DNA from: Deltaproteobacteria bacterium
GTDB taxonomy: Bacteria > Desulfobacterota > Syntrophia > Syntrophales > UBA2192
NCBI GenBank assembly: GCA_012728915.1
Contig: JAAYEC010000075.1
Location: 16,239-80,238 of the forward strand
Reading direction: 5' to 3'
DNA length: 64,000 bases
A model generated the notes under the pieces. That model worked only from the letters and a program-made list of their open reading frames with translations. It did no database searches and was not told the origin of the DNA. Of the stretch, positions 1 through 64,000 are shown in pieces; the stretch's first letter is position 1, and the number at the start of each line of letters is the position of its first letter. A program made the position numbers and the translations under genes.

Positions 1-521
1 AGCACCGTCTCGGCCCCCTTGACGTCGCCCAGCCGGGCCAGGAGGATTCCCTTCACCGTGAGGGCCGGGACAAACGGCGTGCCGCCGTTTTCGATCTTCA
101 GCGCCGCGTCGATGTTCTTTCCGGCCGATGCCAGATCCCCCGTGTCAGCCTGGGCCGCCGCGAGGTTCGACAGGGCCTGGCGCACCCTGTCAGGCTCACC
201 GGGGTCCCCGTAGAGCCGCAGGGCATCTTCGAAGAAGGGGATCGCCGCCCCGGCCTCCCCGATCGCGCGGTACACGACGCCGATGTTGTTTGCGCTCATG
301 GCCATGCCCTGCCTGTCCCCGACGGCGGTATAGAGCTCCTGCGCGCGGGTGAAGTGTTCCAGGGCCCTTGCATAGCAGCCCCTCTCGTAATAGGGCGTCC
401 CCCTGGCGGTCTGCTCGGCGCCCGCGCTGAGGTGACCGGGAACGACGGCCTCCTTCCTGCCGCCGCACGAGGCCGCCAGGATCGCCAGAATCACCAACAG
501 GCAGCGCTTTACCGTTTTCAT
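1..521 (-). CDS. TPR-containing lipoprotein (C-terminus beyond window)
   Basis: About 173 residues are visible; the 3' end lies outside the window. The N-terminus MKTVKRCLLVILAILAASC is a lipoprotein signal peptide ending in a lipobox (LAASC), so the product is probably anchored in an outer or inner membrane leaflet. The rest is helical with TPR-like repeats (for example 'YYERGCYARALEHFTRAQEL' and 'IGEAGAAIPFFEDALRLYG'). The ATG at 521 has an AGGAGG ribosome site 7-8 bases upstream. It starts 7 bases after mlaD ends, so it is very probably the last visible gene of the mla operon. A role in lipid-transport complex assembly is inferred from position only. Confidence 0.75.
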   Translation of the reverse strand, partial: MKTVKRCLLVILAILAASCGGRKEAVVPGHLSAGAEQTARGTPYYERGCYARALEHFTRAQELYTAVGDRQGMAMSANNIGVVYRAIGEAGAAIPFFEDALRLYGDPGEPDRVRQALSNLAAAQADTGDLASAGKNIDAALKIENGGTPFVPALTVKGILLARLGDVKGAETV

Positions 522-528
522 AGCCGAC

Positions 529-1476
529 TCACCTCCTCAGGCCTGCGTCCAGGTCCTTGCCCTCCGGCTTCGGGGGGAGGTTTCCCTTGATGAGCGGGTT
601 CTTCTCCAGGGACTTGACGACGCGGTTGATCTCGTCGACCCCGTCCCGGACCTCCCGGATACCGCGCTGCGTCGCCCGGATCAGGGCGGGCACATCGCGA
701 CTCCCCTTCTCGAGGTTGGCCGTGATCTCCCGGATCTTCTCCATGCTTTCCTTCAGGTTCTCCGTGACCCCGGGGGTGGCACCCTCGAGATTCTTCAACA
801 CGTTGTCCAGCCGCTCCATGGACGTGTTCACCCGGTCGATGAGCTCATCCGACCGCAGCAGCTGCCCGACCGTTCCCTTGCCCTCCTTGAGATCGTTGGT
901 GACGAGCTCCACGTTCCTCAGGTTCTTCTCGATGGCGTTGAGGGAGCCGAAGAGGGGCCCCTCGGGGTCGCGCAGCTCGTCGATGATGTCGGCCAGGTTG
1001 CGGATCGTCTCCGTCAGGCGCTTGGCCGTCTCCTCCACCTCGTACTCGGCCAGCACCTCCGAGAGGGTCCGTTTCTCCTCGGACTTGACCGTCCCTCCCG
1101 GTTCGACGAGCCGGCTCTCGGGCTTTCCGGGGCGGACGGCCACGTACTCGGATCCGATGAAGGTGGGGCTCTCGACGGTCACCACCGTGTCCTCCCGGAA
1201 CCGCGTGTGGTACTCCTCGAAGATCGAGAGCCGGACCCGGACGGCGTCCCCGACGAGCGACACGCTCCGCACCTTCCCGATGTCGGCCTTGTAGAGCTTC
1301 ACGGGGGATCCCGGCGCGAGGTTGTAGTTCTCCTTGAACTGCGCGTAGTAGGTCACCGTCGGCCGGAACCAGTCCTTGCCCCGCCCGATGAGGACGACGG
1401 AGCCCACCATGAGGGAAAGGACGGCGATGATGAAGATGCCGACCGCCCGGTCCATCCTGCTGAATTTCAGTTCCAT
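529..1476 (-). CDS. mlaD: MlaD/MCE-family substrate-binding protein of a lipid ABC transporter
   Basis: 315 aa. One N-terminal transmembrane helix (about residues 11-31, AVGIFIIAVLSLMVGSVVLI) is followed by an MCE domain (about 37-115, 'VTYYAQFKENYNLAPGSPVK'). A long helical tail (about 130-300) contains repeated amphipathic segments such as 'LTETIRNLADIIDELRDPEG'. MCE proteins of this type form hexameric rings in the periplasm that pass phospholipids to or from an MlaFE-type transporter. The gene sits 24 bp downstream of the degenerate mlaF-like gene and two genes downstream of mlaE. An AGGAG site lies just before the ATG. Longer than E. coli MlaD because of the C-terminal helical tail, a common form in this phylum. 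Confidence 0.9.
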   Translation of the reverse strand: MELKFSRMDRAVGIFIIAVLSLMVGSVVLIGRGKDWFRPTVTYYAQFKENYNLAPGSPVKLYKADIGKVRSVSLVGDAVRVRLSIFEEYHTRFREDTVVTVESPTFIGSEYVAVRPGKPESRLVEPGGTVKSEEKRTLSEVLAEYEVEETAKRLTETIRNLADIIDELRDPEGPLFGSLNAIEKNLRNVELVTNDLKEGKGTVGQLLRSDELIDRVNTSMERLDNVLKNLEGATPGVTENLKESMEKIREITANLEKGSRDVPALIRATQRGIREVRDGVDEINRVVKSLEKNPLIKGNLPPKPEGKDLDAGLRR

Positions 1477-1500
1477 GTGCTCCTCGCAGCGGGGCGGCGC

Positions 1501-2172
1501 TCAGACGACCTGCACGACGCCGTCCCGGATATAGATGTCTCTCTTCTTGAACAGACGGTCGTACTGCGTCAGCCCGGCATAGTAGACGCAGGGGATGCCC
1601 GCATCGATCATCTTCCGGGTCATCTCGATGTAGAGCTCGACGGCCGGGCGGGCAAGTGCGACGAAGGCCTGCTCGATGAGGTAGGCCTCGGCCCCCTTCG
1701 TCATCTCCCGGACGATGATCGCCGCCCGCACGTCCTCCGGCGCGACCTGCGCGGGACGGAGGTCGAGCTTTTCCTCGATCCCCAGGAGACGGCACAGGGA
1801 CATCTCCTCGTCGCCCAGGGTCAGATCCAGGCTGTTTTCGTAGTAGTAGCGCGAAAGCAGCAGATTGGTCCGGAGCGTCCGGTTGCCGATCAGGGCCGCA
1901 TCGACCCCCATGTAGCCGATCTTCCTCCGAACGGCGAGAAGCCGCCGGGGCTTGAGAAAATCCAGTTCCTCGCCGTCGAACAGGTACAGGCCCTCTTCCG
2001 GCGGCTCCAGGGTCGCCAGTGCCCGCAGGAAAAGGTGCGCGTCGTCGATCCGGTCGGCGTGGAGGCTGAAGGCATCGCCCTGCGAAAGGGAGAAGGAGAA
2101 TTTCCTCAGGCCCTTCCCCCGGCCTGTCGGGGCGTGCGCGTAGTCTCGGAGTTCGATGAGCGCCATACCCAC
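1501..2172 (-). CDS. degenerate MlaF-like ABC ATPase homologue lacking catalytic motifs
   Basis: 223 aa in the slot where mlaF normally lies, directly abutting the mlaE stop codon. The layout of an ABC ATPase is still recognisable: a beta-rich start 'LIELRDYAHAP', 'LFDGEELDFLKPRRLLAVRR' before the Q-loop region, and 'TNLLLSRYYY' matching the MlaF 'ENV' region. The functional motifs are gone. The Walker A position reads SLHADRIDDAHLF with no GxxGxGKS/T. The signature position reads RPAQVAPEDVRAA. Walker B reads AYLIEQAF instead of LLLLDEP, and no H-loop His is visible. The frame is open and protein-like, so this is a maintained gene, not a frameshifted relic. Start is GTG 2172, or ATG 2166. 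It probably cannot hydrolyse ATP; a structural role in the Mla complex is inferred. Confidence 0.7.
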   Translation of the reverse strand: MGMALIELRDYAHAPTGRGKGLRKFSFSLSQGDAFSLHADRIDDAHLFLRALATLEPPEEGLYLFDGEELDFLKPRRLLAVRRKIGYMGVDAALIGNRTLRTNLLLSRYYYENSLDLTLGDEEMSLCRLLGIEEKLDLRPAQVAPEDVRAAIIVREMTKGAEAYLIEQAFVALARPAVELYIEMTRKMIDAGIPCVYYAGLTQYDRLFKKRDIYIRDGVVQVV

Positions 2173-2949
2173 CTACAGGAAAAAGGCGGCAAAGAGCGCG
2201 AAGTTCACCGCCAGGCAGTAGAAGAGGCACGCCACGGCCCCCCTCGACGTCGCCACGGGGACCTCCGTGATCCCCCTCCGGACGGCGAGGCCGTAGTGCA
2301 GCGAGATCACGGTGATGCCCACGCCGAAAAAGAGGGCCTTCAGCGCCACCACGGCGATGTCGACCCCTTCGATGGCCTTCCCGATCTGCGCAAGGAAGTT
2401 CTGCAGCGGCAGGGTCGTCAGCACCCAGGCGATGGCGTACCCTCCCAGCACGGAGGTGATGCAGAAAATGGTGATCAGGCAGAAGAGGGAGACCGTGATG
2501 CCGATCAGCCGGGGTACGAACAGGACGTCCAGGGGGTCCACGCCCTGGAGTTCCAGGGCCTCGATCTCGCGGAGGACCTTCATGTAGCCCGTCTCGATCG
2601 TCACCGCCGTCGCCGACCGCAGGATGACCACCAGGGCCGTGACGAGGGGACCGAACTCCCGGATCAGCAGGGCCACGGTGACCTTGCCCAGGTCATGCTG
2701 GGCGGCCACGCCCGAGAGCTGGAGGATCATCATGCTGCCGAGCAGCAGCGAGATGGGGATCACGATCCACAGCGCCTCGACGGCCGTGAAGTAGATCTGC
2801 TCGACGACGATCCGGAGTCTCAGCCGGCGGCCGGCCCTGGGGTTGAGGACGACCTGGCGCAGGATGCGGTAGAACAGCGCGGACTGGTCCGCGTATCGGT
2901 TCAACCGGTCCGCGGTCTGCCTGCCCAGATATCCCACGTAATCCCGCAC
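2173..2949 (-). CDS. mlaE: MlaE-family lipid ABC transporter permease
   Basis: 258 aa inner-membrane permease of the MlaE/YrbE family. The conserved central region 'LIREFGPLVTALVVILRSATA' and 'EIEALELQGVDPLDVLFVPR' is present, with about five hydrophobic helices. It would form the membrane core of a phospholipid transporter with MlaD. The GTG start at 2949 has GGAGG 9 bases upstream. First gene of a minus-strand operon mlaE / mlaF-like / mlaD / TPR lipoprotein, with a candidate promoter at 2996-3024. The partner ATPase encoded next is catalytically degenerate, so a functional MlaF may come from elsewhere in the genome. Confidence 0.92.
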   Translation of the reverse strand: MRDYVGYLGRQTADRLNRYADQSALFYRILRQVVLNPRAGRRLRLRIVVEQIYFTAVEALWIVIPISLLLGSMMILQLSGVAAQHDLGKVTVALLIREFGPLVTALVVILRSATAVTIETGYMKVLREIEALELQGVDPLDVLFVPRLIGITVSLFCLITIFCITSVLGGYAIAWVLTTLPLQNFLAQIGKAIEGVDIAVVALKALFFGVGITVISLHYGLAVRRGITEVPVATSRGAVACLFYCLAVNFALFAAFFL

Positions 2950-2995
2950 CGCAACGGCCTCCCGAGAATTCCTGTCTCGATCGCGATTTCAGGAA

Positions 2996-3024
2996 ACTCT
3001 AAACGAAACCCCCGTCTCCGTCAA
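2996..3024 (-). promoter_or_regulatory. candidate sigma-70 promoter of the mla operon
   Basis: On the minus strand TTGACG (3024-3019), a 17-base spacer, then TAGAGT (3001-2996), about 45 bases before the mlaE GTG. No other promoter-like pair was seen in the 2950-3156 gap. Confidence 0.5.
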
Positions 3025-3120
3025 TCGTGAAGTCTCGGCGACCCGGGGCGCGGCGCCGGGCGGCCTTCCTGCCGGCAAGCGGCGCGGGGTGTTGGGCGGG
3101 AGGAAGAACGCGCACCAATG

Positions 3121-3146
3121 AAAAAGGCCCGGCGGTCCGGGCCTTT
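3121..3146 (-). terminator. rho-independent terminator of cimA-leuCDB
   Basis: On the minus strand a 10-bp perfect stem AAAGGCCCGG / CCGGGCCTTT with a 4-base loop runs into TTTTT, 11 bases past the leuB stop codon. Confidence 0.85.
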
Positions 3147-3156
3147 CGTCGCCTGT

Positions 3157-4227
3157 TCAGGGCTCGAGAATGTACTTGACGACGAGATCCCCCACCTCCC
3201 GCGTACCGTGACCCATCCTGCCGGCGTCCATGCTCTTCATGTCGTCGCGGATGACCTTCTTCACGGCATCGAGCAGGACCCCTGCGGCGGTCGCCTCGCC
3301 GAGGAACTCGAGCATCATCTGGACGGAGCAGATGGCCGCGAGCGGGTTGATCCGGTTCGTGCCCGCGTATTTCGGGGCCGAGCCGCCGATGGGCTCGAAG
3401 ATCGCCGTCTGGCCCGGGTCGGGATTGATGTTGCCCCCCGCGGCAATCCCCATGCCGCCCTGGATCATCGCGCCCAGGTCGGTGATGACGTCTCCGAACA
3501 TGTTGTCCGTCACGATGACGTCGAAGAACTCGGGGTTCTTCACCATCCACATGCAGATCGCGTCCACGTGGGCGTAATCGGTCTTGACGTCGGGGTATTC
3601 CTTGGCCACCTCGTAGTAGACCCTCTCCCAGAGGTTCCAGGCATAGGTGAGGACGTTGGTCTTGCCGCAGAGGGTGAGCTTCTTCTGCCGGTTTCGCCTG
3701 CGGCAGTACTCGAAGGCGTACCGGATGCAGCGCTCGACGCCCTTGCGGGTGTTCACCGACTCCTGCACGGCCACTTCCCCCGCCGTGCCCTTGCGCAGGA
3801 ACCCCCCGCTGCCGGCGTAGAGCCCCTCCGTGTTCTCCCGCACGACGACGAAGTCGATGTCCTCGGGGCCCTTGTCCTTGAGCGGCGTGTAGACCCCGGG
3901 CAGCAGGACCACGGGCCTCAGGTTGATGTAGAGGTCGAGCTCGAAGCGCATCTTCAGGAGGATCTCCGTCTCGAGGATCCCCGGCCGGACGCCCGGATGG
4001 CCGATGGCGCCGAGCAGCGAGGCGTCCATGGCGCGAAGCTCCGACAGCACGGAGTCCGGCAGAAGGTCACCCTTGGCCAGGTAGCGCTCCCCGCCGATGT
4101 CGTAACGGGTCAAATGGAATTCGATCCCCTCGGCATCGGAAATGGCCTTGAGGGCCTTGAGGGCCTCGGCGACGACTTCGGGTCCCGTGCCGTCGCCGGG
4201 CAGCACGCCGATGTTGTAGGTTTTCAT
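3157..4227 (-). CDS. leuB: 3-isopropylmalate dehydrogenase
   Basis: 356 aa isocitrate/isopropylmalate dehydrogenase. It oxidatively decarboxylates 3-isopropylmalate to 2-oxoisocaproate with NAD+ (leucine), and by the citramalate route converts 3-methylmalate to 2-oxobutyrate (isoleucine). Family features: N-terminal 'IGVLPGDGTGPEVVAEALKA', the substrate-binding 'VVVRENTEGLYAG', 'DAICMWMVKNPEFFDVIVTDN' with the metal-binding Asp residues, and 'EPIGGSAPKYAGTNRINPLA' near the cofactor site. Last gene of the operon, 42 bp after leuD and followed by a strong terminator. Some homologues with this sequence style are annotated as tartrate or homoisocitrate dehydrogenases; the operon supports LeuB. 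Confidence 0.92.
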   Translation of the reverse strand: MKTYNIGVLPGDGTGPEVVAEALKALKAISDAEGIEFHLTRYDIGGERYLAKGDLLPDSVLSELRAMDASLLGAIGHPGVRPGILETEILLKMRFELDLYINLRPVVLLPGVYTPLKDKGPEDIDFVVVRENTEGLYAGSGGFLRKGTAGEVAVQESVNTRKGVERCIRYAFEYCRRRNRQKKLTLCGKTNVLTYAWNLWERVYYEVAKEYPDVKTDYAHVDAICMWMVKNPEFFDVIVTDNMFGDVITDLGAMIQGGMGIAAGGNINPDPGQTAIFEPIGGSAPKYAGTNRINPLAAICSVQMMLEFLGEATAAGVLLDAVKKVIRDDMKSMDAGRMGHGTREVGDLVVKYILEP

Positions 4228-4269
4228 GCTCTGTCTCCCGTCTGTGTGGTTTCCTGATGGCCGTTTCGC

Positions 4270-4770
4270 TCACCGGGCGGCGAGCTTTTCCTTCCGGATG
4301 TACTCGACGAGCCCGCCCTGCCGGATGAGCTGCTCCATGAACGGCGGGATCGGGCGGGTGCTGTAGGACTTGCCGCGGGTGAGGTTCTCGATGCGGCCCG
4401 CGGCGAGATCGACGGCAAGCCGGTCGCCGTCCCGGATGTCGTCGACGGCCTCGGCCGACTCCAGGAGCGGCAGGCCGATGTTGAAGGCGTTGCGGTAAAA
4501 GATCCGGGCGAAGCTCTTCGCGATGATGAGCGGCACCCCCGCCGCTCTGATCGCAATCGGCGCGTGCTCCCGCGAGGAGCCGCACCCGAAGTTCCGTCCC
4601 CCGACGACGACATCGCCTGCGGAGACGGAGGAGGCGAACTCGGGCCGCCCGTCGGCAAAGACGTGTTTCGCCAGGGCGGCCCCGTCGGAGACGTTGCAGT
4701 ACCGCGCCGCGATGATCATGTCCGTGTCCACGTCATCGCCGAACTTCCAGGCTCTTCCTTCATATTTCAT
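4270..4770 (-). CDS. leuD: 3-isopropylmalate/citramalate dehydratase small subunit
   Basis: 166 aa, the usual length of the short prokaryotic LeuD. 'FGDDVDTDMIIAARYCN' and 'GGRNFGCGSSREHAPIAIRA' are the family hallmarks; the GSSREH loop contributes substrate-binding residues. It pairs with LeuC (4906-6165) to isomerise 2-isopropylmalate to 3-isopropylmalate, and citramalate to 3-methylmalate. The ATG is preceded by AAGGAG 6 bases upstream. Lies between leuC and leuB in the attenuator-controlled operon. Confidence 0.93.
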   Translation of the reverse strand: MKYEGRAWKFGDDVDTDMIIAARYCNVSDGAALAKHVFADGRPEFASSVSAGDVVVGGRNFGCGSSREHAPIAIRAAGVPLIIAKSFARIFYRNAFNIGLPLLESAEAVDDIRDGDRLAVDLAAGRIENLTRGKSYSTRPIPPFMEQLIRQGGLVEYIRKEKLAAR

Positions 4771-4785
4771 GGCATCTCCTTGCAG

Positions 4786-4830
4786 TCGACGCAGGCTTCA
4801 GGCATCAGGCTTCAGGATTGAAGGAAACGC
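4786..4830 (-). repeat. short degenerate direct repeats (CAGGCTT-type) between leuC and leuD
   Basis: The 135-bp leuC-leuD gap contains an imperfect local repeat: GCAGGCTTCAGGCATCAGGC followed by TTCAGGATTGAAGG. One of several 7-10-bp repeat families in gene gaps of this window (see finding). No promoter or gene was seen in the gap. Confidence 0.5.
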
Positions 4831-4905
4831 ATTGTCGGTCTGTCCTGCATCCCGAGGCCTGAATCCGGAATCCCGCCGGTGATCGCCGTTCCGCTCTCCA
4901 GCGGG

Positions 4906-6165
4906 CTATAGTTCCTCAGGGGAACCGATTCTGCCTAACACCGCCGACGCCGCCGCGACGGACGGGTTGCACAGATACACCTCGCTCTTCGGGTGTCCCA
5001 TGCGGCCCACGAAATTTCGGTTCGTCGTGGCCAGCGCCCGCTCGCCCGAGGCGAGGATCCCCATGTGTCCGCCCAGGCAGGGCCCGCAGCAGGGGGGGCC
5101 GACAACGGCCCCGGCCTCGAGGAAGGTCTCGACGAGCCCCTCCCTCGTGGCATCCTTCAGGATCGTGGGGGACGCGGGGATGACAATGAGGCGCAGACCC
5201 TTCGCCTTCTTACGGCCCTTCAGGATCTTCGCCGCGTCGCGCAGGTCCTCGAGCCAGCCGTTGGTGCAGGACCCGATAAAGACCTGGTCCAGGGCGATGC
5301 CCTTCGCCTCTGAGACGGGGCGCACGTTCGCAGGCGACGGGGGAAAGGCAACCTGGGGCTCGAGGTCCGTTGCGTCGATCGTGATGACCTTCTCGTATTT
5401 CGCGCCGGCATCGCTGGCGAGCCAGAGGGGTTCCCACCGTGCCCGACCCTTGACATAGGCCTTCGTCGTCTCGTCGGGCGCGATGATGCCGTTTTTCGCC
5501 CCCGCCTCGATCGCCATGTTCGCCATGGCGAACCGGTGCGGCATGGAGAGCTTCCCGACGACGTCCCCGCAGAACTCGAGCGCCGCGTACAGCGCCCCTT
5601 CCACGCCGATCTCGCCGATGAGCCGCAGGATCAGGTCCTTGCCGCCCACCAGCGGCCGCAGGGTCCCCGTGAACTCGACGCGGATCGTCGGAGGGACGCG
5701 CAGCCAGGTCTCGCCCGTGGCCATCACGGCGGCAAAGTCGGTGCTCCCCACGCCGGTGGAGAAGGCCCCCAGGGCCCCGTAGGCGCAGGTGTGGCTGTCG
5801 GCCCCGATGACGAGCTGACCGGGCACGACGAGCCCCTGCTCCGGAAGGAGCACGTGGCCGATGCCGGCCTCGCCGACCTCGTAGTACAGCTCGAGGTCCT
5901 GCTCGCGGGCGAACTCGCGCATGAGCTTGGCCTGCTCGGCCGAGGCGATGTCCTTGTTCGGCACGAAGTGATCCGCCACGAGGGCGACCCGCCTGCGGTC
6001 GAAGACCTTCGGGGCGCCGATCTGCCTGAACACCTGGATGGCGATGGGGGCCGTGAAATCGTGGGCGAAGGCGAGATCCACCCTGGCCTCGACGAGGTCT
6101 CCGGGGGCGACGCTCTCGAGCCCCGCATGCCGGGCAAGAATTTTCTCCGTAATCGTCATGGGCAT
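4906..6165 (-). CDS. leuC: 3-isopropylmalate/citramalate dehydratase large subunit
   Basis: 419 aa aconitase-superfamily subunit of the short archaeal/bacterial LeuC type. The [4Fe-4S] ligands are visible as 'FIGSCTNG' and 'PPCCGPCLGGHMG'. Other family motifs are 'VIGADSHTCAYGALGAFSTG' and 'FVGRMGHPKSEVYLCNPSVA'. It works with LeuD on 2-isopropylmalate and, given cimA upstream, probably also on citramalate. Start ATG 6165 has GGAG 8 bases upstream; a second in-frame ATG lies two codons later. The cytoplasmic enzyme is oxygen-sensitive by family knowledge. Confidence 0.94.
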   Translation of the reverse strand: MPMTITEKILARHAGLESVAPGDLVEARVDLAFAHDFTAPIAIQVFRQIGAPKVFDRRRVALVADHFVPNKDIASAEQAKLMREFAREQDLELYYEVGEAGIGHVLLPEQGLVVPGQLVIGADSHTCAYGALGAFSTGVGSTDFAAVMATGETWLRVPPTIRVEFTGTLRPLVGGKDLILRLIGEIGVEGALYAALEFCGDVVGKLSMPHRFAMANMAIEAGAKNGIIAPDETTKAYVKGRARWEPLWLASDAGAKYEKVITIDATDLEPQVAFPPSPANVRPVSEAKGIALDQVFIGSCTNGWLEDLRDAAKILKGRKKAKGLRLIVIPASPTILKDATREGLVETFLEAGAVVGPPCCGPCLGGHMGILASGERALATTNRNFVGRMGHPKSEVYLCNPSVAAASAVLGRIGSPEEL

Positions 6166-6385
6166 GGTTCATTCTCCGCTTGTCTGCTCGATATGGAAGC
6201 CGGAGCCTTTTCGAGAGGCTCCGGTTGCTGTGCATGAACCGCGGAACTGAGGAAAAGCGGAAGATCGGATCAAAGGCTATGGTCCTTTCCGCGCGTCCGA
6301 GGTTCTGCTCTTCCGCTCTTCACCTCCGCAAGGCGGAAATCAAGCGCCCTGTTTTCCGTGCCGGGGCGCCTCCGCTCGTCCGTCT
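6166..6385 (-). other. cimA-leuC intergenic stretch with a strong hairpin
   Basis: 220 bp with no gene. It holds a perfect 8-bp inverted repeat CCGGAGCC (6200-6207) / GGCTCCGG (6217-6224) with a 9-base loop and no T-run, so it looks like an mRNA processing or stability element, not a terminator. No separate promoter was recognised; leuC is probably transcribed from the cimA promoter. Confidence 0.45.
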
Positions 6386-7996
6386 CTAAGCGACGGCCTT
6401 CCGCGCTTCCTTTCCGTTCCGGTTCAGCCTGTCCTTGCTCAGCTTGTACTGGATGCTGTCCACCAGCGCATGCCAGCTCGCTTCGATAACGCTCTCGGAG
6501 ACCCCGATCGTGCTCCAGATATCCTTGTCGTCGCGCGACTCGATGAAGACGCGAACCTTGGCAGCCGTCCCCTCGCTGCCCTCGAGGATGCTCACCTTGA
6601 AGTCGGTCAGGTGCATTCGGGCCAGCTCGGGGTAGAACTTCACGAGGGCCTTGCGCAGGGCGTTGTCCAGGGCGTTGATCGGGCCGTTGCCCTCGGCAGC
6701 GGTGATCTCGGCATCCTTGCCCACGATGACCTTGATGAGGGCCTGCGAGCGGGAGGGCTCGTTGCCCTGCTTTTCGTTTATAACACGGAAGCACTCCAGA
6801 TAGAAGGGCTCTTCGAACTCGCCCGTGGCCTTCCGGATGATGAGGGCCAGCGACCCGTCGGCGGCCTCGAAGCTGTACCCCTCGTTCTCCATGCGCTTGA
6901 TCTCCTCGACGATGCGGCGGCTCTTCGCGTCGTCCCCGCCCAGGGAGAGGCCCATCTCGGCCGCCTTGTACTCGATGTTGCTCTTGCCGGAGAGATCCGA
7001 GACGAGGACACGCCTCTTGTTGCCCACGACCTCGGGGGAGAGATGTTCATAGGCCGCGGGGTTCTTGAGCACGGCGTGCACGTGGACGCCGCCCTTGTGA
7101 GCAAAGGCGCTGCGTCCGACGAAGGGCCGCGAGTTCAGCGGGGTGATGTTGGCGATCTCGCCGACGAAGAGCGACAGGCGGGTGAGCTCCTTCAGGGCGC
7201 CCTCGGGGAGGCAGCGTTTTGCCATCTTGAGCTCCAGGTTGGCCATGATCGGCACGAGATCCGCATTGCCGCAGCGCTCCCCGTAGCCGTTGACGGTCCC
7301 CTGGACCATGCGGACGCCCTTTTCGACGGCAGCCAGCGAGTTGGCCACGGCAAGCCCCCCGTCGTTGTGGGCGTGGATGCCCAGGCGCTCCCGCGGGATC
7401 CGGGAGGCCACCTCGTCCACGACGCGGGCGATCTCCGAGGGCAGGGTCCCGCCGTTGGTGTCGCATAGCACGACGAGGTCGGCGCCGCTCGCAAAGGCCG
7501 CCTCGATCGTCTGCAGGGCGTAGCGGGGGTTCGCCCGGTAGCCGTCGAAAAAGTGTTCGGCGTCGTAGATGACCTCCTTCTTCTTCGCCTTGAGCCAGGC
7601 CACCGTCTCGCCGATCATGGAGAGGTTCTCCTTCATGGAGATCTTGAGGATCTCCCTGACGTGCAGGTCCCAGCTCTTGCCGAAGATGGTCACCACCGGG
7701 GTCTGCGCCTCGAGCAGGGCCTGGACGTTCGGGCACTCGGCGCAGGGCGTGTGGGCCCGCCGCGTGCTGCCGAAGGCCGAGAGACGCGCGGTTGTGAACT
7801 TCACCTTCCGGGCCAGCTCGAAGAAGCGCATGTCCTTCGGGTTCGAGCCGGGCCAGCCGCCCTCGATGTAGGCAATCCCGAACTCGTCGAGTCGCCTGGC
7901 CACGCGGAGCTTCTCCTCGGCCGTGAAGTTCACCTGCTCTCCCTGGGTGCCGTCCCGCAGGGTCGTGTCGTAGATGAGAACTGTCCTGTCGTCCAT
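6386..7996 (-). CDS. cimA: (R)-citramalate synthase
   Basis: 536 aa from ATG 7996. Condenses pyruvate and acetyl-CoA to (R)-citramalate, giving 2-oxobutyrate for isoleucine without threonine. N-terminal TIM-barrel: 'IYDTTLRDGTQGEQVNFTAE' and the metal-binding 'GIHAHNDGGLAVANSLAAV'. C-terminal LeuA-type allosteric domain: 'NALDNALRKALVKFYPELAR' to 'VIEASWHALVDSIQYKL'. The frame is open upstream to 8080, but those 28 codons read through the attenuator terminator. ATG 7996 has AGGGGG 10 bases upstream and matches family N-termini. The Ile-codon leader peptide upstream supports isoleucine control and so CimA over LeuA. Confidence 0.93.
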   Translation of the reverse strand: MDDRTVLIYDTTLRDGTQGEQVNFTAEEKLRVARRLDEFGIAYIEGGWPGSNPKDMRFFELARKVKFTTARLSAFGSTRRAHTPCAECPNVQALLEAQTPVVTIFGKSWDLHVREILKISMKENLSMIGETVAWLKAKKKEVIYDAEHFFDGYRANPRYALQTIEAAFASGADLVVLCDTNGGTLPSEIARVVDEVASRIPRERLGIHAHNDGGLAVANSLAAVEKGVRMVQGTVNGYGERCGNADLVPIMANLELKMAKRCLPEGALKELTRLSLFVGEIANITPLNSRPFVGRSAFAHKGGVHVHAVLKNPAAYEHLSPEVVGNKRRVLVSDLSGKSNIEYKAAEMGLSLGGDDAKSRRIVEEIKRMENEGYSFEAADGSLALIIRKATGEFEEPFYLECFRVINEKQGNEPSRSQALIKVIVGKDAEITAAEGNGPINALDNALRKALVKFYPELARMHLTDFKVSILEGSEGTAAKVRVFIESRDDKDIWSTIGVSESVIEASWHALVDSIQYKLSKDRLNRNGKEARKAVA

Positions 7997-8014
7997 CGCC
8001 GTCTTTCCCCCTGA

Positions 8015-8053
8015 AATAAAAAATCCGTTACCAGGGAGCCTGATAACGGATTT
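8015..8053 (-). terminator. attenuator terminator upstream of cimA (hairpin 3:4)
   Basis: Minus strand: AAATCCGTTATCAGG, loop CTC, CCTGGTAACGGATTT (one T-G wobble, otherwise a perfect 15-bp stem), then TTTATTT. It lies between the leader-peptide stop codon and the cimA start codon. Confidence 0.88.
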
Positions 8054-8137
8054 CGTTGATTCTTCCGATTGTTGCATCAAGCCATCATCAGCCCCCTACG
8101 CCGCCCGGACGTATGCCGATTATGTCGATAATAATGG
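8038..8137 (-). promoter_or_regulatory. transcription attenuator alternative pairings (regions 1:2 and 2:3)
   Basis: Region 2, GGCTGATGATGG (8093-8082), includes the leader stop codon. It can pair with region 3, CCGTTATCAGGC (8049-8038), in 11 of 12 positions counting wobbles, and so break the terminator. Region 1, CCATTATTA (8137-8129), lies in the run of Ile codons and can pair with region 2 (TGATGATGG, 9 pairs). This is the classical order: a ribosome stalled at Ile codons covers region 1, frees region 2 for 2:3 pairing, and transcription continues into cimA. With charged tRNA-Ile the ribosome reaches the stop codon, covers region 2, and the 3:4 terminator forms. Pairings were read by eye. 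Confidence 0.75.
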
Positions 8138-8165
8138 GGAGGATGATGCCGATGCTGCTCTTCAT
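8088..8165 (-). CDS. isoleucine-rich attenuator leader peptide of the cimA-leuCDB operon
   Basis: 25 codons, ATG 8165 to TGA 8090-8088. The sequence runs MKSSIGIILPIIIDIIGI and ends RPGGVGG. Nine of 25 codons are Ile (5 ATC, 2 ATT and 2 ATA, ATA being rare in such a GC-rich genome), plus one Leu and one Val. A GAGAGGG site lies about 12 bases upstream. It starts about 25 bases after the predicted transcription start and its stop codon lies inside the antiterminator. As in enterobacterial ilv leaders, its translation should sense charged tRNA-Ile. The peptide itself probably has no other function. Confidence 0.85.
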   Translation of the reverse strand: MKSSIGIILPIIIDIIGIRPGGVGG

Positions 8166-8196
8166 GTTGAAATCCAACCCTCTCAAAGGTGCGGTG

Positions 8197-8225
8197 AGCA
8201 TAAAGCGTAGCGCTGTGTTTGTCAA
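8197..8225 (-). promoter_or_regulatory. sigma-70 promoter of the cimA-leuCDB operon
   Basis: Minus strand: TTGACA (8225-8220), a 17-base spacer, TATGCT (8202-8197). Start expected near 8190. It lies just downstream of the protease stop codon at 8233. Confidence 0.8.
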
Positions 8226-8232
8226 CGAAAAT

Positions 8233-10185
8233 TTACCGGGGGGGAGGCCTGTCGTCTCTCCGGATGCCGCAGAGAAGGAGAGCGGCGGCACCGAGCCACC
8301 CGAGCATCCCGACGGTCTCCGCTTTCGCGCCCAGCAGGGCATCGCTTGCATCCGCAAGGGGGGTGAGCATCGCTCTCGTGCCGGCTCGCAGGCTCTCGTC
8401 CGCGGCGATGAGATCGGCCAGAGAGGGTGAAAGCGCGTAGTAGAGCCCCACGAAGGCCCTGCCCGAGGTGGAGGGCAGCAGGTAGGCGTCGCGGAATCCC
8501 CGCAGCGCCACCACGCGCGGCTCGAGCGCCGAGCCGAAGGCCGCCGTGGCGATGAAGCACCCGCCGCCTCCCCCGCCGCCGCCGCTGCCGCCCGATACGG
8601 CCGGTCCGACGGTGGTGAAGGTCCATGCGCTCGAGGAGGCAAGCGCCACCCCCTCGCTGTCCTGCACGGCACTCGTCAGCGTCGCCGTGTAGGTCGTGCC
8701 ATAAGCGAGATTCGACAACGGGGTGAAGGTGGCCGTCAGGGTGCCCCCATTGTAGGACACGGCCCCCGCGACAGGGACGCCCCCCTGCGTGAGCGTGAAG
8801 GACGAGGTCGTGATCGACGCCGCGCTCATGGTCTCGCTGAAGGTCGCCGTGACGGACGTGTCGACAGCCACATCGGCAGCTCCAGGGGTGGGGCTTCTTC
8901 CCGAGATCGTCGGCGGCACACCGGCCTGGGTCACCGCGTAGGAGTGGCCCGCGATGGTGATGGTTCCCGTCCGCTGCTTCGCCCCCGTGTTTTCGGCAAC
9001 GCTGTAAGTGACCGTCCCGTTCCCCGTGCCGCTCGAGCCGCCGGTGATCGTGATCCAGGCGTTGTTGGAAACGGCGAGCCACGAACAGGTCCCGCCCGTT
9101 GTCACCGTCACGCTGCCCGTCGAGGCATCGGCGGAAACGGACGCATTCGCCGATTGAAGCGAATACGCACAGGAGCCCGCGAACGAGACGCCCAGCGACT
9201 GAAATCGCCTTGCCGTGGTGTACGGCGGCATGGAACAGCCATAATTCATCCTCATCTTCATGCGGAACAAGCCATTCGGCCGATCTCCGCCCGAAGTGCC
9301 CCAACTGTTGAGGACGATCCAGTAGTGTTTGGCCGGATCGGCATCGTCGTCGTTGTATCCGACAACGATGACCGCATGGCCTCCACCCTCGTCGGGTGAG
9401 TCATCGTATTCGGTTCCACAATATGTATCGGGATTCCACAATGCCATTTCGTTCTGGTTGTTCCAGAAGGTGTAAAAGGAATCCCAGGCTGCACGGTTCG
9501 GCAGATAATAGGAAAGCCATACGCCCTTTCCCTGGTTGAGGATCGCCTTGATGTTGAGTATTGCATCGTCCTGGCTGACGGAGGTCGTCGTGATCGTCTG
9601 AACAGTCAGGGTCGAGGAGAAGGCATAGTTCGTCGGGTACCGGGACACGGATCCACAGGAACCCGAACAAATGCCGTCGTTGTCGATATACGCCGCACCC
9701 GGGTTCGACCAGGGAACGGCGAAACCCTGGCCGTTATAAAAGCTCGCAAACATGGTTAGGTTTCCACCACCACATGCACAATCGCCGGTCTTGCATGAAT
9801 TCAGAAATTGGATGGATAGCCTGTCCTTGATCGAAAGTCCTGACTGGAGGGCGAGTTCCAGCAAGCCTGTCCCTGCCCATACCCAGCAGTTACCGCACAT
9901 GCCTTGGTTCCGCTCGGACGGCGTATATTGGATATTGTCCAGAAGGCTCAGATAGGCACCAAGCCTCTGATCTGTCGCCATGACGAGCCCGGCCCGGACG
10001 AGTTCGTCAATGGCCGCCCTGGGCGCATTCTCGTACTCTCGCTCCCACCTCTCCAAGGTCTTGGCATCAGGGCGCATGACGGGAGGTCGCGGCTTCGGAC
10101 TTCCCTGGGAGAACGCGCTGGACGCATAACCCACGGCAAGGGCCAGGGACAGAAGAAGAGTCAAGCCGGTTCGGGTCTTTCTCAT
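8233..10185 (-). CDS. secreted papain-like (C1A) cysteine protease with BACON, Ig-like and CFI-box C-terminal domains
   Basis: 650 aa from ATG 10185 (AGGA 8 bases upstream); ATG 10203 is an alternative. Signal peptide [20 protein letters not shown]. Papain catalytic set: '[12 protein letters not shown]' (oxyanion Gln about 94, nucleophile Cys about 100), '[13 protein letters not shown]' (His), '[13 protein letters not shown]' (Asn). The usual large propeptide inhibitor is short. A BACON-type beta domain (about 335-420, '[18 protein letters not shown]'), a bacterial Ig-like/SbsA domain (about 425-525, '[20 protein letters not shown]'), a Gly-rich linker and the '[16 protein letters not shown]' CFI-box follow, then a final hydrophobic helix. 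Probably exported and processed or anchored at the surface. Lies at the end of the export operon; substrate unknown. Confidence 0.85.
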
Positions 10186-10273
10186 GGGGTCAGTCCTGCG
10201 CATGAATTCCTTCGACGATGCGGAAACGAGGTATCCTGCCGTTCCTGCTCACCGGGCCCCGTCGAGACCTCCC

Positions 10274-10741
10274 TCAGCGGGGCGCCGGCGGGGGGAAATC
10301 GAACAGGACCGGCGTGCAGGTCCCCCGCGTGATCACCCGGAGCGTACAGCCCACCCGTGTTCCCGGCCGGATGTCAAGTTGTTCGACGTAGGCCCTGTCG
10401 GGAGGCATCTCCCGGTCCGGCAGGAGAGGAAAGGTCCTCTCGAGCGCCGATTTCCCGAGGGGCTCCTCGACGACCCCGTCGGGGATGAAGCGGAATCTTA
10501 CGTCGAATCGCCCGCTTGCGGCCGTTGAGGGGGTCACCGAGACGATCTCGGCCTGCCCGGGGTAGGACCTGTACTCGCAGGGTCCTCCTACCAGGGGTTC
10601 CCGTGCAATTTCCGAACCTGTTTTGGAGCAACCGATCCCCGGCAGTGCCGCCACCAGGAGAACAATCGCCCAAAAGCCCGCTCTCTCGAGGAAACCCGCC
10701 CGGGCGCCCGCCGCGTCCCCCCGGTCCCTTCTGCTGTCCAT
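10274..10741 (-). CDS. putative lipoprotein of unknown function
   Basis: 155 aa from ATG 10741, chosen because GGAGG lies 6 bases upstream; the open frame extends further but without a better start. A long basic N-terminus precedes a hydrophobic stretch (FWAIVLLVAALPGIGC) ending in a lipobox, so a lipid anchor at Cys is likely. The mature part (about 120 aa) is beta-rich ('GRFDVRFRFIPDGVVEEPLG') and contains three further Cys. No family recognised. It starts 19 bp after the TolC-like gene stops and precedes the protease, which suggests a periplasmic or surface accessory to the export system. Confidence 0.6.
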   Translation of the reverse strand: MDSRRDRGDAAGARAGFLERAGFWAIVLLVAALPGIGCSKTGSEIAREPLVGGPCEYRSYPGQAEIVSVTPSTAASGRFDVRFRFIPDGVVEEPLGKSALERTFPLLPDREMPPDRAYVEQLDIRPGTRVGCTLRVITRGTCTPVLFDFPPPAPR

Positions 10742-10760
10742 ACGATCCTCCCTGTTCCGG

Positions 10761-12122
10761 TCACCTGTCTTTTTTTGTCTCCGGCCTGTCACCCTCTTCC
10801 CAGCCGACCCCCATGGCCCGATCGAGCACCGCCCGCGCGATCCGGTAGTCGCACAGGGCATTGGACCAGGAGGCCCTGGCCGAGGTCAGCAGCGTGAGGG
10901 CATCGAGAACGTCCGTCATCCGGGATACCTGCTCCCGGTAACGCTCCTGGTTGATCCGGTAGTTCTCCTCGGCCTGCTCGATTGACTTTTCCGTCACGGC
11001 GATGAGCGCTTCGGCCTCCTTCACCGCGAGCCAGGCGTTTTTCACCTCGAGAGAGACCTGATCCTGGACGCCGGTCAGCATGTTCCGCGCCTGTTTCTCC
11101 TGGCTGACGCTCGCATCTCGGGCATACTTCGTGCGCCCCCACTCCCAGAGATCCCACGTCGCCACGGCCGCGACGGACCAGTTCTCGGGGTCCCGGTATC
11201 GGGAGCCGTTGAGGTCGCCGCCGTCGCCGTAGCGCTGGTAGCTGCCGACCACATTCAGCGACGGGTAGAACTCGCTCTCCACGACCCTGACCCTCTTGCC
11301 CGCCTGCTCGGCCCTCGCGGCAAAGAGGCGGATTTCGGGCCTGTTCTCGAGGGCCGTTTTCAGGCACTCCTCGAAGGGGGTCTCGTAAGGGGTGTGGCCG
11401 AGGATGTCCTCCACCTCGGCTGCCGCGTCGATGGAGCGCCGCAGCACCGTGTTGAACCGGGCCTTGGCCTCCAGCAGCCTGTTCTCGGCCCGGACGAGAC
11501 CCTGGGTGCCGTCGGCCAGCCTCACCTCGGCCTGCAGGTAATCGTTGCGGGGGACCAGGCCCACCTCGTAAAAACTCTTCGCCAGGTCCCTCTGGGCCGA
11601 GAGCTGCTCGACGGACTGCTTCGCCACGCCGACGAGACGCCGTGCCTTGAGGATGGTGAAATACGAACGTTTCACCTCCAGAACGATGTCCTGCAGCGTT
11701 CCCCGTTCTTCCTGCCTCGACGCGTCAACCCCCAGCCTCTGGATATCGTAGTTCGCCTTGATCCGTCCCCCCGTGAAGAGGGGCTGCCGGGCATCGAGGG
11801 ACCAGGTGTAGTTGTTCTCCGTCCCGGTGATCTTCTCGCCGATGGGCGCATCGAGCCTCACGAAGGGCTCCTCGTTGAGCCTCGTGTACCCGTAAGACGT
11901 GCTGATCTTGGGGAGAAACCCCGTGAAGGCCTCCTTCCGCCTCGCCTCCGATGCAAGGACCCCTTCCCGTGCCGACTGGATGACGACGCTTTGTTTCAGC
12001 GCAAGGGCAATGCTTTCCTCCAGCGTCATCGCCGCCGCACCCTTCTGCGCCCCGGCGACATTGAGCGAGATCAGGACCCAGCATGCGCCGGTGATGGTTC
12101 CAATCCGTGTGAATCGTTTCAT
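10761..12122 (-). CDS. TolC-family outer-membrane efflux protein
   Basis: 453 aa from ATG 12122 (GAGGTGAG about 8 bases upstream). The signal peptide region 'RIGTITGACWVLISLNVAGA' is followed by two OEP repeats of long coiled-coil helices: 'MTLEESIALALKQSVVIQSA' to about 235, and 'ECLKTALENRPEIRLFAARA' onward. 'SLDARQPLFTGGRIKANY' and 'ATWDLWEWGRTKYARD' are the equivalent strand-plus-helix units of TolC proteins. It would form the trimeric outer-membrane exit duct for the MFP/ABC-2 exporter encoded upstream (12214-17215). Confidence 0.9.
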   Translation of the reverse strand: MKRFTRIGTITGACWVLISLNVAGAQKGAAAMTLEESIALALKQSVVIQSAREGVLASEARRKEAFTGFLPKISTSYGYTRLNEEPFVRLDAPIGEKITGTENNYTWSLDARQPLFTGGRIKANYDIQRLGVDASRQEERGTLQDIVLEVKRSYFTILKARRLVGVAKQSVEQLSAQRDLAKSFYEVGLVPRNDYLQAEVRLADGTQGLVRAENRLLEAKARFNTVLRRSIDAAAEVEDILGHTPYETPFEECLKTALENRPEIRLFAARAEQAGKRVRVVESEFYPSLNVVGSYQRYGDGGDLNGSRYRDPENWSVAAVATWDLWEWGRTKYARDASVSQEKQARNMLTGVQDQVSLEVKNAWLAVKEAEALIAVTEKSIEQAEENYRINQERYREQVSRMTDVLDALTLLTSARASWSNALCDYRIARAVLDRAMGVGWEEGDRPETKKDR

Positions 12123-12213
12123 ACCGCTCACCTCACTGCCGTGCATGTATGATCAACAGGCCCTTCCTTACCCTTTCCTCACTTCTTCCGCTTCCTTCAC
12201 CGTCACGAAGCGG

Positions 12214-13335
12214 CTAATCCAGCCTCTTCCGGAACCGCCCCACGGCCCCGGCAAACACCGCCGCCCCCAGGATGACGAGGGCCAGGTACTGGGGCCAGAG
12301 GACCTCCATCCCCACGCCCTTGAGAAAGACGCCCCGGATGATGACGATCATGAAGCGAAGGGGGTTCAGGCAGGTGAGCCACTGCACCGCGACCGGCATG
12401 TTCTCGATGGGAAAGATGAACCCGGAGAGCATGAAAAAGGGCACGATGAAGAAGAAGGTCGTCATCATGGCCTGCTGCTGGGTGGCCGAAATCGTGGAAA
12501 TGAAGAGACCGATGCCGAGGTTGCTCAGCAGAAAGAGGCACACGCCCGCGAACATCAGCAGGACGCTGCCCCGCATGGGCACGTCGAACCAGAAGACGGC
12601 AAAGAGGCTCACCGCCACCATCTGGGCAATCGAGATCAGGGTGTAGGGGATCGTCTTGCCGAGGATCAGCTCGAAAGGCCGCATGGGCGTCACGATGAGC
12701 TGCTCCATGGTCCCCACCTCCTTCTCCTTGATGATCGCCATGGACGTGAAGAGCAGCGAGATGATCATGATCAGGACGGCGACAATGCCGGGGACGAAGA
12801 AGTCCCGGCTCTCCAGGTTCGGGTTGAACCAGGTCCTGGTGCGGGCGTCGATGCGGCCGTAGTCGACCCGCTGGGGAACCAATTCGCGGAGGAAGTCCTG
12901 GCTGAGCTTCTCGAGGACCTGCAACGTGTAGGCGACCCGCACCCCGGCGAGGTTGCTCATGCTGCCGTCGGCCAGCACCTGGACGGCGGCCGTCCGGCCG
13001 CTGCGAACGCGCTCGCTGAAGTCGGGGGCGATCTTGACGGCCACGTCCACCCGGCGCCGCAGCAGGAGCTCCTCCAGTTCCCGGGGATCGTCCACGCGGT
13101 GCGTGATCCGGAAGACGGGGCTCCCCTCGAAGGCCTGGCTCACGAGCCGGCTCTCCCTCGTCCGGGACTGGTCGAGAATCCCCATCTTGATGTCCCGCAC
13201 GTCCGTCGAGACCACGTAGCCGAAGATGAGGAGCTGGATGAACGGCATGACGACGAGAATGGGCCGGTTCTTCCGGTCCCGGAAGAGCTGGATGAACTCC
13301 TTGCGGACGATCTCGCGGATCCGGACCCGGTTCAT
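12214..13335 (-). CDS. ABC-2 type permease (YbhR/YhhJ-like)
   Basis: 373 aa. An N-terminal helix after 'EIVRKEFIQLFRDRKNRPIL', a large periplasmic domain (about 45-180), then five membrane helices with the ABC-2 motif 'IKEKEVGTMEQLIVTPMRPF' and 'NPLRFMIVIIRGVFLKGVGM'. It pairs with the neighbouring permease (13337-14476), whose stop codon is one base away. Part of an exporter resembling E. coli YbhGFSR; substrate unknown, possibly hydrophobic drugs or envelope components. Confidence 0.88.
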   Translation of the reverse strand: MNRVRIREIVRKEFIQLFRDRKNRPILVVMPFIQLLIFGYVVSTDVRDIKMGILDQSRTRESRLVSQAFEGSPVFRITHRVDDPRELEELLLRRRVDVAVKIAPDFSERVRSGRTAAVQVLADGSMSNLAGVRVAYTLQVLEKLSQDFLRELVPQRVDYGRIDARTRTWFNPNLESRDFFVPGIVAVLIMIISLLFTSMAIIKEKEVGTMEQLIVTPMRPFELILGKTIPYTLISIAQMVAVSLFAVFWFDVPMRGSVLLMFAGVCLFLLSNLGIGLFISTISATQQQAMMTTFFFIVPFFMLSGFIFPIENMPVAVQWLTCLNPLRFMIVIIRGVFLKGVGMEVLWPQYLALVILGAAVFAGAVGRFRKRLD

Positions 13336-13336
13336 C

Positions 13337-14476
13337 CTAGAGGCCCTCCCTGCGCATCTTCACGACGGCCACCGCCGCGCTGAGGCCGAACATGGCAAGC
13401 AGCACGAGATAGCTCGGCCACAGGTAACCCATCCCCACGTTCCGCAGGAACAGGCCGTTCAGAATGTCGATGTAGTACGTCGCCGGGACGATGTAGGTCA
13501 CGGCCTGGAGCATCCGGGGCATGTTCTCCACGGGAAAGACGAAGTTCGACAGCAGAAGGGCCGGCAGGTACGACGCGAGAAGCGCGATCTGATTGGCCAC
13601 GAGCTGGGACTTCGTGGCGATCGAGATGAAGAGCCCGAGCCCGAGCGCCACGGACAGGTACAGCGACGAGGCGAGGATCATGAGCCAGAAACTCCCCTTC
13701 ATGACGATCCCGAAGAGCAGCTGCCCCATGAGAAGCGCCACGAGGACATCCGTCATGGCGATGAGGAAGTAGGGGATGGCTTTCCCCGCGAGGAACTCGA
13801 AGGCGTTCAGCGGCAGGGAGCGGATGGTTTCCATGGTCCCGTTTTCGTACTCCCTCGCGATGACGAGCGAGGTCAGCATGGCCCCCACGATCATGATGAT
13901 GACGGCGATGATGCCGGGCACGATGAAGTTGCGGCTCTCGAGCTCCTCGTTGAACCAGACCCGGACGCGCCCCTCCACGGGCGGGCGCAGCCCGTCGATC
14001 CCCTGCCGGTCCAGGAAATCGGCCAGGAGCCTGCCGTTGTAGCGCTCGACGAAGGAAATGATGTAACCGCGGGAGATCGATCCGATGTTCGGGTCGCTCG
14101 CGTCGATGAGGACCTGCAGGGGCGCGTCGCGGTTCGATCGGATGTCCTCGGTCCACCGCGGCGGAACGACAATGGCGATCGTGGCCTTGCCCGCGTCGAG
14201 CCACTCCGCGGCGGTACGGTCGTCGGGCAGGATGGCCGCCAGGTGGAAGTAGGCCGACGCGTCGAGGCGGCCTGCAAAATCCCTGGAGAGCGACGTGCGG
14301 TCGTGATCGACGACGACGACCTTCACGTTGTCCACGTCGAGCGAAAGCGCATAGCCGAACAGCAGGATGAGCACGAGCGGCAGCGCAAAGGCCATGTACA
14401 GGCTCCGGTAGTCCCGGACGATGTGGTAGAACTCCTTCCGGGCCACGGCCTGCACGTTTCGGGGATGGATCAGCAT
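13337..14476 (-). CDS. ABC-2 type permease (YbhS-like)
   Basis: 379 aa with the same architecture as its downstream partner: 'VARKEFYHIVRDYRSLYMAF', a periplasmic domain, then membrane helices with 'IAREYENGTMETIRSLPLNA' and 'AVTYIVPATYYIDILNGLFL'. The two permeases would form a heterodimeric channel served by the two ATPases encoded just upstream. It starts 50 bp after the second ATPase gene; that gap carries a GAACAGACG-type repeat. Confidence 0.88.
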   Translation of the reverse strand: MLIHPRNVQAVARKEFYHIVRDYRSLYMAFALPLVLILLFGYALSLDVDNVKVVVVDHDRTSLSRDFAGRLDASAYFHLAAILPDDRTAAEWLDAGKATIAIVVPPRWTEDIRSNRDAPLQVLIDASDPNIGSISRGYIISFVERYNGRLLADFLDRQGIDGLRPPVEGRVRVWFNEELESRNFIVPGIIAVIIMIVGAMLTSLVIAREYENGTMETIRSLPLNAFEFLAGKAIPYFLIAMTDVLVALLMGQLLFGIVMKGSFWLMILASSLYLSVALGLGLFISIATKSQLVANQIALLASYLPALLLSNFVFPVENMPRMLQAVTYIVPATYYIDILNGLFLRNVGMGYLWPSYLVLLAMFGLSAAVAVVKMRREGL

Positions 14477-14479
14477 CGC

Positions 14480-14590
14480 AGTCTGTTCCGTCTGTTCGAT
14501 CTGTTCGGTCTATGCCGTCTGTTCCGTCATGCCTTCTTATTCCCTCCCTCTTCCCCCTGGTTCCTGGACCCTGTACCCTGAACCCTTTCT
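14480..14590 (-). repeat. degenerate tandem repeats at the 3' end of the ATPase gene (two families)
   Basis: Minus strand: GGGTNCA-type units (CAGGGTACAGGGTCCAGG) inside the last codons of the ATPase gene, then a run of GAACAGACG-type units (ACGGAACAGACGGCATAGAC and on) between its stop codon and the permease start. The ATPase tail 'VQGTGSRNQGEEGGNKKA' is encoded by the first array. Confidence 0.6.
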
Positions 14591-15363
14591 TTTTTCATCA
14601 GCCGGATGAACGCCTCGTTCAGCGTGGCCCCTTCCTCGCCGGGGCAGGCCCCGCGGATGATCTCCCCGGGGCTGCCGATGGCGACGATGCGGCCCTCGTT
14701 GATCATGACGATGCGGTCGCAGTTCAGGGCCTCGTCCATGTAGTGCGTCGTGACGAAGACGGTGACCCCCTGCCCGGCCAGCTCGCGGATGAATTCCCAG
14801 AAATGGCGCCGGGTGCCGGGATCGACGCCCGAGGTGGGCTCGTCCAGGAACAGGATCTCCGGACGGTGCAGCAGGGCACAGGCCAGCGCCAGGCGCTGGC
14901 GCCAGCCCGGCGCGAGCTCCCGCGTCAGCCGGTCACGCATCCCGCCGAGCCGGGCCATGCCGAGGGCCCACTCCGTGCGCTCCGGCCAGTCCCTCTCGGG
15001 AACGCTGTAGATCCCCAGGTAGAAGCGGATGTTCTCCACCGGCGTGAGGTCCTCGTAGAGCGAGAATTTCTGGGACATGTACCCGATCGTCTGCTTGATC
15101 GACTCGGACTGGCGCACGACATCGTAGCCCGCCACGAGACCGGAGCCTGCCGACGGCGTGATGATGCCGCAGAGCATGCGGATGGTCGTCGATTTTCCGG
15201 CGCCGTTGGGGCCGAGGAACCCGAAGATCTCGCCGCGGTCGATGGAGAAGCTGACGCGGTCGACGGCGACAAAATCGCCGAATCGCTTCTCCAGGTCCCG
15301 AACCGAGACGATGGGAGTCCCATTTTCTCCGCTGCCGGCCGCGCCCGGCTGACGATTCCTCAC
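14527..15363 (-). CDS. ABC exporter ATPase, second half of a YbhF-like pair
   Basis: 278 aa from a GTG at 15363 that overlaps the upstream stop codon (GTGA). Walker A 'GFLGPNGAGKSTTIRM', Walker B 'EILFLDEPTSGVDP' and the H-loop 'VFVTTHYMDEA' are intact. The signature motif is altered to 'RELAPGWRQRLALA' in place of LSGGQ. The last 18 or so residues are low-complexity and encoded by a repeat array. In E. coli YbhF two such ATPases are fused; here they are two genes. Confidence 0.88.
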   Translation of the reverse strand: MRNRQPGAAGSGENGTPIVSVRDLEKRFGDFVAVDRVSFSIDRGEIFGFLGPNGAGKSTTIRMLCGIITPSAGSGLVAGYDVVRQSESIKQTIGYMSQKFSLYEDLTPVENIRFYLGIYSVPERDWPERTEWALGMARLGGMRDRLTRELAPGWRQRLALACALLHRPEILFLDEPTSGVDPGTRRHFWEFIRELAGQGVTVFVTTHYMDEALNCDRIVMINEGRIVAIGSPGEIIRGACPGEEGATLNEAFIRLMKKERVQGTGSRNQGEEGGNKKA

Positions 15364-16133
15364 CGTTCTGCCGCCTCCGCTTCCCCGCTGCCGGACCCGA
15401 ACCCGTCCCGCGCCGTCTCCCCGTCCGTCTCCTCGATCCGCCGGATCATGGCCTCTTCGAGAGTCGCAAAGGGGGAGCGGATCTCGCCGGGCGTTCCCTC
15501 CGCCAGGATGGACGCGCGGTGCATCAGGGCGAGCCGGTCGCATTTTTCGCCCTCGTCGAGGTAGGCCGTCGAGACGACGATCGTCATCCCCGAGCGCCTC
15601 ATCTCGAGGAGGATCTCCCAGAACTCCTGCCGCGAGACGGGATCGACGCCGTTGGTCGGCTCGTCGAGGATCAGGACCCGCGGCTCGTGCACCAGCACGC
15701 AGGCAAGGCCCAGCTTCTGCTTCATGCCGCCCGAGAGCTTCCCCGCCGGCCGGTCGGCAAAGGGCAGGAGGTTCGAAAACCCGAGGTACCGCTCGCGTCT
15801 CGACTTCCGCTCCCGGCGCGGGATGCCGAAGATGTCCATGAAGAAGGCAAGGTTCTCGTCGACCGTGAGATCGGCCCAGAGACCGAAGCGCTGGGGCATG
15901 TACCCGATGAGCCGCTTCACCTTCCGCTGCTCGCCCCTGACGTCGAGACCTCCCAGGGCGATCCGCCCGGCGCCCGGCGGAAGCATGGTGGCCATCATGC
16001 GCAGAAGCGTCGACTTGCCCGCTCCGTCGGAGCCCACGAGCCCGAAGATCGAGCCCTCCTCGACCGCCAGCGACACGTCCCGCACGGCCTCCACCTGCCC
16101 GAACCGGCAGGAGACGTTCTCGACCTCGATCAT
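15360..16133 (-). CDS. ABC exporter ATPase, first half of a YbhF-like pair
   Basis: 257 aa from ATG 16133 (AAGGA 6-7 bases upstream; a GTG at 16151 would add six residues). Walker A 'GLVGSDGAGKSTLLRM', signature 'KLSGGMKQKLGLACVL' and Walker B 'VLILDEPTNGVDP' are intact, but the switch His is absent ('VVSTAYLDEGEKCDR'). Together with the neighbouring ATPase this predicts one good and one weak composite ATP site. Translationally coupled (4-base overlap) to the second ATPase. Confidence 0.88.
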   Translation of the reverse strand: MIEVENVSCRFGQVEAVRDVSLAVEEGSIFGLVGSDGAGKSTLLRMMATMLPPGAGRIALGGLDVRGEQRKVKRLIGYMPQRFGLWADLTVDENLAFFMDIFGIPRRERKSRRERYLGFSNLLPFADRPAGKLSGGMKQKLGLACVLVHEPRVLILDEPTNGVDPVSRQEFWEILLEMRRSGMTIVVSTAYLDEGEKCDRLALMHRASILAEGTPGEIRSPFATLEEAMIRRIEETDGETARDGFGSGSGEAEAAER

Positions 16134-16200
16134 GGGCTTTCCTTCAGTCACGATGGTTTCTTCCCCTGCCTTTCGCCCTTCGCCTTATGCCTTTCACCTC
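16134..16200 (-). repeat. AAGGC-type degenerate repeat array after the MFP stop codon
   Basis: Minus strand, directly after the TGA of the MFP gene: GGTGAAAGGCATAAGGCGAA then GGGCGAAAGGCAGGGG. Same family as arrays at 23.6, 29.0-29.1, 30.06 and 46.3 kb. Confidence 0.6.
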
Positions 16201-17215
16201 ATCTGATCCACACATCCGCCGGCATCCCCGTCTTGAGCTCCAGGTTCGGGTTCGGCACGGCCACCTCCACGAGGTAGACAAGCTTCACGCGTTCCTTCTG
16301 CGTCTGGATGATCTTGGGGGTGAACTCCCCCTCGGGCGAGATGAAGCTGACCGTGCCCTCGAAGGTTTTCCCGGCGTGGCTGTCCACCTTCACGTCGGCC
16401 TTCTGTCCCGGCCTGACCTGTCCGATCTCCGTCTCGCCGACGTAGATTTTGACTTTGACGCCGGAGAGATCGGACAGGGTCATTGCCTGGCGGGTGGGCG
16501 TCACGACCTCGCCGGGCTCGATGTTGCGGCTCGTCACGATCCCCGGGAAGGGGGCCCGCAGTTCCGTGCGCTCCAGCTGGATCCGGGCCTGCTCCAGGGC
16601 GGCCTTCGACGCCGCGGCTTGGGCCCTGGCCGCCTCCAGCTCACGCTCCATGGCCCCGATCCGGCCCAGATTGCTCTTCGCCTGGCGCAGAACGGCCTCG
16701 GCCTCAGCCACCCGGGACCGGGCCGTGTCATCGTTGAGCTTGACCCCTTCCCACTCTTTTTTCGAGACGACCTGCCGCGCGTAGAGCTGGTCGTAGCGCT
16801 CCCGGTTCGACTGCGCCTCCGTCAGCACGTCCCGCGCGTTCGCCAGCCCCGCTTCGGCCCTGGCCACGTCGTCGGGCAGAGCCCTGCGGCTGACCTCGAG
16901 GATCGCCGCCAGCTGGGCGGCGCCCTTCTCGGCCCGATCCAGCGTGGCCCGGGCCTGCTCGTGGGCCGCCTCGAACTCGCTGCGGTCGAGTTCCGCCAGC
17001 GGCTGGTCCTTCTCCACCCGCTGCCCCTCCGTGACGAGCACCTTCACGACCCTTCCCCCGACCTGGAAGGACAGGTTCGAAAGGGTTGCGGCCTCGATCG
17101 TCCCCGAATAGGTCAGGCCGCCTTTCTTCGCACCCTGCTGGCCGAGCCAGACGACAAGCCCCGCACCGAGCAGCAGCAGGACAAACGAACCGATGATGAT
17201 CTTCTTCTTTTTCAA
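16199..17215 (-). CDS. HlyD-family membrane fusion protein (YbhG-like)
   Basis: 338 aa. N-terminal membrane anchor (IIIGSFVLLLLGAGLVVWLG), biotinyl-lipoyl-like half 'SFQVGGRVVKVLVTEGQRVE', a long coiled-coil hairpin (about 75-205, Ala/Glu/Arg-rich), the second lipoyl half 'TELRAPFPGIVTSRNIEPGE', and a beta-barrel part ending 'LKTGMPADVWIR'. It links the inner-membrane exporter to the TolC-like duct. First structural gene after the TetR regulator (25 bp gap), as in the cecR-ybhGFSR locus of E. coli. Confidence 0.9.
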   Translation of the reverse strand: MKKKKIIIGSFVLLLLGAGLVVWLGQQGAKKGGLTYSGTIEAATLSNLSFQVGGRVVKVLVTEGQRVEKDQPLAELDRSEFEAAHEQARATLDRAEKGAAQLAAILEVSRRALPDDVARAEAGLANARDVLTEAQSNRERYDQLYARQVVSKKEWEGVKLNDDTARSRVAEAEAVLRQAKSNLGRIGAMERELEAARAQAAASKAALEQARIQLERTELRAPFPGIVTSRNIEPGEVVTPTRQAMTLSDLSGVKVKIYVGETEIGQVRPGQKADVKVDSHAGKTFEGTVSFISPEGEFTPKIIQTQKERVKLVYLVEVAVPNPNLELKTGMPADVWIR

Positions 17216-17240
17216 CGGAATCCTCCTCCCCTCCCGACTG

Positions 17241-17915
17241 TCATGTCTGTGCCGTTCGCCGTTGCGGTCCGGCCTTTGCTACGCTTCGCCGGCCGGCTGG
17301 TTTTCCCCTGCCGGTCGCGGCCGCATGCTTCCTGAGCGTGCCCCTGACGAACAGGCGGACAAACTCGGCCGCGAACCGCTCCCGGCGGCGCAGGTCCGCC
17401 CTCTCCTCGAAAAAGAAACTCAGTCCGTGCACGTCGGCAAAGAGGGCGCCGAGGAACGCCCGGGCGGCATGATCGGCGTCGAAATCGAGGAGAATGCCCC
17501 GCTGCTGCAGGCGGCGGAAATAGTCGGCCAGAATGCCGAACACCTCTCCGAGAATTCCCCGGAAGATGTCCCTCACCGGTGCGGGGTAGGAAAGCCGCTC
17601 GGCCAGCATGATCCGGATCAGGTCGCGGCGCTCGTCGAGGGTCGACAGGAAATGCCGCGCGATCGCCAGGAGCGTCTCCTCGTAGCCGGCCCCTTCCAGC
17701 CGGGGAAGGATCCCTTTCATCGTCGGCAGGAAGGAGTAAACCCGGATCACCTCCCCGAAGAGCTTCTCCTTCGAGCCGAAATGACGGAACAGGGTCACCT
17801 CGGCGACCCCGGCCTCCCCTGCGATCCGGCGCGTGGTGGCGCCCAGGAAGCCCCTCTGCGAGAAGAGCCGGAGCGCGGCGGCCAGAATGGTTTCCCGTGT
17901 TGGTTCTGCTTTCAT
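17241..17915 (-). CDS. TetR/AcrR-family regulator of the export operon
   Basis: 224 aa from ATG 17915; a GTG four codons upstream is possible. The N-terminal HTH is typical: 'RETILAAALRLFSQRGFLGA', 'TRRIAGEAGVAEVTLFRHFG', 'SKEKLF'. The remaining helical ligand-binding domain is variable. The gene leads the export operon, and a candidate operator overlaps its own promoter, so autoregulation plus control of the efflux genes is likely. The C-terminus is Arg/Lys/Ala-rich and looks disordered. The effector is unknown. Confidence 0.88.
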   Translation of the reverse strand: MKAEPTRETILAAALRLFSQRGFLGATTRRIAGEAGVAEVTLFRHFGSKEKLFGEVIRVYSFLPTMKGILPRLEGAGYEETLLAIARHFLSTLDERRDLIRIMLAERLSYPAPVRDIFRGILGEVFGILADYFRRLQQRGILLDFDADHAARAFLGALFADVHGLSFFFEERADLRRRERFAAEFVRLFVRGTLRKHAAATGRGKPAGRRSVAKAGPQRRTAQT

Positions 17916-17957
17916 GTACGTATGCACTTACTTACATAAACGGGAATGACCTGTCAA
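17915..17957 (-). promoter_or_regulatory. TetR promoter with overlapping imperfect palindrome (candidate operator)
   Basis: Minus strand TTGACA (17957-17952), a 17-base spacer, TAAGTA (17934-17929). An imperfect palindrome TGTACGTAT-GCAC-TTACTTACA (plus strand 17915-17936; arms match 7 of 9) covers the -10 region and the start codon. No Shine-Dalgarno is visible, so the mRNA leader is very short. Confidence 0.5.
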
Positions 17958-18279
17958 GGAGAAGAATCGAGGGGCGGGGGGCGAAGGGGGGAACGGTGGA
18001 CAGGGGCCGGGGCTCGCGACGCACCGGCAGGCGGGCAGCCGTGGAAAACGGCGGGGCGACGACCGGCCCTGCGGTGCCGCGCACGGACCTTCCGGTTTGC
18101 CGTCCCCGATGAAGGCTGTGCCGGGAGATCCTCGATGCAGGCGGCTCTTCCCGGGGCCCTGCACTCGATCCTCCGACCTGATCGACGCGCGGTCCCGCGG
18201 CCGGCAGACCCCGCCCGCCGGCCTCTTTCCGGTTTTTTCCCCGCATCCTTCGGATCGCAGGCCCGCCGGAGACGGGATG
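17958..18279. other. non-coding gap, nothing recognised
   Basis: About 320 bp of very GC-rich sequence between the signalling operon's last gene and the tetR promoter. Open frames here lack ribosome sites and family resemblance. No clear terminator for the STAS gene was found. Confidence 0.5.
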
Positions 18280-18582
18280 TCACTCCTTGATGTCGAAGTG
18301 TCGGTCGAGACGCATGGTCTTCAGCAGGCCCAGGATCTCCTTGGACACGTTGACAATCGCGAGCCGTCCCTGTTTCTTCTTGAGCGAGTTGTGGGCCGCG
18401 ATCAGCACCCCGAGACCGATGGAGTCGATCATCTGCACTCTCGCCAGGTCGATGGTCACGTCCGTGACGCCCTCTTCGATGAGAGACCACAGGTTGCGTC
18501 GCAGCTCCTGGGCATAGGAGGCGACGACGTCCCTCCCGGGGGCGATGAGCGTTTGCTTTTCGTTCTGGATGACCTGTTCCAT
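18280..18582 (-). CDS. STAS-domain anti-sigma-factor antagonist (RsbV/SpoIIAA-like)
   Basis: 100 aa from ATG 18582, with AGGAGG 5 bases upstream. Single STAS domain: 'VTDVTIDLARVQMIDSIGLG' with the conserved phosphorylatable Ser in 'MIDSIGLGVL'. In partner switching it is phosphorylated by a serine kinase (encoded just upstream) and dephosphorylated by a PP2C phosphatase (19092-20243). Last gene of the signalling operon. No sigma factor is encoded nearby, so the final target is unknown. Confidence 0.9.
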   Translation of the reverse strand: MEQVIQNEKQTLIAPGRDVVASYAQELRRNLWSLIEEGVTDVTIDLARVQMIDSIGLGVLIAAHNSLKKKQGRLAIVNVSKEILGLLKTMRLDRHFDIKE

Positions 18583-18636
18583 GAAACCTCCTGTTGATTC
18601 GATAGGCTTGATGAGCATGATACGGGACCCGCCGCG

Positions 18637-19056
18637 TCAGTCACGCTTCCAGTAGACGGCAAGCCGGTTTCCCTTCTCGTTGTACTGAAATCCGGAGGAG
18701 TAGAGCGTCATGATGGCCGTCCCCCGGCCGGATTCGGACGTGATGTCGGGGATGTCGGCCGTCTGGCTCTTCCAGTCGAAGCCGTCGCCGTCATCCTCCA
18801 CCTCCATGGTGAGCCCTCCCGGGTCTAGCCGCAGGCTGTAGCGGATGCGGGAGTCCTCTTCGTGGCGGCTCCCGTAGAGCACCGCATTGGTCAGGGCCTC
18901 GCGCATGATGAGCAGGACTCCGAAGGCGTCGATTCCCGCGCCGTTTTCCGCGAGGAAGCGCTCGGTCTCTCGGCCTGCCTCGTCGATGTAGCGGAGTTTC
19001 GGCGCAAGAAAGACCTCCAATCCTTCCGGCGCCCGGCTGACCTCGAAACCGTCCAT
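18637..19056 (-). CDS. anti-sigma-factor-type serine kinase (RsbW-like HATPase)
   Basis: 139 aa from ATG 19056 (AGGGG 5 bases upstream). GHKL ATPase fold of the RsbW/SpoIIAB group: N-box 'IMREALTNAVLYGS', 'EVEDDGDGFDWKS' and 'ESGRGTAIMTLYSS' (G-boxes). Predicted to phosphorylate the STAS protein encoded next and to sequester a partner protein. Lies 35 bp downstream of the REC-PP2C gene. Confidence 0.88.
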   Translation of the reverse strand: MDGFEVSRAPEGLEVFLAPKLRYIDEAGRETERFLAENGAGIDAFGVLLIMREALTNAVLYGSRHEEDSRIRYSLRLDPGGLTMEVEDDGDGFDWKSQTADIPDITSESGRGTAIMTLYSSGFQYNEKGNRLAVYWKRD

Positions 19057-19091
19057 GATTCCCCTTCCGTGCAAAATTCAGTCCGCGGCGC

Positions 19092-20243
19092 TCACACCTC
19101 CACGCCGAGCAGCAGCACGTCGTCCTGCATGCGTCCCCGGTCCGGGCAGATCAGGGACACGATCTCGTCAACGGCCCTCCCGATCGGCTGCTCCCGCGTC
19201 TCGGCGCAGCAGGCCATGAGCGCGTCGATCCCCTCCTCGCGGCCCCGCGGGTCGTCGCCGAAGACCTCGAGCAGGCCGTCGGTGAAGAGAAAGAACCGCT
19301 CCCCCGCGCAGACCGGCATGCGGAGAGGCTCGAAGAGGACATCCTCGAAGACGCCCAGGATGTCGCCCTCGGCGGCCAGCGTCCGGATCTCGCCCGCCCG
19401 GGACAGGTGGATCACCGGGAGGTGCCCGGCATTGACGACGGTGAGCTCCGAGCGTCCCCGGTCGAGCCGCGCGTAGACGCCGGTCAGGTGTTCGCCGTTC
19501 TTCATGAGGCTCGTGAACACGCGGTTGATGACCTGCATCGTCTCCTGGGGCGGGATCTGCGGCCCCGTGTTCTGGCTGATCAGGGCCTTGAGCGCGAAGG
19601 TGTTGTAGGAGGTGCGGATGTCATGACCACTGAAATCGGCGGCGAAATAGCCGAAGGCTCCCTCCCCCAGGGGAAAGACGTCATAAAAGTCTCCGCCCGC
19701 CTCGATGATGGGCGTGTAGCTCACGCCGAACACCGCCTCGGGAAACTCCACCGGCCGCGTCAGGATCGCCTGCTGGGCCTCGTGGACCTGCCTGAGCTTG
19801 GCCGCCTGCAACTCGATGATGCCCCGGTAGGTATCCCGCGTCTCGAGGTGCCGGCCCACCCTCGCGAGGACCTCCTTCTTGTCGAAGGGCTTGGTCATGT
19901 AATCCACGGCCCCGAGGGTCAGACCCGTCACCTTGCTCTCCGTGTCCGTCTTGGCCGACAGGAACACGACGGGGATGTGGGCCGTCTGCGGGTCCTTCTT
20001 GAGTTTTTCGCAGGATTCGAACCCGCTCTCCCCGGGCATCATGATGTCCAGGAGGATCAGGTCCGGAAGACGGCTGGCGGCCAGCTTCCTTCCCTCGGGC
20101 CCGTTTTCGGCCGCGAGCGTCCGGTAGCCGCCGGCGTCCAGGATCTTTTCGAGCAGCCGGATGTTGACGGGGTGATCGTCGACGATCAGGATGGTCCCCT
20201 TCCGCCCGTCGGCCGGACTGTTCTTGTCGGGTTGTGTCGACAT
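19092..20243 (-). CDS. response regulator with PP2C-type phosphatase output (RsbU/RssB-like)
   Basis: 383 aa. Receiver domain (about 17-130): acidic pocket 'LIVDDHP', phosphoacceptor in 'LPDLILLDIMMPGESGFE', Lys in 'MTKPFDKKE'. A short coiled-coil linker leads to a SpoIIE/PP2C domain (about 175-383) with metal-binding motifs 'EAGGDFYDVFPLG', 'FFLFTDGLLEVFGD' and 'QDDVLLLGV'. It should convert phosphorylation from the upstream kinases into dephosphorylation of the STAS protein, joining a His-Asp relay to a partner switch. Confidence 0.92.
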   Translation of the reverse strand: MSTQPDKNSPADGRKGTILIVDDHPVNIRLLEKILDAGGYRTLAAENGPEGRKLAASRLPDLILLDIMMPGESGFESCEKLKKDPQTAHIPVVFLSAKTDTESKVTGLTLGAVDYMTKPFDKKEVLARVGRHLETRDTYRGIIELQAAKLRQVHEAQQAILTRPVEFPEAVFGVSYTPIIEAGGDFYDVFPLGEGAFGYFAADFSGHDIRTSYNTFALKALISQNTGPQIPPQETMQVINRVFTSLMKNGEHLTGVYARLDRGRSELTVVNAGHLPVIHLSRAGEIRTLAAEGDILGVFEDVLFEPLRMPVCAGERFFLFTDGLLEVFGDDPRGREEGIDALMACCAETREQPIGRAVDEIVSLICPDRGRMQDDVLLLGVEV

Positions 20244-20267
20244 GCTCTGTTCCTTTTCGGGATGGGG

Positions 20268-22235
20268 TCACGCCCCCCCGTTGCCTTTTTTCTCCACCCC
20301 GTTGCCGGCCAGAACCGCTTTGATGCTGCGCGAGAGCTGCTCGAGGTTGAAGGGCTTCTGGATGAAGCCGTTGCAGCCCCGGGAGAGGATCTGGGTGGCT
20401 TCCCCGTCGATGCTGTACCCCGACAGCAGGAGCACCTTCACCGAGGGATTGATCGACTTGATCCGGTCGTAGGCCTGCCCCCCGCCCATCCTGGGCATGA
20501 CGATATCCAACAGGACGAGGTCGATCTCGTCGCTGCGGCCCCGGTAGATCTCGACGGCCTCCTCGCCGTCGCGCGCCGTGATGACCCGGTACCCCATGGT
20601 CTGCAGGAGGTCTCGGCCGATGTCGAGCATCATCTGCTCGTCGTCGACGAGCAGGATCGTTTCGCTGCCGCGCTTGATCGTCTCGGTGACCTCGGGGCTG
20701 CCCTGCGCGACGGGCTTGTCCGTGGCGGCCAGGTAGATCCGGAACGTTGTGCCCTTGCCCTTCTGCGACTCCACGTCGATGAAGCCGCCGTGCCCCTTGA
20801 CGATCCCGTACACGGAGGCCAGGCCGAGCCCCGTCCCACGCCCCATCTCCTTGGTCGTGAAGAAGGGCTCGAAGAGCCGCCCCATGGTCTTCTGGTCCAT
20901 GCCCATGCCGCTGTCCGCCACCGTGATCAGCACATAGTTGCCCGGCTTGGGGTTGTAGAGCTTTCCCTTCATGGCATGATGGTCCGTGTTGACCGTCCGG
21001 ACAACGAGGTTCCCTCCTCTCGGCATGGCGTCGGCGGCATTGACGAAGAGGTTCATGAGAACCTGCTCGAGCTGCCCGGCGTCGGCCTCGATGGCGTAGA
21101 GGTCGCGGGCCAGTTCCTGGTGGATGAGGATCTCCTTCCGGGTGCGGTTGAAGGTCTCGCAGGCCTCCTCGACGAGCCGGTTGAGGTCCAGGGGCTTCAC
21201 CTCGTAGCGTCCCTTCCGGGCGTAGCCCAGGAGCTGGGACGTAAGCCGCGATCCGCTCTGGACCTGTTTCTCGACGCTCTTGAGCCGTTCGTAGAAGGGG
21301 TGCTTTGGATCGAGCTCGTAGAGCATCAGCGAGATGTTTCCCTGGATGACCATGAGGAGGTTATTGAAGTCGTGCGCGATGCCGCCGGCCAGCGTCCCCA
21401 CGGCCTCCATCCGCTGGGCGTGGTGGAACTGGGCCTCGATACGGCGGTGCTCGCTGACATCCTCGAGCACCATGATGAGGGTCCGCTTCATGTCGTCGCG
21501 GATCGGCAGCAGCTTGATCATGAACTCGCGGTCGTTGAACTTCACCGGGCTGTCCGCCGCCGCCATATTCGCCTCGGCCGCCACACGGTCGATCATCTCC
21601 CGCACGAGGAGCTTGTCTTTCGCGTCGAACAGGGCGAGCACGCTCGAGGCCAGCAGGCGCTCCTCCGGGATGCCGGTGAGCGAGATGGCCGTGGGGTTGG
21701 CATAGACGATGCGGCCCCCCGGGGTAATCTCGAGGATTCCCTCGGAGAGGCTGCCCAGGACGACCTCGAAGTGCTTCCAGATGGTGAGCAGCTCCTTCGT
21801 GATCTGGCGCGAGTAGAGGTTCTCGGCGCCCAGGATCCTCTCCGGCACGTCCTGCGTGCGCCTGTGCTCGGCGTTGTGCAGCGCAGCGGTCACGTACTGG
21901 CCCATCTTGTCCAGCGGCCCCTTGGCGATGCAGGCGTTGGCCCCGATGGCCCGGAAGTCGATCTGCTCCTCGGCGGCGGCGGCCGACAGGATGATGAGGT
22001 AGGTCTGCTGCATCTCGGGCATGGCCCGGATGATCTGGCAGAGCTTTTTGCCGTCGATGTTGGGCATGATCAGGTCGACGAAGATGATGTCCGGGCGCCA
22101 GTTCTCCAGGAGGTCCAGGGCGTGCAGGCCGTCTTCCGAGGTGCGGACTTCGTGCCCGTCTTTGCCGAGAAACTTGGACATGTACTCCAGGATGATCGGG
22201 TGGTTGTCCACGACGAGGATCTTTTTCTTCTTCAT
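20268..22235 (-). CDS. hybrid histidine kinase REC-PAS-HisKA-HATPase-REC
   Basis: 655 aa from ATG 22235, which overlaps the GGDEF stop codon (ATGA) and has AAAGGA 8 bases upstream. N-terminal receiver 'KKKILVVDNHPIILEYMSKF' with Asp in 'PDIIFVDLIMPNIDGK'. PAS (about 145-250). HisKA H-box 'GTLAGGIAHDFNNLLMVIQG'. N-box 'QVLMNLFVNAADAMPRGGN' and G-boxes 'VADSGMGMDQ' and 'GRGTGLGLASVYGIVKGHGG'. C-terminal receiver 'ETILLVDDEQMMLDIGRDLL' with Asp in 'DLVLLDIVMPRMGG'. No transmembrane segment, so cytoplasmic. Likely feeds the REC-PP2C protein encoded next. Confidence 0.92.
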   Translation of the reverse strand: MKKKKILVVDNHPIILEYMSKFLGKDGHEVRTSEDGLHALDLLENWRPDIIFVDLIMPNIDGKKLCQIIRAMPEMQQTYLIILSAAAAEEQIDFRAIGANACIAKGPLDKMGQYVTAALHNAEHRRTQDVPERILGAENLYSRQITKELLTIWKHFEVVLGSLSEGILEITPGGRIVYANPTAISLTGIPEERLLASSVLALFDAKDKLLVREMIDRVAAEANMAAADSPVKFNDREFMIKLLPIRDDMKRTLIMVLEDVSEHRRIEAQFHHAQRMEAVGTLAGGIAHDFNNLLMVIQGNISLMLYELDPKHPFYERLKSVEKQVQSGSRLTSQLLGYARKGRYEVKPLDLNRLVEEACETFNRTRKEILIHQELARDLYAIEADAGQLEQVLMNLFVNAADAMPRGGNLVVRTVNTDHHAMKGKLYNPKPGNYVLITVADSGMGMDQKTMGRLFEPFFTTKEMGRGTGLGLASVYGIVKGHGGFIDVESQKGKGTTFRIYLAATDKPVAQGSPEVTETIKRGSETILLVDDEQMMLDIGRDLLQTMGYRVITARDGEEAVEIYRGRSDEIDLVLLDIVMPRMGGGQAYDRIKSINPSVKVLLLSGYSIDGEATQILSRGCNGFIQKPFNLEQLSRSIKAVLAGNGVEKKGNGGA

Positions 22236-23200
22236 GCCGTGCATCCTTTCGCCGCCGGGCGCCGGGCTGCCGCGCCCCGTACCGTGTTTCGCCCGTCCCG
22301 CTTGGCCTGGTACAGGCACCCGTCGGCCTGCTCCATCAGCTGGTCGAGGGTGATCGGTCCGGCCTGCTGCGCCGGCTGGTAGACGGCGACCCCGAAGCTC
22401 GCCGTGATGCAGGATTCCCCTTCCTTCAGCTTGAAGGGGGTTTCCTCCACGAGCTGGCGCAGCCGCTCTGCCACGACACAGGCGGGGGGCAGGTCCGTCT
22501 CCGGCAGGACGATGAGAAATTCCTCTCCGCCGTAACGAACCACCCAGTCGACGTCGACGCGGATGGAACCCGCCATCCGGCACGCAAAGTCCCTGAGGAC
22601 CTCGTCGCCGGCCCGGTGGCCGTGCCGGTCGTTCACGCTCTTGAAGTGATCGATGTCGCACATGATGAGCGACAGGGGATGACCGTATCGCCGGGAACGC
22701 TTGAGCTCCTGGGGGAGACGCTCCATGAGGTACACCCGGTTGAAGACCCCCGTGAGCGGGTCCCGGATGGACAGGGCGCGCACTTCCTCGTTCGTCATCC
22801 GCAGCGACCGATCGAGATCGATGATCCGCCGCGCCGCCCCGACGCTGGCCGACAGCTCGGCCCCGTCGACCGGCTGCACCAGGACGGCATCCGCCCCGGC
22901 CGCCAGCCCCTCGAGGACCGGGGATTTGCACCTGCCCCGTGCCAGGATCAGAATGTAGACGTAGGCGCCGGCCCGGCGGGCGCGGATGGCGCGGCACAGA
23001 TCGTACTCCGTCATGCCGGCCAGGCGGCCCCCCGCAATCACGAGGGCAAAGACCCCTTTCTCCATGGCGGCAAGGGCCTCGGGGCCGCTGGCTACGGCCA
23101 CGACTCGTCGGTATCCCGCGCGGGCAAGGGTCTTCACCAGGAACCCCCGCTGGGCGGAGTCGCCCACGGCAATCAGGATGGACACGTCCTGTTCGTTCAT
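22232..23200 (-). CDS. diguanylate cyclase with degenerate receiver domain
   Basis: 322 aa. C-terminal GGDEF domain (about 145-305) with 'RDPLTGVFNRVYLMERL' and an active 'VRYGGEEFLIVLPETD', so it should make c-di-GMP from GTP. The N-terminal receiver-like domain lacks the phosphoacceptor: the Asp site reads 'FALVIAGGRLAGM', and the acidic pair is 'LIAVGDS'. It therefore probably responds by protein contact, not phosphorylation. It lies between the HPt and the second hybrid kinase and overlaps the latter by 4 bases. Confidence 0.9.
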   Translation of the reverse strand: MNEQDVSILIAVGDSAQRGFLVKTLARAGYRRVVAVASGPEALAAMEKGVFALVIAGGRLAGMTEYDLCRAIRARRAGAYVYILILARGRCKSPVLEGLAAGADAVLVQPVDGAELSASVGAARRIIDLDRSLRMTNEEVRALSIRDPLTGVFNRVYLMERLPQELKRSRRYGHPLSLIMCDIDHFKSVNDRHGHRAGDEVLRDFACRMAGSIRVDVDWVVRYGGEEFLIVLPETDLPPACVVAERLRQLVEETPFKLKEGESCITASFGVAVYQPAQQAGPITLDQLMEQADGCLYQAKRDGRNTVRGAAARRPAAKGCTA

Positions 23201-23239
23201 TCCCCTGCCCTGCCGGGGGATCGCGCCCCCGGACGGTCC

Positions 23240-23560
23240 TCAGTTGCGCCCGAGGGCCGCGGCGATCGAGGCGAGCTTGCGCTCCAACTCCCCGATCGCA
23301 TCGGCTGCGCCGTCGAGCCTCTGCACACGGGCGTCCTTCTCCACGCGCGCGGCGATTTCACAGATGTCGCTGAACCCCAGGTTGGCCGAAGCCCCCTTGA
23401 GGGAGTGGGCGGACATGACGACGCCCTGGCAGTTCCGGTTTGCAACCGCCTCGCGCAGCCTGTCCAGATCCGATTCGCCCACGCTGACGAACAGTTCAAG
23501 CATTTCCCGGAAGTCCTGCTCGTCGAGCCCGATCGTCTCCGCCATCTCACTGAAATTCAT
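23240..23560 (-). CDS. histidine phosphotransfer (HPt) protein
   Basis: 106 aa single HPt domain. The phosphorylatable His lies in 'SAHSLKGASANLGFSDICEI', preceded by 'MLELFVSVGESDLDRLREAV'. It should shuttle phosphate between the receiver of the large hybrid kinase (23645-26524) and receivers of the downstream genes. Stand-alone HPt directly after a hybrid kinase is a standard phosphorelay arrangement. Confidence 0.92.
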   Translation of the reverse strand: MNFSEMAETIGLDEQDFREMLELFVSVGESDLDRLREAVANRNCQGVVMSAHSLKGASANLGFSDICEIAARVEKDARVQRLDGAADAIGELERKLASIAAALGRN

Positions 23561-23604
23561 CTCTTGCCTCTTTCGATTCGTTTCTCCTATCGGTCCGGCG
23601 GCCC

Positions 23605-23644
23605 GGCCTGCTTTGCCTTTCGCCTTTTGCCCTTAGCCTTTCGC

Positions 23645-23650
<6 letters not shown>
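23605..23650 (-). repeat. AAGGC-type degenerate repeat array straddling the hybrid-kinase stop codon
   Basis: Minus strand: TAGGCGAAAGGCTAAGGGCA then AAAGGCGAAAGGCAAAGCAGG. The first unit contains the TAG stop of the kinase gene (23647-23645). Confidence 0.65.
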
Positions 23651-26524
<2,874 letters not shown>

Positions 26525-26717
26525 TCTCCCGTCCTGGTTGCGTCGTGAAGAGGAGGGAACGGCCGGGGGCGATTCCCTCCCCCCAGCAGGCCGTACGCAC
26601 CTCACCGCCAAGATGGCGATGCACGAAACATACCAGGGAAACGGCAGCTCCTCGCTGCTGCAGCCTTTATGCAATTCCCTTTTTGTGTTAACAGGATGGG
26701 CGCGGAGGAAGAATCCC
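26525..26717. other. divergent intergenic region, no clear promoter
   Basis: 193 bp between the divergent hybrid kinase and BASS transporter genes. I saw no convincing -35/-10 pair on either strand. Ribosome sites are visible for both genes. Confidence 0.4.
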
Positions 26718-27713
26718 ATGCCCTGGAACATCCTTGCCCGGCTCAGCGGCCTGCTCGTCTGGGCGATCCCGGCCATGATGGCGCTCGGGTTTGCGGCGGG
26801 GCTCGTCGTGGACGCAGCCCCTCTCAAGGGCTTGATCGTGCCTTTCACCTTCCTGATGGTCTACCCCATGATGGTGACCCTGAGGGTGCGCAAAGTCCTC
26901 GAGGGGGGCGACGGGAGGCTGCAGTGGGTTTCGCAGATCGTCAACTTCGGCCTCATCCCCTTCCTGGCCTACGGGGCGGGCCGGTTTTTCCTGCCCGACC
27001 ACCCCTACATGGTCCTCGGCTTCCTGCTTGCGGGCCTCGTGCCCACCAGCGGGATGACGATTTCCTGGACGGGGTTCGCGAGGGGAAACATCGAGGCGGC
27101 GGTGAAGATGACGGTCATCGGGCTGACCCTGGGGTCGCTGGCCACGCCGTTCTACGTGAAGGCCCTCCTGGGGGCGCGGGTGGAGGTCGATCTGGCGGCC
27201 GTGGCATCCCAGATCGGCCTCATCGTCTTCCTGCCCATGGCAGCCGGGCATGTGACGCAGCAGGCCCTCGTCCGCCGGCACGGCCGGCAGGCCTTCCAGT
27301 CGGTGTGGGCGCCGCGCTTCCCCGGCCTCTCGACCCTGGGCGTGCTGGGAATCGTCTTCATCGCCCTCGCGCTCAAGGCGAAGGACATCGCGGCCTCGCC
27401 CGGGCTTCTCGTCAGGCTCCTCATCCCGCTCGTGATGGTCTACGGGGTCAACTACGGTCTGAGCACGCTTGTCGGCAGGGCGTTTTTTTCGCGCGGCGAC
27501 GCCGTCGCCCTCGTCTACGGCACGGTGATGCGCAACCTCTCCATCGCCCTGGCCGTCGCAATGAACGCCTTCGGCGCTGCGGGCGCCGAGGCGGCGCTCG
27601 TCATCGCCATGGCCTACATCGTCCAGGTGCAATCGGCGGCGTGGTATGTTAGAGTGACGGACCGCGTGTTCGGTCGCCCCGCGCCCAGGACAGGGCCGGC
27701 CGGGGCGTCGTGA
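26718..27713 (+). CDS. bile-acid:sodium-symporter / ACR3-like (BART superfamily) transporter
   Basis: 331 aa integral membrane protein with about ten helices, from ATG 26718 (GGAGG about 9 bases upstream). SBF/ACR3-type features: 'LLAGLVPTSGMTISWTGFAR' (crossover region with Pro), 'GNIEAAVKMTVIGLTLGSLA', and 'RNLSIALAVAMNAFGAAGAE' (second crossover). No cysteine is present, including at the ACR3 TM4 position, so arsenite export is doubtful. Substrate unknown. Followed 46 bp later by maf. Confidence 0.75.
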   Translation: MPWNILARLSGLLVWAIPAMMALGFAAGLVVDAAPLKGLIVPFTFLMVYPMMVTLRVRKVLEGGDGRLQWVSQIVNFGLIPFLAYGAGRFFLPDHPYMVLGFLLAGLVPTSGMTISWTGFARGNIEAAVKMTVIGLTLGSLATPFYVKALLGARVEVDLAAVASQIGLIVFLPMAAGHVTQQALVRRHGRQAFQSVWAPRFPGLSTLGVLGIVFIALALKAKDIAASPGLLVRLLIPLVMVYGVNYGLSTLVGRAFFSRGDAVALVYGTVMRNLSIALAVAMNAFGAAGAEAALVIAMAYIVQVQSAAWYVRVTDRVFGRPAPRTGPAGAS

Positions 27714-27759
27714 GAAAACCCGGGGGGTGCAGCATGCAAAGACAGGGGCAACGCCGTTC

Positions 27760-28365
27760 ATGAAGACCCCGGAACTGATCCTGGCCTCGGCCTCCCCCCG
27801 CCGCAGGGAGATGCTGCGGATGCTGGGCGTCGAGTTCACCGTCCTGCAGAGCAGCGTGGACGAGAACCCGCATGCGGGCGAGTCCCCGGAAGCCTACGCC
27901 CTGCGGCTCTCCGAGGCGAAGGCCAGGGCCGTCGCAGCGCTGCGGCCCGGCCGCTGGGTCCTGGGGGCGGACACGATCGTGACGATCGACGGCGAGCTGC
28001 TGGGCAAGCCCCGCACCCCGGAGGAGGCGCGCCGCATGATCCGCAGGCTGAGCGGGCGGGCGCACACGGTCATCACCGCCTTCACCCTGTTCAACAGCGG
28101 ACGGAACCGTCCCATCCGCAGGGCCGTCTCGTCGCAGGTGGTTTTCAAGGAGATCCCCGACGACGAGTTGGAGTGGTACGTGTCGACCGACGAACCCTAC
28201 GACAAGGCCGGCGGGTATGCCGTCCAGGGCAAGGCCGCCCTGTTCGTCTCCGAGGTTCACGGCTCCTGGAGCAGCGTCGTGGGGCTGCCGCTTTGCGAAG
28301 TCGTCGAGGCGCTGAAAGGTCTGGGTCTGGCGGATTTCACCGGGAGGGGTCCATGTCCGACGTGA
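27760..28365 (+). CDS. maf: Maf-family nucleoside triphosphate pyrophosphatase
   Basis: 201 aa from ATG 27760; an in-frame GTG at 27727 would add 11 residues. Family motifs: 'LILASASPRRREMLRMLG' (substrate loop), 'VLGADTIVTIDGELLGKP' (catalytic Asp) and 'DKAGGYAVQGKAALFV'. Hydrolyses non-canonical or modified nucleotides (dTTP/UTP or m7GTP types), which keeps them out of nucleic acids. Overlaps yggS by 13 bases. Confidence 0.93.
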   Translation: MKTPELILASASPRRREMLRMLGVEFTVLQSSVDENPHAGESPEAYALRLSEAKARAVAALRPGRWVLGADTIVTIDGELLGKPRTPEEARRMIRRLSGRAHTVITAFTLFNSGRNRPIRRAVSSQVVFKEIPDDELEWYVSTDEPYDKAGGYAVQGKAALFVSEVHGSWSSVVGLPLCEVVEALKGLGLADFTGRGPCPT

Positions 28366-29045
28366 GGGAAAACATCCTACGGATCCGGGAGCGGATCGCC
28401 GCGGCCGCCGTGCGGTCGGGTCGCGATCCGTCGGAGGTGCGGCTCATGGGGGTCACGAAGACAGTCGGCGACGACCGGATCCTTCAGGCCATCGAGGCGG
28501 GGATCGACATCATCGGCGAGAACTACGTGCAGGAGGCCAAACGGAAGATCGAGCTGATGGGCAAGAGCGTGGAATGGCACTTCATCGGCCACCTCCAGAG
28601 CAACAAGGCCAGGTATGCCGTGCGCCTCTTCGACATGATCCATTCCGTGAACCGGGTGAGTCTCGCCGAGGAGTTGAACCGCCGCGCGGCCGCCGCGGGG
28701 CTCGTCTGCCGGGTCCTCGTCGAGGTCAACCTCGCGGGCGAGGAATCGAAAAGCGGCGCCCCGCCCGAGGAGGCGCCGGGGCTCGTCCGCGCCGTCTCGC
28801 AGCTGGCGAACCTTTCCGTTCGGGGGCTGATGACCATGGCCCCCTGGTACGAGGACCCGGAAAAGGCGCGGCCCTGCTTCGCGGGCCTGCGCGGGCTGCG
28901 GGACCGGATCGACGCCGAGAAAATCCCGAACGTCACGCTGCGGGAGCTCTCCATGGGGATGACGGACGACTTCGAGGTTGCCGTCGAGGAGGGATCCACC
29001 ATCGTCCGGATCGGGCGGGCGATCTTCGGCGAAAGGACAGGCTAA
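28353..29045 (+). CDS. yggS: YggS-family pyridoxal-phosphate homeostasis protein
   Basis: 230 aa from ATG 28353 (GGGAGGGG just upstream, inside the maf 3' end). Fold-type III PLP protein: PLP Lys in 'LMGVTKTVGDDRILQAIEAG', 'IGENYVQEAKRKIE', 'EWHFIGHLQSNKARYAV', and the phosphate-binding 'LSMGMTDDFEVAVEEGSTIV'. No known enzymatic activity in the family; it controls PLP and amino-acid homeostasis. Its stop codon lies inside a degenerate repeat array. Confidence 0.93.
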   Translation: MSDVRENILRIRERIAAAAVRSGRDPSEVRLMGVTKTVGDDRILQAIEAGIDIIGENYVQEAKRKIELMGKSVEWHFIGHLQSNKARYAVRLFDMIHSVNRVSLAEELNRRAAAAGLVCRVLVEVNLAGEESKSGAPPEEAPGLVRAVSQLANLSVRGLMTMAPWYEDPEKARPCFAGLRGLRDRIDAEKIPNVTLRELSMGMTDDFEVAVEEGSTIVRIGRAIFGERTG

Positions 29046-29112
29046 GGGCGAACGGCAAAGGGCTAAGGGCAGACAAGTGATCCCTGCCTTTCGCCTTATG
29101 CCTTTTGCCCGC
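29038..29112. repeat. convergent AAGGC-type repeat arrays at the yggS and yhaM-like stop codons
   Basis: Plus strand at the yggS end: GGCTAAGGGCGAACGGCAAA then GGGCTAAGGGCAG, with the TAA stop inside the first unit. Minus strand at the yhaM-like end: GGCAAAAGGCATAAGGCGAA then AGGCAGGG, with the TAA stop inside. Two genes that end face to face both stop within the same repeat family. Confidence 0.7.
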
Positions 29113-30052
29113 CTTTATACAGGAACCGTTCGAAGAACCGGTGGAACGGGGTCCATTCCGACTCCCCGGCACCCGAATTCCCGATGAACTCCTGGAAGGC
29201 CGCCACCTTGGCATCGAGGTCGTCGACGAAGTGGACGATGAGGGCCTCCACGGTCTTGGGCCGTTTGGGCGACCCGAAGTCGAGTTCTCCGTGATGGGCG
29301 AGGATCACGTGCTTGAGCTCCAGGGCCAGGTCTTCGGGGAACCCCTCGATCGACGCGATCTTCCGGTCGAGCATCTCCACCCCGAGCAGGATGTGCCCCA
29401 CGAGGCGTCCCGGCGTCGAGTAGTCGATGGCCCGGTCGTAGGTGAACTCCTCGGTCTTGCCGATGTCGTGCAGGATGCCGCCGGCAATCAGCATGTCGCG
29501 GCTCGCCGCCGGGTAGTGACCCGCCAGGGCGTCCAGGATCTTCACCATGGACAGGGTGTGTTCCAGCAGCCCCCCGAGGTAGGCATGATGGAACCCCTTG
29601 GCCGCGGGGGCCCGCTTGAGCCGCGCGGCCAGCTGGGGGTCGTCGAGAAAGGCCGCCAGCAGCTTCTTCAGCCAGGGGTTCTCGACGGAGCCCGCGTAGG
29701 CCGCTAGCGCCGCAAACATCTCCTCCACGTCGCCCTTCGTGCTGGGAAAGTAGTCCCAGGGGTCGATCCCGGTCTCATCCATCCTGCGGATGTCCAGGAC
29801 GGCCAGCTGCGTGGCGTCGCGGTAGCTCACGGCCCGTCCCTGCACGGAGACGATGTCGCCCTTCCGGAAAAGCGGATCGAGGGCCGCGACGTTGTCCCAG
29901 ACGCGCCCCTCGACATCCCCCGTCCGGTCACGGAGCTTCACGCTGAGATAGGGCGCCCCCTTCTGCGAATAGGCCAGATTCTTTTCCATGACGAGAAAGG
30001 AGCTCTTGATTTTCTCCCCGGCTTTGATGTCCTTGACGTACAGTGTCTTCAC
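29096..30052 (-). CDS. OB-fold/HD-domain 3'-5' exoribonuclease (YhaM-like)
   Basis: 318 aa. N-terminal OB-fold nucleic-acid-binding domain (about 1-95, 'AYSQKGAPYLSVKLRDRTGD') and an HD phosphohydrolase domain with metal ligands 'YLGGLLEHTLSMVKI', 'GGILHDIGKTEEFTYD', 'HVILAHHGELDFGSPKRPK' and 'VHFVDDLDAKV'. This is the YhaM/CBF1 architecture, a 3'-5' exonuclease active on RNA and DNA. Third gene of selB-fdhD-yhaM-like, 10 bp after fdhD. Confidence 0.85.
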   Translation of the reverse strand: MKTLYVKDIKAGEKIKSSFLVMEKNLAYSQKGAPYLSVKLRDRTGDVEGRVWDNVAALDPLFRKGDIVSVQGRAVSYRDATQLAVLDIRRMDETGIDPWDYFPSTKGDVEEMFAALAAYAGSVENPWLKKLLAAFLDDPQLAARLKRAPAAKGFHHAYLGGLLEHTLSMVKILDALAGHYPAASRDMLIAGGILHDIGKTEEFTYDRAIDYSTPGRLVGHILLGVEMLDRKIASIEGFPEDLALELKHVILAHHGELDFGSPKRPKTVEALIVHFVDDLDAKVAAFQEFIGNSGAGESEWTPFHRFFERFLYKGGQKA

Positions 30053-30062
30053 GCGGATTGTC

Positions 30063-30899
30063 CTATTCCCCTTTCGCCTTTGCCCTCCGGCCCTTCTTCG
30101 GCGCCCCGGACGGCTTTAAATGCCGGGCGCCGGCATACACGATGAATGAGCCTCCCCTGGCGCAGCCGGCGATCGCGATGCCCACCTCTTCCGCCTGCGC
30201 GACAGCCCTCGAGGTGGCCGCGGAGTGGGAAACGATGAAGGGGATCCCCATGCGCCGGGCCTTGGCGACGATCTCCGAGGAAACGCGCCCGGTCGTCAGC
30301 AGGACCTTGTCGGAAAGATCGACCCCCTCGAGGAGCGCCCACCCGCAGAGCATGTCGATCGTGTTGTGCCGCCCGATATCCTCCCGCACCGCAAGGATTC
30401 CGCGCGGGCCCGCGATGGCCGAGCCGTGCGTTCCGCGCGTGCGTTCGTGGATCGCCGTCGCGGCGAGCAGGGCCTCCATGAGATCCGGGACGGCCTCCGC
30501 ATCGAGCTTCGGGACCGCCGCCGCGGCGGGCTTCCCCCGGCCCAGCGGCATGAGCGTCCGGCTGCCCCGCGCCCCGCTCGAGGCGATCGTCTTCGGCGGC
30601 GTCACGGGAAGGGCCCTGCCCCTGCCTCCGCAGGTCCGGACATGGACCCGCCCGGGGCTGAAGTCCATCCTCACGATGTCCGCGGCCTCCTCGATCAGGC
30701 CCTCCTGCTTCAGGAACCCGGCGGCAAGCTCCCGCAGGCGGATTCCGGCGCAGGCGATCGTCACGACGGCGCGGCCGTCGGCAACGACCTCCAGAAGCTC
30801 CTCGTGGACCACGTCCACATCCCTTGCGGCGATCCGCTTCCCGTCGAAGCGGCGCAGCCTGAGGCGATCGATCCCTTCCGCGGCCGTCTTCTTCCTCAT
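30063..30899 (-). CDS. fdhD: FdhD-family formate dehydrogenase sulfurtransferase
   Basis: 278 aa from ATG 30899, immediately after the selB stop codon. FdhD passes sulfur to the molybdenum cofactor of formate dehydrogenases. Recognised by 'AAGFLKQEGLIEEAADIVRM', 'REDIGRHNTIDMLCGWALLE', 'LLTTGRVSSEIVAKARRMGI' and 'FIVSHSAATSRAVAQAEEVG'. The segment aligned with the E. coli CxxC (TGCGVCG) reads 'ASSGARGSRT', so both sulfur-carrying Cys appear to be missing; a Cys nearby in 'VRTCGGRGRA' may substitute. The Lys/Arg-rich tail is encoded by an AAGGC-type repeat. Linkage to selB fits a selenocysteine formate dehydrogenase elsewhere. Confidence 0.85.
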   Translation of the reverse strand: MRKKTAAEGIDRLRLRRFDGKRIAARDVDVVHEELLEVVADGRAVVTIACAGIRLRELAAGFLKQEGLIEEAADIVRMDFSPGRVHVRTCGGRGRALPVTPPKTIASSGARGSRTLMPLGRGKPAAAAVPKLDAEAVPDLMEALLAATAIHERTRGTHGSAIAGPRGILAVREDIGRHNTIDMLCGWALLEGVDLSDKVLLTTGRVSSEIVAKARRMGIPFIVSHSAATSRAVAQAEEVGIAIAGCARGGSFIVYAGARHLKPSGAPKKGRRAKAKGE

Positions 30900-30901
30900 C
30901 G

Positions 30902-32815
30902 CTACCGCCGCTCCCTCAGCGTCCGGTGATCGCCCACGCGGATCGTGAGCCTGGTCGCGTCGAAATATTCCATGAGGGGGATGATGTACTTGCGCGACAG
31001 CCCCGTAAGGTCCTTGAAGGTGGCCGGGGTGGCCTTGCCGGCCTTCATGAGGGCCGCCGTGTAATCCTCCCTGAGCCTGTTGAGCGGACCGCTGTGGACG
31101 TAAAGCTCCTCGGTGACCTTCACGAGGACCCCTTCGTTGAGAAGCACCCCGAGGACGCTCTGGACCTCGGACTTCTTCCCGCCCAACGCCTCCATGACTT
31201 CCTTGACGGACGGCACCGCGAGTCCCGCGTCGCGGTAGATCTTCTCGATCCGGCCCCCCAGGTCGCCCAGGTTGCCCTTGAGATCGACCCGGTGCGAAGC
31301 GAGCCGGACGTGCTCCCGATCGGCGAGAATCTTCTTTTCGTTCTCCAGCTCCTTGAGGGCCATGTTGAAGAGCTTGCTCTCGACCTCGTGGCCCGCCGTC
31401 ACCCGGAGCTCCTCCTTGGGGACCCCTTCCTTGAGGGGCTGCCGCTGGTGGTACAGCCCGATTTCCTTCAGCAGCTCTTCCTTCAGCCGCTGGTACGCCG
31501 GGAACGAGACGATCCGGGTCTCTTCCCGGTCGATGCGGATCACGGTTTTCTCCTCGGCCATGTCCTTCAGGACCCGGCTCAGGCCGGCCAGGGGAATCCC
31601 CGCCCGGACGGCAAGCCGGCTCGCCGCGAGCCCCTGCACCGCTGCGCGCCCGAGGATGACGGCGGCGCGCTCCGCTTCCGTTCCCGTGCGGAGGGTTTCC
31701 AGCTCGGCGGCAAAGCGATCTTTCGCCTTTTTCTGTTTCACCGCGTCGGGGTCGAGAATCTCCCCGCCGCCCACCGTGCGGATCGGGGAGTAGCTCCGGA
31801 TGACAAAGCGGTCTTTCCCCATGGCCACGACGGGCGCCTCGAGCAGGAGCTGCGCGTAGACGCGTTCGCCCGGCTTGAGCTCTTCCCGGTCCAGGAGGAT
31901 GACCCGGGCCATGATCTCGCTCGTCCCCGTGTGGAACCGCACGAGCGCCCGATTCCTCAGCGCGCGGCCGGCGCCCTTCAGGAACTCGAGGTGGACGTCG
32001 AGCCTTTCGGAGGGCTCGAAGATGCCGGGGTGGGCCACCACGTCGCCGCGATGGAGCGCCGCGCGTTCCAGCCCCTGGAGGTTGATGGCGGTGCGCTGCC
32101 CGGCCCCGGCGCTCTGCTGCGCATCGTTGTGCACCTGGATGCCCCGGACCTTGGCGTGGATGCGCTGGGGAAGGACCTCGACGGTGTCGCCCACGGTCAC
32201 CTGCCCGGACACGAGGGTCCCCGTCACGACGCTTCCGAACCCCTTCATGGTGAAGACCCGGTCCACGGGAATCCGTAACAACCCGCTGTCGCCGCGTTCG
32301 CCGATCCGGCGGGCCAGCTCCTCGATGGCGGCTGAAAGCTCCGCGATCCCCTGGCCCGACACGGCGGACACCGGGATGATCGGGGCCCCGTCGAGAAAGG
32401 TCGCTTTCATGAACTGACGGACGTCGTCCCGCACGAGGGCAAGCCAGTCGGCATCGACCAGATCGGTCTTGGTGAGCGCGATGATGCCGTTGCGGATCCC
32501 GAGCAGCGTGCAGATGTCGAGGTGCTCGCTCGTCTGGGGCATGATGCCCTCGTCGGCGGCGATCACGAGCAGCACGAAGTCGATCCCGGTGGCGCCGGCG
32601 ACCATGTTCTTGACGAACTTCTCGTGACCCGGCACGTCGACGACCCCGAGGGTGCCGCCGTTCTTGAGGGGGAGAGACGCGAAGCCCAGCTCGATCGTGA
32701 TGCCCCGCTCCTTTTCCTCCTTCAGGCGGTCCGTGTCCACGCCGGTGAGGGCCTTGACGAGCGAGGTCTTCCCATGATCGACGTGGCCGGCGGTGCCGAG
32801 AATGATGTGCTTCAT
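30902..32815 (-). CDS. selB: selenocysteine-specific elongation factor SelB
   Basis: 637 aa. GTPase domain: P-loop '[19 protein letters not shown]', '[20 protein letters not shown]', '[20 protein letters not shown]', '[12 protein letters not shown]'. Domains II-III follow ('[20 protein letters not shown]'). C-terminal winged helices (about 400-637) would bind the SECIS hairpin of selenoprotein mRNAs ('LKEEGLIEE'-type repeats, ending '[20 protein letters not shown]'). Delivers selenocysteyl-tRNA(Sec) to in-frame UGA codons. No selA or selC was found in the window. Confidence 0.95.
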
Positions 32816-32858
32816 GCGAAATCGCCCCGTTTTCGCGCATCCGGCGCGAACAGGCTAT

Positions 32859-32887
32859 GAGATAACAGAAATCCGGCGCCGACTCAA
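32859..32887 (-). promoter_or_regulatory. candidate promoter of selB-fdhD-yhaM-like
   Basis: Minus strand TTGAGT (32887-32882), a 17-base spacer, TATCTC (32864-32859). Moderate match to sigma-70; about 44 bases before the selB ATG. Confidence 0.4.
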
Positions 32888-32953
32888 TCCCAAACCCGTG
32901 CGCAAGGGCGGAACGCATGAATAACGATGGATAAATTTCTCTTCGTTTAGGCA

Positions 32954-33130
32954 GTCAGTCAGGATTCTTGAAGCGAAGTTAGGCGTGTTTTCGTTAACCG
33001 ATCTTCGCGAAGCGGAGCGCCGGCGACGCAAACGGTTTGAGCCCGCAGGGCGAGTTTTTGCGTCCGCGGCACAGCGAGCGTTCGATCGGTCGAAAACCGC
33101 CTATTCACGAAAGAATTCTGGTTGAGTGAC
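32954..33130. repeat. 177-bp long imperfect palindrome (MITE-like or structured element)
   Basis: The two halves are near reverse complements over the whole length. Outer ends: GTCAGTCAGGATTCTT (32954-) against AAGAATTCTGGTTGAGTGAC (-33130). Next arms: AGGCGTGTTTTCGTTAACCG against ATCGGTCGAAAACCGCCTAT. Inner arms: GACGCAAA against TTTGCGTC around a GC-rich centre. It occupies most of the selB-ruvX gap. No gene is encoded, and no flanking target-site duplication was established by eye. Confidence 0.75.
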
Positions 33131-33152
33131 TTCAGCTCCGTGTTTTCCGCCC

Positions 33153-33181
33153 TTGCACACATCCCCTCCGTCCTTTATATA
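33153..33181 (+). promoter_or_regulatory. sigma-70 promoter of ruvX-mltG
   Basis: TTGCAC (33153-33158), a 17-base spacer, TATATA (33176-33181). The -10 ends only 8 bases before the ruvX ATG, predicting a start 0-3 bases upstream of the codon (leaderless mRNA). Confidence 0.6.
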
Positions 33182-33189
33182 TACCCCCC

Positions 33190-33648
33190 ATGAGAATCCT
33201 CGGGATCGACTATGGCGACAAGCGCATCGGCCTGGCCCTGTCCGACGAGTTGGAGGTGACGGCGCGAGGGCTCGGGGTCATCGAGCGCAAATCGAAGAAA
33301 GCCGACCTGGATGCCCTCGCCGCAGTCGTCGCGGAGCACGCCGTCGGCGCCATCGTCGTCGGATATCCCCTGCGCCTCGACGGATCGGCGGGCATCCAGT
33401 GCGGAAAGGTCGACCGGTTCATCGCCGCCGTCCGGGAATCGATCCCGGCGGTGCCCGTCACGGTCTGGGACGAGACGCTCTCCACGAAAGAGGCCGAGGG
33501 GTTGATGCGCCAGACGGGCGTGAACCGAAAGAGGAAGCGGGGCCTGGTGGACCGCATCGCCGCCGCATTCATCCTGCAGGACTATCTCGACAAGAAAAGC
33601 CGGCATGCCCCGGTCGGGCCCGCCGGCCCCGGGGACGGCCCCCCATGA
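33190..33648 (+). CDS. ruvX: RuvX/YqgF-family putative pre-16S rRNA nuclease
   Basis: 152 aa RNase H-fold protein: 'ILGIDYGDKRIGLALSDELE', 'IVVGYPLRLDGSAG' and 'PVTVWDETLSTKEAEGLMRQ' contain the conserved acidic residues. Implicated in 16S rRNA 5'-end processing. No ribosome site precedes the ATG (TATATATACCCCCCATG), and the promoter -10 is adjacent. Overlaps mltG by 4 bases (ATGA). Confidence 0.92.
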   Translation: MRILGIDYGDKRIGLALSDELEVTARGLGVIERKSKKADLDALAAVVAEHAVGAIVVGYPLRLDGSAGIQCGKVDRFIAAVRESIPAVPVTVWDETLSTKEAEGLMRQTGVNRKRKRGLVDRIAAAFILQDYLDKKSRHAPVGPAGPGDGPP

Positions 33649-34670
33649 CGATCCTGAAACGCCTCCGCTGTCGCCGCCTGGCGATCCTCGCGCTCGCCGC
33701 GACGGCGGGAATCGCCGCCGCGCTGTGGCTTCTCGTCTCCCTGCCGGGCCCCGGCGGCCGGGAGGAACCCGTCACCGTGCACATCCCCCGCGGCACGCCC
33801 TTCGGCCAGATCGTCAGCCTCCTCGACCGCAATGGGCTGGCGCGCAGCAGGATCCTCTTGCGCGTCATGGGGTTTGTCACCAACGCCTCCCTGCGGGTCA
33901 AGGCGGGGGAATACGAGTTCACGCGGGCCATGCCGCCACGGGAGATCCTGAGAAAGCTCGTCGAGGGGGACGTGAAGAAGCACCCCGTTGTCGTGCCCGA
34001 GGGCTTCACGGTGAGAAAGATCGCCGCGCGCCTGGCCGCCGAGGGCCTCGTCGAGGAGAAAGAGTTCCTGCGGCTGGCCGGGGACAGGAGACTGCTTGCC
34101 GATTTGAACATCCCGGCGCCGAACGCCGAGGGGTTTCTCTTCCCCGACACGTACATCTTTGACCGGGAGATGGACGCCGCCGCGATCATGAAGAAGATGG
34201 CCGCGCAGTTCCGCGTGAAGGTAACGGCGGAGATGACCGACAAGGCCGGCGAGCAGGGGCTCTCCCTCGTCCAGTGGGTGACGCTGGCCTCGATCATCGA
34301 GAAGGAGACGGGGCTGAAAAGCGAGATGCCGCTCGTGGCGGCCGTGTTCCGCAACCGGCTGAAGAACAAGATGCCGCTGCAGAGCGACCCCACCGTGATC
34401 TACGGCATCGAAAATTTCGACGGTAATTTGACGCGTCGGCACCTGGAGCGCCAAAATCCCTATAACAGCTACCTCAACCGGGGCCTGCCGCCGGGCCCCA
34501 TCTGCAGCCCCGGCCTGGACGCCCTCCGGGCGGCCCTGAACCCCGCGCCGGTCAAATACCTGTACTTCGTCTCCCGCAACGACGGGTCCCACCACTTTTC
34601 CGAAACCCTCCCCGAGCACAGCCGGGCCGTCCGGAAGTACCAAATCAACCGAAAATCCCGCGGAAATTAA
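33645..34670 (+). CDS. mltG: endolytic murein transglycosylase MltG
   Basis: 341 aa from ATG 33645. One N-terminal membrane helix ('LAILALAATAGIAAALWLLV'), a LysM-like periplasmic part ('VTVHIPRGTPFGQIVSLLDR'), then the YceG catalytic domain. The catalytic Glu lies in 'VTLASIIEKETGLKSEMPLV'. Further motifs are 'QSDPTVIYGIENFDG', 'YNSYLNRGLPPGPICSPGLD' and 'YLYFVSRNDGSHHFS'. Cleaves nascent glycan strands and so sets their length. Coupled to ruvX and followed by the mra promoter. Confidence 0.94.
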   Translation: MTILKRLRCRRLAILALAATAGIAAALWLLVSLPGPGGREEPVTVHIPRGTPFGQIVSLLDRNGLARSRILLRVMGFVTNASLRVKAGEYEFTRAMPPREILRKLVEGDVKKHPVVVPEGFTVRKIAARLAAEGLVEEKEFLRLAGDRRLLADLNIPAPNAEGFLFPDTYIFDREMDAAAIMKKMAAQFRVKVTAEMTDKAGEQGLSLVQWVTLASIIEKETGLKSEMPLVAAVFRNRLKNKMPLQSDPTVIYGIENFDGNLTRRHLERQNPYNSYLNRGLPPGPICSPGLDALRAALNPAPVKYLYFVSRNDGSHHFSETLPEHSRAVRKYQINRKSRGN

Positions 34671-34679
34671 ACTTTTTTC

Positions 34680-34708
34680 TTGACAGAAACGGAAGACGGC
34701 CCTAGTAT
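34680..34708 (+). promoter_or_regulatory. Pmra: sigma-70 promoter of the dcw cluster
   Basis: TTGACA (34680-34685), a 17-base spacer, TAGTAT (34703-34708). Transcription would start near 34715, about 40 bases before mraZ. Confidence 0.8.
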
Positions 34709-34717
34709 TGCATCCGG

Positions 34718-34741
34718 GTGGAGCAAAGTGGATGATTGTGG
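34718..34741 (+). promoter_or_regulatory. MraZ operator: three GTGG boxes at 10-bp spacing
   Basis: GTGG at 34718, 34728 and 34738, each followed by A (GTGGAGCAAA, GTGGATGATT, GTGGAGGGGT). They lie just downstream of the predicted start site. MraZ is known to bind TGGG/GTGG-type direct repeats spaced about one helical turn upstream of its own gene, so this is the likely autorepression site. Confidence 0.75.
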
Positions 34742-34754
34742 AGGGGTCTCTCGC

Positions 34755-35201
34755 ATGTCTGTGTTCCGGGGGAGATATTACCATACGATAGACGACAAAG
34801 GAAGAATCATCTTCCCCGCCCGCCTGCGCGAGGTCTTCGCCGAAAAGTACGACAACCGCATGGTCATCACGAACTGGGACGGCTACCTCATGGTCTTCCC
34901 CTTCGACGAGTGGCAGATCCTCGAAGAGAAAATCTCGCATCAATCCATTCTCAAGAAAGAAGTCCGCGCGTTTCAGCGCTTTTTCATGTCCGGGGCGGTG
35001 GACTGCACCTTCGACAGCCAGGGCCGCATCCTCGTTCCCCCGCCCCTGCGCGAGTACGCCGGGCTGGAGAAAGACATCGTCCTGGCCGGAATGGTCCGAG
35101 TCATCGAGATCTGGAGCAAGGAACGCTTCGAGGAGGAGGTCCGCAAGTCCGGCGAACAGATCGAGGGCTTCAGCGATTACATGGCCGACCTGGGAATCTG
35201 A
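34755..35201 (+). CDS. mraZ: transcriptional regulator MraZ
   Basis: 148 aa from ATG 34755 (GGAGGGG 9 bases upstream). Two SpoVT-AbrB-like (MraZ) halves: '[20 protein letters not shown]' and '[20 protein letters not shown]', each with the conserved DxxGR loop. The protein forms ring oligomers that bind the GTGG repeats upstream and control the cluster. First gene of the division and cell-wall operon. Confidence 0.95.
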
Positions 35202-35259
35202 CGGGCAGCTCCCCCGGCGTGATTCCCGCGTCCGCCTCCACCTGAGATCCTTGAAAAGA

Positions 35260-36228
35260 ATGATGAACGACGCAGGCGTGCCATCCGTCTACCACGAACC
35301 GGTCCTGCTGCAGGAGGTTCTTGAATCGCTCAACCTCAAGCCGGGCGGCATCTACGTGGACGGCACCCTGGGCGGCGGCGGGCACGCAAGGGGGATCCTG
35401 GCTGCCGCGTCCCCCGACGGTATCCTGGTCGGGATCGACCGGGACGGCGACGCCCTCGCGGAAGCCGGCCGGGCCCTGGCGCCCTTCGGGCGACGCGCGA
35501 TCCTCGTCCAGGGGAACTACGCCGACCTGAAGGAGATCCTCGCCGCTCTCGGAATCGGGCGCGTCGACGGCATCGTGCTCGACCTCGGGGTCTCGTCGCG
35601 TCAGCTCGAGGCGGCCGAGAGGGGCTTCAGCTTCTCGAAGCCTGCGCCGCTCGACATGCGGATGGACCGGCGGGCATCGACCACCGCGCGGGACCTGGTG
35701 AACCGGGCCGATGGGCGGGAGCTGGAGCGGATCCTGCGGGATTACGGCGAGGAGCCGATGGCGGGGCGCATCGCGCGGGCCATCGTCGAGAAGAGGAAGG
35801 AGGGCCCGATCGAGAGGACGGACGAACTGGCCGGCATCATCGTCTCCGCCATGCCGGCCCGGGTGCGGCACGGAAGGATCCACCCCGCGACGCGGAGCTT
35901 CCAGGCGCTCCGGATCGCCGTCAACGACGAACTGGCCGGTCTCGCCCGGGGCATCACCTCGGGGATCGACTGTTTAGCGGAAGGCGGGCGGTTTTCCGTC
36001 ATCACCTTCCACTCGCTGGAAGACCGGATGGTCAAGGAGCTCTTCCGCGACGCCTCTCGGGTCTGCACCTGCCCGTCCGATCTTCCCGTCTGCGCCTGCG
36101 GGGGCAGGCCGAGGCTCCGGGTCCTTACGCGAAAGCCGGTGCTCCCCGGCCGGGGGGAGACGGAACGGAACCCCCGGGCGCGCAGCGCGAAACTCAGAAC
36201 CGCCGAAAGGACAGGAGAATGCCGGTAG
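35260..36228 (+). CDS. rsmH: 16S rRNA (cytosine-1402-N4)-methyltransferase
   Basis: 322 aa from ATG 35260; ATG 35263 and TTG 35251 are alternatives, with no clear ribosome site for any. SAM-binding motif 'YVDGTLGGGGHARGILAAAS', then 'GIVLDLGVSSRQLEAAERGF', 'PLDMRMD' and 'FSVITFHSLEDRMVKELFRD'. Methylates C1402 at the ribosomal P site. The stop codon overlaps the start of ftsL. A Cys-rich patch (CTCPSDLPVCACGG) near the end is also common in homologues. Confidence 0.94.
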   Translation: MMNDAGVPSVYHEPVLLQEVLESLNLKPGGIYVDGTLGGGGHARGILAAASPDGILVGIDRDGDALAEAGRALAPFGRRAILVQGNYADLKEILAALGIGRVDGIVLDLGVSSRQLEAAERGFSFSKPAPLDMRMDRRASTTARDLVNRADGRELERILRDYGEEPMAGRIARAIVEKRKEGPIERTDELAGIIVSAMPARVRHGRIHPATRSFQALRIAVNDELAGLARGITSGIDCLAEGGRFSVITFHSLEDRMVKELFRDASRVCTCPSDLPVCACGGRPRLRVLTRKPVLPGRGETERNPRARSAKLRTAERTGECR

Positions 36229-36539
36229 CGAAGGTGGCACGGCCCCGGGCTGCGATGGAGGCAAGGGAACATGCGGCGATGCGTGTTCCCACACTCATCC
36301 TGGCGCTGCTCGTGCTGGTGGCCGTGGCGCTCGTCTACGTCTGGTCCCATCTTCACAACACGCAGCTGAAGTACCGGATCGCCGAGGAGATGACCGTCCG
36401 GGAGAACCTCACGGAGGAGAACCGAAGGCTCAAGATGGAGATCGCCACGCTGAAGTCGCCCCAGCGGATCGAGTCCATCGCCCGGGAAAAGCTCAGGCTC
36501 CAATACCCCGAACGGGAGCAGGTGGTCCTGATCAAATGA
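36219..36539 (+). CDS. ftsL: cell division protein FtsL
   Basis: 106 aa bitopic protein: a basic N-terminus, one transmembrane helix ('LILALLVLVAVALVYVW') and a periplasmic leucine-zipper coiled coil ('IAEEMTVRENLTEENRRLKM') ending 'IESIAREKLRLQYPEREQVV', a family hallmark. It bridges FtsQ and FtsB to FtsWI. It overlaps rsmH by 10 and ftsI by 4 bases. Its partner FtsB is encoded about 19 kb away. Confidence 0.88.
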   Translation: MPVAKVARPRAAMEAREHAAMRVPTLILALLVLVAVALVYVWSHLHNTQLKYRIAEEMTVRENLTEENRRLKMEIATLKSPQRIESIAREKLRLQYPEREQVVLIK

Positions 36540-38521
36540 ACGGCCGACCCCGAAAATGGTTCCGCTTCCGGATCGCCACGATGCTGGCGCTGTTCCTGGT
36601 GCTGTTCTGCGCGCTCGTCTTCCGGGCGTTTCACCTGCAGATCATGACGGGGAAGACCTACAAGACCCTGGCTGAAAAGCAGCACAGGAAGACCCTCCAG
36701 CTCTATCCCGAGCGCGGCATCATCTACGACCGCAACGGCGAGAAGCTCGCCGCGAGCATCCTCGCGGATTCCGTCTTTGCCGACCCTTCCAAGATCGACA
36801 ACGCCGACGAGGCCGCCGCGCAGCTCGCGGCCGTGACGGGCCAGCCCCGGAAGGCAATCGCCCAGCAGATCTCCAGGTCGAAGAATTTCTGCTGGGTGGC
36901 CCGCATGATCACCCCCGCCCAGTCCGAACAGATCAGGAACCTCAAGATGGAGGGGATTTACCTGATCCAGGAGCCGAAGCGCTTCTACCCGAACCGGGAA
37001 CTCGCCGGCCAGATCATCGGCTTCGTGGGCATGGACTCCAACGGCCTCGAGGGTCTCGAGATGCGCTACGACGGCTACCTGCGCGGAGAGCCAGAGAAGA
37101 TCCTCTGGGGACGCGACGCCCGGGGCAAGAAACTCTACATGCCCGAACGTTCCGCCACGGGCAAGAAGGACGAGCAGCTGAGCCTCGTCCTGACCCTCGA
37201 CAGCCGCATCCAGCACGCCGTGGAGTCGAACCTGAAGGAGGCCGTGCTGCGGACCCGCGCGCGGGGCGGATTCATCATCGTCATGGATCCCCGCACGGGC
37301 GAGATCCTCGCCATGGCCAACAACCCCGTGTTCAACCCGAACGCCTACGCCAGCGCCGCGGCCGACAACAAGCGCAACAAGGCCATCACGGACTGCTTCG
37401 ATCCGGGCTCCACCTTCAAGCCCTTCCTGGTGGCCGCCGCCATCGAGGAGGGCGTTGTGAAGGAGTCGGACCGCTTCTACTGCGAAAACGGCGCCTACCG
37501 CGTGGCCAACGCGACCTTCCACGAGGCCAACCGCAAGCGGCACGGCGTGCTCACCGTGCGGGAAATCCTGAAATACTCGAGCAACATCGGCTCCGTGAAG
37601 ATCTCCGAAAAGCTGGGGCGGGAGAAGTTCCACGGCTACATCAGGAATTTCGGCTTCGGCCAGAAGACGAACATCGAGCTGCCCGGCGAAATCGCGGGCC
37701 TGCTGCGGCCCTGGCAGAACTGGACGCAGGTCGACACCTCCACGGTCGCCTTCGGCCAGGGTGTCTCCGTGACGGCCATCCAGCTCGTCTCGGCCCTGTC
37801 CGCCATCGCCAACGGCGGGCTGCTCATGCAGCCTCACATCGTGAAGAAGTTCGTCGACTCGAGCGGCGAGACGGTCCGGGAGTTCGCCCCCACGCCCGTG
37901 CGACGCGTCATCTCCGCGGAGACGGCCCGGAGGATGACCGCCATGCTGACCAACGTCGTCGGCGAACAGGGCGGCACGGGCAAGAACGCGGCGCTGGTCA
38001 ACGTGGACGTGGCCGGCAAGACCGGTACGGCCCAGAAGTTCGACTTCGCGCACAAGCGCTTCTCCAGCGAGCGGGTCCGGACCTCCTTCATGGGATTTTT
38101 CCCCTCTGAGAATCCGCGCTTCGTGATGCTCGTCTCCATCGACGAGCCGCAGCTCCACAAGTGGGGCGGCGAGGCGGCGGCGCCCGTTTTCCGATCGATC
38201 TCCCAGCAGCTCATCCGCTGTTTCGAGCACGACATCGGGGAAACACCTCCCGTGCGGGAAAAAGAAATCAACGCGGGCGCCAGGATCCAACTCGTGTCGA
38301 CCCCCGCGGCAATTCCGGCAACGGGCGCCGCCGAGGAAGAAGAGGCCGCCATGCCCGATTTCAGGGGGATGACGGTCCGGCAGGCCTTGAAGGCGGCCCA
38401 GGACAGGGGGCTGACCATGAATGTCACGGGCAGCGGCTGGGCCGTCAGCCAGAGACCGGCGGCGGGCAGCCCGCTCAAGGGCCACCGGTCGTGCACCGTG
38501 TCCTTCAGCACAGGGGATTGA
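36536..38521 (+). CDS. ftsI: septal peptidoglycan transpeptidase FtsI (PBP3) with PASTA domain
   Basis: 661 aa. Cytoplasmic tail and one membrane helix ('MLALFLVLFCALVFRAF'), a dimerisation domain ('ERGIIYDRNGEKLAASI'), then the transpeptidase. Active-site Ser292 in 'DPGSTFKPFLVAA', 'KYSSNIGSVK' (SxN) and 'AGKTGTAQKFD' (KTG). A C-terminal PASTA domain (about 605-660, 'MPDFRGMTVRQALKAAQDRG') is present, a feature absent from E. coli FtsI but frequent in this phylum and in Gram-positives. Cross-links septal peptidoglycan together with FtsW. Confidence 0.94.
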   Translation: MNGRPRKWFRFRIATMLALFLVLFCALVFRAFHLQIMTGKTYKTLAEKQHRKTLQLYPERGIIYDRNGEKLAASILADSVFADPSKIDNADEAAAQLAAVTGQPRKAIAQQISRSKNFCWVARMITPAQSEQIRNLKMEGIYLIQEPKRFYPNRELAGQIIGFVGMDSNGLEGLEMRYDGYLRGEPEKILWGRDARGKKLYMPERSATGKKDEQLSLVLTLDSRIQHAVESNLKEAVLRTRARGGFIIVMDPRTGEILAMANNPVFNPNAYASAAADNKRNKAITDCFDPGSTFKPFLVAAAIEEGVVKESDRFYCENGAYRVANATFHEANRKRHGVLTVREILKYSSNIGSVKISEKLGREKFHGYIRNFGFGQKTNIELPGEIAGLLRPWQNWTQVDTSTVAFGQGVSVTAIQLVSALSAIANGGLLMQPHIVKKFVDSSGETVREFAPTPVRRVISAETARRMTAMLTNVVGEQGGTGKNAALVNVDVAGKTGTAQKFDFAHKRFSSERVRTSFMGFFPSENPRFVMLVSIDEPQLHKWGGEAAAPVFRSISQQLIRCFEHDIGETPPVREKEINAGARIQLVSTPAAIPATGAAEEEEAAMPDFRGMTVRQALKAAQDRGLTMNVTGSGWAVSQRPAAGSPLKGHRSCTVSFSTGD

Positions 38522-38530
38522 GAGGCCGAC

Positions 38531-40060
38531 GTGGATCTGCTTGACCTGCTTGAAAATGTCGACGTCCTGGAGGTTCACGGGACGCGGGCGCGGGAGATCG
38601 AGGGGATCTGCTACGACTCGCGCCGCTGCGGGGAGGATTCCCTGTTCGTGGCCGTCCGGGGAGCCAGGTTCGATGGACACCTCTTCGTCCCCGAGGCCGT
38701 GAGGCGCGGGGCCAGGGCCGTCGTCTACGACCGGGAGATCGCCCGGCACGCCGGGTACACCGCGGTCCGGGTGCGCGACAGCCGCCGGGCCCTCGGGGTG
38801 CTGGGCAGGAACTTCTTCGGGAACCCCTCGGGCTCGATCGGTCTCGTCGGGGTGACGGGCACCAACGGCAAGACCACCGTCACCTACCTGCTCGAGTCCA
38901 TCCTGCGGGAGGCCGGCCACGAGCCCGGCGTGATCGGGACCGTGAACTACCGCTGGGGCTCCACCCTGACCGCCGCGTCGCACACGACCCCCGAGTCCTT
39001 CGAGCTGCAGCGCCTGCTGGCCGAGATCCGCGACGCCGGCGTCACCCACGTGGTCATGGAAGTCTCCTCCCACGCGCTCGAGCTGAGAAGGGTGGAGGAC
39101 TGCGCGTTCGACCTCGGCGTCTTCATGAACCTCTCGCAGGACCACCTCGACTTCCACGGCACGATGGAGGCCTACTACGCCTCGAAGAAGCGGTTTTTCA
39201 CGGACCTGCTCGCGGGGGAGAAGAACGGCCGCCGGCAGGGGCGGATCATCAACCTCGACGACCCCTGGGGCCGGAGGCTCGCCGGCGAGCTCGGCGCCAA
39301 GGGCCTGACGACCTTCGGCATCGACTCGATCGCCTTCGTCCAGGCCCGGGACGTGGAGTACGATCCCGGCGAGACCCGGGCGGAGATCGAAACCCCGGCA
39401 GGCACGTTTCCGATCCGGGCGCCCTTCATCGGAAAGTTCAACCTCTCGAACATCCTGGCCGCGGCGGCGGCGGCCTGCCACCTGGGGATCCCGCTGTCGG
39501 CGATCCAGCGGGGCATCGAGACCGCCAGGCCCGTCCCGGGACGCCTCGAAAAGATCAGCGCGCCGGGCGAGCCCGCCGTCTTCGTCGACTACGCCCACTC
39601 GGAGGACGCCCTGCGGGGAGTGCTGCGGAACCTTGCCCGGTTCCGCGAGGGACGGATCATCACCGTCTTCGGCTGCGGCGGGGACCGCGACCGCGGGAAG
39701 CGCCCGCTCATGGGCCGGGCCGCCGCCGAGGGGAGCGATCTCGTCGTGATCACCTCCGACAACCCCCGTTCCGAGGAGCCTCTCTCGATCATCGGCGAGA
39801 TCGAGAGCGGGATCGATTCCTCCGTGATGCGGAAGACCGACCCGTCGGGCCTCGGCGCCGGCGACAGGGCCTATACGGTCGTGGCGGACCGGCGGGAGGC
39901 CATCGCCCTGGCCGTGGGGATCGCCGTCCCCGGGGACATCGTCCTCATCGCCGGCAAGGGCCACGAGGACTACCAGATCCTCGGGAACCGGACCATCGCC
40001 TTCGACGACCGGACCGTGGGCCGAGAGGCCCTGGACAGGAAGGGAGAGGGAACGCCTTGA
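38531..40060 (+). CDS. murE: UDP-MurNAc-L-Ala-D-Glu:meso-DAP ligase
   Basis: 509 aa, GTG start 38531. Mur-ligase signature 'VGVTGTNGKTTVTYLLESIL' (P-loop), 'VVMEVSSHALELRRVEDCAF' and 'DNPRSEEPLSIIGEIE'. The DNPR motif is diagnostic of meso-diaminopimelate as the added amino acid. 'FVDYAHSEDALRGVLRNL' belongs to the C-terminal domain. Adds the third residue of the stem peptide. Overlaps murF by 4 bases. Confidence 0.95.
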   Translation: MDLLDLLENVDVLEVHGTRAREIEGICYDSRRCGEDSLFVAVRGARFDGHLFVPEAVRRGARAVVYDREIARHAGYTAVRVRDSRRALGVLGRNFFGNPSGSIGLVGVTGTNGKTTVTYLLESILREAGHEPGVIGTVNYRWGSTLTAASHTTPESFELQRLLAEIRDAGVTHVVMEVSSHALELRRVEDCAFDLGVFMNLSQDHLDFHGTMEAYYASKKRFFTDLLAGEKNGRRQGRIINLDDPWGRRLAGELGAKGLTTFGIDSIAFVQARDVEYDPGETRAEIETPAGTFPIRAPFIGKFNLSNILAAAAAACHLGIPLSAIQRGIETARPVPGRLEKISAPGEPAVFVDYAHSEDALRGVLRNLARFREGRIITVFGCGGDRDRGKRPLMGRAAAEGSDLVVITSDNPRSEEPLSIIGEIESGIDSSVMRKTDPSGLGAGDRAYTVVADRREAIALAVGIAVPGDIVLIAGKGHEDYQILGNRTIAFDDRTVGREALDRKGEGTP

Positions 40061-41481
40061 AACCGAGCGAACTTCCCCGGTTCACGATGGAAGACGTGCT
40101 GGCGGCCACGGGCGGCACGATCCTGCGCCGCGGCCAGGCCGGGGCCTTCGACGGGGTCTCGACGGACTCGCGGAGCCTCGCAGCCGGCAGCCTCTTCGTG
40201 CCCCTGGCAGGCCCCCGGTTCGACGGGCACGACTATCTCGGCCAGGCGGCCGACGCCGGTGCCGCAGGGGTCCTCGTGGAGCGGGGCCGGGAAGGGCTGC
40301 TGAGGGATCTCCCCGCGAAGACGGCGGCCGTCTCCGTTCCGGACACGCTCAGGGCGCTGGGGGACCTAGCCCGGCACTGGCGGGCCCGGTTCGACATCCC
40401 CGTCGTCGCCGTCACGGGGAGCACCGGCAAGACCACGACGAAGGAGATGGCGGCCGCCATCATGGGGCAGGAGAAGAATCTGCTCAAGAACGAGGGCAAC
40501 CTCAACAACCTCGTGGGGCTCCCCCTGACGATCTTCCGGATGAACGGGGCCCACGAGGCCGCCGTCCTCGAGATGGGCACGAACCGGCGAGGCGAGATCG
40601 CCCGCCTCACCGAGATCGCCGCACCCACCGTGGGCCTCGTCACCAACGTGGGGCCGGCCCACCTCGAGGGGCTCGAGTCCATCGAGACGATCCGGGAGGA
40701 AAAAGGGGACCTCTTCCGCGTCATGGACGGCCACGGCACGGCGGTCATCAACCTCGACGACGCGCTGCTCGCCCCCTGGACGCAAACGTGGACGGGAAAG
40801 AGGATCACCTTCGGGATCGACGCCGATGCCGACGTGACGGCCTCCCGCATCGCCCACGAGGCCGAGAGGGGCACCGTGTTCACGCTCCTGGCGTTCGGGG
40901 CCTCGCGGGAGATCCTGCTGCCGGTGCTGGGGTTCCACAACGTCTCGAACGCCCTGGCCGCGACGGCCGCGGCGCTAGCCGCGGGGTTCGGCTTCGACAC
41001 GGTCTGCCGGGGACTCATGGCCTTCCGGCCCGTGGAAGGGCGCATGGAGGTCTGGCGGCTGAAAAACGGCGCCTGTCTCATCGACGACACCTACAACGCC
41101 AATCCCGCCTCCGTCGCGGCGGCCCTCAGGACCCTGCAGGGGCTCAAGGGCGAGTGCAGGAGCACGGTCATCCTGGGCGACATGCTCGAACTGGGCGACG
41201 AGGCGGAGCGCTACCACGAGGAGATGGGCCGGACCGTGGCCGACACCGGGGTCGGGAAGGTCTACCTCCGGGGAGATTTCGCCAGGGCGACGGCCAAGGG
41301 GGCCCTGAAGCGGGGAATGAAGGGCGACCAGGTACTCGTCGACCTTTCCACCGAGGAGACGGTGGCCCACCTGAAGGCCTGCCTCAAGGCAGGCGACTGG
41401 GTCCTCGTCAAGGGCTCGCGGAAGATGAAAATGGAAGAAATCGTCCGGGCGATCCTGGACGCGATCGGGGTTGCAAAGTGA
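40057..41481 (+). CDS. murF: UDP-MurNAc-tripeptide:D-Ala-D-Ala ligase
   Basis: 474 aa. P-loop 'VVAVTGSTGKTTTKEMAAAI', 'KNEGNLNNLVGLPLTIFRMN', 'AAVLEMGTNRRGEIARLTEI' and 'LIDDTYNANPASVAAALRTL' are the MurF-specific motifs. Adds D-Ala-D-Ala to complete the pentapeptide in the cytoplasm. ATG 40057 lies in the murE stop (ATGA). Followed by a 109-bp gap holding a terminator-like hairpin before mraY. Confidence 0.95.
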   Translation: MKPSELPRFTMEDVLAATGGTILRRGQAGAFDGVSTDSRSLAAGSLFVPLAGPRFDGHDYLGQAADAGAAGVLVERGREGLLRDLPAKTAAVSVPDTLRALGDLARHWRARFDIPVVAVTGSTGKTTTKEMAAAIMGQEKNLLKNEGNLNNLVGLPLTIFRMNGAHEAAVLEMGTNRRGEIARLTEIAAPTVGLVTNVGPAHLEGLESIETIREEKGDLFRVMDGHGTAVINLDDALLAPWTQTWTGKRITFGIDADADVTASRIAHEAERGTVFTLLAFGASREILLPVLGFHNVSNALAATAAALAAGFGFDTVCRGLMAFRPVEGRMEVWRLKNGACLIDDTYNANPASVAAALRTLQGLKGECRSTVILGDMLELGDEAERYHEEMGRTVADTGVGKVYLRGDFARATAKGALKRGMKGDQVLVDLSTEETVAHLKACLKAGDWVLVKGSRKMKMEEIVRAILDAIGVAK

Positions 41482-41537
41482 AAAGATCCTGTGATAGGGA
41501 TACGACCTCAATCTGTAGGGGCGGGACGCCCCGGGAT

Positions 41538-41576
41538 CCCCAACTGCTTGTGCAACGGGTTGGGGTTTTGTGTTTT
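41538..41576 (+). terminator. terminator-like hairpin between murF and mraY
   Basis: CCCCAAC (41538-41544) / GTTGGGG (41559-41565) with a 14-base loop, then TTTTGTGTTTT. A second small hairpin GGGGCG-GGA-CGCCCC lies just upstream (41518-41532). It could partly terminate or attenuate transcription inside the dcw cluster. Confidence 0.6.
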
Positions 41577-41590
41577 GGAGATCTGCCGGA

Positions 41591-42670
41591 GTGATCTATC
41601 ACCTGCTGTATCCGCTTCACGAGACCATCTCGTACTTCAACGTGTTCCGCTACATCACGTTCCGGACGATCTATGCGTCCATCACGGCCCTCGCCATCTG
41701 CTTCGTCGTCGGCCCCTGGCTCATCCGCAAGCTCGAGTCGCTGCAGATCGGACAGTCCATCCGCGAGGACGGCCCCGACACGCACCAGTCCAAGTCGGGC
41801 ACGCCCACCATGGGCGGCATCATGATTATCTTCGCCGTGGTGGTCTCGACGCTGCTGTGGGCGAACCTGACCAACGACTTCGTCTGGATGCTCGTGGCCG
41901 TCACCGTCGGCTTCGGCCTCATCGGTTTCTTCGACGATTTCCGCAAGCTCACGAAGCGCAACAGCAAGGGAATCCCGGGGCGGACGCGGCTCATCCTGGA
42001 ATTTGTCATTGCCCTGTTCATCGGGATCATCCTCTACCTCAAGCCCAACTTCAGCGAGGCGATCACGATCCCTTTCTTCAAGACCATGCTGCCCGACCTG
42101 GGCTGGGGGTATGTCCTCTTCACGGCCTTCGTGATCGTCGGGGCGGCCAACGCGGTGAATCTCACAGACGGCCTGGACGGCCTGGCCCTCGGGCCCGCGC
42201 TGATCTGTTTCATCACGTACCTGCTCTTCGCCTACTTCGCCGGCAACGCGAGGATCTCGGGCTACCTGCAGATCCCCTACGTGCCGGGGACGGGCGAGCT
42301 GTCCGTCTTCTGCGGGGCCATGGTGGGGGCCTGCCTGGGGTTTCTGTGGTACAACACCTACCCGGCGCAGATCTTCATGGGCGACGTGGGGTCGCTCTCC
42401 CTGGGCGGGGCCCTGGGGACGCTCGCCATCGTGACCAAGCAGGAACTCCTGCTCGCGATCGTGGGCGGGGTCTTCGTCCTGGAGACCGTATCGGTCATCT
42501 TCCAGGTGGGCTGGTTCAAGATCTCCAACGGAAAGCGCATCTTCCGCATGGCGCCCATCCACCACCATTTCGAACTGAAGGGGTGGGCGGAACCCAAGGT
42601 GATCGTCCGGTTCTGGATCATCTCGATCATCCTGGCCCTCGTGGCCATCAGTACGCTGAAGCTGAGGTAG
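41591..42670 (+). CDS. mraY: phospho-MurNAc-pentapeptide translocase
   Basis: 359 aa from GTG 41591 (GGAG upstream). Ten-helix membrane enzyme: '[20 protein letters not shown]', '[20 protein letters not shown]' (catalytic DD), '[16 protein letters not shown]' (NxxD) and '[20 protein letters not shown]' (HHH). Makes lipid I from UDP-MurNAc-pentapeptide and undecaprenyl phosphate. Confidence 0.96.
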
Positions 42671-42679
42671 GAGCGCATT

Positions 42680-44056
42680 GTGGAGCTGAAGGGCAGGAAC
42701 ATTCTCGTCATCGGCCTCGGCAAAACGGGGATCGCCGCGGCACGCTTCGCGGTCGAGCGGGGCGCCTCCGTGACCGTGGCCGACGAGAAGCCCGCCTCCG
42801 AACTGCGGGAGGCGATCGGATCCTTGACGGGACTGCCGCTTCGCCTGTTCACGGGCGGCGCGGATCCGGCGCTCGCCGCCGGCCGGGACCTCGTCGTGCC
42901 TTCGCCCGGGGTGCCGCCCTTCAACCCCCTGATCCTCGAGGCGGAGCGGCGGGGCATCCCCGTCGTGAGCGAGACCGAGCTGGCCTTCCGGTTCCTCCGG
43001 GTGCCCGTGATCGCCATCACCGGGACCAACGGCAAGACGACGGTGACGGCCCTGGTCGGCCACATCCTCGGCAAGGCGGGCAAGCGGGCCTTCGTGGGGG
43101 GCAACATCGGCAACCCGCTCGCGGGCTACGTCGGCGGGCCGCAGGACGACGACTGGGCCGTCCTCGAGCTGAGCAGCTTCCAGCTGCAGCGCATCGAGAC
43201 GTTCCGGGCGCGGGTGGCGGTGCTCCTCAACAGGGCGCCCGATCACCTGGACTACCACGCCGATTACGCGGAGTACTGCCGGGCCAAGGAGCGGATCTTC
43301 GAGAACCAGCAGCCGGGCGACCTGGCCGTCCTCAACGCCGATGAGCCCGGTTCGGTTGCCCTGGCGGGACGGCTCAAGGCCCGCGTGGCGTTCTTCAGCT
43401 CCACGGGCGTGCCCGGCGAGGGGATGGGCCTGCGGGAAGGGACGATCGTCTGCCGCGCGGGCGGCCGCGAGGTCGAGACCTACCCCCTGTCGATGATCCG
43501 GCTCCCCGGGCGGCACAACGCGGAAAACGTCATGGCCGCCGTGATGGCCGCCCGGTACGCAGGCTGCGCGCCCGGCGCGATCGCCGGGGCCGTCGAGAGC
43601 TTCAGGGGACTTGCCCACCGGATCGAGTTTGCCGGGGAAAAGAGCGGCGTGGCCTTCTACGACGACTCGAAGGGAACGAACGTGAGCGCCGTGGCGCGGG
43701 CCCTCGAGGCCTTCGAGGCGCCCGTCATCCTGCTTCTGGGAGGGCGCGACAAGAACGGGGATTTTGAGACCCTCGAGCCGTTCATCCGCCGGCGCGTCAA
43801 GGCGTTGGTCCTGTTCGGCGAGGCCCGCGGGCGCATCGGCGAGAGAATCGGGGGCGTCGTGAAGACCGAGACGGCGGTCACGATGGGTGAGGCCGTCCGC
43901 ACGGCCTACGCCGGCGCCGCTCCCGGCGACGTGGTGCTGCTCTCGCCGGGATGCGCGAGTTTCGATGAGTTCCGGAGCTATGCCCACCGGGGCGACGTGT
44001 TCAAGGAAACCGTGGACCGGCTGGAAGACCGGGAAACGGCGGCGCGGAGGAACTGA
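42680..44056 (+). CDS. murD: UDP-MurNAc-L-Ala:D-Glu ligase
   Basis: 458 aa, GTG 42680 with AGGAG 7-8 bases upstream. N-terminal Rossmann 'NILVIGLGKTGIAAARFAVE', P-loop 'AITGTNGKTTVTALVGHILG', 'VLELSSFQLQRIETFRARVA' (the SSFQL motif is MurD-specific) and 'AFYDDSKGTNVSAVARALEA'. Adds D-Glu to UDP-MurNAc-Ala. Followed by ftsW after 5 bp. Confidence 0.95.
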   Translation: MELKGRNILVIGLGKTGIAAARFAVERGASVTVADEKPASELREAIGSLTGLPLRLFTGGADPALAAGRDLVVPSPGVPPFNPLILEAERRGIPVVSETELAFRFLRVPVIAITGTNGKTTVTALVGHILGKAGKRAFVGGNIGNPLAGYVGGPQDDDWAVLELSSFQLQRIETFRARVAVLLNRAPDHLDYHADYAEYCRAKERIFENQQPGDLAVLNADEPGSVALAGRLKARVAFFSSTGVPGEGMGLREGTIVCRAGGREVETYPLSMIRLPGRHNAENVMAAVMAARYAGCAPGAIAGAVESFRGLAHRIEFAGEKSGVAFYDDSKGTNVSAVARALEAFEAPVILLLGGRDKNGDFETLEPFIRRRVKALVLFGEARGRIGERIGGVVKTETAVTMGEAVRTAYAGAAPGDVVLLSPGCASFDEFRSYAHRGDVFKETVDRLEDRETAARRN

Positions 44057-44061
44057 GTCCC

Positions 44062-45189
44062 ATGCAGATGCCCGCGAGGGGAAGACGGCCCGATTTCATC
44101 CTGCTCTTCATCGTGCTCGTGCTGATCGCCTTCGGCACCGTGATGATCTACAGCTCGAGCTACATGCTCGCCCTGCAGAAGTACAACGACGGGTATTTCT
44201 TCCTCAAGAAGCAGCTCTTTTTTCTGGTGATCGGACTCGCGGCCATGTTCGCGCTCATGAGGATGCCCTACACGTGGCTGCGCAGGGTGGCCTACGCGGG
44301 CATGGCGGTCTCCCTGGTTCTCCTGGCCGCGATCTTCATCCCCGGCATCGGCGTGACGAAAGGCGGGGCCAGGCGATGGCTCAACCTGGGGATTTTCACC
44401 TTCCAGGCGGCCGAGCTGGTGAAGGTTGCCGTCGTGGTCTTTCTGGCCCACTACCTGACGCGCAAATCGGCCCATATCCAGGAGTTCCGGAAGGGGTTCC
44501 TCGTGCCGCTGGCCGTCGTGATGGTCCCCGTGGCGTTCATCGTGAAGCAGCCCGACTTCGGGTCGGCCGTGCTGATCATGGCCGTGGCCCTGTCGGTGCT
44601 CTACATCGCGGGGACGCGCGTCCGCTACCTCGCCGGCTCGGTGCTCGCCCTCGTCCCCGTGGCGGTGTCCCTCGTCATGATGAAGGGGTACCGGATGGAC
44701 CGCTGGAACACCTTCCTCGATCCCTGGAAGGACCCGCAGCACAAGGGGTTCCAGATCATCCAGTCCTTCCTGTCCTTCGGCTCGGGCGGGCCCTTCGGCG
44801 TGGGCCTGGGCGACGGGATGCAGAAACTCTTCTACCTGCCCGAGCCGCACACGGACTTCATCCTCTCCATCATCGCCGAGGAGAGCGGCTTCATCGGGAT
44901 CTGCGCGGTCATCGTGCTCTTCGGGCTGCTGATCTTCCGGGGCTTCGTGATCGCCTTCCGCGTGCAGGACAGCTTCGGGAGCCTCCTGGCCTCGGGGATC
45001 ACGATCCTGCTGGCGATGGAGGCCTTCATCAACATCGCCGGCGTGATGGGGCTGATCCCCACGAAGGGCATGGCCCTGCCCTTCCTGTCCTACGGGGGCA
45101 CGTCGCTCATCGTGAGCTGCATGGCCGTGGGGATCCTGTTAAACCTGTCGACGCACCAGAAGTCGACACCCAGGGGGACCGTGGCGTGA
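44062..45189 (+). CDS. ftsW: lipid II polymerase / division protein FtsW
   Basis: 375 aa SEDS-family membrane protein with about ten helices. 'MIYSSSYMLALQKYNDGYFF', 'VAVALSVLYIAGTRVRYLAG', 'PEPHTDFILSIIAEESGFIG' and 'GMALPFLSYGGTSLIVSCMA' are SEDS hallmarks. Polymerises septal glycan with FtsI. The stop codon overlaps the murG GTG start (GTGA). Confidence 0.95.
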   Translation: MQMPARGRRPDFILLFIVLVLIAFGTVMIYSSSYMLALQKYNDGYFFLKKQLFFLVIGLAAMFALMRMPYTWLRRVAYAGMAVSLVLLAAIFIPGIGVTKGGARRWLNLGIFTFQAAELVKVAVVVFLAHYLTRKSAHIQEFRKGFLVPLAVVMVPVAFIVKQPDFGSAVLIMAVALSVLYIAGTRVRYLAGSVLALVPVAVSLVMMKGYRMDRWNTFLDPWKDPQHKGFQIIQSFLSFGSGGPFGVGLGDGMQKLFYLPEPHTDFILSIIAEESGFIGICAVIVLFGLLIFRGFVIAFRVQDSFGSLLASGITILLAMEAFINIAGVMGLIPTKGMALPFLSYGGTSLIVSCMAVGILLNLSTHQKSTPRGTVA

Positions 45190-46280
45190 GGATCGCGATC
45201 GCGGGAGGAGGAACGGGAGGACACCTCTTCCCCGGGGTGGCGATCGCGGAAGAGTTCCGCAGGCGCGACCGCGATGCCCGTGTTCTTTTCATCGGGACGA
45301 ACCGGGGGCTGGAGGCCCGGGTGCTCCCCGGGATCGGCTTCGACCTGGCCACGCTCGACGTCGAGGGGATCAAGGGGCGGGGCTTCGCGCGGTCCGCCGC
45401 GGCCCTGGCGAAGATCCCGCGGAGCCTGCTCCAGTCGAGGCGGATCATCGGCCGCTTTGCCCCGGACATCGTGATCGGCGTGGGGGGCTACGCCTCGGGA
45501 CCGGCCGTTCTGGCGGCCCGCTTCATGGGCCTGCCCACGGCGATCGCCGAGCAGAACGCCATCCCGGGCGAGACAAACAGGGTCCTCGGAAAGTTCGCGG
45601 ACCGCATCTTCGTGAGTTTCCCCGAGACGGCGCGGTGGTTTCGCGCCGACCGGGTCCGGGTCACGGGAAACCCGATCCGGGCCGCCATCGCCGGGGGAAC
45701 GCGTCGGAGCCGGAAGCCGGGCGAGCCGTTTACGGTCCTCGTCTTCGGCGGGAGCCAGGGCGCGCACCGGATCAACCTGGCGGTTCTGGAGGCGCTGCCG
45801 CACCTGGCGGACATGAAGGAACGGCTGCGGATCATCCACCAGACAGGGGAGGACGACCTGGAAACGGTGAAAAAGGGATACGGCGAGCATTCGATGGAGG
45901 CCGAGGTGCTGCCCTTCATCACGGACATGGCCTCGGCCTACGGAAATGCCGACCTGCTCGTCTGCAGGGCGGGGGCCACGTCGATCGCCGAGATTACGGC
46001 AAGCGGAAAGGCGGCGTTGCTGATCCCCTTCCCCCATGCCGTAAACGATCACCAGACGAAAAACGCCGAACTCCTTGTCAACAGGGGCGCAGCCGAAATG
46101 ATCCCCGAGAGGGACCTCTCGGGAGAACGCCTCTCGGGGGTCATCCGGCGGCTCGCGGGGAACCCGGCGGCCGTCGGGGACATGGAGCGCAGGGCGGCAG
46201 GGCTCGGCAACGCCCGGGCCGCGGCGGACATCGTGGATGAATGCCTGGATCTGGTGCTTCGCACCAGATCCAGGGCATAA
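45186..46280 (+). CDS. murG: UDP-GlcNAc:lipid I N-acetylglucosaminyltransferase
   Basis: 364 aa from GTG 45186. N-terminal 'IAIAGGGTGGHLFPGVAIAE', 'VGGYASGPAVLAARFMGLPT', 'EQNAIPGETNRVLGKFADRI', 'VFGGSQGAHRINLAVLEALP' and 'CRAGATSIAEITASGKAALL' are the GT28 motifs. Makes lipid II. The stop codon (TAA) lies inside an AAGGC-type repeat; the 114-bp gap to murC carries no promoter I can recognise. Confidence 0.95.
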   Translation: MRIAIAGGGTGGHLFPGVAIAEEFRRRDRDARVLFIGTNRGLEARVLPGIGFDLATLDVEGIKGRGFARSAAALAKIPRSLLQSRRIIGRFAPDIVIGVGGYASGPAVLAARFMGLPTAIAEQNAIPGETNRVLGKFADRIFVSFPETARWFRADRVRVTGNPIRAAIAGGTRRSRKPGEPFTVLVFGGSQGAHRINLAVLEALPHLADMKERLRIIHQTGEDDLETVKKGYGEHSMEAEVLPFITDMASAYGNADLLVCRAGATSIAEITASGKAALLIPFPHAVNDHQTKNAELLVNRGAAEMIPERDLSGERLSGVIRRLAGNPAAVGDMERRAAGLGNARAAADIVDECLDLVLRTRSRA

Positions 46281-46305
46281 GGCAGAAGGCGAAAGGCAAT
46301 GGGCT
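46268..46305 (+). repeat. AAGGC-type degenerate repeat array at the murG stop codon
   Basis: GGGCATAAGGCAGAAGGCGA followed by AAGGCAATGGGC; the TAA of murG is inside the first unit. Confidence 0.65.
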
Positions 46306-46394
46306 TTGAACAAACGACAGTCTTTCTCTACTCAGCTCTTTGCCATTTGCCGTAAACAAACCCTCGACCGGCCTCTGGCTGAAAAGAAGGCAGC

Positions 46395-47807
46395 ATGCGG
46401 AACGGGTATCGCAGAGACCTGATGAAGAGGAAAGTCGGGCGGATCCACTTCGTGGGGATCGGGGGGATCGGCATGAGCGGGATCGCCGAGGTGCTTCTCA
46501 ACCTGGGCTACTCCGTGAGCGGCTCCGACCTGATGGAGTCGGACACGACGCAGCGGCTCTCCACCCTGGGGGCCCGCATCCACTACGGCCACCGGGAGTC
46601 GAACCTCGAGACGGCCGACGTGGTCGTGACCTCCACGGCCGTCAAGGCAGACAACCCCGAGGTCCGGGAGGCCCACCGCCGCAACATCCCCGTCATCCCC
46701 CGCGCCGAGATGCTGGCGGAGCTTCTCAAGATGAAGCTCTCCGTCGCCGTCTCGGGCATGCACGGCAAGACGACGACGACCTCCATGGTCTCCACGATCC
46801 TCGCCCACGGGGGGCTCGACCCCACGATGGTCATCGGCGGCAAGCTCTCCTCGATCGGCAGCAACGCGCGCCTGGGCGACGGGGAGGTCATCGTGGCCGA
46901 GGCCGAAGAGAGCGACGGCTCCTTCCTGAAGCTCTCCCCCACGATCGCTGTCGTCACCAACATCGACCGCGAGCACCTGGACTACTACCGGGACATCGAC
47001 GACATCAAGGAGGCCTTCGTCCGCTTCGCCAACATGGTGCCCTTCTACGGGGTGACGATCCTGTGCGTCGATGACGCCCACGTCCGGGAGATCTTCCCGC
47101 GGATCAAGCGGCGCACGATCACCTACGGGCTTTCCGACGGGGCCGACTACCGGGCGAAGAACATCTCCCTCGAGGGCCCCGAGTCGCGCTACACGCTCTA
47201 CCACAAGGGGGTGCGCCTGGGTGAGATCACGCTGCGCGTGCCGGGACTCTTCAACGTACTCAACTCCATGGCGGCCTTCGCCGTGGCGCGGGAGCTCGAC
47301 ATGGAGGTCGACGTGGCCCGCGCGGGGCTGAACGCCTACCGCGGCGTGCAGCGGCGCCTCGAGGTGAAGGGCGAGGCCAACGGCGTCACGGTCGTCGACG
47401 ACTACGGCCATCACCCCACGGAGATCCTGGCCACGCTGAAGGCCGCGCGGCAGCTCTGGAAGGGGCGCCTCATCGTCGTCTTCCAGCCGCACCGCTACAC
47501 GCGCACGCGGGCCCTGTACAAGGAGTTCCTCACGTGCTTTCCCGACGCGGACGAACTGGTCCTGATGGACATCTACCCCGCGAGCGAGACGCCCATCGAG
47601 GGGGTGACGTCGTTCAACCTCTTCAAGGGAATCGAGGCCGTGGGCCACCGCAGTGTGCGGCACATCCCGTCGGCCGACGGGATCGTGAGCCACCTTCTCG
47701 AGATCGCCCGGCCCGGCGACGTGATCATCACCCAGGGCGCGGGCAACGTCTGGAGGGTGGGGATGGAGTTTCTGAGAAAGGCAAAGGAGGAGAAGGCAGA
47801 CCGCTGA
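46395..47807 (+). CDS. murC: UDP-N-acetylmuramate:L-alanine ligase
   Basis: 470 aa from ATG 46395; an internal ATG nine codons later is possible. '[20 protein letters not shown]' (UDP-binding Rossmann), P-loop '[20 protein letters not shown]', '[20 protein letters not shown]', '[20 protein letters not shown]' and '[16 protein letters not shown]'. Adds the first stem-peptide residue. The Lys/Glu-rich C-terminus ('[10 protein letters not shown]') is encoded by AAGGC-like sequence. Confidence 0.95.
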
Positions 47808-47861
47808 GGCGGGCGGGGCGACCCCTCCGCGCCGTCCCCCCGGCGGCTGCCGTCCCTTTCT

Positions 47862-47950
47862 GAAAGGACAGAAGGTAAGAGGGTAAGACGGTTTGAGGGT
47901 AAGAAAAAGATGTTCTCGATTTCTTTCTTACCTTCTCACCTTCTCAACCT
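47862..47950 (+). repeat. GGTAAGA-type degenerate repeats with an inverted arm between murC and murB
   Basis: GGACAGAAGGTAAGAGGGTA, AGACGGTTTGAGGGTAAG, then a complementary stretch CTTACCTTCTCACCTTCTCA. GGTAAGAAA and TTTCTTACC form inverted arms (47898-47936), so a hairpin is possible. It occupies most of the 180-bp gap. Confidence 0.55.
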
Positions 47951-47987
47951 CTCCCCTTCGCGAGATAGAAGAGGCAGCGCGACCGTC

Positions 47988-48908
47988 ATGCACGAGCCGG
48001 AATGGAGAAAACAGCTGAGGGAACTCGCCACGGGCACCGTGCTCTTCGACGAGCGCATGGACCGCCACACCTCCATCGGCGTGGGGGGGCCGGCCGATGC
48101 GCTCGTCGTCCCGGAAAGCACGGCCGAGTTGGGCCGGCTCGTCGCCCTGTTGCGCGCCGGGGGCATCCCCGTCTTCTTCGTAGGCAACGGAACGAACCTC
48201 ATCGTCCGCGACGGCGGGTTCCGGGGCGTCATCGTCGTCACGAAGGGCCTCCGCTCCGTCCGCCTCGAACCGCGCGGGGAAGGTCGGGCGGCCATCCACG
48301 CCGCGGCGGGCGCGGCACTGGCCGAGGTGGTCGCCCTCTCGGCCCGGGAGGGGCTCGCGGGCATGGAGTTCTGCGCCGGCATCCCCGGCAGCGTCGGCGG
48401 CGGCATCCGCATGAATGCGGGGGCGTACGGAAGCGAATTGAAGGACGTCCTCGAGTCGGTAGATCTCCTCAACGGCGGGGGGTCCTTCAGGCGCTGCACG
48501 CGTTCCGCCCTGCAGTTCGAGTACCGCCACCTCGCCCTGCCCGAAGGGGCCTGTGTCCTCGGCGGGGTGTTCGACCTCGCCCGCGGCGACCGCGGGGCCA
48601 TCGAGGGACGCATCCGGGGCATCCTGGGGACCCGGTCGGGCAAGCACCCGCTTCAGCACCGCAGCGCCGGCTCCGTCTTCAAGAACCCCCGGGGGATGCC
48701 CGCGGGGCGGATCATCGACGAGGCGGGCCTCAAGGGGCTGACCCTCGGCGGGGCCCGGGTCTCGGAGATGCACGGCAACTTCATCGTGAACCTCGGTAGC
48801 GCCACGGCCCGGGACATCATCGGCCTCATCGGGCTCGTGCGGGAACGGGTGCGCGAAAAGACGGGAATCGATCTCGAGCCCGAAGTGAAGATCATCGGGG
48901 AGGAGTGA
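47988..48908 (+). CDS. murB: UDP-N-acetylenolpyruvoylglucosamine reductase
   Basis: 306 aa from ATG 47988, the shorter type IIa form. FAD-binding 'TSIGVGGPADALVVPESTAE', 'VFFVGNGTNLIVRDGGFRGV', 'EFCAGIPGSVGGGIRMNAGA', catalytic Ser in 'HRSAGSVFKNPRGMPAGRII' and 'EMHGNFIVNLGSATARDI'. Completes UDP-MurNAc. Followed directly by ftsQ; the ddl gene often found here is absent. Confidence 0.95.
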   Translation: MHEPEWRKQLRELATGTVLFDERMDRHTSIGVGGPADALVVPESTAELGRLVALLRAGGIPVFFVGNGTNLIVRDGGFRGVIVVTKGLRSVRLEPRGEGRAAIHAAAGAALAEVVALSAREGLAGMEFCAGIPGSVGGGIRMNAGAYGSELKDVLESVDLLNGGGSFRRCTRSALQFEYRHLALPEGACVLGGVFDLARGDRGAIEGRIRGILGTRSGKHPLQHRSAGSVFKNPRGMPAGRIIDEAGLKGLTLGGARVSEMHGNFIVNLGSATARDIIGLIGLVRERVREKTGIDLEPEVKIIGEE

Positions 48909-48909
48909 G

Positions 48910-49740
48910 TTGAGGCGATCGGTCCGTTCCACCGTCGAAACCAGGGTGAACCGGGTGCGCCGGCGATCGAGGCGGATTCTCGTCGAGATCGGCAAGACGG
49001 TGCTGCTGACGGCCTGCGTCGCCGTGGTGGCCTCGATGCTCATCTTCGCCTACAACTTCGTCATCGTGTCGCCCTACTTCCAGATGAAGGAGACACTGGT
49101 CAGGGGAACCGAGCGGCTGCAGACCGACGCCGTCGTCGAGCTCACGGGCCTCAGGCCGTCCCAGAACATCCTCATGACGAACCTGGGCGCCGTGGCCCGC
49201 AAGGTCAAGGCCAACCCCTGGGTGAAGGACGTTTCCGTGCGGCGCGACTTCCCCGACCGGCTCGTCATCGAGGTCACGGAGCGAAAGCCCGCGGCCCTCG
49301 TGGAGAGGGGCGATGGCCTGTACTTCATCGAGCGTGACGGCACGGCCTTCGAAAAAATCACAGCGGGCGAAAAGACGGACCTTCCCGTGCTCACGGGGTT
49401 CTACCGCAAGGGAGTCGAGAACCGGGAAATGATCCTCAAGTCGCTCGAACTGCTCGACTTCATGGCCTCCTACACGGAGGTCCCCGAGATCCGCCACGTC
49501 TCCGAGATCCACGGCGACGACCTCTTCGGCCTGTCGCTGTTCGCCGAGGGGCTCTGCCTGAAGCTGGGGTTCGGGGACTTCGATGCGAAGCTCAGGCGCC
49601 TCAAGCCGGTGCTGGCGGACCTGGCGAGACGGAACCTCTCGGGACACTTCATCATCGACCTCAACAACCCCGGGAAGGTGACGGTCCAGCATCGGGAGTT
49701 CCGCGTGCCGGTGAAGGTAACGGGCGGCGTGAGGGCGTGA
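48910..49740 (+). CDS. ftsQ: cell division protein FtsQ
   Basis: 276 aa with a TTG start (48910) supported by GGAGG 5-6 bases upstream. A basic cytoplasmic tail, one transmembrane helix ('TACVAVVASMLIFAYNFVIV'), a POTRA domain (about 58-130, 'KETLVRGTERLQTDAVVELT') and the FtsQ beta domain ('VSVRRDFPDRLVIEVTERKP'). Scaffolds FtsB/FtsL at the septum. Followed by a GGGTAAG-type repeat in the 108-bp gap before ftsA. Confidence 0.9.
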   Translation: MRRSVRSTVETRVNRVRRRSRRILVEIGKTVLLTACVAVVASMLIFAYNFVIVSPYFQMKETLVRGTERLQTDAVVELTGLRPSQNILMTNLGAVARKVKANPWVKDVSVRRDFPDRLVIEVTERKPAALVERGDGLYFIERDGTAFEKITAGEKTDLPVLTGFYRKGVENREMILKSLELLDFMASYTEVPEIRHVSEIHGDDLFGLSLFAEGLCLKLGFGDFDAKLRRLKPVLADLARRNLSGHFIIDLNNPGKVTVQHREFRVPVKVTGGVRA

Positions 49741-49848
49741 CGGAGAAGAGGGCGAGACGGTGAGAGGGTAAGAACGTTGGAGAACGGCACGGCGGGCGGA
49801 TAGCGCGGCACGGTCCACCCGGGGGCCGGCAGTCACAGGAGTGAAGGA
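49741..49848 (+). repeat. ftsQ-ftsA gap with GAGAGGGTAAGA-type repeats
   Basis: Directly after the ftsQ TGA: CGGAGAAGAGGGCGAGACGG then TGAGAGGGTAAGAACG. Same family as the murC-murB array. No promoter was recognised. Confidence 0.45.
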
Positions 49849-51072
49849 ATGGCGAAGAAGATCAACATCGTGACGGGGCTCGACATCGGGACGACGAAGG
49901 TGACCGCCGTTGTGGCCGAACTGACCAACACCGGCATCGACATCATCGGGCTGGGCTCCCACCCCACGGAAGGGCTTCGCAAGGGGGTCGTCGTCAACAT
50001 CGACAGCACCGTCGAGTCGATCAGGAAGGCCGTCGAGGAGGCCGAGTTCATGTCCGGGGTCGAGATCAGCAGCGTGTTCACCGGGATCTCCGGCAGCCAC
50101 ATCAAGGGCATGAACAGCCACGGCATTGTGGCCGTCCAGGGCCGCGAGGTCGAGGAGGCGGACGTGCGGCGCGCCATCGATGCCGCCCGGGCCATCAGCA
50201 TTCCGCTGGACCGCGAGATCCTTCACGTCCTGCCCCAGCACTACATTGTCGACGAGCAGGAGGGGGTCAAGAACCCCGTGGGAATGGCCGGGGTGAGGCT
50301 CGAGGCAAAGGTCCACGTCGTGACGGGAGCCACGGCCTCGACGCAGAACATCGTCAAGAGCGTAAACCGCGTGGGCCTTGACATCGACGAGATCGTCCTG
50401 GAGCAGCTCGCCACGGCCGAGGCGGTGCTCTCGGCCGACGAGAAGGAGCTCGGCGTCGCCCTTGTCGACATCGGCGGCGGCACGACGGACATCGCCGTCT
50501 ACCGCGAGGGCAGCATCAAGCACACGGCGATCCTTCCCATCGGCGGTCACTACCTGACCAACGACATCTCCATCGGGCTGCGCACCCCCGTCACCGAGGC
50601 GGAAAAGATGAAGATCAAGTTCGGCTGCGCCAATACCTTCATGATCCCCCAGAGCGAAACCATCGAGGTGCCCAGCGTGGGAGGCCGGGAGGCCCGAAAG
50701 GTGTCGCGACAGATCCTGGGCGAGATCATCGAGCCGCGCATGGAGGAGATCTTTTCGCTCGTCAACAAGGAATTCGTGAAGGCGGGCTGCGAGGACCGGC
50801 TCACGGCGGGAATCGTGATCACGGGCGGCACCGCCCTGCTTTCGGGGATCGCGGAGCTCGCCGAGCGGATCTTCCAGATGCCCGTGCGGAAGGGCTTTCC
50901 CATGGGGGTCAGCGGTCTGACGGACATCATCAACAGCCCCCTGCACGCCACGGCCGCGGGGCTCGTGGTTTACGGCAGCAGGAGGGTCGCGCGCCGGGGC
51001 ACCCGGGGCGGCGGCGGGTGGTGGGGACGGTCCTCGAAGAAAATCAAGAAGTGGTTTTCCGAATTCTTCTAA
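49849..51072 (+). CDS. ftsA: cell division actin-like protein FtsA
   Basis: 407 aa. Actin-fold ATPase: '[20 protein letters not shown]' (phosphate 1), '[20 protein letters not shown]' (phosphate 2) and '[20 protein letters not shown]' (adenosine). The SHS2 insertion is present. The C-terminal '[16 protein letters not shown]' is the amphipathic membrane-targeting helix. Tethers FtsZ to the membrane. 14 bp before ftsZ. Confidence 0.96.
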
Positions 51073-51086
51073 CGGGAGGAAGACGT

Positions 51087-52250
<1,164 letters not shown>

Positions 52251-52251
52251 C

Positions 52252-53946
52252 ATGGCCGGGAGGCACAGACAGGGCAGGCCCTCCCTCCTTTCGAAAGAAG
52301 AAGGCTGTGTGACGGCGCCCTGGCGGCAACGGCTCCGCATCGCGCTGGCCTACCCGAACCGTTACCGGGCGGGCATGTCGAACCTGGGCTTCCAGGCGCT
52401 CTATGCCCTGTTCAATGCCACCCCCTCTTTTCTCTGCGAGAGAGTCTTCCTTCCGGCCCCCGGGGTCGAAGAGAGCTTCCCCCCGGGGTCGACTCCCCTT
52501 ACGAGCCTCGAGTCGGGACGCCCGTTGGGCGACTTCGACCTGGTCGCCTTCTCCGTCTCCTTCGAGAACGACTACCCGAACATCCTCGCCATGCTCGGGA
52601 TGGGACGCATCCCGCTCGCCGCCGCCGACCGCGGCGAACGGGACCCCCTCGTCATCGGGGGCGGCATCTCCGTGATCCTCAACCCGGAGCCGCTTGCCCC
52701 CTTCTTCGACCTGTTCCTCCTGGGGGAAGCCGAGGATATGGTCCCCGAGTTCCTCGAGCGCTACAGGTCCCTCCAGGCCGCCGGGGCGGCCCGCGGGGCG
52801 CTCCTCGCCGACATCCAGCGCAGCGTCGAGGGCGCCTATGTGCCTCGATGCTACGGCGTCGGCTACGGGGCCGGACAGCGCATCGACTCCTTCCGGCCCG
52901 TCGACCCGGCATTCCCGGCAAGAATCCGCGTGCGGCAGGCCGGGCAGATCGATGCGTTCCGGACCTGCCAGGTCATCACCACGCCGGAGACGGAATTCGC
53001 CGACCTGTTCCTCGTCGAGGTGAGCCGGGGCTGTGCCAGGGGGTGCCGGTTCTGCCCCGCGGGGTTCGCGTACCGGCCGGCCCGCTTCCGCAGGCCCGCG
53101 GCCCTGGAGGGTCCCTTCGAGGAGGGACTCCGCAGGAAAGGGCGCATCGGCCTGCTCGGCACGGCCGTCTCCGATCACCCCCGGCTCACCGAGCTGTGTC
53201 GCAGGATCCTCGAGACCGGCGGCGGTTTCTCCATCGGATCGCTCCGGATCGACCGGATCACGGGCGAGTTGGCGGGGCTTCTTGCCGCCGCGGGAGTGGA
53301 GACGGTGTCGCTTGCTCCCGAGGCCGGCACCCAGCGGCTGCGCGACGTCATCCGCAAGGGGGTCACGGAGGAACAGATCTTCCGGGCCGTGGAGAACCTG
53401 ATCGGACAGGGCATCGTGAACCTTCGGCTCTACTTCATGGTCGGGCTCCCCACGGAAGAGGAGGAGGACATCGACGCCATCGCGGACCTCGTCCGCCGGA
53501 TCGGACACCATGCCGTCAAGACCACGAAGGGCACCCGCCGCTTCCGCCGTCTGACCCTGAGCGTCAACCAGTTCATCCCCAAGCCTGCCACTCCCTTCCA
53601 GTGGCTGCCGCTGGCCGACACGGGACTCGTCCGGAGGCGGATCGAAGCGATCAAGCGGGCCCTCGGGAAGGAGCGCGCCGTGAACGTCATTCACGACCTT
53701 CCCAAGTGGAACTATGTCCAGGCGCTGCTGTCGCTGGGCGACCGGCGCGTGGGCGAGATCCTGCTTGCGGTCCACGCAAACGGCGGAAACTGGCCCCAGG
53801 CCCTCAAGGCCGTCAACGTCAACGCCGACTACTACGTCTACCGCGAGAAGGAGCCCGGCGAGATTCTTCCCTGGGACTTCATCGACCGCGGGGTGAGCCG
53901 GGAGTGTCTCCTCGAGGAGTACAGGAAGGCGATGTTCCGCGGTTGA
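52252..53946 (+). CDS. B12-binding-domain radical SAM protein (TIGR03960-like)
   Basis: 564 aa. An N-terminal B12-binding-like Rossmann region ('LAYPNRYRAGMSNLGFQALY', 'LVAFSVSFENDYPNILAMLG') precedes the radical-SAM barrel with the [4Fe-4S] motif 'EVSRGCARGCRFCPAGFAYR' (CxxxCxxC). Then 'VSLAPEAGTQRLRDVIRKG' and 'LYFMVGLPTEEEEDIDAIAD'. The reaction of this family is not established; homologues often adjoin a DUF2344 or RNase G gene, which is not seen here. One base after ftsZ, so probably co-transcribed. Confidence 0.85.
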   Translation: MAGRHRQGRPSLLSKEEGCVTAPWRQRLRIALAYPNRYRAGMSNLGFQALYALFNATPSFLCERVFLPAPGVEESFPPGSTPLTSLESGRPLGDFDLVAFSVSFENDYPNILAMLGMGRIPLAAADRGERDPLVIGGGISVILNPEPLAPFFDLFLLGEAEDMVPEFLERYRSLQAAGAARGALLADIQRSVEGAYVPRCYGVGYGAGQRIDSFRPVDPAFPARIRVRQAGQIDAFRTCQVITTPETEFADLFLVEVSRGCARGCRFCPAGFAYRPARFRRPAALEGPFEEGLRRKGRIGLLGTAVSDHPRLTELCRRILETGGGFSIGSLRIDRITGELAGLLAAAGVETVSLAPEAGTQRLRDVIRKGVTEEQIFRAVENLIGQGIVNLRLYFMVGLPTEEEEDIDAIADLVRRIGHHAVKTTKGTRRFRRLTLSVNQFIPKPATPFQWLPLADTGLVRRRIEAIKRALGKERAVNVIHDLPKWNYVQALLSLGDRRVGEILLAVHANGGNWPQALKAVNVNADYYVYREKEPGEILPWDFIDRGVSRECLLEEYRKAMFRG

Positions 53947-53972
53947 CGGGGGCTCGCGTCCGGACGTATAGT
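53943..53972 (+). promoter_or_regulatory. promoter of the cyclotransferase-like gene
   Basis: TTGACG (53943-53948) overlapping the preceding stop codon, an 18-base spacer, TATAGT (53967-53972). Confidence 0.6.
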
Positions 53973-54002
53973 ACATACGCATTCCGCATGAAGGGAAAAA
54001 CC

Positions 54003-54896
54003 ATGGACAAATCCCCTCTCTATTTTGCCTACTCGTCCGACATCAACGAGAAGAGCCTCGTCAAGTGGTGCGAGAAGAACGGGTACGACTACCCGATGAA
54101 GGCCAAGGTGGCCAACGCCTGGCTGCCCGACCATGAGCTCATCTTCAACTACCGCGAGAGGGAGAACCGGGGGCGGGTCACGAACCTCCGGCGCCGTTTT
54201 GGCCAGGCCGTGCCGGGCGTGCTCTTCGAGGTCAAGCCCGGCGGCTGGAAGGCCATCGAGGCCAAGAAACTCGTGCCCCGGTGCTACCGGCCTTTCGACG
54301 CGATCGTGCTGACCGAGGACGGCCGGCAGAGGGAGGCCGTTGCCTACCGGGTCTTTGCAGACCGCATTGCCGGGACCTTCTACCCGCCGCGCCTGGACTA
54401 TGCGGCAGCCCTGCGGGACGGACTGCTCGCCCACGGTCTTGATGACCGGATGCTCGCGGCCGTCGCCGCCGGGCGGGAGGCCCCCTGGAGCATCGACCAC
54501 ATCTTCGTCTACGGCACGCTCATGAAGGGCTTTGCGCGGCACCACCTGCTCGAGGCCTGGGCTCACCCCATGACCCGGCAGGAAGCCCGGGCGCCCGGGA
54601 TCCTTTTCGACTCCCGAAAGGGCTACCCATGCCTGATCCCGGCCAGGGGGGAGGGACGGGTCGTGAAGGGGGAGCTCTACCGTCTCCAGGACAACCGCCA
54701 GGCCTTCGAGATGCTCGACATCGTCGAGGACTTCCGGGGATACGGCGACGCCCGATCCGAATTCCGCCGGGCCATCGTTCGCGCGGAAGCGGGAGGGACA
54801 AGCCTGCCGGCCTGGGCCTACCTATACGGCAAGCCGACGGCAACGTTCGATATCATCGAGTCCGGAGACTGGAAGAACAGGCCTTTCCTGGCTTGA
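54003..54896 (+). CDS. two-domain gamma-glutamylcyclotransferase-like protein
   Basis: 297 aa from ATG 54003 (AAGGG 8 bases upstream; ATG 53988 is an alternative). It looks like two GGCT folds in tandem. Domain 1 (about 1-125) begins 'LYFAYSSDINEKSLVKWCEK' and contains 'RRRFGQAVPGVLFEVKPGGW'. Domain 2 (about 160-297) begins 'DHIFVYGTLMKGFARHHLLE' and contains 'GELYRLQDNRQAFEMLDIVE'. GGCT/AIG2-like enzymes cyclise gamma-glutamyl amines to 5-oxoproline. In domain 1 the YGS motif reads YSS, and the expected catalytic Glu context is unclear. Substrate unknown. Confidence 0.8.
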   Translation: MDKSPLYFAYSSDINEKSLVKWCEKNGYDYPMKAKVANAWLPDHELIFNYRERENRGRVTNLRRRFGQAVPGVLFEVKPGGWKAIEAKKLVPRCYRPFDAIVLTEDGRQREAVAYRVFADRIAGTFYPPRLDYAAALRDGLLAHGLDDRMLAAVAAGREAPWSIDHIFVYGTLMKGFARHHLLEAWAHPMTRQEARAPGILFDSRKGYPCLIPARGEGRVVKGELYRLQDNRQAFEMLDIVEDFRGYGDARSEFRRAIVRAEAGGTSLPAWAYLYGKPTATFDIIESGDWKNRPFLA

Positions 54897-54987
54897 GGAT
54901 GCCCCGGGAAAGGAAGCGGGGTGCGGGACCCGGCGGCGGGCCCCTCTGACTTCGGCGGATGCGAAAAACCCGCCGGACAGGTAAACC

Positions 54988-55027
54988 GGAACACCCCGCC
55001 GGGGGCAAACCCCGGCCGGGGTGTTCC
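54988..55027. terminator. bidirectional terminator-like hairpin
   Basis: GGAACACCCCG (54988-54998) / CGGGGTGTTCC (55017-55027) with a nested CCGGGG/CCCCGG stem. It lies between the converging cyclotransferase gene and the minus-strand small membrane gene. T-runs are weak on both sides. Confidence 0.65.
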
Positions 55028-55059
55028 TTCAAAGCTTCATGGTGCCCTGGAGAGGCGGA

Positions 55060-55242
55060 TTACGTTTCCTGGAACCGATACCAGAGGAAGACCGCGCCGC
55101 AGAACAGGACAAAGGCCAACATGGGATGGCCGACGAACTCGTCGAGCTTGCCAAAGGCTGCCCCAATGCAGATCAGGATCACGGAGACAACAAAGAGAAG
55201 TTCGACGAGAACCTTCACGGGAGACGGATACTGGCTGTTCAT
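55060..55242 (-). CDS. small hypothetical membrane protein (60 aa)
   Basis: 60 aa with GGGAGG 6 bases before the ATG and a promoter-like pair further upstream. Two predicted transmembrane helices, 'VLVELLFVVSVILICIGAAF' and 'PMLAFVLFCGAVFLWY', are joined by a short acidic/basic loop (GKLDEFVGH). No family recognised. Single gene on the minus strand between the cyclotransferase-like gene and ftsB, ending at a shared terminator hairpin. Confidence 0.7.
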   Translation of the reverse strand: MNSQYPSPVKVLVELLFVVSVILICIGAAFGKLDEFVGHPMLAFVLFCGAVFLWYRFQET

Positions 55243-55262
55243 AGCGCACCTCCCTGTGTCGT

Positions 55263-55291
55263 AGTATCTCTTCTGTCCTTTGCATTTGCAA
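55263..55291 (-). promoter_or_regulatory. promoter of the small membrane protein gene
   Basis: Minus strand TTGCAA (55291-55286), a 17-base spacer, GATACT (55268-55263). Confidence 0.45.
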
Positions 55292-55734
55292 GAACGATGC
55301 CCTCTTCTCCACTTGATTCTTTTTTCTTGTTCCCTCTGTGATCTGCCCCGGCACAGGCACTCCCGCCTGTACGTCCCGCCCGTTCACCCGGATCGAACCG
55401 TTCCGGAACGACTCATGAAAAAGTATGAAATGCACTTTTCCATTTCGCACTACTACAAATAATGTAGTCCGATCTTCATCGCCTGTAAATACCCCGCTGA
55501 AAAATGCCCCATTCCGCACGGTCGCATCGAGCCGGATGCCGGCGCCGGATCAGCTGCGGCAGAAATCCTGCGTCAGGAACAACGACGAGACAGGGGGAAG
55601 TGTCCCCTGCAGCGGATGGAGCCTACTGCGCCGTATTTCTTGTCTATTTATCACGATTCTTGCATGCGCTCTCCAACGGTGCGGTGCCATTATGCGCCCG
55701 AATCGGGTAGCCTGAACGGGTTGCCGGGGTGGGA
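55292..55734. other. AT-richer non-coding gap with a 17-bp palindrome
   Basis: About 440 bp, less GC-rich than its surroundings. It contains a palindrome ACTACA-aataa-TGTAGT (55452-55468), which looks like a regulator site. No ftsB promoter was clearly identified; TTTATCACGATTCTTGCATG near 55650 resembles a sigma-54 site but lacks the GG of the -24 element. The open frames present lack ribosome sites. Confidence 0.4.
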
Positions 55735-56094
55735 ATGCGAATCGGTCGTTACCTGCTTCTGATCATCCTCTTCGTCGGCTTCTTCATCGTCTTCGGAAAC
55801 CGGGGGCTGCTGGACAACCAGCGCCTGAAGGACAAACTCGCCGATCTGCGGGCCGAGAATGCCCGGCTCGAGGCGGTGAACAACGGCCTGAAGCGCGAGG
55901 CGGTCCTCGTCCGCGAGGAGTCGAGGTACATCGAATCCGTCGCCCGGCAGGAACTCGGCATGGTGAAGCAGGGGGATCTTGTCTACCGGTTCATGGAGCC
56001 GGCGGGAAAGAAGGATGAGCCGTCGCCGGACGGCGACAAGCCGTCCAGCAAAGCCGGAAACGGGTCTGCCGTCCTTCCGGGTTCGCCGATTTAG
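55735..56094 (+). CDS. ftsB: FtsB/DivIC-family septum formation initiator
   Basis: 119 aa from ATG 55735; a GTG two codons upstream is also possible. A short N-terminus, one transmembrane helix ('YLLLIILFVGFFIVFGN'), a coiled coil ('LKDKLADLRAENARLEAVNN') and the family end 'ESRYIESVARQELGMVKQGD', followed by a Pro/Ser/Lys-rich tail. Works with FtsL and FtsQ at the septum. Encoded apart from the dcw cluster, as in many proteobacteria. Confidence 0.85.
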   Translation: MRIGRYLLLIILFVGFFIVFGNRGLLDNQRLKDKLADLRAENARLEAVNNGLKREAVLVREESRYIESVARQELGMVKQGDLVYRFMEPAGKKDEPSPDGDKPSSKAGNGSAVLPGSPI

Positions 56095-56422
56095 TCCGTT
56101 TCCAGGGCCCAGCAAGACATTCATGTCCCCTTTCGCCCCGTGCGCCCAACCCCGCCTTCAGACCTCTTTCGCTTCGTCGACGACCTCCCGTCGGCAAGCC
56201 CGTCCCCCGGCCCGGGAAAAAAAACCGGAGGCAATCGGTCTCTCCTGCAGGGTCACCCCGCCGGTTGCCCCCGGTCGATGGTTCAGGAAAAGCCTCCCGG
56301 GGCCGCCCAGGCGGCTGGACCGCGCGGCTTGACGATCGCCGGAGGCAATTTTTCGTTGAAGTTCGTCCTCATCGAGACTATGATGAACGCAACGCAGGAA
56401 ATCCGAGAGAGGAGGCGTGGAC
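56095..56422. other. non-coding gap; only a promoter recognised
   Basis: 328 bp between ftsB and the ABM gene. Apart from the promoter at 56356-56384 I see no gene, clear terminator or repeat. Confidence 0.45.
56356..56384 (+). promoter_or_regulatory. sigma-70 promoter of the ABM-MBL gene pair
   Basis: TTGAAG (56356-56361), a 17-base spacer, TATGAT (56379-56384); start near 56391, about 32 bases before the ATG. Confidence 0.65.
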
Positions 56423-56755
56423 ATGCTCGTAAAAGTGCTGATCAAACGCAAGGTCAAGCAGGAAAAGGAAGCGGCTCTTCTGGATCTCATTACACAACTG
56501 CGGACACTGGCATCGAAGCAGCCGGGCTACATCTCCGGCGAGACGCTGCGCAGTGCGGACAACCCCGAGGAGTATCTCGTTATCAGCACCTGGCAGGCAG
56601 TGGACGACTGGAAGAAGTGGTTCAAGAGCAAGCAGCGCGCGTCGCTCCAGGACAAGATCGACGAGATCCTGGGCAAGAAAACAGCCTACGAGGTTTATCA
56701 GTACCCCGAAAAATCGGTCTCGCTCCGCAAATTCAAGGGCTACGAGGGCGGCTGA
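56423..56755 (+). CDS. ABM-domain (antibiotic biosynthesis monooxygenase-like) protein
   Basis: 110 aa from ATG 56423, chosen because GGAGG lies 7 bases upstream. Dimeric alpha/beta ferredoxin-like fold of the ABM family: 'LLDLITQLRTLASKQPGYIS', 'EYLVISTWQAVDDWKKWFKS' and a C-terminal 'YEVYQYPEKSV'. Family members include monooxygenases, haem-degrading enzymes and stress proteins; no haem-binding Asn/His signature was identified. Probably co-transcribed with the MBL-fold gene 10 bp downstream. Confidence 0.8.
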   Translation: MLVKVLIKRKVKQEKEAALLDLITQLRTLASKQPGYISGETLRSADNPEEYLVISTWQAVDDWKKWFKSKQRASLQDKIDEILGKKTAYEVYQYPEKSVSLRKFKGYEGG

Positions 56756-56765
56756 TTCCGCGGCC

Positions 56766-57662
56766 ATGGAACGCTCTGCAACAGGCGCCCTGACCGCCGT
56801 TCCCGGATGTCTGGCCGAGGGCCTCCAGGCGATGGGCAACTCTTTCTTCACCCTCTACTTCGTCCGGGGCAGGACGGGGTCGGCCCTCATCGACACGGGA
56901 ATTTCCGCCATGGCCGACGGGGTCATCGGCCAGCTGGATGCGCTCGGGGTGCGGCCGGACACCCTCATCGTCACCCATCCGCATCCGGATCACATCAACG
57001 GCCTCGCGGCCCTCCGGGAGCGCTTCCCCGAGGCCCGTGTCGTCATCGGGCCCGGCGCGGCAGAGTTTCTGGCCCATCCGAAGACGGCGGCCTCACTTGT
57101 GGCCGAAGACCGCTTCATGTCGGACTTTCTGGCCTCACGGGGCCTGAAGCCCGGACGGCCCCCCATCGAGCGGCCGCCATCCGTCGACGGGGCCGCCGTC
57201 GTGCGAGACGGCGAAATGCTGGAGTTGGGCGGGCTGACCATCCGGTTTCTCCACGTCGGGGGGCACGCCGTAGGAAACATCCTCGTTCACGTCCCGGAGC
57301 TGGGCGCCCTGATGGTCTCCGACAGCCTGGGGTTCCGCATCCCGAGCATCGGGTTCTTCCCCATCTTCTTCACGGGTTATGCGGATTACATGGCCGCCAT
57401 CGACCGCCTGGAAGCCCTCGAGCCCCGAATCCTCTGCCTGGCCCACCAGGGGCCGCTTGTGGGGGAAGATGCGCGCAAGGCGTTCCGGGATGCCCGGAAG
57501 GCGGCCCGGTCGCTCCGCGATGAAATCAGCAACGACCCGCGCGACGAAGACGCGCTGATCCGGAACCTTTACCGCCGCTTTTACCGCGACGAACTGGCCC
57601 TGTACACGCCCGACAACATCATCGCCTGCTGCCGCCTGGTAATCCGCAGGAGCAGGGCCTGA
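56766..57662 (+). CDS. metallo-beta-lactamase-fold hydrolase
   Basis: 298 aa. Metal-binding motif 'IVTHPHPDHINGLAALRERF' (HxHxDH), further ligands in 'LHVGGHAVGNILVHVPE', 'ALMVSDSLGF' (Asp) and 'LCLAHQGPLVGED' (His). A C-terminal helical extension follows (about 235-298). Such proteins hydrolyse thioesters, lactones or phosphodiesters; the substrate here is unknown. No good ribosome site precedes ATG 56766, which fits translational coupling to the ABM gene. Confidence 0.85.
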   Translation: MERSATGALTAVPGCLAEGLQAMGNSFFTLYFVRGRTGSALIDTGISAMADGVIGQLDALGVRPDTLIVTHPHPDHINGLAALRERFPEARVVIGPGAAEFLAHPKTAASLVAEDRFMSDFLASRGLKPGRPPIERPPSVDGAAVVRDGEMLELGGLTIRFLHVGGHAVGNILVHVPELGALMVSDSLGFRIPSIGFFPIFFTGYADYMAAIDRLEALEPRILCLAHQGPLVGEDARKAFRDARKAARSLRDEISNDPRDEDALIRNLYRRFYRDELALYTPDNIIACCRLVIRRSRA

Positions 57663-58031
57663 AACGGCTCTCTCCCGCCTGTTTCGTCCTGTCGTCCGTC
57701 CGGTCGGAACGCGGCTCGCGGCCGGAGTCCGGATCAGGGGGCTGAGTCCCCATTTCGCCGGTCACAGATCGCCGGACGCAGGTCCCCCCGGGTGGTGCGG
57801 CCCAAGGGGGAGAAGGAAGAAAGGAAGAAAGGAGAAGATTGAAACGCTGCCGACCGGAGCAGGGGTTGAAACGGCACGGGTCCGTCCGGGAGGGAGAAAT
57901 CCCGGGTTTCCGTGACGGCCCGTCGTCGGGTCCAACCGCTGTCCTTGTTCTCCTTATCGGCAGGGGATCCGCAACACTTTAGGACGGCCCCAAAGGCCCT
58001 TTCCGATCGTTTCGTCAAGGAGGGATTTGCC
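57663..58031. other. non-coding gap with a purine-rich repeat
   Basis: About 370 bp. It contains GGAGAAGGAAGAAAGGAAGA followed by AAGGAGAAG (about 57810-57838), a purine-rich run like other repeat families in the window. No clear promoter for the CBS gene was found. Confidence 0.4.
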
Positions 58032-58496
58032 ATGCTCAAGGCCCGGGATATCATGACAAAGGACGTGATCACCGTAAGGCCCGATACGGAGATCACGCAG
58101 GCGGCGAAGCTCCTGCTGGAGCATCATTTCAACGGCCTTCCCGTCGTCGACGAGAAGGGAAAGCTCGTCGGGATCATCTGCCAGGGCGACCTCATCGTGC
58201 AGCAGAAAAAATTACCCATGCCCTCCCTGTTCACCTTTTTCGACGGCCTCATCCCCCTGACCTCATACCGCAGCCTCGAGAAGGAGATGAGCAAGATCGT
58301 GGCCACGACGGTGGCGCAGGCCATGACGCCCGACCCGGTCACCATCGATCCCGACGCGAGCCTTGAAGACATTGCCACCCTCATGGTCAACAACAACATC
58401 CACACCCTGCCGGTTCTGGACCGCGGCCGCCTCGCGGGCGTAATCGGTAAAGAGGATGTCCTGCGCACTCTCATGCCGACGACACGGCAGGGTTGA
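58032..58496 (+). CDS. CBS-domain pair protein
   Basis: 154 aa from ATG 58032 (AAGGAGGG 8 bases upstream). Two CBS motifs: 'ARDIMTKDVITVRPDTEITQ' to about 60, and 'VAQAMTPDPVTIDPDASLED' to the end, separated by an insert ('SLFTFFDGLIPLTSYRSLEK') also seen in other stand-alone two-CBS proteins. Such modules bind adenosine nucleotides and act as energy or redox sensors, but the partner here is unknown. Monocistronic, with a terminator overlapping its stop codon. Confidence 0.88.
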   Translation: MLKARDIMTKDVITVRPDTEITQAAKLLLEHHFNGLPVVDEKGKLVGIICQGDLIVQQKKLPMPSLFTFFDGLIPLTSYRSLEKEMSKIVATTVAQAMTPDPVTIDPDASLEDIATLMVNNNIHTLPVLDRGRLAGVIGKEDVLRTLMPTTRQG

Positions 58497-58523
58497 GCGA
58501 CTTCCCTCACCCGCAATTTTTTT
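58490..58523 (+). terminator. terminator of the CBS gene
   Basis: GGGT(T)GAG (58490-58497, one bulged T) pairs with CTCACCC (58506-58512), followed by GCAATTTTTTT. It overlaps the TGA stop codon. Confidence 0.6.
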
Positions 58524-58534
58524 CTTGATCCCCC

Positions 58535-58563
58535 TTGCTTTTTTCTTCGCGGGCCCTTATATT
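58535..58563 (+). promoter_or_regulatory. sigma-70 promoter upstream of the 74-bp RNA-like repeats
   Basis: TTGCTT (58535-58540), a 17-base spacer, TATATT (58558-58563). No recognisable gene starts within the next 800 bp on this strand; the three structured repeats follow from 58792. Confidence 0.6.
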
Positions 58564-58791
58564 GATTGCAAGATGTTCCGCATGGAGGAACGCGTTTCCG
58601 TTTTGTAAGACCATGTGGGACACGATTGTAGGTGTCTCTCTGATAAGAAAAACAGAATTCCGCCGATTTACGAACGCTTTCCCGTCGCGTATATTGGGGG
58701 CGAAAAAGCGAAGGGAAGCGCGACCGGAAGGGCAACGCGAAGGCGTCGGCGGCGGCGACCGCTTTTGGAAAAAAGCCTGCGGGCACATATA

Positions 58792-58865
58792 GAACTCTCT
58801 CTGTCATCTACCTCTCTCCTATTCGTTCATGGAGGGGACCAACGATGCTCCCCTCCATGAATGAA
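58792..58865 (+). ncRNA. structured 74-nt repeat, copy 1 (candidate small RNA)
   Basis: Begins GAACTCTCTCTGTCATCTAC, has a pyrimidine tract CCTCTCTCCT (anti-Shine-Dalgarno-like), and ends in a 17-bp hairpin TTCGTTCATGGAGGGGA / TCCCCTCCATGAATGAA. CATATA (58786-58791) directly precedes it and could be a -10. Differs from copy 2 at only five or so positions. Confidence 0.6.
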
Positions 58866-58932
58866 TTTCAAGCGCGACAGAGAGGCCCGGCAGGGACCGG
58901 ACCAGGAATTTTCGCTCTTCCGAGCGATAAAG

Positions 58933-59006
58933 GAACTCTCTCTTTCATCTACCTCTCTCCTATTCGTTCGTGGAGGGGATCAACGACGCTCTCCTCCATG
59001 AATGAA
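58933..59006 (+). ncRNA. structured 74-nt repeat, copy 2 (candidate small RNA)
   Basis: Same length and order as copy 1. Stem changes A to G (TTCGTTCGTGGAGGGG) and C to T (CTCCTCCATGAATGAA) become G-U wobbles in plus-strand RNA but A-C mismatches in minus-strand RNA. GATAAA and a CGCTC-TTC-CGAGCG hairpin lie just upstream. Confidence 0.6.
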
Positions 59007-59041
59007 TACTAAGTTGAAAAAACGTTCCCCCGAACGGCTAC

Positions 59042-59115
59042 GAACTCTCTCTGTCATCACTCCCTCTCCTGTTCGTTCATGGAGGAGGCCAACGGCGTTC
59101 TCCTCCGTGAATGAA
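59042..59115 (+). ncRNA. structured 74-nt repeat, copy 3 (candidate small RNA)
   Basis: More diverged copy (GAACTCTCTCTGTCATCACT, then CCCTCTCCTG). The stem base pair that is G-C in copy 1 and G-U in copy 2 is A-U here (GGAGGAG / CTCCTCC), a compensatory change. Stem closes with CATGGAGGAG / CTCCTCCGTG. No T-run follows. Confidence 0.6.
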
Positions 59116-59367
59116 GCCATCCTCGTGAACGCGTAAAGGCCTGCCCGCCCCCGCTGAGGCAGGCCGCTGTCGTCTCCGGCGCGTCGCGAGGGGCCTGCCC
59201 CCGTGCTTTTAACCCCTTGAATGGATTTCCAATCTGCGATATCGTGCCTCAGTTGCCGGGGCGTCCGCACATCCACGCGCCGGGGGCAACGCACACTGGA
59301 GAGAAACCGGTCCGTCAACTCGGGCTTTCCCGCCGGGAAAGCCCCTGGAGAGCACAAGGGGGTTCCC

Positions 59368-60075
59368 ATGGAAGCGCAGGCTCCGGAAGATCTCCGTTCC
59401 TTTCTTCGACCGACGTTCTACATCGATTCGGAATCCGATGCGGTGGTGGTCTTCGCCAGGGCCCACGCGAGCGGGGAAACGGCAACCGGGAAGGCCGTCA
59501 GCCTCTTCCGGGCGGTCCGCGACGAGATCCTCTACGATCCGTACAACATCCGCCTCGTGCCCGATGAATTCAAGGCGAGCGTGATCATCGGCAGGCGCCG
59601 GGGGTACTGCGTGGCAAAAGCCATCGTCCTGGCCGCAGCGGCGCGTGCCTCGGGCATCCCCTCTCGGATCGGGTTTGCCGACGTGAAGAATCACCTGAGC
59701 ACGGAACGGCTCCGCAGACTGATGAAAACGGACGTCTTCGTCTTTCACGGCTACACGGAACTGTACCTGGACGGTCGCTGGCTCAAGGTCACGCCGACGT
59801 TCAACACGGGTCTCTGCGAGAAGTTCGGCGTCAGGCCCCTGGAGTTCGACGGCACGTCGGACTGTCTCTTCCACGAGTTCGACCGGCAGGGAAAGCGTCA
59901 CATGCAGTACCTGCGCGACCACGGGGCCTTTGCCGACGTTCCCTTCGAGAGGATTGTCGCCGAGTTCGACCGGCACTACCCCGGGTTCGTTCCGGGGGAC
60001 GGTGGCCCCGTCGGGGGCGACTTCGACCGGGAGGCGATAAAGGAGGCATCGGGGAAAGGCATGGGCCCTCGATGA
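59368..60075 (+). CDS. transglutaminase-like superfamily protein
   Basis: 235 aa from ATG 59368 (AGGGGG 6 bases upstream). The papain-like transglutaminase core: Cys in 'RRRGYCVAKAIVLAAAARAS', followed by 'GIPSRIGFADVKNHLS', and His in 'VFHGYTELYLDGRWLKVTPT'. The third triad position, usually Asp (LDPT), reads 'KVTPTFN', so the Asp is replaced. Possible roles are peptide cleavage or an unknown acyl transfer; cytoplasmic, with no signal peptide. It precedes the glycogen-synthase-like gene by 40 bp and may be in its operon. Confidence 0.82.
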   Translation: MEAQAPEDLRSFLRPTFYIDSESDAVVVFARAHASGETATGKAVSLFRAVRDEILYDPYNIRLVPDEFKASVIIGRRRGYCVAKAIVLAAAARASGIPSRIGFADVKNHLSTERLRRLMKTDVFVFHGYTELYLDGRWLKVTPTFNTGLCEKFGVRPLEFDGTSDCLFHEFDRQGKRHMQYLRDHGAFADVPFERIVAEFDRHYPGFVPGDGGPVGGDFDREAIKEASGKGMGPR

Positions 60076-60115
60076 GGCGTCCCCGCGCACGGCTGCGGCC
60101 CGACAGCACGCAAGG

Positions 60116-62800
60116 ATGAACCGTTCCATGATACCCGTGATCTTCTACTTCCAGCTCCACCACCCCTGCCTGCTCCACCCCGAGCGGGACAAGTTTCTCT
60201 GGGACGAGCGCAACCGGGAGACCTTCTCGGAGAAGGCGGCCCGCAGCTACCTCCCCGCCATCCGGACCCTGACGGCGCTGGTCGCCCGCTATCCTGAATT
60301 CAAGGCGGCCCTCAGTATCTCGGGCACCTTCCTGGACCAGGCGGAGCTGTACCGGAGCGAGCTCATCAAGGCTCTCCAGGAATTCCTCGACGCCGGGCGG
60401 GACGGCGAGCGGGTCGAGTTCCTCGACGAGACACACTACCACTCGCTCGCCGGCCTTTTCGAGGACCCGCTCAAGCAGGAACTCAGGGACCAGGTCTCCC
60501 TGCACCGGGACCGGATGGCCAAGCACTTCGGGATCCGCCCCGTGTCCTTCTGCAACACCGATTTGATCTGCAACAACGACATCGCCGCGGTCGTTTCCGA
60601 CATGGGCTACTCGGTGACGTTCTGCGAGCCCCTCCCCCCGGGAATCGCCGCCGGGACGGCGTACAGGGTCCAGGGGTCGCAGCTGCTCGTGATCCCCAGG
60701 GACCGCGACCTGAACGACGTCGCCGGCTCCGTGCCCGTGCGCGATGCCCTCTCGCCACGCGGCTATCTCGAGCGCATCGCGAAGAGCGCCGGAGGGATCC
60801 GGCTGCTCGGTTTCAACCTGGAGGACCTGGGTGCGGCGGGCGAGGCCGCCCATGATTTCTGGCGGGGCCTTGCCGAGGCCCTTCCCGAATTCCCCGGCAT
60901 CGACGTCGTGACGCCGGCGGGATGGGCGAGAACCGCACGGGCCGAGGACTGCCCGGTCTTCGACATCCCCGCGCCGGCGGGCTCGGACCGGGCCGCCCTG
61001 GAGAGCCAGACGGGCGGCTGGCTCGACGACCCCGCCCAGCTTGCCCTCTTCCGCGACATCGAGAAGATGGAGGAGATCGCCCGGAAGGCGGGCGGCGATC
61101 TGCTGGCCCACTGGCGCCACCTCACGGCGGCGGACCACCTGTTCTTTGTCCACAGGCGCAGCGGCGAGGAGACGTCCCTGAGCACGTACGAGAACCCCTA
61201 CGGCGACTCGGTCGCGAGCGCCGTTCACATTCTGACGCGAAAGATCGACATCCTCACGGTCACCATCTTCCGCTTCGAGATCCTCACGCGAAAGGAGAGG
61301 CCTGCCGTCCTCATCGTCACGCCCGAGACGGGCCGGCTCCCCGAGGACCTTGGAGGGCTCGCCAGGTACATCTCCGGCAAGAGCGGCGGGCAGGGCGAGG
61401 TTATCTCGGCGCTCTGCGAGGGGCTGACGGAACGCGGCGTCGACGTCCACCTGGCGGTGCTGAACCTCAAGACGCGCTTCCAGCGGGAGTCCAGGCTCAG
61501 CGCGCAGCAGTGGCGGGAGGTCCGCTACAGGATCGACCCCGAGAAGATCCACCTCGTCAGCTCGGGCGTCTTCTCCGAGCTGTTGAGCGCCTACGGGGGC
61601 AACCCCCTGCTCAACGCCGCCGAGTTCCAGCGCGAGATTGTCAACAACGTCATCAAGAGCGTGAGCGCCCGCCATGGTGGCCGCCTCATCGTCCACACCC
61701 ACGACTGGATGGCGGGCGGGATCATCAACGCCTACCTGAAGGCACGGGGCGTCCCCGTCCTTCACACGGTGCACAATGTCTTCACGGGCCACATCCCGCT
61801 CGACATGCTCTTCGGCGTCGACACGGAAGACTTCTCCGAGAACATCTACTACTCCGAGGAGTACGGCCGTCGCTGCCTCGACAGCCAGGCCACGGCCATC
61901 AAGAACTCGACGCTGATCAACTTCGTGGGCGAGCAGTTTCTCAAGGAGGTGGTCTACGACTACTTCATGGACCGGCCCCTCGTGCCGCCCGGCGTGCGGA
62001 CGGAGGTCAAGGCCAAGTACTTCCACGGAACGGCCATCGCCATCATCAACGCGCCGCCCGCCTACATGTACCCGGAACGATGCGATTTCTGCGTCGAGAA
62101 ATTCGGCCCCGACGACGACGTCCTGGCGGCCAAGCGAATCAACCGTGTCGAGTTCCAGAAGCGGATGGGGCTCAACGTCGACCCCGGCGCGATCCTGCTG
62201 TTCTGGCCTTCACGCCTCGATCCCACGCAGAAGGGGGTGGAACTGCTCGAGCAGGTGGCCGGCCCCTTCGCGATCGACCACCCCGATGTCCAGATCGCCA
62301 TCGTGGGCGACGGGGTGGGCAACGACCGGACCCACGTGGAGATCCTGGGGCGCATCGCATACGCCTCCGGTGGACGGATCGCCTACCAGCCCTTCAACGA
62401 GGGGCTCTGCATGCTGGGCTACGCCGCGGCAAGCGACGTCTTCGGGGCTTCGCTCTACGAGCCCTGCGGGCAGATCGACCAGGTGGGCAACATCTTCGGC
62501 GCCACGGCCACCAACCGTGACACGGGGGGCTACCATGACAAGATCCGGGAGCTTCGTCTCAAGATCGCCGGGGCGCCGCAGGACGTGGGCAACGGGTTCC
62601 TGTTCCGCGACTACGACGGCCGCGGGCTGTGGTACGGCCTCGAGAACAGCGTGCGGTTCCACCGCCGCCCCGCCGAGCTCCGCGAGGCCCAGATCAGGCG
62701 AATCATGCGGGAGGCACGCCAGCGCTACCGGCTCGAGAACATGATCGCCGCCTATATCCGGGCCTACGAGCGGATCAACGACGGCGAGCCGATCGTGTAG
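60116..62800 (+). CDS. GH57-like domain fused to glycogen/starch synthase (GT5)
   Basis: 894 aa (ATG 60116; ATG 60128 equally possible). N-terminal half (about 1-410) resembles GH57 alpha-amylase-type domains: 'PVIFYFQLHHPCLLHPERDK', 'VEFLDETHYHSLAGLFEDPL', 'VSFCNTDLICNNDIAAVVSD' and 'LLGFNLEDLGAAGEAAHDFW'. The expected nucleophile Glu is Asp (about 149) and the expected acid Asp is Asn (about 234). The C-terminal half (about 415-894) is a GT5 synthase: ADP-sugar loop 'ISGKSGGQGEVISALCEGL' (Lys 422), 'HTHDWMAGGIINAYLKARGV', 'WPSRLDPTQKGVELLEQVAG' and 'SLYEPCGQIDQVGNIFGATA'. Likely makes an alpha-1,4-glucan from a nucleotide-glucose; the GH57 part may bind glucan. Confidence 0.85.
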   Translation: MNRSMIPVIFYFQLHHPCLLHPERDKFLWDERNRETFSEKAARSYLPAIRTLTALVARYPEFKAALSISGTFLDQAELYRSELIKALQEFLDAGRDGERVEFLDETHYHSLAGLFEDPLKQELRDQVSLHRDRMAKHFGIRPVSFCNTDLICNNDIAAVVSDMGYSVTFCEPLPPGIAAGTAYRVQGSQLLVIPRDRDLNDVAGSVPVRDALSPRGYLERIAKSAGGIRLLGFNLEDLGAAGEAAHDFWRGLAEALPEFPGIDVVTPAGWARTARAEDCPVFDIPAPAGSDRAALESQTGGWLDDPAQLALFRDIEKMEEIARKAGGDLLAHWRHLTAADHLFFVHRRSGEETSLSTYENPYGDSVASAVHILTRKIDILTVTIFRFEILTRKERPAVLIVTPETGRLPEDLGGLARYISGKSGGQGEVISALCEGLTERGVDVHLAVLNLKTRFQRESRLSAQQWREVRYRIDPEKIHLVSSGVFSELLSAYGGNPLLNAAEFQREIVNNVIKSVSARHGGRLIVHTHDWMAGGIINAYLKARGVPVLHTVHNVFTGHIPLDMLFGVDTEDFSENIYYSEEYGRRCLDSQATAIKNSTLINFVGEQFLKEVVYDYFMDRPLVPPGVRTEVKAKYFHGTAIAIINAPPAYMYPERCDFCVEKFGPDDDVLAAKRINRVEFQKRMGLNVDPGAILLFWPSRLDPTQKGVELLEQVAGPFAIDHPDVQIAIVGDGVGNDRTHVEILGRIAYASGGRIAYQPFNEGLCMLGYAAASDVFGASLYEPCGQIDQVGNIFGATATNRDTGGYHDKIRELRLKIAGAPQDVGNGFLFRDYDGRGLWYGLENSVRFHRRPAELREAQIRRIMREARQRYRLENMIAAYIRAYERINDGEPIV

Positions 62801-62866
62801 CCGCCCACCCCGAAGCCACGGCTTGAAACGCGCCCCCCGCAATCATTTGCCGGCATTTCCCGTTTT

Positions 62867-62882
62867 TGGCACATGGTTTGCT
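62867..62882 (+). promoter_or_regulatory. sigma-54 (RpoN) promoter of the J-domain gene
   Basis: TTGGCACATGGTTTGCTG: GG (62868-62869), ten bases, GC (62880-62881), with TGGCAC and TTGC elements as in the -24/-12 consensus. About 100 bp before the GTG start, leaving a long leader; the activator site was not identified. Confidence 0.65.
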
Positions 62883-62995
62883 GTTCTTTCATCCCGTCAG
62901 CACATGACAGCGGGCTGCCGTGCGCCGACGGGCCCGGGCGACGTTTCCCGCCTGCCCGAGTTCAGCGGCCGGGGCGGTCCGGAAAGGGGATCTTC

Positions 62996-63592
62996 GTGAA
63001 CGAGAACGGTTTCGTCGACTACTACGAGCTGTTGCAACTGAGCCCGAGCGCCGACACGGACACCGTCGAGCGCGTGTTCCGCCACCTCGCCAAGAAACTT
63101 CACCCCGACAACCGGGAGTCGGCGGACCCCGAACGGTTCCTCCGGATTGTCGAGGCCCACGGGATCCTCTCCGATCCCAAGGCCCGCGCCGGCTACGACG
63201 TCAAGTACCAGGACTACTGGAACCGCAAATGGAAAATCGCCTCGGAGGCAGGCGACGGGACCGCCTTCGGCGACGACCGGGAAACGCGCGAGGGCCTTCT
63301 CTCGCTGCTGTACGTCCAGCGGCGGCGCAGCCCAAAAAGCCCTGGACTGGGCGATTACGAGATGGCCCGCCTCATCGGCAAGCCCTACGAAATGGTTGAG
63401 TTCCACCTGTGGTACCTGAAATCCAAAGGATGGGTGGAACGCCTCGACACGGGGATGCTGGCGATCAGCGCAGCGGGCGTCGACCAGATCGAGGAAAGCC
63501 GGCTCCGGCTCCGGAACGACCGCCTGCTGACAATCCGGGGGGCCGCCCCCCGGGGGCGCGGACGGGAAGGCCGCACGGCCCGGGGAGGATGA
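62996..63592 (+). CDS. J-domain (DnaJ-like) protein
   Basis: 198 aa from GTG 62996 (AAGGGGA 5 bases upstream). N-terminal J domain (about 8-70): 'DYYELLQLSPSADTDTVERV' and the HPD motif in 'LAKKLHPDNRESADPERF'. No Gly/Phe or zinc-finger region follows. The C-terminal half (about 95-185, 'DYEMARLIGKPYEMVEFHLW', 'YLKSKGWVERLDTGMLAISA') looks like a winged-helix module. A DnaK co-chaperone with a specialised client or DNA-binding role is possible. The upstream sigma-54-type promoter suggests conditional expression. Confidence 0.85.
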   Translation: MNENGFVDYYELLQLSPSADTDTVERVFRHLAKKLHPDNRESADPERFLRIVEAHGILSDPKARAGYDVKYQDYWNRKWKIASEAGDGTAFGDDRETREGLLSLLYVQRRRSPKSPGLGDYEMARLIGKPYEMVEFHLWYLKSKGWVERLDTGMLAISAAGVDQIEESRLRLRNDRLLTIRGAAPRGRGREGRTARGG

Positions 63593-63848
63593 GTTGCTCG
63601 TGTCGCCGGAGGGCACAACGTTCGCCCGCTGAGGACTGCCGGCAGAAAGCCCCCATCCTCTCTGTTCGGGACGGGGCTTTTGCCCGGAAGACCTTCTCGC
63701 CGCTGCGCGGCGGAATGCAGGCTCCAGGCCTAAAACCAGAAAAGAAACCCGCCCTGGACTGCCGGGGCGGGTTTCTTATTGCTTGGAGGACCTTCTACGG
63801 TCTGAGATCGATCTGCTCCGTCTGCTCGGCCTATCCGGTCGGTGGCCT
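63593..63848. other. gap with terminator and repeat
   Basis: 256 bp between converging genes: the terminator at 63742-63777, and next to the minus-strand stop codon a GAGCAGACG-type repeat (minus strand ATAGGCCGAGCAGACGGAGC). No gene recognised. Confidence 0.45.
63742..63777. terminator. terminator after the J-domain gene
   Basis: AAGAAACCCGCCC (63742-63754) / GGGCGGGTTTCTT (63765-63777), a perfect 13-bp stem with a 10-base loop, followed by ATT. It may serve both strands. Confidence 0.8.
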
Positions 63849-64000
63849 CTATCCGCGGGGCGTTCTCTTCGGGACCCGGTCCCAGGCGTCCTTGTAGAGC
63901 CGGCCGATGCAGAGCAGCAGCCCCAGGAAGAACAGCCCCAGCATGAACGTCGGCGGCGTGTGGAGCATCTCGTCGATCAGGTAGCCCACGTACAGGAAGA
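63849..64000 (-). CDS. AtpZ/AtpI-family protein (N-terminus beyond window)
   Basis: The last 49 residues are visible: 'FLYVGYLIDEMLHTPPTFML', then 'GLFFLGLLLCIGRLYKDAWD' and a basic tail ending at TAG (63851-63849). The layout (GYLID, a short periplasmic turn with Pro residues, a second helix, then Lys/Arg) matches the AtpZ/AtpI assembly factor encoded upstream of F1Fo ATP synthase a and c subunits. The 5' end lies outside the window. It stops next to a GAGCAGACG-type repeat. Confidence 0.65.
   Translation of the reverse strand, partial: FLYVGYLIDEMLHTPPTFMLGLFFLGLLLCIGRLYKDAWDRVPKRTPRG

Follow-up and report, generated by a model that had tools for sequence, protein, structure and literature searches.

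The leader of the cimA–leuC–leuD–leuB operon in the window (the whole 64 kb stretch of DNA analyzed here) is very probably a ribosome-mediated transcription attenuator, predicted to respond to scarcity of isoleucyl-tRNA. An earlier note on the same DNA had read it as an Ile-codon attenuator, and this reading is supported by the conservation of the element among relatives, by covariation of its helices and by the position of a promoter-like site. All sequences used for comparison are genomes, many of them MAGs.

A Citramalate Operon Predicted to Serve Isoleucine Synthesis

The four genes run in one common direction, on the minus strand: cimA, encoding citramalate synthase (6386..7996; TIGR00977, 719 bits against a cut-off of 450, which confirms the target given in the earlier note); leuC, for a LeuC-type isomerase large subunit (4906..6165; TIGR02083, 636 bits, cut-off 611); leuD, for the corresponding small subunit (4270..4770; 203 bits with TIGR02087, over the cut-off, and 223 bits with TIGR02084, under the cut-off of 246); and leuB, for a LeuB-type dehydrogenase (3157..4227; NF002898, 512 bits, cut-off 393). 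CimA, LeuC, and LeuB exceed curated NCBIfam equivalog cut-offs; LeuD exceeds only a subfamily cut-off and stays below that of the LeuD equivalog. The likely terminator of the operon lies just after leuB (3121..3146, minus strand): a hairpin of the form AAAGGCCCGG-ACCG-CCGGGCCTTT followed by a T-run, found by reading the sequence at a place where the terminator scan of the window gave no hit.

No LeuA was found in the window genome beside CimA, which is its sole protein with a LeuA_dimer match. A search of the same genome for threonine deaminase gave a best IlvA-model match of only 62.5 bits, where a true IlvA, from locus L225, reaches 285 with the same model. Apart from this LeuC, the genome offers only a 34% match, located in a longer frame. 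Because CimA is present and neither LeuA nor threonine deaminase was detected, the leuCDB-type enzymes probably work in isoleucine synthesis, and a leader with Ile rather than Leu codons is in keeping with this; by homology, the product of the operon, isoleucine, matches the codons of its leader. We predict from these assignments that cimA–leuCDB comprises the genes of the threonine-independent (citramalate) isoleucine route.

An Ile-Rich Leader Between Predicted Promoter and Terminator

Upstream of cimA, the minus strand carries a leader ORF (8088..8165; ATG at 8165, TGA at 8090-8088) of 25 codons plus TGA, encoding the peptide MKSSIGIILPIIIDIIGIRPGGVGG. Nine of its 25 residues are Ile, all within codons 5–18, and two of these nine codons are ATA, which is rare in the window, being used for 2 of 248 Ile codons in 11 CDS; the 25 codons, nine Ile codons, and two rare ATA codons of the earlier note were thus exact. 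That such a frame arose by chance could be rejected: among 383 ATG frames of 15–40 amino acids in the window, nested starts included, the leader alone (with two nested starts) reaches both at least five Ile and 20% Ile, and, with Ile as frequent as in cimA–leuCDB (6.2%), nine or more Ile in 24 residues would have a probability of about 7e-6. By eye, a Shine–Dalgarno-like GAGAGGG can be seen 12 nt before the ATG, a rather far spacing. Another in-frame ATG lies upstream of the leader start, within the –10 hexamer.

The motif scan places a predicted sigma-70-type promoter, TTGACA-17-TATGCT, at 8197..8225 (minus strand, 8225-8197), with the sequence and coordinates that the note had given. It is the sole such site between 3000 and 10400, an interval in which 1.0 is expected by chance, so that it is not significant alone. 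Within the order, 40 of 43 leaders (window included) have TTGACA no farther than 110 nt upstream, where mononucleotide shuffles predict 1.19. Transcription starting downstream of the terminator would speak against attenuation; as judged from sequence, the only promoter-like site of the interval appears upstream of the leader, as does TTGACA in the 40 relatives.

Alternative RNA Pairings

An intrinsic terminator (8018..8054, minus strand; stem 8054-8020) sits between the leader ORF and cimA. Its helix, which covaries among relatives, has 16 pairs, two of them G-U, with a 3-nt loop and a T-run; if the outermost G-U is left out, it is the 15-bp stem described before. A predicted antiterminator, mutually exclusive with the terminator, would join segment 2 (GGGGGCTGATGATGG; 8082..8096, minus strand), its 5′ strand, to segment 3 (8034..8049, minus strand), its 3′ strand, which equals the terminator 5′ arm plus loop. 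Both duplex prediction and covariation mark out segment 2 (8096-8082), which contains the leader stop codon, as the earlier note had said of the antiterminator. Its duplex with the terminator arm has an energy of –22.7 kcal/mol, equalled by none of 300 shuffles of the upstream stretch (locus L133).

Two blocks of Ile codons could in turn pair with segment 2. In both the minimum-energy and the centroid fold, the first, segment 1a (8141..8155, minus strand), is joined to the segment 2 region, which it would sequester; the folding of 8190-7996, proposed in the earlier note as a check, is better than that of 200 of 200 shuffles (z –3.07). Segment 1b, the second block (CATAATCGGC; 8115..8124, minus strand), corresponds to CATAATTAGG, which is common among relatives; a reading by hand shows that 9 of its 10 positions could pair with segment 2. 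Across the whole 64 kb window no Rfam family, T-box included, matched at gathering score, and a T-box, a riboswitch, and a known leader RNA were rejected on this basis.

On the mechanism we propose, the leader RNA would present the 25-residue peptide with its nine Ile codons and then the segments that pair as antiterminator or terminator. If isoleucyl-tRNA is scarce, the ribosome would stall on the Ile codons, and RNA polymerase would likely go on transcribing into the citramalate operon. When Ile is sufficient, translation would proceed to the TGA in segment 2; the ribosome there would mask this segment, and segment 3 would be free to pair as the terminator. In the absence of translation, segment 2 would be taken up by the first Ile block, which would likewise lead to termination. 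Further branched-chain operons of the lineage are likely controlled by this RNA design too, with different control codons.

Conservation Within the Order

For the order sample we took the cimA loci, with upstream DNA, of 60 genomes around the window, all of the same order. In addition, 12 of the best 80 named CimA loci (L004–L012, L014, L015, and L035) have an Ile- or Ile/Leu/Val-rich leader upstream; no leader was accepted at the remaining 68, some of which have little upstream sequence. Ile-rich frames flagged at L018, L023, L026, L030, L044, L045, L059, and others were left uncounted and are mostly without a matching terminator. At L044, an Ile-rich frame and a hairpin are both present and overlap each other. 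L008–L012 and L035 are placed only as Deltaproteobacteria, L014 in the Desulfobacterales, and L015 in the Desulfobacteria; L004, L005, and L006 duplicate G007, G039, and G008 and were counted once in the terminator and later analyses.

A terminator was found at 53 of 59 loci, with L125 and L139 (cut cimA genes) and L131 (a distant CimA copy) left out beforehand. The search returned nothing at L140, L159, and L035; L140 and L159 are nevertheless matched by R1, a model built from the alignment A1. At least five Ile are found in 41 of the 43 leaders of the order (window included), and all 43 use two or more different Ile codons, from which it follows that a peptide, rather than one DNA string, has been kept. 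Outside the Ile runs the leaders vary in sequence, and their length ranges from 16 to 35 residues. Ile-poor cases are L126 (3 Ile) and L157 (5 in 35). One locus of the order, L116, has the terminator and lacks the leader; it was excluded from A1 and from the antiterminator-shuffle and ribosome-model sets. L135, at a contig end, gave no leader.

Model R1 matches 134 of 155 genomes of the order, including 87 of the 92 good ones, with the target gene read at a minority of the matches; of the 95 genomes without a sequence in the training set (G060–G154), it matches 83. The window genome has one R1 match.

Covariation of Terminator and Antiterminator

Covariation was assessed on 44 aligned order sequences (A1), with 500 shuffles and slid controls. 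In the terminator helix, 96.5% of cells are paired (slid controls 25–49%), the covariation score is reached by none of the shuffles, and five pairs are changed on both sides, which is equalled in 1 of 500. For the antiterminator, 92.9% of cells are paired (slid controls 24–58%) and again no shuffle reaches the covariation score; 72 of 500 shuffles equal its four pairs with two-sided changes, and 196 of 500 equal its pair types. Each of the two helices lies above all 500 shuffles in percentage paired, in two-sided cells, and in covariation score. Since the counts of changed pairs and of pair types are reached by shuffles, the covariation support for the antiterminator comes from the score, from the cells, and from the slid controls; it should be noted that related sequences can beat shuffles without any structure, and slid controls are the safer comparison.

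The pairing of segment 2 was also examined locus by locus. At 43 of 52 loci, no more than 3 of 300 shuffles of the upstream DNA yield an antiterminator as good, and at 40 of 52 the antiterminator strand pairs better with the arm of its own locus than, on average, with those of the other loci; among loci with diverged terminator arms, the own strand prefers the own arm over the common-arm average in 14 of 16. No covariation was seen for the stem of segment 2 with the second Ile block (475 of 500 shuffles do as well), with 74.8% of cells paired against 17–44% in slid controls; such a stem between the Ile codons and the antiterminator strand is plausible only. Conservation of leader codons and stems had been set as the main test of the attenuator, and it bears the attenuator out: in the spread of R1, in the Ile codons of the 41 leaders, and in a terminator and an antiterminator that both covary.

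Dependence of the Modelled Switch on Ribosome Position

To model the switch, the RNA downstream of a ribosome at each leader codon was folded as it would stand before the last terminator strand is made; the model is thermodynamic and assumes a footprint. In the window, each of the nine Ile codons gives an antiterminator probability of 0.987, compared with 0.006 for RNA free of ribosomes and 0.000 for a ribosome at the stop (0.95, 0.01, and 0.00 in the slightly different settings of the multi-locus run). The antiterminator appears in the model once the first Ile block (segment 1a) is covered, and its probability is equally high for stalls at non-Ile codons from codon 4 to about 20; because other stall codons give the same probability, specificity comes from which codons stall.

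The modelled antiterminator exceeds 0.7 at some Ile codon in 50 of 51 leaders (window included) and is below 0.1 at the stop in 48, the exceptions being L129, L138, and L149. The protector stem 1:2 forms in the window model; without a ribosome the probability is below 0.3 in 27 of 51 loci, and all three values hold together in 24. In the model, then, the leaders in general switch at an Ile stall and reset at the stop, but do not in general shut off without translation. The 24 of 51 loci with a probability of at least 0.3 without a ribosome lend some weight to a different explanation: a constitutive terminator that trims expression, with a short ORF that merely couples translation to transcription and has no amino-acid specificity. 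We consider this very improbable, given that Ile codons are specifically kept in the leaders of the order and given the control codons before other operons, described next.

Control Codons and Operon Content

Leu and Val codons are commoner in leaders with leuA or ilv genes downstream (Mann–Whitney p 0.002 for counts and 0.0035 for fractions; 10 leaders with such genes against 40 without, L012 and L135 excluded), in a contrast that ignores kinship and in which some of the 40 have little downstream DNA; this argues against a terminator without amino-acid specificity and is suggestive of leader Leu/Val content tracking operon content. In the leuA operons L122, L124, and L162 of family f2, Leu-Leu replaces the second Ile-Ile of the others, and among the named loci, which are of the other type, the five with ilvDBNC or leuA–leuCD–ilvB downstream (L008, L010, L011, L014, and L015) have mixed leaders. 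The expectation that leuA-linked elements are Leu-rich was not clearly borne out: the in-order leuA operons L121 (f2) and L160 have neither Leu nor Val in the leader, and L242 and L245, outside the order, have 4 Ile, 4 Leu, and 7 Val.

The window genome also holds an ilvBNCD operon, whose leader MIRQILAGIPVVVVVVIVQAGTAARIL is Val-rich, again at odds with a constitutive terminator. A Val-rich leader stands before ilvB in the six genus members in which the gene was found; in the seventh, whose genome is 77% complete, ilvB was not found. In the model, the antiterminator probability for the ilvB leader of the window genome is 0.99 with Val codons occupied and falls to 0 at the stop, but it is also 0.99 without a ribosome; among the ilvB leaders of five kin, L255 shows the full switch, and for the others different hairpins were chosen or the results are mixed.

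Slightly less probable still is that the element senses a tRNA or a ligand, as a T-box, a riboswitch, or a protein-bound leader, with the Ile-rich ORF being incidental. T-boxes are reported from Geobacter, in the same broad lineage, in the accessible part of PMC3766115, yet the window has no Rfam match at gathering score, the order keeps at least five Ile in 41 of 43 leaders with synonymous codons mixed in 43 of 43, and the modelled antiterminator depends on the position of a ribosome. That the leader peptide has a function of its own, as a small protein or as a factor acting in trans, for which peTrpL is a precedent (PMC7298713, as far as its accessible text goes), and that conservation reflects this, has next to no probability, as leaders diverge outside the Ile runs and differ in length while the surrounding RNA pairing covaries.

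Related Elements Before Other Branched-Chain Operons

Returning to the Ile-codon attenuator, we picked 20 further R1 matches, mostly distant from known cimA loci. Fifteen lie upstream of ilvB (11 with ilvB-N-C-D, two with ilvB-N-C to the end of the stretch, and two with ilvB only) and three upstream of cimA. Another (L219) is upstream of an acyl-CoA dehydrogenase-like ORF, and the last, in genome G027, precedes a gene with a match to threonine ammonia-lyase IlvA (608 bits, cut-off 421). No convincing CimA was found in G027, where the best match to a CimA query is 3.1e-10 and the genome is 89% complete. The modelled ilvA leader of L225 gives 0.73–0.88 at four of five Ile codons, 0 at the stop, and 0.76 without a ribosome.

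In a sample of the phylum, R1 matches 35 of 297 genomes, 11 of them within the order. For the 19 loci outside the order (L235–L253), tblastn found cimA at eight, ilvD at seven, leuA at two, and ilvB at one; at L253, none of the nine reference genes was found by tblastn, and this match is probably a plain terminator. Several more matches of the phylum scan are antisense echoes of the palindromic terminator.

Perhaps, with belief and doubt evenly matched, one modular antiterminator/terminator RNA chassis is shared by the branched-chain operons of the lineage, with control codons swapped to match the operon. It may or may not be, with neither side favored, that these codons are Ile-only for cimA or, in the absence of CimA, ilvA; mixed Ile/Leu/Val with leuA or ilv genes; and Val for the ilvBNCD operon of the genus.

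Comparison with Known Systems and Significance

Leader-peptide attenuators control the enterobacterial ilvGMEDA, ilvBN, and leu operons. The window element resembles these in having control codons for the product of the pathway, a stop near the antiterminator, and an antiterminator and terminator that are mutually exclusive; unlike them, it precedes a citramalate synthase gene, its leader is dominated by Ile rather than mixed Ile/Leu/Val, and its RNA has no Rfam match. T-box leaders sense tRNA charging, control amino-acid genes by termination, and need no leader peptide. With these the element shares a predicted control of amino-acid genes by termination in response to tRNA charging; it differs in having a leader peptide and no T-box match.

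In the Actinobacteria, as far as the accessible text of PMC1262725 goes, candidate terminators upstream of ilvB are overlapped by short ORFs that contain Ile, Val, and Leu codon runs; the mode of regulation of ilv and leu genes is there called unclear, and codon substitution in Streptomyces coelicolor is reported to have been without effect. The window leader is comparable to those excerpted there in being a short ORF of branched-chain codons next to a terminator; it differs in that antiterminator and terminator both covary in the order of the window, where the element is known from sequence alone. The ilv genes of Staphylococcus aureus have a Leu-rich attenuator peptide according to the accessible portion of PMC5794164, and thus likewise show leader-peptide attenuation of branched-chain synthesis, in a different phylum and with different control codons and target operon.

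According to the part of PMC3766115 available, Ile/Val attenuators were absent from Rfam at the time, and leader-peptide attenuators may have originated in the Gammaproteobacteria, in a survey without this lineage of Deltaproteobacteria; PMC2965389 and PMC1262725, in excerpts, deal with the leader peptides of other groups. We found no attenuator on cimA or citramalate synthase among the open-access papers searched, and Vitreschak 2004 (FEMS Microbiol Lett) might mention one; the accessible parts of the nearest papers, PMC13158618 and PMC11450739, describe none. The mechanism is thus classical and known, the RNA is without an Rfam match, and the citramalate target is apparently unreported.

If the attenuator is real, classical ribosome-mediated attenuation would extend to the citramalate isoleucine route throughout an order once assigned to the Deltaproteobacteria. 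The element would then be a concrete RNA family for annotation and a little-known natural switch for the citramalate pathway. The related element before ilvA in a genome without a convincing CimA, together with the tendency of leader codons to follow operon content, offers a natural experiment; and a shared chassis with exchanged control codons, if true, would provide a natural series for the evolution of amino-acid specificity in attenuators.

Leader Elements at Other Loci

In the genome that holds the window, a Val-rich leader (MIRQILAGIPVVVVVVIVQAGTAARIL) and a terminator also precede ilvBNCD (locus L172, 2212-2295; G000:C6), and Val-rich leaders lie at the same place before the ilvBNCD genes of five other members of the genus. 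A match to R1, the RNA model built from the aligned leaders of the order, with an Ile-containing leader precedes the threonine ammonia-lyase gene ilvA in genome G027 (L225, G027:C57, about 3729-3864), where the top match to the CimA query reaches only 3.1e-10. The Ile-rich leader element of L219 (G063:C29, 99533-99656) has an unexpected target: the ORF behind it was judged by eye to be acyl-CoA dehydrogenase-like, and the ORFs that follow resemble, also by eye, two electron-transfer flavoprotein subunits and one M20-type amidohydrolase.

Genome G006, of the same genus as the window, encodes a second CimA (55% identical) at L131 (G006:C101), with ilvB, ilvN, ilvC, leuA, leuC, leuD, and leuB all upstream of it. 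An Ile-rich leader was looked for before this copy and not found; the copy was perhaps acquired from elsewhere, or perhaps reflects a binning error.

The cimA-leuCDB Surroundings and the Lack of a LeuA-Level Match

The upstream neighbor of the leader, on the minus strand (window 8233-10203), encodes a 656-aa protein with a CFI-box C-terminal domain, to which inspection by eye adds a cysteine-peptidase-like part and Ig-like repeats. Within the 220-nt gap between cimA and leuC, a minus-strand hairpin (CCGGAGCC...GGCTCCGG; window 6200-6224) lacks a T-run, and is possibly a processing or stability element.

CimA itself is the one LeuA_dimer protein of the window genome, and among the matches listed for G003, G005, G007, G046, G048, and G057 there is no second match to the CimA query near 1e-40. 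Although no LeuA-level match other than CimA was found, leuCDB-type genes are retained beside cimA in the window genome and in several relatives from the order, suggesting either leucine auxotrophy or an unknown route.
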